Shown here: in pieces, positions 1 through 8,930 of the stretch
How positions within the stretch are numbered: position 1 is the first letter of the stretch
Layout: every line of letters starts with the position of its first letter
Assembly: GCA_017462125.1 (NCBI GenBank)
Contig: JAFTRQ010000171.1
Location: 1 to 8,930, forward strand
DNA length: 8,930 nt
Origin: Clostridia bacterium
Lineage (GTDB): Bacteria > Bacillota_A > Clostridia > Oscillospirales > CAG-272
Reading direction: 5' to 3'
The notes under the pieces: model-generated
What the model was told of the DNA's origin: nothing
What the model saw: only the letters and a program-made list of their open reading frames with translations
Databases searched by the model: none
Program-made: the position numbers and the translations under genes

Positions 1-225
1 ATCAAGGCAAGCCGCGCCCACCTCGCAAGCGGAGATCATTCTTCTTTGAACGAGGCGCTCCACAAGAGAACTGTCGGCTATCTCGGTCTGCCCGTCACAG
101 AGCGAGAGCAATTCAAATTCTTCTTTTGTCAACCTCTGCGCGTCGCGCCGACCTTTTACGTAATAGGCGTAAGGCACGCGCCACCAAGAACGTAGGGCGA
201 TGTTTTTGTTCAGTATAAACGTCAT
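1..225 (-). CDS. Putative radical SAM peptide maturase, N-terminus only
   Basis: Bases 225 to 1 read as an open frame of 75 codons that leaves the window without a stop. The protein begins MTFILNKNIALRSWW, continues RVPYAYYVKG, and then has a helix-rich stretch (TKEEFELLSLCDGQTEI). I recognise this opening as the N-terminal, PqqD/winged-helix-like segment typical of radical SAM enzymes encoded beside Nif11-type precursors in Clostridia. In such enzymes this segment precedes the CxxxCxxC cluster and a SPASM-type C-terminus, neither of which is visible here. The start is the first ATG, only 9 bases after the stop of the preceding precursor and with a weak GTGGG ribosome site, so translation is probably coupled. 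Expected role: leader-guided modification of one or more of the locus's cores in the cytoplasm. The reading frame is firm; the enzyme class is inferred from recalled family resemblance. Confidence 0.65.
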   Translation of the reverse strand, partial: MTFILNKNIALRSWWRVPYAYYVKGRRDAQRLTKEEFELLSLCDGQTEIADSSLVERLVQRRMISACEVGAACLD

Positions 226-234
226 ACCCACTTA

Positions 235-495
235 TTATCCGCAATGACTTTTTTTGCGTTTTTCATCCTTGTCTGCCACAAGGTTGTAATTCATTATAGG
301 CTCACTCACAATCGCACCGCCCGACACCATATCGAGAAGTTCATCGTCAAGATCAGGCAAATTGATCTGCTCAAAATATTTCCTTGCTTCGTCTTCGGTT
401 ATATCGATTCCCTCAGCCTTTGCAAGCTCAAACAGTTCTTTTGCAGACTTTGCGCCTTTTGCCTTTTGAATCATTTCGGCACTAAAGTCAGTCAT
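235..495 (-). CDS. Nif11-type RiPP precursor with single-Cys core
   Basis: This 86-residue peptide has a Nif11-like leader (residues 1-60: FSAEMIQKAKGAKSAKELF, then AKAEGIDITEDEARKYFEQI) ending in the export/cleavage motif DMVSGG at 55-60. The predicted core, 61-86, has 26 residues and is basic near its end (KRKK), with Tyr70 and a lone Cys85 next to last. Unlike the other precursors it has no CxxC pair, and its leader lacks the LNPKSGELDDDEL consensus, reading INLPDLDDELL instead. A good ribosome site (AAGGAG at 504-509, 8 bases from ATG) supports the start. It sits 20 bases after another precursor and 9 bases before the radical SAM-like gene, so it is the best candidate substrate for that enzyme. 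Expected fate: cytoplasmic modification, Gly-Gly cleavage by the C39 exporter, then secretion. The bioactivity of the product is unknown. Confidence 0.88.
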   Translation of the reverse strand: MTDFSAEMIQKAKGAKSAKELFELAKAEGIDITEDEARKYFEQINLPDLDDELLDMVSGGAIVSEPIMNYNLVADKDEKRKKSHCG

Positions 496-515
496 ATCTA
501 AAACTCCTTGTTATG

Positions 516-914
516 TTATTTACCCATCTTCGGGTTGTTACAGTACATTTTACCGCCCTCAAAGGACACGGAAACACAATTATAGCATCTCCATTCTTCA
601 CCGCAAATACGGCACTTTTCTGTGCCCATATCCACATTGTTACCGCATCCGTTTTTGCATTCAAAAGAGGTGTGACAACGACCGCCCATATCGACAATTC
701 TTCTGCCGTCACTCGCATAGCCGCATCCACCGCCTGCAACTGCATCGAGCTCATCATCGTCAAGCTCGCCACTCTTGGGGTTAAGCTGTGCGAAGTAGGT
801 AGCCGCCTCGTCTGCGGTCATTTCAACGCCGTTGTCTTTTGCAAGAGCAATAAGCTCCTCTGCGGACTTTACCGCTTTTGCCTTTTCGATCATTTCTGTG
901 TTAAAGTTTTTCAT
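516..914 (-). CDS. Nif11-type precursor with nine-Cys, paired-CxxC core
   Basis: This 132-residue peptide has a classic Nif11-like leader, residues 1-62, closing with SGELDDDELDAVAGG. The core is long (about 70 residues) and rich in Cys: 64, 80, 86, 90, 101, 104, 110, 113 and 125. The pairs CRIC (101-104) and CYNC (110-113) form C-x2-C-x5-C-x2-C, a layout able to hold zinc or an iron-sulfur cluster. If cleavage follows Gly63, Cys64 becomes the first residue. Its leader matches that of the precursor at 4037-3636 at 46 of 62 positions, while the two cores differ. It starts 27 bases after the sigma factor gene with a modest AGGA ribosome site and is followed 20 bases later by another precursor, so all are probably on one transcript. 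It could also be a secreted small metal-binding protein rather than a heavily modified peptide. Confidence 0.9.
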   Translation of the reverse strand: MKNFNTEMIEKAKAVKSAEELIALAKDNGVEMTADEAATYFAQLNPKSGELDDDELDAVAGGGCGYASDGRRIVDMGGRCHTSFECKNGCGNNVDMGTEKCRICGEEWRCYNCVSVSFEGGKMYCNNPKMGK

Positions 915-941
915 TGTTTTTTTCCTAACTTTGTATTTGAA

Positions 942-1442
942 TTACGAGTTTTTCATTGCAAGCCTCAGCTTGCCAATCGCTTGGTGTTTAATAAATTTCG
1001 CGTTTGTATATGTAATACCCATTTTTATAGCAATATCCCGAAGGGGAATTTCGTGATAATAATAAAGCACAATAACGTCCTGCTCACGCTCGGTTAGGGA
1101 CGTAAGAGCTATAGCAAGGTTCTCCTTCAGAATCTCGTTTTCAATTTCAGCCACCACGCCGTCGTCTGTGTCAGAGCAGAGAGCGTTCTCTTCGAGGGAG
1201 AGCGCTCTTTTACTCTGCTCACGGTAATAATTGCATACCGTATTGTGGGTGATGGTATAGATCCAAGTGGAAAGGGTGGCTTTTTCCTCGCCGTAGGAAT
1301 CGAGAGAGGAAAGCACCTTGAGAAAGATCTCCGAGGTGACGTCCTCGGCATCTGCCGTGTTTGCCACCTTTCCTCTGACATAACGGAAAACCTTTTCTCT
1401 GTATTCAAGATAGATTTTTTCCATTACGTCGGTCTTATTCAT
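942..1442 (-). CDS. ECF-type RNA polymerase sigma factor
   Basis: This 166-residue sigma-70 family protein has only regions 2 and 4. Region 2 spans roughly residues 10-80 (YLEYREKVFRYVRGKV, then DAEDVTSEIFLKVLSSLDSY and TLSTWIYTITHNTVCNYYR, the -10 recognition and melting part). Region 4 spans about 115-165 (LTEREQDVIVLYYYHEIPL, then a helix-turn-helix ending IKHQAIGKLRLA). This is the size and order of extracytoplasmic-function sigma factors. A longer in-frame start at 1517 is possible, but the ATG at 1442 has a perfect AAGGAGG six bases upstream and overlaps the stop of the preceding small gene (ATGAATAA), so I chose it. No membrane anti-sigma gene is visible. It leads a run of two precursors and a maturase, so it is probably the local activator. 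Its likely target element occurs at 4083-4113 and 3574-3604. Confidence 0.92.
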   Translation of the reverse strand: MNKTDVMEKIYLEYREKVFRYVRGKVANTADAEDVTSEIFLKVLSSLDSYGEEKATLSTWIYTITHNTVCNYYREQSKRALSLEENALCSDTDDGVVAEIENEILKENLAIALTSLTEREQDVIVLYYYHEIPLRDIAIKMGITYTNAKFIKHQAIGKLRLAMKNS

Positions 1443-1629
1443 CCTCGTCCTCCTTTTTGGAGAGAAGATAATTTTGCTCTCCGGCAGCACTGACCCAGCC
1501 GAGCGCTTCATCATCAAGCTCGGCTGAATCCATGCCGTATTTCTTTTCTACTCGCGCGATAATAACCGCGAGTCTTTTGTTCGGCGCACTCCGCTGCGAA
1601 GCAAACGCCTGTCTGAGTGTGTTTTCCAT
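1435..1629 (-). CDS. Small acidic protein coupled to the sigma factor
   Basis: I do not recognise a characterised function. The 64-residue protein starts MENTLRQAFASQRSAPNKRL, has a basic, probably helical first half, and ends in an acidic tail (SKKEDEDE). Residues 36-50 (AELDDEALGWVSAAG) resemble the leader ends of the locus's precursors (GELDDDALDAVAGG), but the double Gly is replaced by AAG and there is no Cys. Its stop overlaps the sigma factor start by 8 bases (ATGAATAA), so the two are translationally coupled and probably work together. An ATG at 1629 with GGAG five bases upstream is preferred; an in-frame GTG at 1647 would add six residues. Possible roles are a soluble regulator of the sigma factor, a degenerate precursor, or a leader mimic; the context favours a regulatory role. 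This part is inference. Confidence 0.75.
   Translation of the reverse strand: MENTLRQAFASQRSAPNKRLAVIIARVEKKYGMDSAELDDEALGWVSAAGEQNYLLSKKEDEDE
1449..1455 (-). promoter_or_regulatory. Ribosome binding site of the sigma factor gene
   Basis: Reading the minus strand, AAGGAGG lies 6 bases before the ATG at 1442, inside the last codons of the upstream small gene. It matches the anti-Shine-Dalgarno sequence fully and fixes the sigma factor start at 1442 rather than at the longer in-frame option at 1517. Confidence 0.85.
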
Positions 1630-1693
1630 AATGTCTCCGTTCTTCACCTTTGGGAGCCCTCGATTTTGCCGAAAAAGCAGATTTTTTAGGGAA

Positions 1694-1724
1694 GAAGAAG
1701 CACCCTTTTAAAAAATGCTTCTTC
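1694..1724 (-). other. Intercistronic hairpin after the tandem precursors
   Basis: A perfect 9-base inverted repeat (GAAGAAGCA / TGCTTCTTC) flanks a 13-base loop, beginning 20 bases after the stop of the precursor at 2157-1744. There is no U-run after the stem on the minus strand (TTCCCTAAAAAA follows), so a classic intrinsic terminator is unlikely. It could act as a processing or stability hairpin, or a weak attenuator, separating the abundant precursor message from the sigma factor message. No convincing promoter is visible in the 114-base gap that contains it. Confidence 0.5.
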
Positions 1725-1743
1725 GGGCTTTAAGTAATAGACT

Positions 1744-2157
1744 TTATCGGTTGGTAATCTCGGGCTTTCTGATCAGAGTGCAAATCTCCATGCCCTGTCT
1801 GGTCTGGCAATGGATGCATGTACCGCAACGTTCGCCCTTAAGAGTTCCGGGGTGGGTGGGATACGGATCTTGCGCATAGGGCTTTCCGGGAGCAAAGCAC
1901 TTTACATTCATAGTAACAACAGCATAGCCGTCCTTGTAGGTACAACCGCCTGCAACAGCATCAAGTGCGTCGTCATCAAGCTCTCCGCTTTCTGCGGGAA
2001 GGGTTTCAATTGTGCCGAGAAGCTCAACAGCCTCCTTCAGATCTTCTTCGCTGTACTCAACGCCGAGCTCGTTGGCCTTTGCGATCAATTCCTCTTGGGT
2101 CTTGCACTCCTGGAATGCAGCGATCTGTTCGTTTGTAAACTTTTTCAAAACTGACAT
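1744..2157 (-). CDS. Nif11-like precursor, C-x2-C-x-H-x9-C core class, copy 2
   Basis: This 137-residue precursor has a leader of 71 residues (NEQIAAFQECKTQEELIAKA, then SGELDDDALDAVAGG at 57-71), which is Nif11-like but diverged from the other leaders. The core starts directly at Cys72 and contains Cys87, 111, 114, 117 and 126. A segment RCGTCIH (110-116) followed by GMEIC gives C111-x2-C114-x-H116-x9-C126, a plausible four-ligand metal site; Cys117 is extra in this copy. The middle is rich in Pro and aromatic residues (APGKPYA, PYPTHP). It lies 33 bases after its paralogue at 2604-2191 and shares the block GYAVVTMNVKC with it. An AAAGGA ribosome site precedes the ATG. Expected path: leader removal after Gly71 by the C39 exporter and secretion. 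The bioactivity and any modification are unknown. Confidence 0.9.
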   Translation of the reverse strand: MSVLKKFTNEQIAAFQECKTQEELIAKANELGVEYSEEDLKEAVELLGTIETLPAESGELDDDALDAVAGGCTYKDGYAVVTMNVKCFAPGKPYAQDPYPTHPGTLKGERCGTCIHCQTRQGMEICTLIRKPEITNR

Positions 2158-2190
2158 GATGTAATTTCCTTTCTTGATCTGAAGTGTTTG

Positions 2191-2604
2191 TTATTTTCTG
2201 TTGGCTATTGCGGGATCGATAGTCAGAGGGCAAACCTCCATACCATCCATAGTGACCATGTGGATGCAGGTACCGCAGCGCTTGCCATCCAGCGTATGGG
2301 GATGTGCGGGGAAAGGGCTCTTTGCATAGGGCTGTCCGGGAGCTAAGCACTTTACATTCATAGTAACAACGGCATAGCCCTTCTTGTTGTAGGTGGTACC
2401 GCCTGCAACAGCATCAAGTGCGTCGTCGTCAAGCTCTCCACTTGCTTCTGCTTCTGCGGGATGGAGAACTTTGAAGCCGGCTTCAATATCCTCTTCGGTA
2501 TACTTGATACCGAGTTCGTTAGCCTTAGCTATCATCTCCTCTCTGGTTTTGCAGTCCTTGAACGCTGCAATCTGTTCATTTGTAAGTTCGTGCAATACTG
2601 ACAT
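2191..2604 (-). CDS. Nif11-like precursor, C-x2-C-x-H-x9-C core class, copy 1
   Basis: This 137-residue paralogue of the next gene has a leader of 69 residues, from MSVLHELTNEQIAAF to SGELDDDALDAVAGG at 55-69. Its core, 70-137, begins with TTY instead of Cys and has only four cysteines: 86, 110, 113 and 125. These keep the pattern C110-x2-C113-x-H115-x9-C125, so the four-ligand site survives in both copies while other cysteines do not. The conserved blocks are GYAVVTMNVKC, a Pro/aromatic stretch (APGQPYAKSPFPAHP) and RCGTCIH. AAGGAGG at 2614-2620, nine bases upstream of ATG, is the strongest ribosome site of the precursor set and suggests high expression. It is the first gene after the acetyltransferase, 82 bases downstream, and probably shares its promoter at 3574-3604. 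Confidence 0.9.
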   Translation of the reverse strand: MSVLHELTNEQIAAFKDCKTREEMIAKANELGIKYTEEDIEAGFKVLHPAEAEASGELDDDALDAVAGGTTYNKKGYAVVTMNVKCLAPGQPYAKSPFPAHPHTLDGKRCGTCIHMVTMDGMEVCPLTIDPAIANRK

Positions 2605-2660
2605 AAAAATATGCCTCCTTTTTTATTAACTCCCATAAGGGTGAGTTTTATGTTTATTTG

Positions 2661-2674
2661 CGGGGTTCCCCCCG
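2661..2674 (-). other. GC-rich GNRA-type hairpin before the tandem precursors
   Basis: On the minus strand CGGGG-GGAA-CCCCG forms a five-pair stem capped by a GGAA (GNRA) tetraloop, in the 82-base gap between the acetyltransferase and the first tandem precursor. It is followed by CAAATAAAC rather than a U-run, so it is not a standard terminator. An mRNA end-protecting or processing hairpin for the highly translated precursor message would fit. A second small stem (CCGCA / TGCGG) overlaps the acetyltransferase stop. Confidence 0.5.
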
Positions 2675-2686
2675 TAGTTGCCGCAT

Positions 2687-3556
2687 TTAGTGCGGGTGAA
2701 GAAATGTTTTTTTGCTGTAAACCTTGAAAGGCTGAACCTTATCGACATACTGCGTAATAAAATCATTATCTGATAGTGCCCTCATCCGATCGTTGTCATG
2801 GTATACGACAAAGGATATCTTCCAAAAGCTGTCTGCGAGCAGATCCGTAAACGTTTGAAAAAGCGGCAAGAGGAATGCACCCGAAACCGAATGTTTTGCC
2901 CGCGACAGAAGGTGAAAGACCGCCATATTCCCTACCGTTTCAATCAAGGAAAATGCAATGGGCTGATCGTTCTTAAACAGACAATAGGAATATCTGGGAT
3001 CATAATTTGAGAAAAGCAATGGATTTGTATTGTACTCAAATTCCGTGCCAACCAGCTCACCGATCCGCTTTACAATGTTTTCGCATTCTTCAAAACGCTT
3101 CAAGACATATCCTCTTGACAAAAGACGATCAATGATTCGTTTGTAGCGACTTTCATACAAGGCTTGGTGTACGTCTGCTTTCGCCTTCACATCAGCGATA
3201 TAGCTGTACGCATAATAATCGTATTCTAAAGCAAATTTTATGACGAGCGCATTAAGCGCTTCTTTAAACGGGTGATGATCCTTGATGCGAATTGTAACGT
3301 TGGGGGAGAGCTCTATGAGCTTAGCGAAAAGTTCTGTTGCGATTCCTCGATTTCTGAAAATCGGTTTCACAAATATGTAGGATACCTCTTGAAACATCAT
3401 TGCCTTTTTTGCTGCGAGAACCCCCATAGGAATACCATTCTCGGTTTCTGCCAAAAGAACCAATCCGTTTGAAAAGCAAATGCCTGCAATATAATCCGCC
3501 GTTGCCGTGAACGAGGGATATTCATTTTTTTCGATTGTTCGTATCTTTATTCCCAC
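2687..3556 (-). CDS. GNAT-family N-acetyltransferase
   Basis: This 289-residue cytoplasmic protein has an N-terminal GNAT domain (about 1-140). It has a first strand IKIRTIEKNEY, strand VSYIFVKP at 58-65, and the acetyl-CoA-binding loop R68-N-R-G-I-A73 followed by helix TELFAKLIE, matching the RxxGxG/A motif of the family. The rest (about 150-289) has alternating strands and helices (FAL-type helix, YSYCLFKNDQPIAFSLIE, ISFVVYHDND) and reads like a second, divergent GNAT fold, making the protein a likely two-domain acetyltransferase. It starts with GTG; the only nearby ATG is closed by a TAA after three codons, and no other start leaves the first strand intact. A GAGG site lies 8 bases upstream. 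A bipartite promoter-like element sits directly before it. It could modify precursor amines or confer self-protection; the substrate is not evident. Confidence 0.82.
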   Translation of the reverse strand: MGIKIRTIEKNEYPSFTATADYIAGICFSNGLVLLAETENGIPMGVLAAKKAMMFQEVSYIFVKPIFRNRGIATELFAKLIELSPNVTIRIKDHHPFKEALNALVIKFALEYDYYAYSYIADVKAKADVHQALYESRYKRIIDRLLSRGYVLKRFEECENIVKRIGELVGTEFEYNTNPLLFSNYDPRYSYCLFKNDQPIAFSLIETVGNMAVFHLLSRAKHSVSGAFLLPLFQTFTDLLADSFWKISFVVYHDNDRMRALSDNDFITQYVDKVQPFKVYSKKTFLHPH

Positions 3557-3573
3557 AAGTATTACCTCGCCAT

Positions 3574-3604
3574 TTTATACACAGAACCTCTGAAAAGGTT
3601 AGAA
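3574..3604 (-). promoter_or_regulatory. Putative ECF-sigma promoter of the acetyltransferase and tandem precursors
   Basis: Minus strand: TTCTAACCTTTT, a 10-base spacer, then GTGTATAAA. The same two blocks with the same spacing occur at 4083-4113. AACCTTTT resembles the -35 'AAC' element of many Bacillota ECF sigma promoters, with the GTGTATAAA block at the -10 position. The predicted start of transcription falls only about 10 bases before the GTG start codon, an unusually short untranslated leader. An AACCT/AGGTT dyad overlaps the -35 half. Confidence 0.72.
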
Positions 3605-3635
3605 TGCTTTTGAAAACTTTTTTCGATAAAGCGGA

Positions 3636-4037
3636 TCAATGCAGAATGCTGTTGTTTTCGGAATTGAGCGTCATAACCTCTTTTCCGCAATAATTACATT
3701 TCCAATAATTGATTCCGTTGTTATGGTAATTGACGGTGGTCAGTGTCCAGCAGTTGAGTTGACCACACTTCGGACAAGCCAATCCCGAAACTTCGTTATA
3801 AAGCGTAATCACATCTTTTACATCGCCTCCGGAATCCTTAGAGCCGCCACATCCACCGACAACGGTTTCAAGCTCGTCATTATCAAGCTCACCGCTCTTG
3901 GGATTCAGCTGTGCATAGTAGATTTTTGCCTCGTCCGCAGTCATTTCGATGTTGTATTCTTTTGCAAGAGCAAGAAGTTCCTCTGCGCTCTTTGCGGCTT
4001 TCGCTTTTTCAATCATTTCGGGAGTTAAGTTTTTCAT
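3636..4037 (-). CDS. Nif11-type precursor with zinc-ribbon-like core
   Basis: This 133-residue precursor has leader residues 1-62 (EMIEKAKAAKSAEELLALAK, then MTADEAKIYYAQLN, then SGELDNDELETVVGG). The core begins at Cys63 (CGGS), then a Gly/Ser/Asp-rich linker, and then C88-P-K-C91-G with C114-N-Y-C117-G-K. This C-x2-C-x22-C-x2-C arrangement with Gly after each second Cys is the signature of a zinc ribbon with two knuckles. Cys96 is extra. The stretch between the knuckles (WTLTTVNYHNNGINYWK) would form the beta hairpins. A good AAGGAG site lies 7 bases from ATG, and a putative ECF promoter lies at 4083-4113, giving it its own regulated start. It lies between the second exporter gene and the acetyltransferase. 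If the core folds as a zinc ribbon, this would be a secreted mini-protein. Confidence 0.92.
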   Translation of the reverse strand: MKNLTPEMIEKAKAAKSAEELLALAKEYNIEMTADEAKIYYAQLNPKSGELDNDELETVVGGCGGSKDSGGDVKDVITLYNEVSGLACPKCGQLNCWTLTTVNYHNNGINYWKCNYCGKEVMTLNSENNSILH

Positions 4038-4082
4038 AGTAAATCTCCTTTATGAAAATTTTTATTTTTATGGTTTCAATTA

Positions 4083-4113
4083 TTTATACACGGGAAACCG
4101 AAAAAGGTTAGAA
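4083..4113 (-). promoter_or_regulatory. Putative ECF-sigma promoter of the precursor at 4037-3636
   Basis: Minus strand: TTCTAACCTTTT, a 10-base spacer (TCGGTTTCCC), then GTGTATAAA. It is identical to the element at 3574-3604 in all 21 positions outside the spacer. It sits in the gap between the second exporter gene and the precursor, leaving an untranslated leader of about 40 bases that contains the AAGGAG site. The locus's own ECF sigma factor (942-1442) is the obvious reader, by inference. Confidence 0.78.
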
Positions 4114-4140
4114 GAAAATGCAACAATATTTTTTCTGCAT

Positions 4141-6324
4141 TTACGCATCAATCCTTTGTCTTTCCACAAGCTCAGCAAACTTGCCGTTCAGAGCGATCAG
4201 CTCGTCATAGGTTCCGTCCTCGACGATCTTTCCTTTTTCAAGATAGATAATGCGGTCGCATTCCTTGATTGTGGAAAGTCGGTGAGCAATGACGATACGG
4301 GTGCATTTGAGCTTTTCAAGCGACTCGGAAACGATTTTCTGCGTGATGTTGTCAAGGGCGCTCGTTGCCTCGTCAAACATCAGTATTCTCGGCTTGGGTG
4401 CTATGGCGCGCGCAATCATAAGCCTTTGACGCTGACCGCCCGAAATACCGCCCGAGCCCTCTGCAATAATCGTGTGCATTCCCATGGGCATTCTGCGAAT
4501 ATCCTCGGCAATGCCCGACATCTCCGCTGCCGCCCACGCATCGTCCATAGAAAGCTGCGGTGCGGAAATCACGATATTGGAATAAATATCACCCCCAAAG
4601 AGCTTGCCGTTCTGCATTACCACGCCGATCTTACGGCGCAGAGATTTGAGGTCGATTCCGGAAAGGTCTTTTCCGTCATAGTAAACCGCACCCTTTTGGG
4701 GCTTTTCAAAGCCGAGCATAATGCGCATCAGCGTGGACTTTCCGCAGCCCGTAGAGCCGACGATGGCAACGTACTGACCGGGACGGATCTTGAGGGAAAG
4801 GTTGTCCACAACGTTTGGCATATTTTCGTTGTAGCGGAAGGACACGTTGTTGAGTTCGATGCCGCCCGAGAGCCGCTCAAGGACGAGCTTACCTTCGGAA
4901 ACCTCGGGAATAGCGTCCATAATCGGCTTTGCCATCTCAATGGTGGGCTTAAACTGTGCTATCGTAGTAGCGATGCCTGCAAGCGCCATAAACGCGCCGT
5001 TAACCATACCGTATGCCGTATTGAATGCGTAGTAATCTGCCACGCTGACACCGCTCTGTACCGCCATAAAGTACATCAGTATCATTCCACCCATGGAAAT
5101 GATTGCGCTGAACGCTCCGCTTGCACGGAGGAACATGGGCGGATTGTAGGAAACCATAAGTTGTTCGGAATAGAGCTTTGACCAACGGGCGAACATTCGC
5201 TTTTCTGCGCCCGAGAGCTTGATCTTCTGTACACCCGTAATCATGGAGTAGCTCATACCAGACTCCTCTGCAGATAATTCCATAGCTTTCTTGGTGTATC
5301 TCGTCTGCACAAATGTTGTAATAAGCGAAAAGATTATCGTCGCAAAAATTATGCCAAGAGCCGGCACGACAAGTGCAGGTGCGTATACAAAGATCTGCGA
5401 GATATACATCAAAGAGAAGATTGAGGTAAGTCCTGTACTCAGCACGGTTGAAACGAGCATATTACAAAGGGACTGTATGTACTGCGCACGGGATGAAAGA
5501 TCACCCGAAGCGTATTTTTTGAAGAAGTCGGCAGGTAAGGACAGCACACGCATCATGGTTGCCGCCTGCACAGACAGGGACATTTTGGTGGTGATACGCG
5601 TCATCAAGAGAGATTTTACCGAGCCGATCAGCATCGTACTGATGCTAACGCTTATCATAAACACCGTAATGCCGATGAGAAGCTGATAGTTCTTGCTCTC
5701 CACGACAGTTCCCATCAACAGATTGTTGAGCTTAGGACCAAGAAGTCCTAAGAGAGTGGTAGCCAGAGTTGCCAGAGCGATCAGCACGAAATCCGCCATG
5801 GAAAGCGTTTCGATTATATACCTCATTAAGGAGCGAAGCGTGAGCTTGCCGAGTGGGAACGGCTTATAAAAGCAGATGCCTTCGTCCTCAAAGAGCGATT
5901 CGTTTTTCTTATTCAGCTTCACCCACTTGCCCGTGGGAGCGTCGAAATAAACGTAGCCGGAAAGTCCTTTGGGAATAAATGCGACCACGCTGCCGTCATC
6001 CTTGCGTGTGCCGATCACAGCACCGATGGCATCCTTGTACCAACCCTTCTCCAAGTTCACGTTACGGCGCATAATACCGTTTGGACGAAGGAGGTATTCA
6101 AGACGGTCGTTCAGTCCTTTGATGGAATCGGGAACCTCGCGGGGTTTTACGTGATAGTATTTTAGGATCTTTTCGATTGCCCCCTGTGCCTTTGCCTCGT
6201 CGTTTGTAAATGCTGCGCTCATCTTTGAGCCAAGCACCGCATCGGCAATGCCTACAAAGGCTTCGGAGAACAGATCCTCGTCGTTTTTCTTTCTTTGTTT
6301 TATTTGTTCATCAAACCAACCCAT
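4141..6324 (-). CDS. NHLM-type bacteriocin exporter, permease/ATPase without peptidase
   Basis: This 727-residue inner-membrane ABC half-transporter resembles the second of the two exporters typical of NHLP/Nif11 systems (NHLM ABC2 type). Residues 1-160 are a soluble N-terminal domain without the C39 Cys/His motifs, ending in an immunoglobulin-like stretch (GYVYFDAPTGKWVKL). Membrane helices occupy about 175-455. The nucleotide-binding domain has Walker A GSTGCGKST (523-531), Q-loop Q571, signature ISGGQRQR (627-634), Walker B with D651-E652 and H-loop H681, all intact, so it should hydrolyse ATP. ATG with GGAG eight bases upstream supports the start. It probably works together with the peptidase-bearing exporter in moving leaderless cores out. 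A sigma-A-like promoter may lie just upstream at 6377-6405. Confidence 0.93.
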   Translation of the reverse strand: MGWFDEQIKQRKKNDEDLFSEAFVGIADAVLGSKMSAAFTNDEAKAQGAIEKILKYYHVKPREVPDSIKGLNDRLEYLLRPNGIMRRNVNLEKGWYKDAIGAVIGTRKDDGSVVAFIPKGLSGYVYFDAPTGKWVKLNKKNESLFEDEGICFYKPFPLGKLTLRSLMRYIIETLSMADFVLIALATLATTLLGLLGPKLNNLLMGTVVESKNYQLLIGITVFMISVSISTMLIGSVKSLLMTRITTKMSLSVQAATMMRVLSLPADFFKKYASGDLSSRAQYIQSLCNMLVSTVLSTGLTSIFSLMYISQIFVYAPALVVPALGIIFATIIFSLITTFVQTRYTKKAMELSAEESGMSYSMITGVQKIKLSGAEKRMFARWSKLYSEQLMVSYNPPMFLRASGAFSAIISMGGMILMYFMAVQSGVSVADYYAFNTAYGMVNGAFMALAGIATTIAQFKPTIEMAKPIMDAIPEVSEGKLVLERLSGGIELNNVSFRYNENMPNVVDNLSLKIRPGQYVAIVGSTGCGKSTLMRIMLGFEKPQKGAVYYDGKDLSGIDLKSLRRKIGVVMQNGKLFGGDIYSNIVISAPQLSMDDAWAAAEMSGIAEDIRRMPMGMHTIIAEGSGGISGGQRQRLMIARAIAPKPRILMFDEATSALDNITQKIVSESLEKLKCTRIVIAHRLSTIKECDRIIYLEKGKIVEDGTYDELIALNGKFAELVERQRIDA

Positions 6325-6376
6325 AAATTTATCTCCGAAATTTTAATACAGAATGCTAAATCAAAATAATTCTTGA

Positions 6377-6405
6377 ATTGTAATTTGACATTTACATACG
6401 TTCAA
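6377..6405 (-). promoter_or_regulatory. Possible sigma-A promoter of the second exporter gene
   Basis: Minus strand TTGAAC, a 17-base spacer, then TACAAT, in the 86-base gap before the exporter gene. The -10 hexamer matches the consensus at 5 of 6 positions and the -35 at 4 of 6, and the spacing is ideal. The gap is AT-rich, so chance resemblance is possible. It lacks the ECF element found at the other two sites, which would make exporter expression constitutive and the downstream precursor conditional. Confidence 0.42.
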
Positions 6406-6410
6406 TAAAA

Positions 6411-6755
6411 TTACGTATTTCCATCAAATTCATAATAGTTTCCGCAATCGGAGCAACCGCGACCATATCCGAGCGTTTCCCAATAAACTATTTTAGGCGG
6501 ATTTTGAGATCCGCACATACGACAAACGAAGTTAGGGGTCTCTTCTTTCGAGTCGCTGCCACTGCATCCGCCACCGACAACGTTTTCAAGATCGTCATCA
6601 AGGATTTCACCCTGCTGAGGGTTCAGCTGTGCGAAGCATGAAGACGCTTCATCGGAGGTTAGCTCCACGCCGCCTGCCTTTACGATTTCCATCAATTCTT
6701 CAGCTGTTTTTGCAGCTTTTGCCTTTTTTATCAGTTCACTGTTAAATGCTTTCAT
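6411..6755 (-). CDS. Nif11-type precursor with compact zinc-ribbon-like core
   Basis: This 114-residue precursor has leader residues 1-62 (NSELIKKAKAAKTAEELMEI, then TSDEASSCFAQLN, ending LENVVGG) with the usual Nif11-like helices. The core follows with Gly63-Cys64, a Ser/Asp/Glu-rich linker, and C78-R-M-C81-G plus C101-S-D-C104-G, that is C-x2-C-x19-C-x2-C. Both second cysteines are followed by Gly, as in zinc knuckles, and the segment between them (KIVYWETLGYGRG) is beta-prone. There is no cysteine outside this set except Cys64. An AAAGGAG site six bases upstream of ATG confirms the start. It lies 51 bases after the C39 exporter gene without a clear promoter, so it is probably on the exporter transcript. 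Placing a precursor between the two exporter genes suggests tight co-expression. Confidence 0.92.
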   Translation of the reverse strand: MKAFNSELIKKAKAAKTAEELMEIVKAGGVELTSDEASSCFAQLNPQQGEILDDDLENVVGGGCSGSDSKEETPNFVCRMCGSQNPPKIVYWETLGYGRGCSDCGNYYEFDGNT

Positions 6756-6806
6756 AAAAAACTCCTTTCTGATTTTGTTACATTTTTAAATAAAAGATAC
6801 AGTATA

Positions 6807-8930
6807 TCAATCGCTCGTAACAAGCTTGGTATAAAAACCGTTCAGCGCGTAAAGTTCCTCGTGTGTTCCGCGCTCGACCACGTTGCCGTGATCCATTACG
6901 ATGATCTCGTCGCAGTCACGTATGGTGGAAAGACGGTGAGCAACAACGATGCAGGTAATTCCTCTGTCCTTGATGGACTTTACGACCTCATATTCAGTCT
7001 TGGCATCAAGTGCACTTGTTGCCTCGTCAAGAATGATGATGGTGGGATCTTGTGCAAGTACGCGCGCAATCTCGATTCTCTGACGCTGACCGCCCGAGAA
7101 ATCCTTGCCGCCCTCGGTAAGCTTGTAGTTATAGCCGCCGTCACGCTGCATAATGTCCTCGTGGAGCTGTGCGTCCCTCGCCGCCATAATCATTTCAAAG
7201 TCCTCGATGGAGCTATCCCACATTTTGATGTTGTTGGCAATCGTGTCCTCGAAAAGAATAATATCTTGGTCAACGACCGCAAGCGATCCTGTAAACACGC
7301 TTCGGTCTATCTTTGTCATTGGCTTGCCGTCAAAGAGAATTTCTCCACTCCACGGCTGATAAAGTCCCGAAATGAGCTTGGAAAGAGTGGACTTTCCGCA
7401 TCCCGAAGTACCGACAAAGGCAACGCGGCTGCCGGGGCGCAAGGTGAGGTTGAAATCACGAATCAGCGGTTCTCCAAGACGGGAGTAACCAAAGGTCACG
7501 TTTCGCATTTCAACGTTACCCGAGAGCTTGTCGAACTCCGTATCCTCACCTTCGTCAGATGCCTGCTCACAAAGGATGTCGGTGGGATATTTCATAACGT
7601 CCTCAATTCGCTCCATTTCGGCACGCATTTCTTGCAAGGTCTGACCTGCGGAGATAAGCTGCCCGGCAGGTGCCATAAACGATCCGAGGAAGCCTTGGAA
7701 CGCCATCACCATACCAACGGTGAAGCTGCCCTCCATCGTCAGATACACACCGATGATCAGCACGGCGGTGTTTGTCAGCGTAGATACGAGGGACGGGATC
7801 ATACCGAGATACTGATTCAGCTTGGCGACCTTGACCGCCTGTGTGTTCACGCTTGCCTGATAGCCTGCCCATTTCTCAAAGAAGCCGTTTTCCGCACCGC
7901 TTGCCTTGATGGTTTCGATCATTTCGATGCCTGCCACGGTCGCGCCTGCGAGTTTACCCGAGTCACGCATAGAAACACGGGTGATGTTCACGCGCTTTTT
8001 CGAGATGATACGGGACATAAACATATTGATGAGTATGGATGCGATTCCAACGAGTGTCAGAAGGAGGCTGTAACGGATCATAACCACAAGGTAGAACACC
8101 ATCATCCCAGTCTCGATCACGAGGGGGGCGAAGGTATCTACAAGCGTTTCTGCTACCGAAGCGTTAGAGCCCTTGCGCTGTTGAATGTCGCCTGCCATTC
8201 TCTGCGAAAAGAATTCCATCGGCATGCGAAGCACCTTCCACATAAACGTAGTGCTTCCTACCGCGTCGATCTTTGCGCTGATACGTGCTTCAAATATCGC
8301 CTCAATGAAGGAGATTATGATTTGTATAGCCGAAAGTGCGGTCAACGCCCAAATAAACGGCATAAACCATTCTGGGTTCTGTCCTGTGAGCAATCGGTCG
8401 ATGAAAATTCGTGAAAAAGCGGGGTTGATGATACCGATTAGCGAGGTGATTACCGTAGTTATGATAGTAAACGCCACGGCAACACCTGCGCCCTTCATCT
8501 TTTCCTTAGCAAAAGCAAGCATGCTCTTGGGCTTACCGCCGGGTTCAAAGGAATCGCCGGGCTCAAACATCAGACAAATGCCCGTAAAGGAATTGTCGAA
8601 GGTTTCCATCGGTACGCTATACGTTCCTTTTGCAGGATCGTTCAGCACCGCCTTGTTTCCTTTGAAACCGTCAAGCACCACAAAGTGATTGAAGTTCCAA
8701 TGGATGATACAGGGGAATTTTCCGCATCTTTTCAGCTCGTCCGGCTCATAGCGATATCCCTTAGCGGTAAGACCGTAGCTTCGTGCCGCTTTGAGTACGT
8801 TTTTGGCGTTAGAGCCGTCACGGGAAACGCCGCAATCCGCGCGTACCTGCTCAAGCGGTATCCATTTTCCGTAATACGCCAAGATCATCGTAAGCGATGC
8901 CGCACCACATTCAAGTGCCTCCATCTGCAT
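6807..8930 (-). CDS. NHLM-type bacteriocin exporter with C39 leader peptidase (N-terminus cut)
   Basis: The visible 707 residues hold a C39 papain-like peptidase at about 1-125, membrane helices at about 150-415, and an ATPase domain. Peptidase motif QMEALECGAA gives catalytic C8, with H82 (NFNHFVVL) and D98 (LNDPAKG) completing the triad. ATPase motifs: Walker A GTSGCGKST (507-515), Q555, signature FSGGQRQR (611-618), Walker B with D635-E636, and H665. This is the peptidase/permease/ATPase class that removes Nif11/NHLP leaders after Gly-Gly while exporting the core across the inner membrane. The visible ATG is internal to a conserved block (VMQMEALECG in relatives), and the frame reaches the window edge, so the true start is probably a few residues upstream. 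It is the only visible leader peptidase for the six precursors. It shares domain architecture with the second exporter at 6324-4141, but only this one carries the peptidase. Confidence 0.95.
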   Translation of the reverse strand: MQMEALECGAASLTMILAYYGKWIPLEQVRADCGVSRDGSNAKNVLKAARSYGLTAKGYRYEPDELKRCGKFPCIIHWNFNHFVVLDGFKGNKAVLNDPAKGTYSVPMETFDNSFTGICLMFEPGDSFEPGGKPKSMLAFAKEKMKGAGVAVAFTIITTVITSLIGIINPAFSRIFIDRLLTGQNPEWFMPFIWALTALSAIQIIISFIEAIFEARISAKIDAVGSTTFMWKVLRMPMEFFSQRMAGDIQQRKGSNASVAETLVDTFAPLVIETGMMVFYLVVMIRYSLLLTLVGIASILINMFMSRIISKKRVNITRVSMRDSGKLAGATVAGIEMIETIKASGAENGFFEKWAGYQASVNTQAVKVAKLNQYLGMIPSLVSTLTNTAVLIIGVYLTMEGSFTVGMVMAFQGFLGSFMAPAGQLISAGQTLQEMRAEMERIEDVMKYPTDILCEQASDEGEDTEFDKLSGNVEMRNVTFGYSRLGEPLIRDFNLTLRPGSRVAFVGTSGCGKSTLSKLISGLYQPWSGEILFDGKPMTKIDRSVFTGSLAVVDQDIILFEDTIANNIKMWDSSIEDFEMIMAARDAQLHEDIMQRDGGYNYKLTEGGKDFSGGQRQRIEIARVLAQDPTIIILDEATSALDAKTEYEVVKSIKDRGITCIVVAHRLSTIRDCDEIIVMDHGNVVERGTHEELYALNGFYTKLVTSD

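Follow-up and report, generated by a model that had tools for sequence, protein, structure and literature searches.

Gene content of the locus

The window, that is, the whole stretch of 8,930 nucleotides analysed from contig JAFTRQ010000171.1 of a Clostridia bacterium, was found to contain two NHLM exporter genes and six Nif11-type precursor genes (P1 to P6), the latter identified from the ORF list and a scan with TIGR03798. All of the described genes lie on the minus strand. P1 is flanked by the two exporter genes, and P2 follows ABC2 directly. The features are as follows.

6807..8930, minus strand: ABC1, NHLM family export ABC transporter with N-terminal C39 peptidase, reaching the window end (TIGR03796, 947.6 bits; cut-off 853.3)
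6570..6755, minus strand: P1 Nif11-type leader with VVGG end (TIGR03798, 1.5e-4, 21.9 bits, below the cut-off of 32.3)
6411..6569, minus strand: P1 core, GC, acidic linker and ribbon-like domain CRMC-x19-CSDC (five Cys kept in 8/8 rows; Zn_ribbon_RPB9, E 0.007, below cut-off)
4141..6324, minus strand: ABC2, second NHLM export permease/ATPase (TIGR03797, 731 bits; cut-off 709.4)
3852..4037, minus strand: P2 Nif11-type leader with VVGG end (TIGR03798, 5.6e-5, 23.3 bits, below cut-off)
3636..3851, minus strand: P2 core, CGGSKD linker and zinc-ribbon-like domain CPKC-x22-CNYC (six Cys kept in 8/8 rows; Zn_ribbon_IS1595, 2.1e-4, below cut-off; low-confidence model)
2687..3556, minus strand: GNAT-type acetyltransferase (PF00583, 22.9 bits; cut-off 20.7)
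2191..2604, minus strand: P4, Nif11-type precursor, core C..CxxC..C without Cys at +1/+2 (TIGR03798, 25.6 bits, below the cut-off of 32.3)
1744..2157, minus strand: P5, Nif11-type precursor, P4 paralogue with Cys at +1 (TIGR03798, 25.4 bits, below the cut-off of 32.3)
1435..1647, minus strand: small protein of an unannotated family, SAAGE and a tail at its end, overlapping the sigma gene (26 of 30 sigma genes have one; 22 aligned)
942..1436, minus strand: ECF-type sigma-70 factor (TIGR02937, 98.7 bits; cut-off 42.9)
729..914, minus strand: P3 Nif11 leader with AVAGG end (TIGR03798, 34.0 bits; cut-off 32.3)
516..728, minus strand: P3 core, second Cys-rich class, GC....DGR.IV....C...CxxC-like...CYNC...MYCNNP (33-row alignment; 12-row alignment of close relatives)
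235..495, minus strand: P6, Nif11-type precursor without CxxC, core AIVSEPIMNYNLVADKDEKRKKSHCG (TIGR03798, 17.9 bits, below cut-off)
1..231, minus strand: radical SAM/SPASM-type protein, N-terminal 77 residues, cut by the window end (97% over 77 residues to L066:4525-5482)

P1 (6755-6411), P2 (4037-3636) and P3 (914-516) are 114, 133 and 132 aa long, respectively. These three precursors, named in a preliminary description of this DNA, are real, but the window holds six in total, the others being encoded at 2604-2191, 2157-1744 and 495-235. The Nif11-type leader and Gly-Gly site ascribed to the three were confirmed as a leader of 62 residues in each, with only P3 above the TIGR03798 cut-off, and minus-strand translation gave the same CxxC spacings as had been described (C-x2-C-x19-C-x2-C in P1, C-x2-C-x22-C-x2-C in P2 and C-x2-C-x5-C-x2-C in P3).

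By ABC2, the closest relatives were L001, from a Clostridia MAG of roe deer caecum (94%), and L066, from an Oscillospiraceae MAG (95%, covering part of the protein). The GNAT acetyltransferase gene (3556-2687) lies inside the precursor run, and L066 carries a GNAT gene of the same group; it may serve in precursor modification or self-protection.

The small protein gene at 1647-1435 belongs to a type that lies upstream of, and often overlaps, the ECF sigma gene; the 26 copies at the 30 sigma genes of the group were recognized by our own reading, and 22 of the 26 were aligned. Its motif LSDDELE-V(N/S)AAGE resembles the end of the precursor leaders (LSDDELDNVAGG) and is without the Gly-Gly site. 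When five copies were compared with Pfam and NCBIfam, none exceeded a cut-off. The protein could mimic a leader without being cleavable, or could act as an anti-sigma factor linking the exporter to the sigma factor.

Cysteine-rich domains of P1 and P2

All five Cys of the P1 core and all six of the P2 core were conserved in 8/8 aligned rows each, the window being one row in either case and P0004, which has a fused start, being left out of the P2 alignment. Conservation of the CxxC pairs in orthologues, a check put forward in the preliminary description, was thus borne out among close relatives (80-96% in the core), and the Gly-Gly was retained in every aligned P1 and P2 row. The number of CxxC in a single precursor was no more than mildly unlikely, the fraction of composition shuffles reaching the observed count being 0.019 for P1, 0.029 for P2 and 0.20 for P3.

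Profile searches gave specific zinc-ribbon matches for P1 and P2, but all fell below the curated cut-offs: the best score was 21.6 bits for P2 (cut-off 25.4) and 16.7 bits for P1 (cut-off 25.2), and the Pfam scan that gave the Zn_ribbon_RPB9 match of P1 drew on 20 hand-picked cores. The claim made here is therefore one of ribbon appearance and probable ribbon function rather than of Pfam membership; judged by their sequences, the two domains look and probably work like zinc ribbons. The predicted structure of P2, at low confidence (pLDDT 56), had strands at 97-102, 110-114 and 120-123 around the knuckles, in the order knuckle-strand-strand-knuckle-strand, so that in this model a beta hairpin links both CxxC knuckles. 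The zinc ribbons of NrdR and of RNA polymerase subunits and factors likewise have two CxxC knuckles and a beta hairpin. Those ribbons are intracellular domains, whereas the ribbon-like domain of the window sits behind a secretion leader. Together, the conserved CPKCG and CRMCG knuckles, the weak but specific profile matches and the low-confidence strand order of P2 support the earlier zinc-ribbon reading for P1 and P2, and P3 does not appear to be such a ribbon.

Searching the PDB by sequence with the P1 and P2 cores gave weak matches only (bL33 and TFE), and full-length P2 matched only 9zn4, a Nif11 domain protein, through its leader (E 0.013). The A7 ribbon group matched PRDM9 at 2.5e-4 and 6e-4 over 11 positions, followed by L37Ae and rubredoxin at 0.1 or worse. 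Grouping P1, P2 and A7 as one homologous ribbon family was not supported, as their profiles share just a knuckle. Alignment A8 takes in six of the eight rows P0001-P0008, and A9 six of the seven rows P0009-P0015. A search of viral contigs for a relative of P2 found none.

A second class of core represented by P3

Across 33 aligned cores of the P3 class, Cys was conserved at one flanking position, in a pair resembling CxxCG (CKNGC in P3, CxxC in most rows), in a CxxC (CYNC in P3) and at a final position. CRIC, which had been paired with CYNC in the preliminary description, proved to be a variable element whose second Cys is missing in P0028; the pairs of the class are CKNGC and CYNC. The close-relative alignment was made from 11 of 23 P3-type matches plus the window. 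Closeness of the P3-class profile to that of P2 is confined to one knuckle. A model of a P3-class core reached pLDDT 78.7 and pTM 0.55, and neither Foldseek (11 rows, best E 4.5) nor VIA-align gave a fold match, a result compatible with a known fold; structure prediction, also proposed earlier as a check, gave a ribbon-like strand order at low confidence for P2 and no fold match for the P3 class. By eye, the P3-class pattern DGxxVVT..C..CxxC..C seems to recur in P4 and P5. Sequence comparison thus places P3, and inspection by eye P4 and P5, in a second class of Cys-rich cores, distinct from that of P1 and P2. In P0019, a relative of the window precursor at 914-516, a P4-type leader stands on a P3-type core, suggesting that leaders and cores are possibly exchanged as modules, or that the contig is chimeric.

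Paired-CxxC cores at related loci

Eighty loci were collected by similarity to ABC2, these being the best 80 of at least 577. The leader profile gave 209 Nif11-type ORFs in the 80 loci and the window, including the six of the window. After mis-cut cores had been re-cut, 75 of the 209 had at least two CxxC; since the loci were chosen via the exporter of the window, this 36% applies to this exporter group alone. Before re-cutting, at least two non-overlapping CxxC were found in 71 of 209 cores, far more than chance would give: 1000 composition shuffles yielded 9 on average and never more than 18. The ORFs were called mechanically, and 9 of the 75 paired-CxxC ORFs have leaders shorter than 45 residues. 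A Nif11 leader joined to a ribbon-like core had been thought unusual; at related loci, paired-CxxC cores are common.

Of the 179 CxxC counted, 81 have Gly as the next residue after the second Cys. The paired-CxxC cores matched 57 Pfam families, a figure that counts families and not cores with any match, and 16 of the 25 families listed were zinc ribbons or fingers. With the Cys fixed and the other residues shuffled, one Pfam family was matched, indicating that the zinc-ribbon match rests on more than spacing.

Other core types were seen at these loci. A ribbon-like precursor family with the pattern VCxxC...IDVSGGGYYCxxC occurs in L039, L048, L049, L053, L056, L070, L072 and L076, with no radical SAM gene in view; near it, in 7 of the 8 loci (not L056), lies an oppositely oriented gene of one group; the L039 member of that group, the only one scanned, encodes an OmpR-type response regulator. 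L023, L025, L042 and L051, with similar exporters and no radical SAM gene in view, have Cys-free Nif11 cores resembling short amphipathic peptides, e.g. GIVDTIKHWVGSLFGR.

The radical SAM gene and the N-terminal cysteine

The window ends inside the radical SAM gene, and the relative at L066:4525-5482 continues to the CxxxCxxC motif. Another relative, L026:12771-14165, matched Radical_SAM (7.7e-22) and SPASM (7.5e-6). Sixteen loci and the window were picked by eye from the radical SAM N-termini as carrying the window's type. Cys at +1 or +2 after the Gly-Gly was found at 16 of these 17 loci and at 6 of 36 loci with no radical SAM gene in view (p 7e-8, the loci not being independent); the exception among the 17 is L066, closest to the window by this enzyme. 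Two of the six, L021 and L022, end less than 300 bases from the last precursor, so that a downstream radical SAM gene could be out of sight. The test did not include the 8 loci with other radical SAM types, 3 of which have the Cys. When CxxC-pair cores were counted, the +1/+2 Cys was present in 38 of 43 at loci of this type and in 7 of 27 at loci with no radical SAM gene in view.

A radical SAM tree was built without the window and the rows shorter than 300 aa (L005 and L008), and with 11 later matches included. On it, the +1/+2 Cys label (22 of 34 rows) required 5 changes against 10.1 in shuffles, and 0 of 500 shuffles went as low. The set does not form a single clade: L033 together with L094, and separately L087 (= L122), fall elsewhere on the tree, L087 among enzymes without the Cys. 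Beyond the first 80 loci, seven (L110, L111, L119-L122 and L124) encode an enzyme with at least 50% identity to the set, and the Cys is present in 7/7; five of the seven were known before the rule was set, leaving L110 and L111 as the fresh cases. A core with two CxxC is present at four of the seven, whereas L110 and L122 combine the Cys with a ribbonless core; the enzyme thus follows the N-terminal Cys, and the ribbon is common but not required. Among nine other radical SAM loci, four have a precursor and one (L118) has Cys at +2; the precursors of L090-L093 are without a +1/+2 Cys. Two very short ribbonless cores with Cys at +2, GCNLDNLPHGF (L020:6815-7072) and FCDSEEDNTKKKDDGKRIKEK (L122:8595-8807), were observed at loci with a radical SAM gene.

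Asp was found at the C-x3-D/E spacing from the +1/+2 Cys in 24 of 29 rows of class B, the class of P3, these rows being homologous. In the other rows, Asp or Glu occurred there in 10 of 30 cases, compared with 42 of 269 for the remaining nine offsets (p 0.02, one-sided, the offset having been picked after looking); the figure of 10/30 is inflated because the class B rule was crude, at least CYNND of L020 and CTYKD of P5, both counted among the 30, looking like class B. As a hint only, this spacing at the N-terminal Cys recalls the substrates of PapB. Three of the radical SAM proteins were scanned against NCBIfam, and none exceeded a cut-off among the 25 families listed for each: that of L047 scored 67.4 bits with the PapB model NF047865 (cut-off 340), and that of L006 scored 75.6 bits with nif11-class radical SAM maturase 3, TIGR04103 (cut-off 725). 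The nearest solved structure to the L006 protein was SkfB, a sactipeptide maturase (2.4e-11).

Alternative explanations

As the cluster includes a radical SAM enzyme, the thioether alternative raised in the preliminary description was kept as live. In its full form, the cores would be sactipeptide- or ranthipeptide-like, the radical SAM enzyme would take its thioether donors from the CxxC pairs, and the resemblance to zinc ribbons would be an accident of Cys spacing. A radical SAM gene does stand at the cluster end, a CxxC-pair precursor occurs in 16 of 17 loci with this enzyme type, and the enzyme has SkfB as its nearest solved relative and weak NCBIfam similarity, far below cut-offs, to the StsB and PapB maturases. 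It tracks the extra Cys at the core start, however, and the 27 CxxC-pair cores at loci with no such gene in view (some contigs end nearby), the loss of zinc-ribbon matches in Cys-fixed shuffles, and the ribbonless, N-terminal-Cys precursors beside similar enzymes in L110 and L122 all stand against thioether formation by the CxxC cysteines, which we regard as unlikely. In comparison with SkfA, the cores here are hydrophilic and contain CPxCG.

Two further readings were considered. If the cysteines formed disulfides, the products would be small disulfide-stabilised bacteriocins after export, in keeping with Cys-rich cores encoded in many paralogues adjoining an exporter and with the several conserved Cys and missing fold match of class B cores (P3). 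CPxCG knuckles and a Gly behind the second Cys typify metal sites, however, and both features are seen here; moreover, many of the loci come from gut MAGs whose hosts are probably anaerobes, so that disulfides are less expected, and this reading appears quite improbable. The Nif11 zinc-ribbon proteins might instead stay inside the cell as regulators, e.g. of the exporter or the ECF sigma factor, with the Gly-Gly as a relic. Gene groups of SpoIIE, HATPase and STAS are found at 36, 25 and 20 loci (one representative scanned per group), an ECF sigma gene at 30, and the leader look-alike lies beside the sigma gene. Against this, the Gly-Gly is kept in all aligned P1 and P2 rows, and the two genes are placed between and directly after the exporter genes; an intracellular role is accordingly very hard to credit.

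Comparison with known systems

Nif11-derived peptides (N11P, TIGR03798) and NHLM exporters (TIGR03796/TIGR03797) are known (Haft 2010, PMC2887384). As far as the accessible part of that paper goes, the window shares with N11P the leader type, the Gly-Gly site, paralogous precursors and the exporter pair; the N11P cores named there go with TOMM or lanthionine enzymes, whereas many cores here resemble folded metal domains. The lah cluster of a Lachnospiraceae bacterium, with the C39 protease LahT (PMC6363468), is alike in its nine precursors with Nif11-type leaders and diverse cores, all cut by a single C39 domain; zinc-ribbon cores are not mentioned in the accessible text of that report, in contrast to the ribbon-like cores of the window. 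In PapB-type ranthipeptides, as outlined in the available portion of PMC9413430, a radical SAM enzyme goes with a Cys-X3-Asp/Glu motif like the +1/+2 Cys spacing here, but PapB acts on six motifs against one N-terminal motif here, and the L047 enzyme lies far below the PapB cut-off. The idea that a radical SAM enzyme is the sole candidate for maturing Nif11 precursors is already found in the accessible part of PMC3023750. Thus, Nif11 precursors and NHLM exporters are known, and zinc-ribbon cores on Nif11 leaders are apparently undescribed, no description having been found in the open-licence papers searched, mostly in the form of titles and abstract starts.

Proposed function and significance

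The explanation we favour, and hold to be rather probable, is that P1 and P2 each give rise to a small zinc-ribbon protein that is exported, with the radical SAM enzyme acting near the N-terminal Cys. The Nif11 leader would bring P1 and P2 to the NHLM exporter, and the C39 domain of ABC1, by analogy with its family, would cleave after the Gly-Gly. The predicted product is a mini-protein of 52 or 71 residues whose first or second residue is Cys; behind this come a flexible polar linker and a domain with four Cys, which from its sequence and the low-confidence model probably binds one zinc. Given the co-occurrence described above, the radical SAM enzyme most likely would modify the N-terminal region at the +1/+2 Cys, e.g. 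by a thioether from Cys to Asp or Glu, and would spare the ribbon cysteines. With the CxxC pairs left for metal and the enzyme acting near the N-terminal Cys, thioether chemistry and zinc may coexist. An exported product with both a zinc ribbon, its CxxC free for metal, and an N-terminal thioether ring made by the radical SAM enzyme at C-x3-D/E is possible, if doubtful; if true, the enzyme would work on a protein carrying a folded domain, with the modified head held constant and the ribbon behind it open to replacement as cargo.

The presence of several diverged paralogues per cluster weakly suggests that the products serve bacteria in contest or signalling with one another. A role in sequestering metal seems to us to fit cores of such variety poorly, given one zinc per ribbon, and a fold resembling that of polymerase-associated ribbons gives no information on the target. 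For genome mining, Cys pairs beside a radical SAM gene are not necessarily thioether donors. The loci offer a simple test system, with one radical SAM enzyme, a fixed N-terminal Cys and differing domains behind it. Exported zinc-ribbon proteins of this kind would widen the range of leader-directed peptide export, so far one of linear modified peptides, to include very small metalloproteins; the Cys pairs are present in about one third of the Nif11-type cores at the loci examined.
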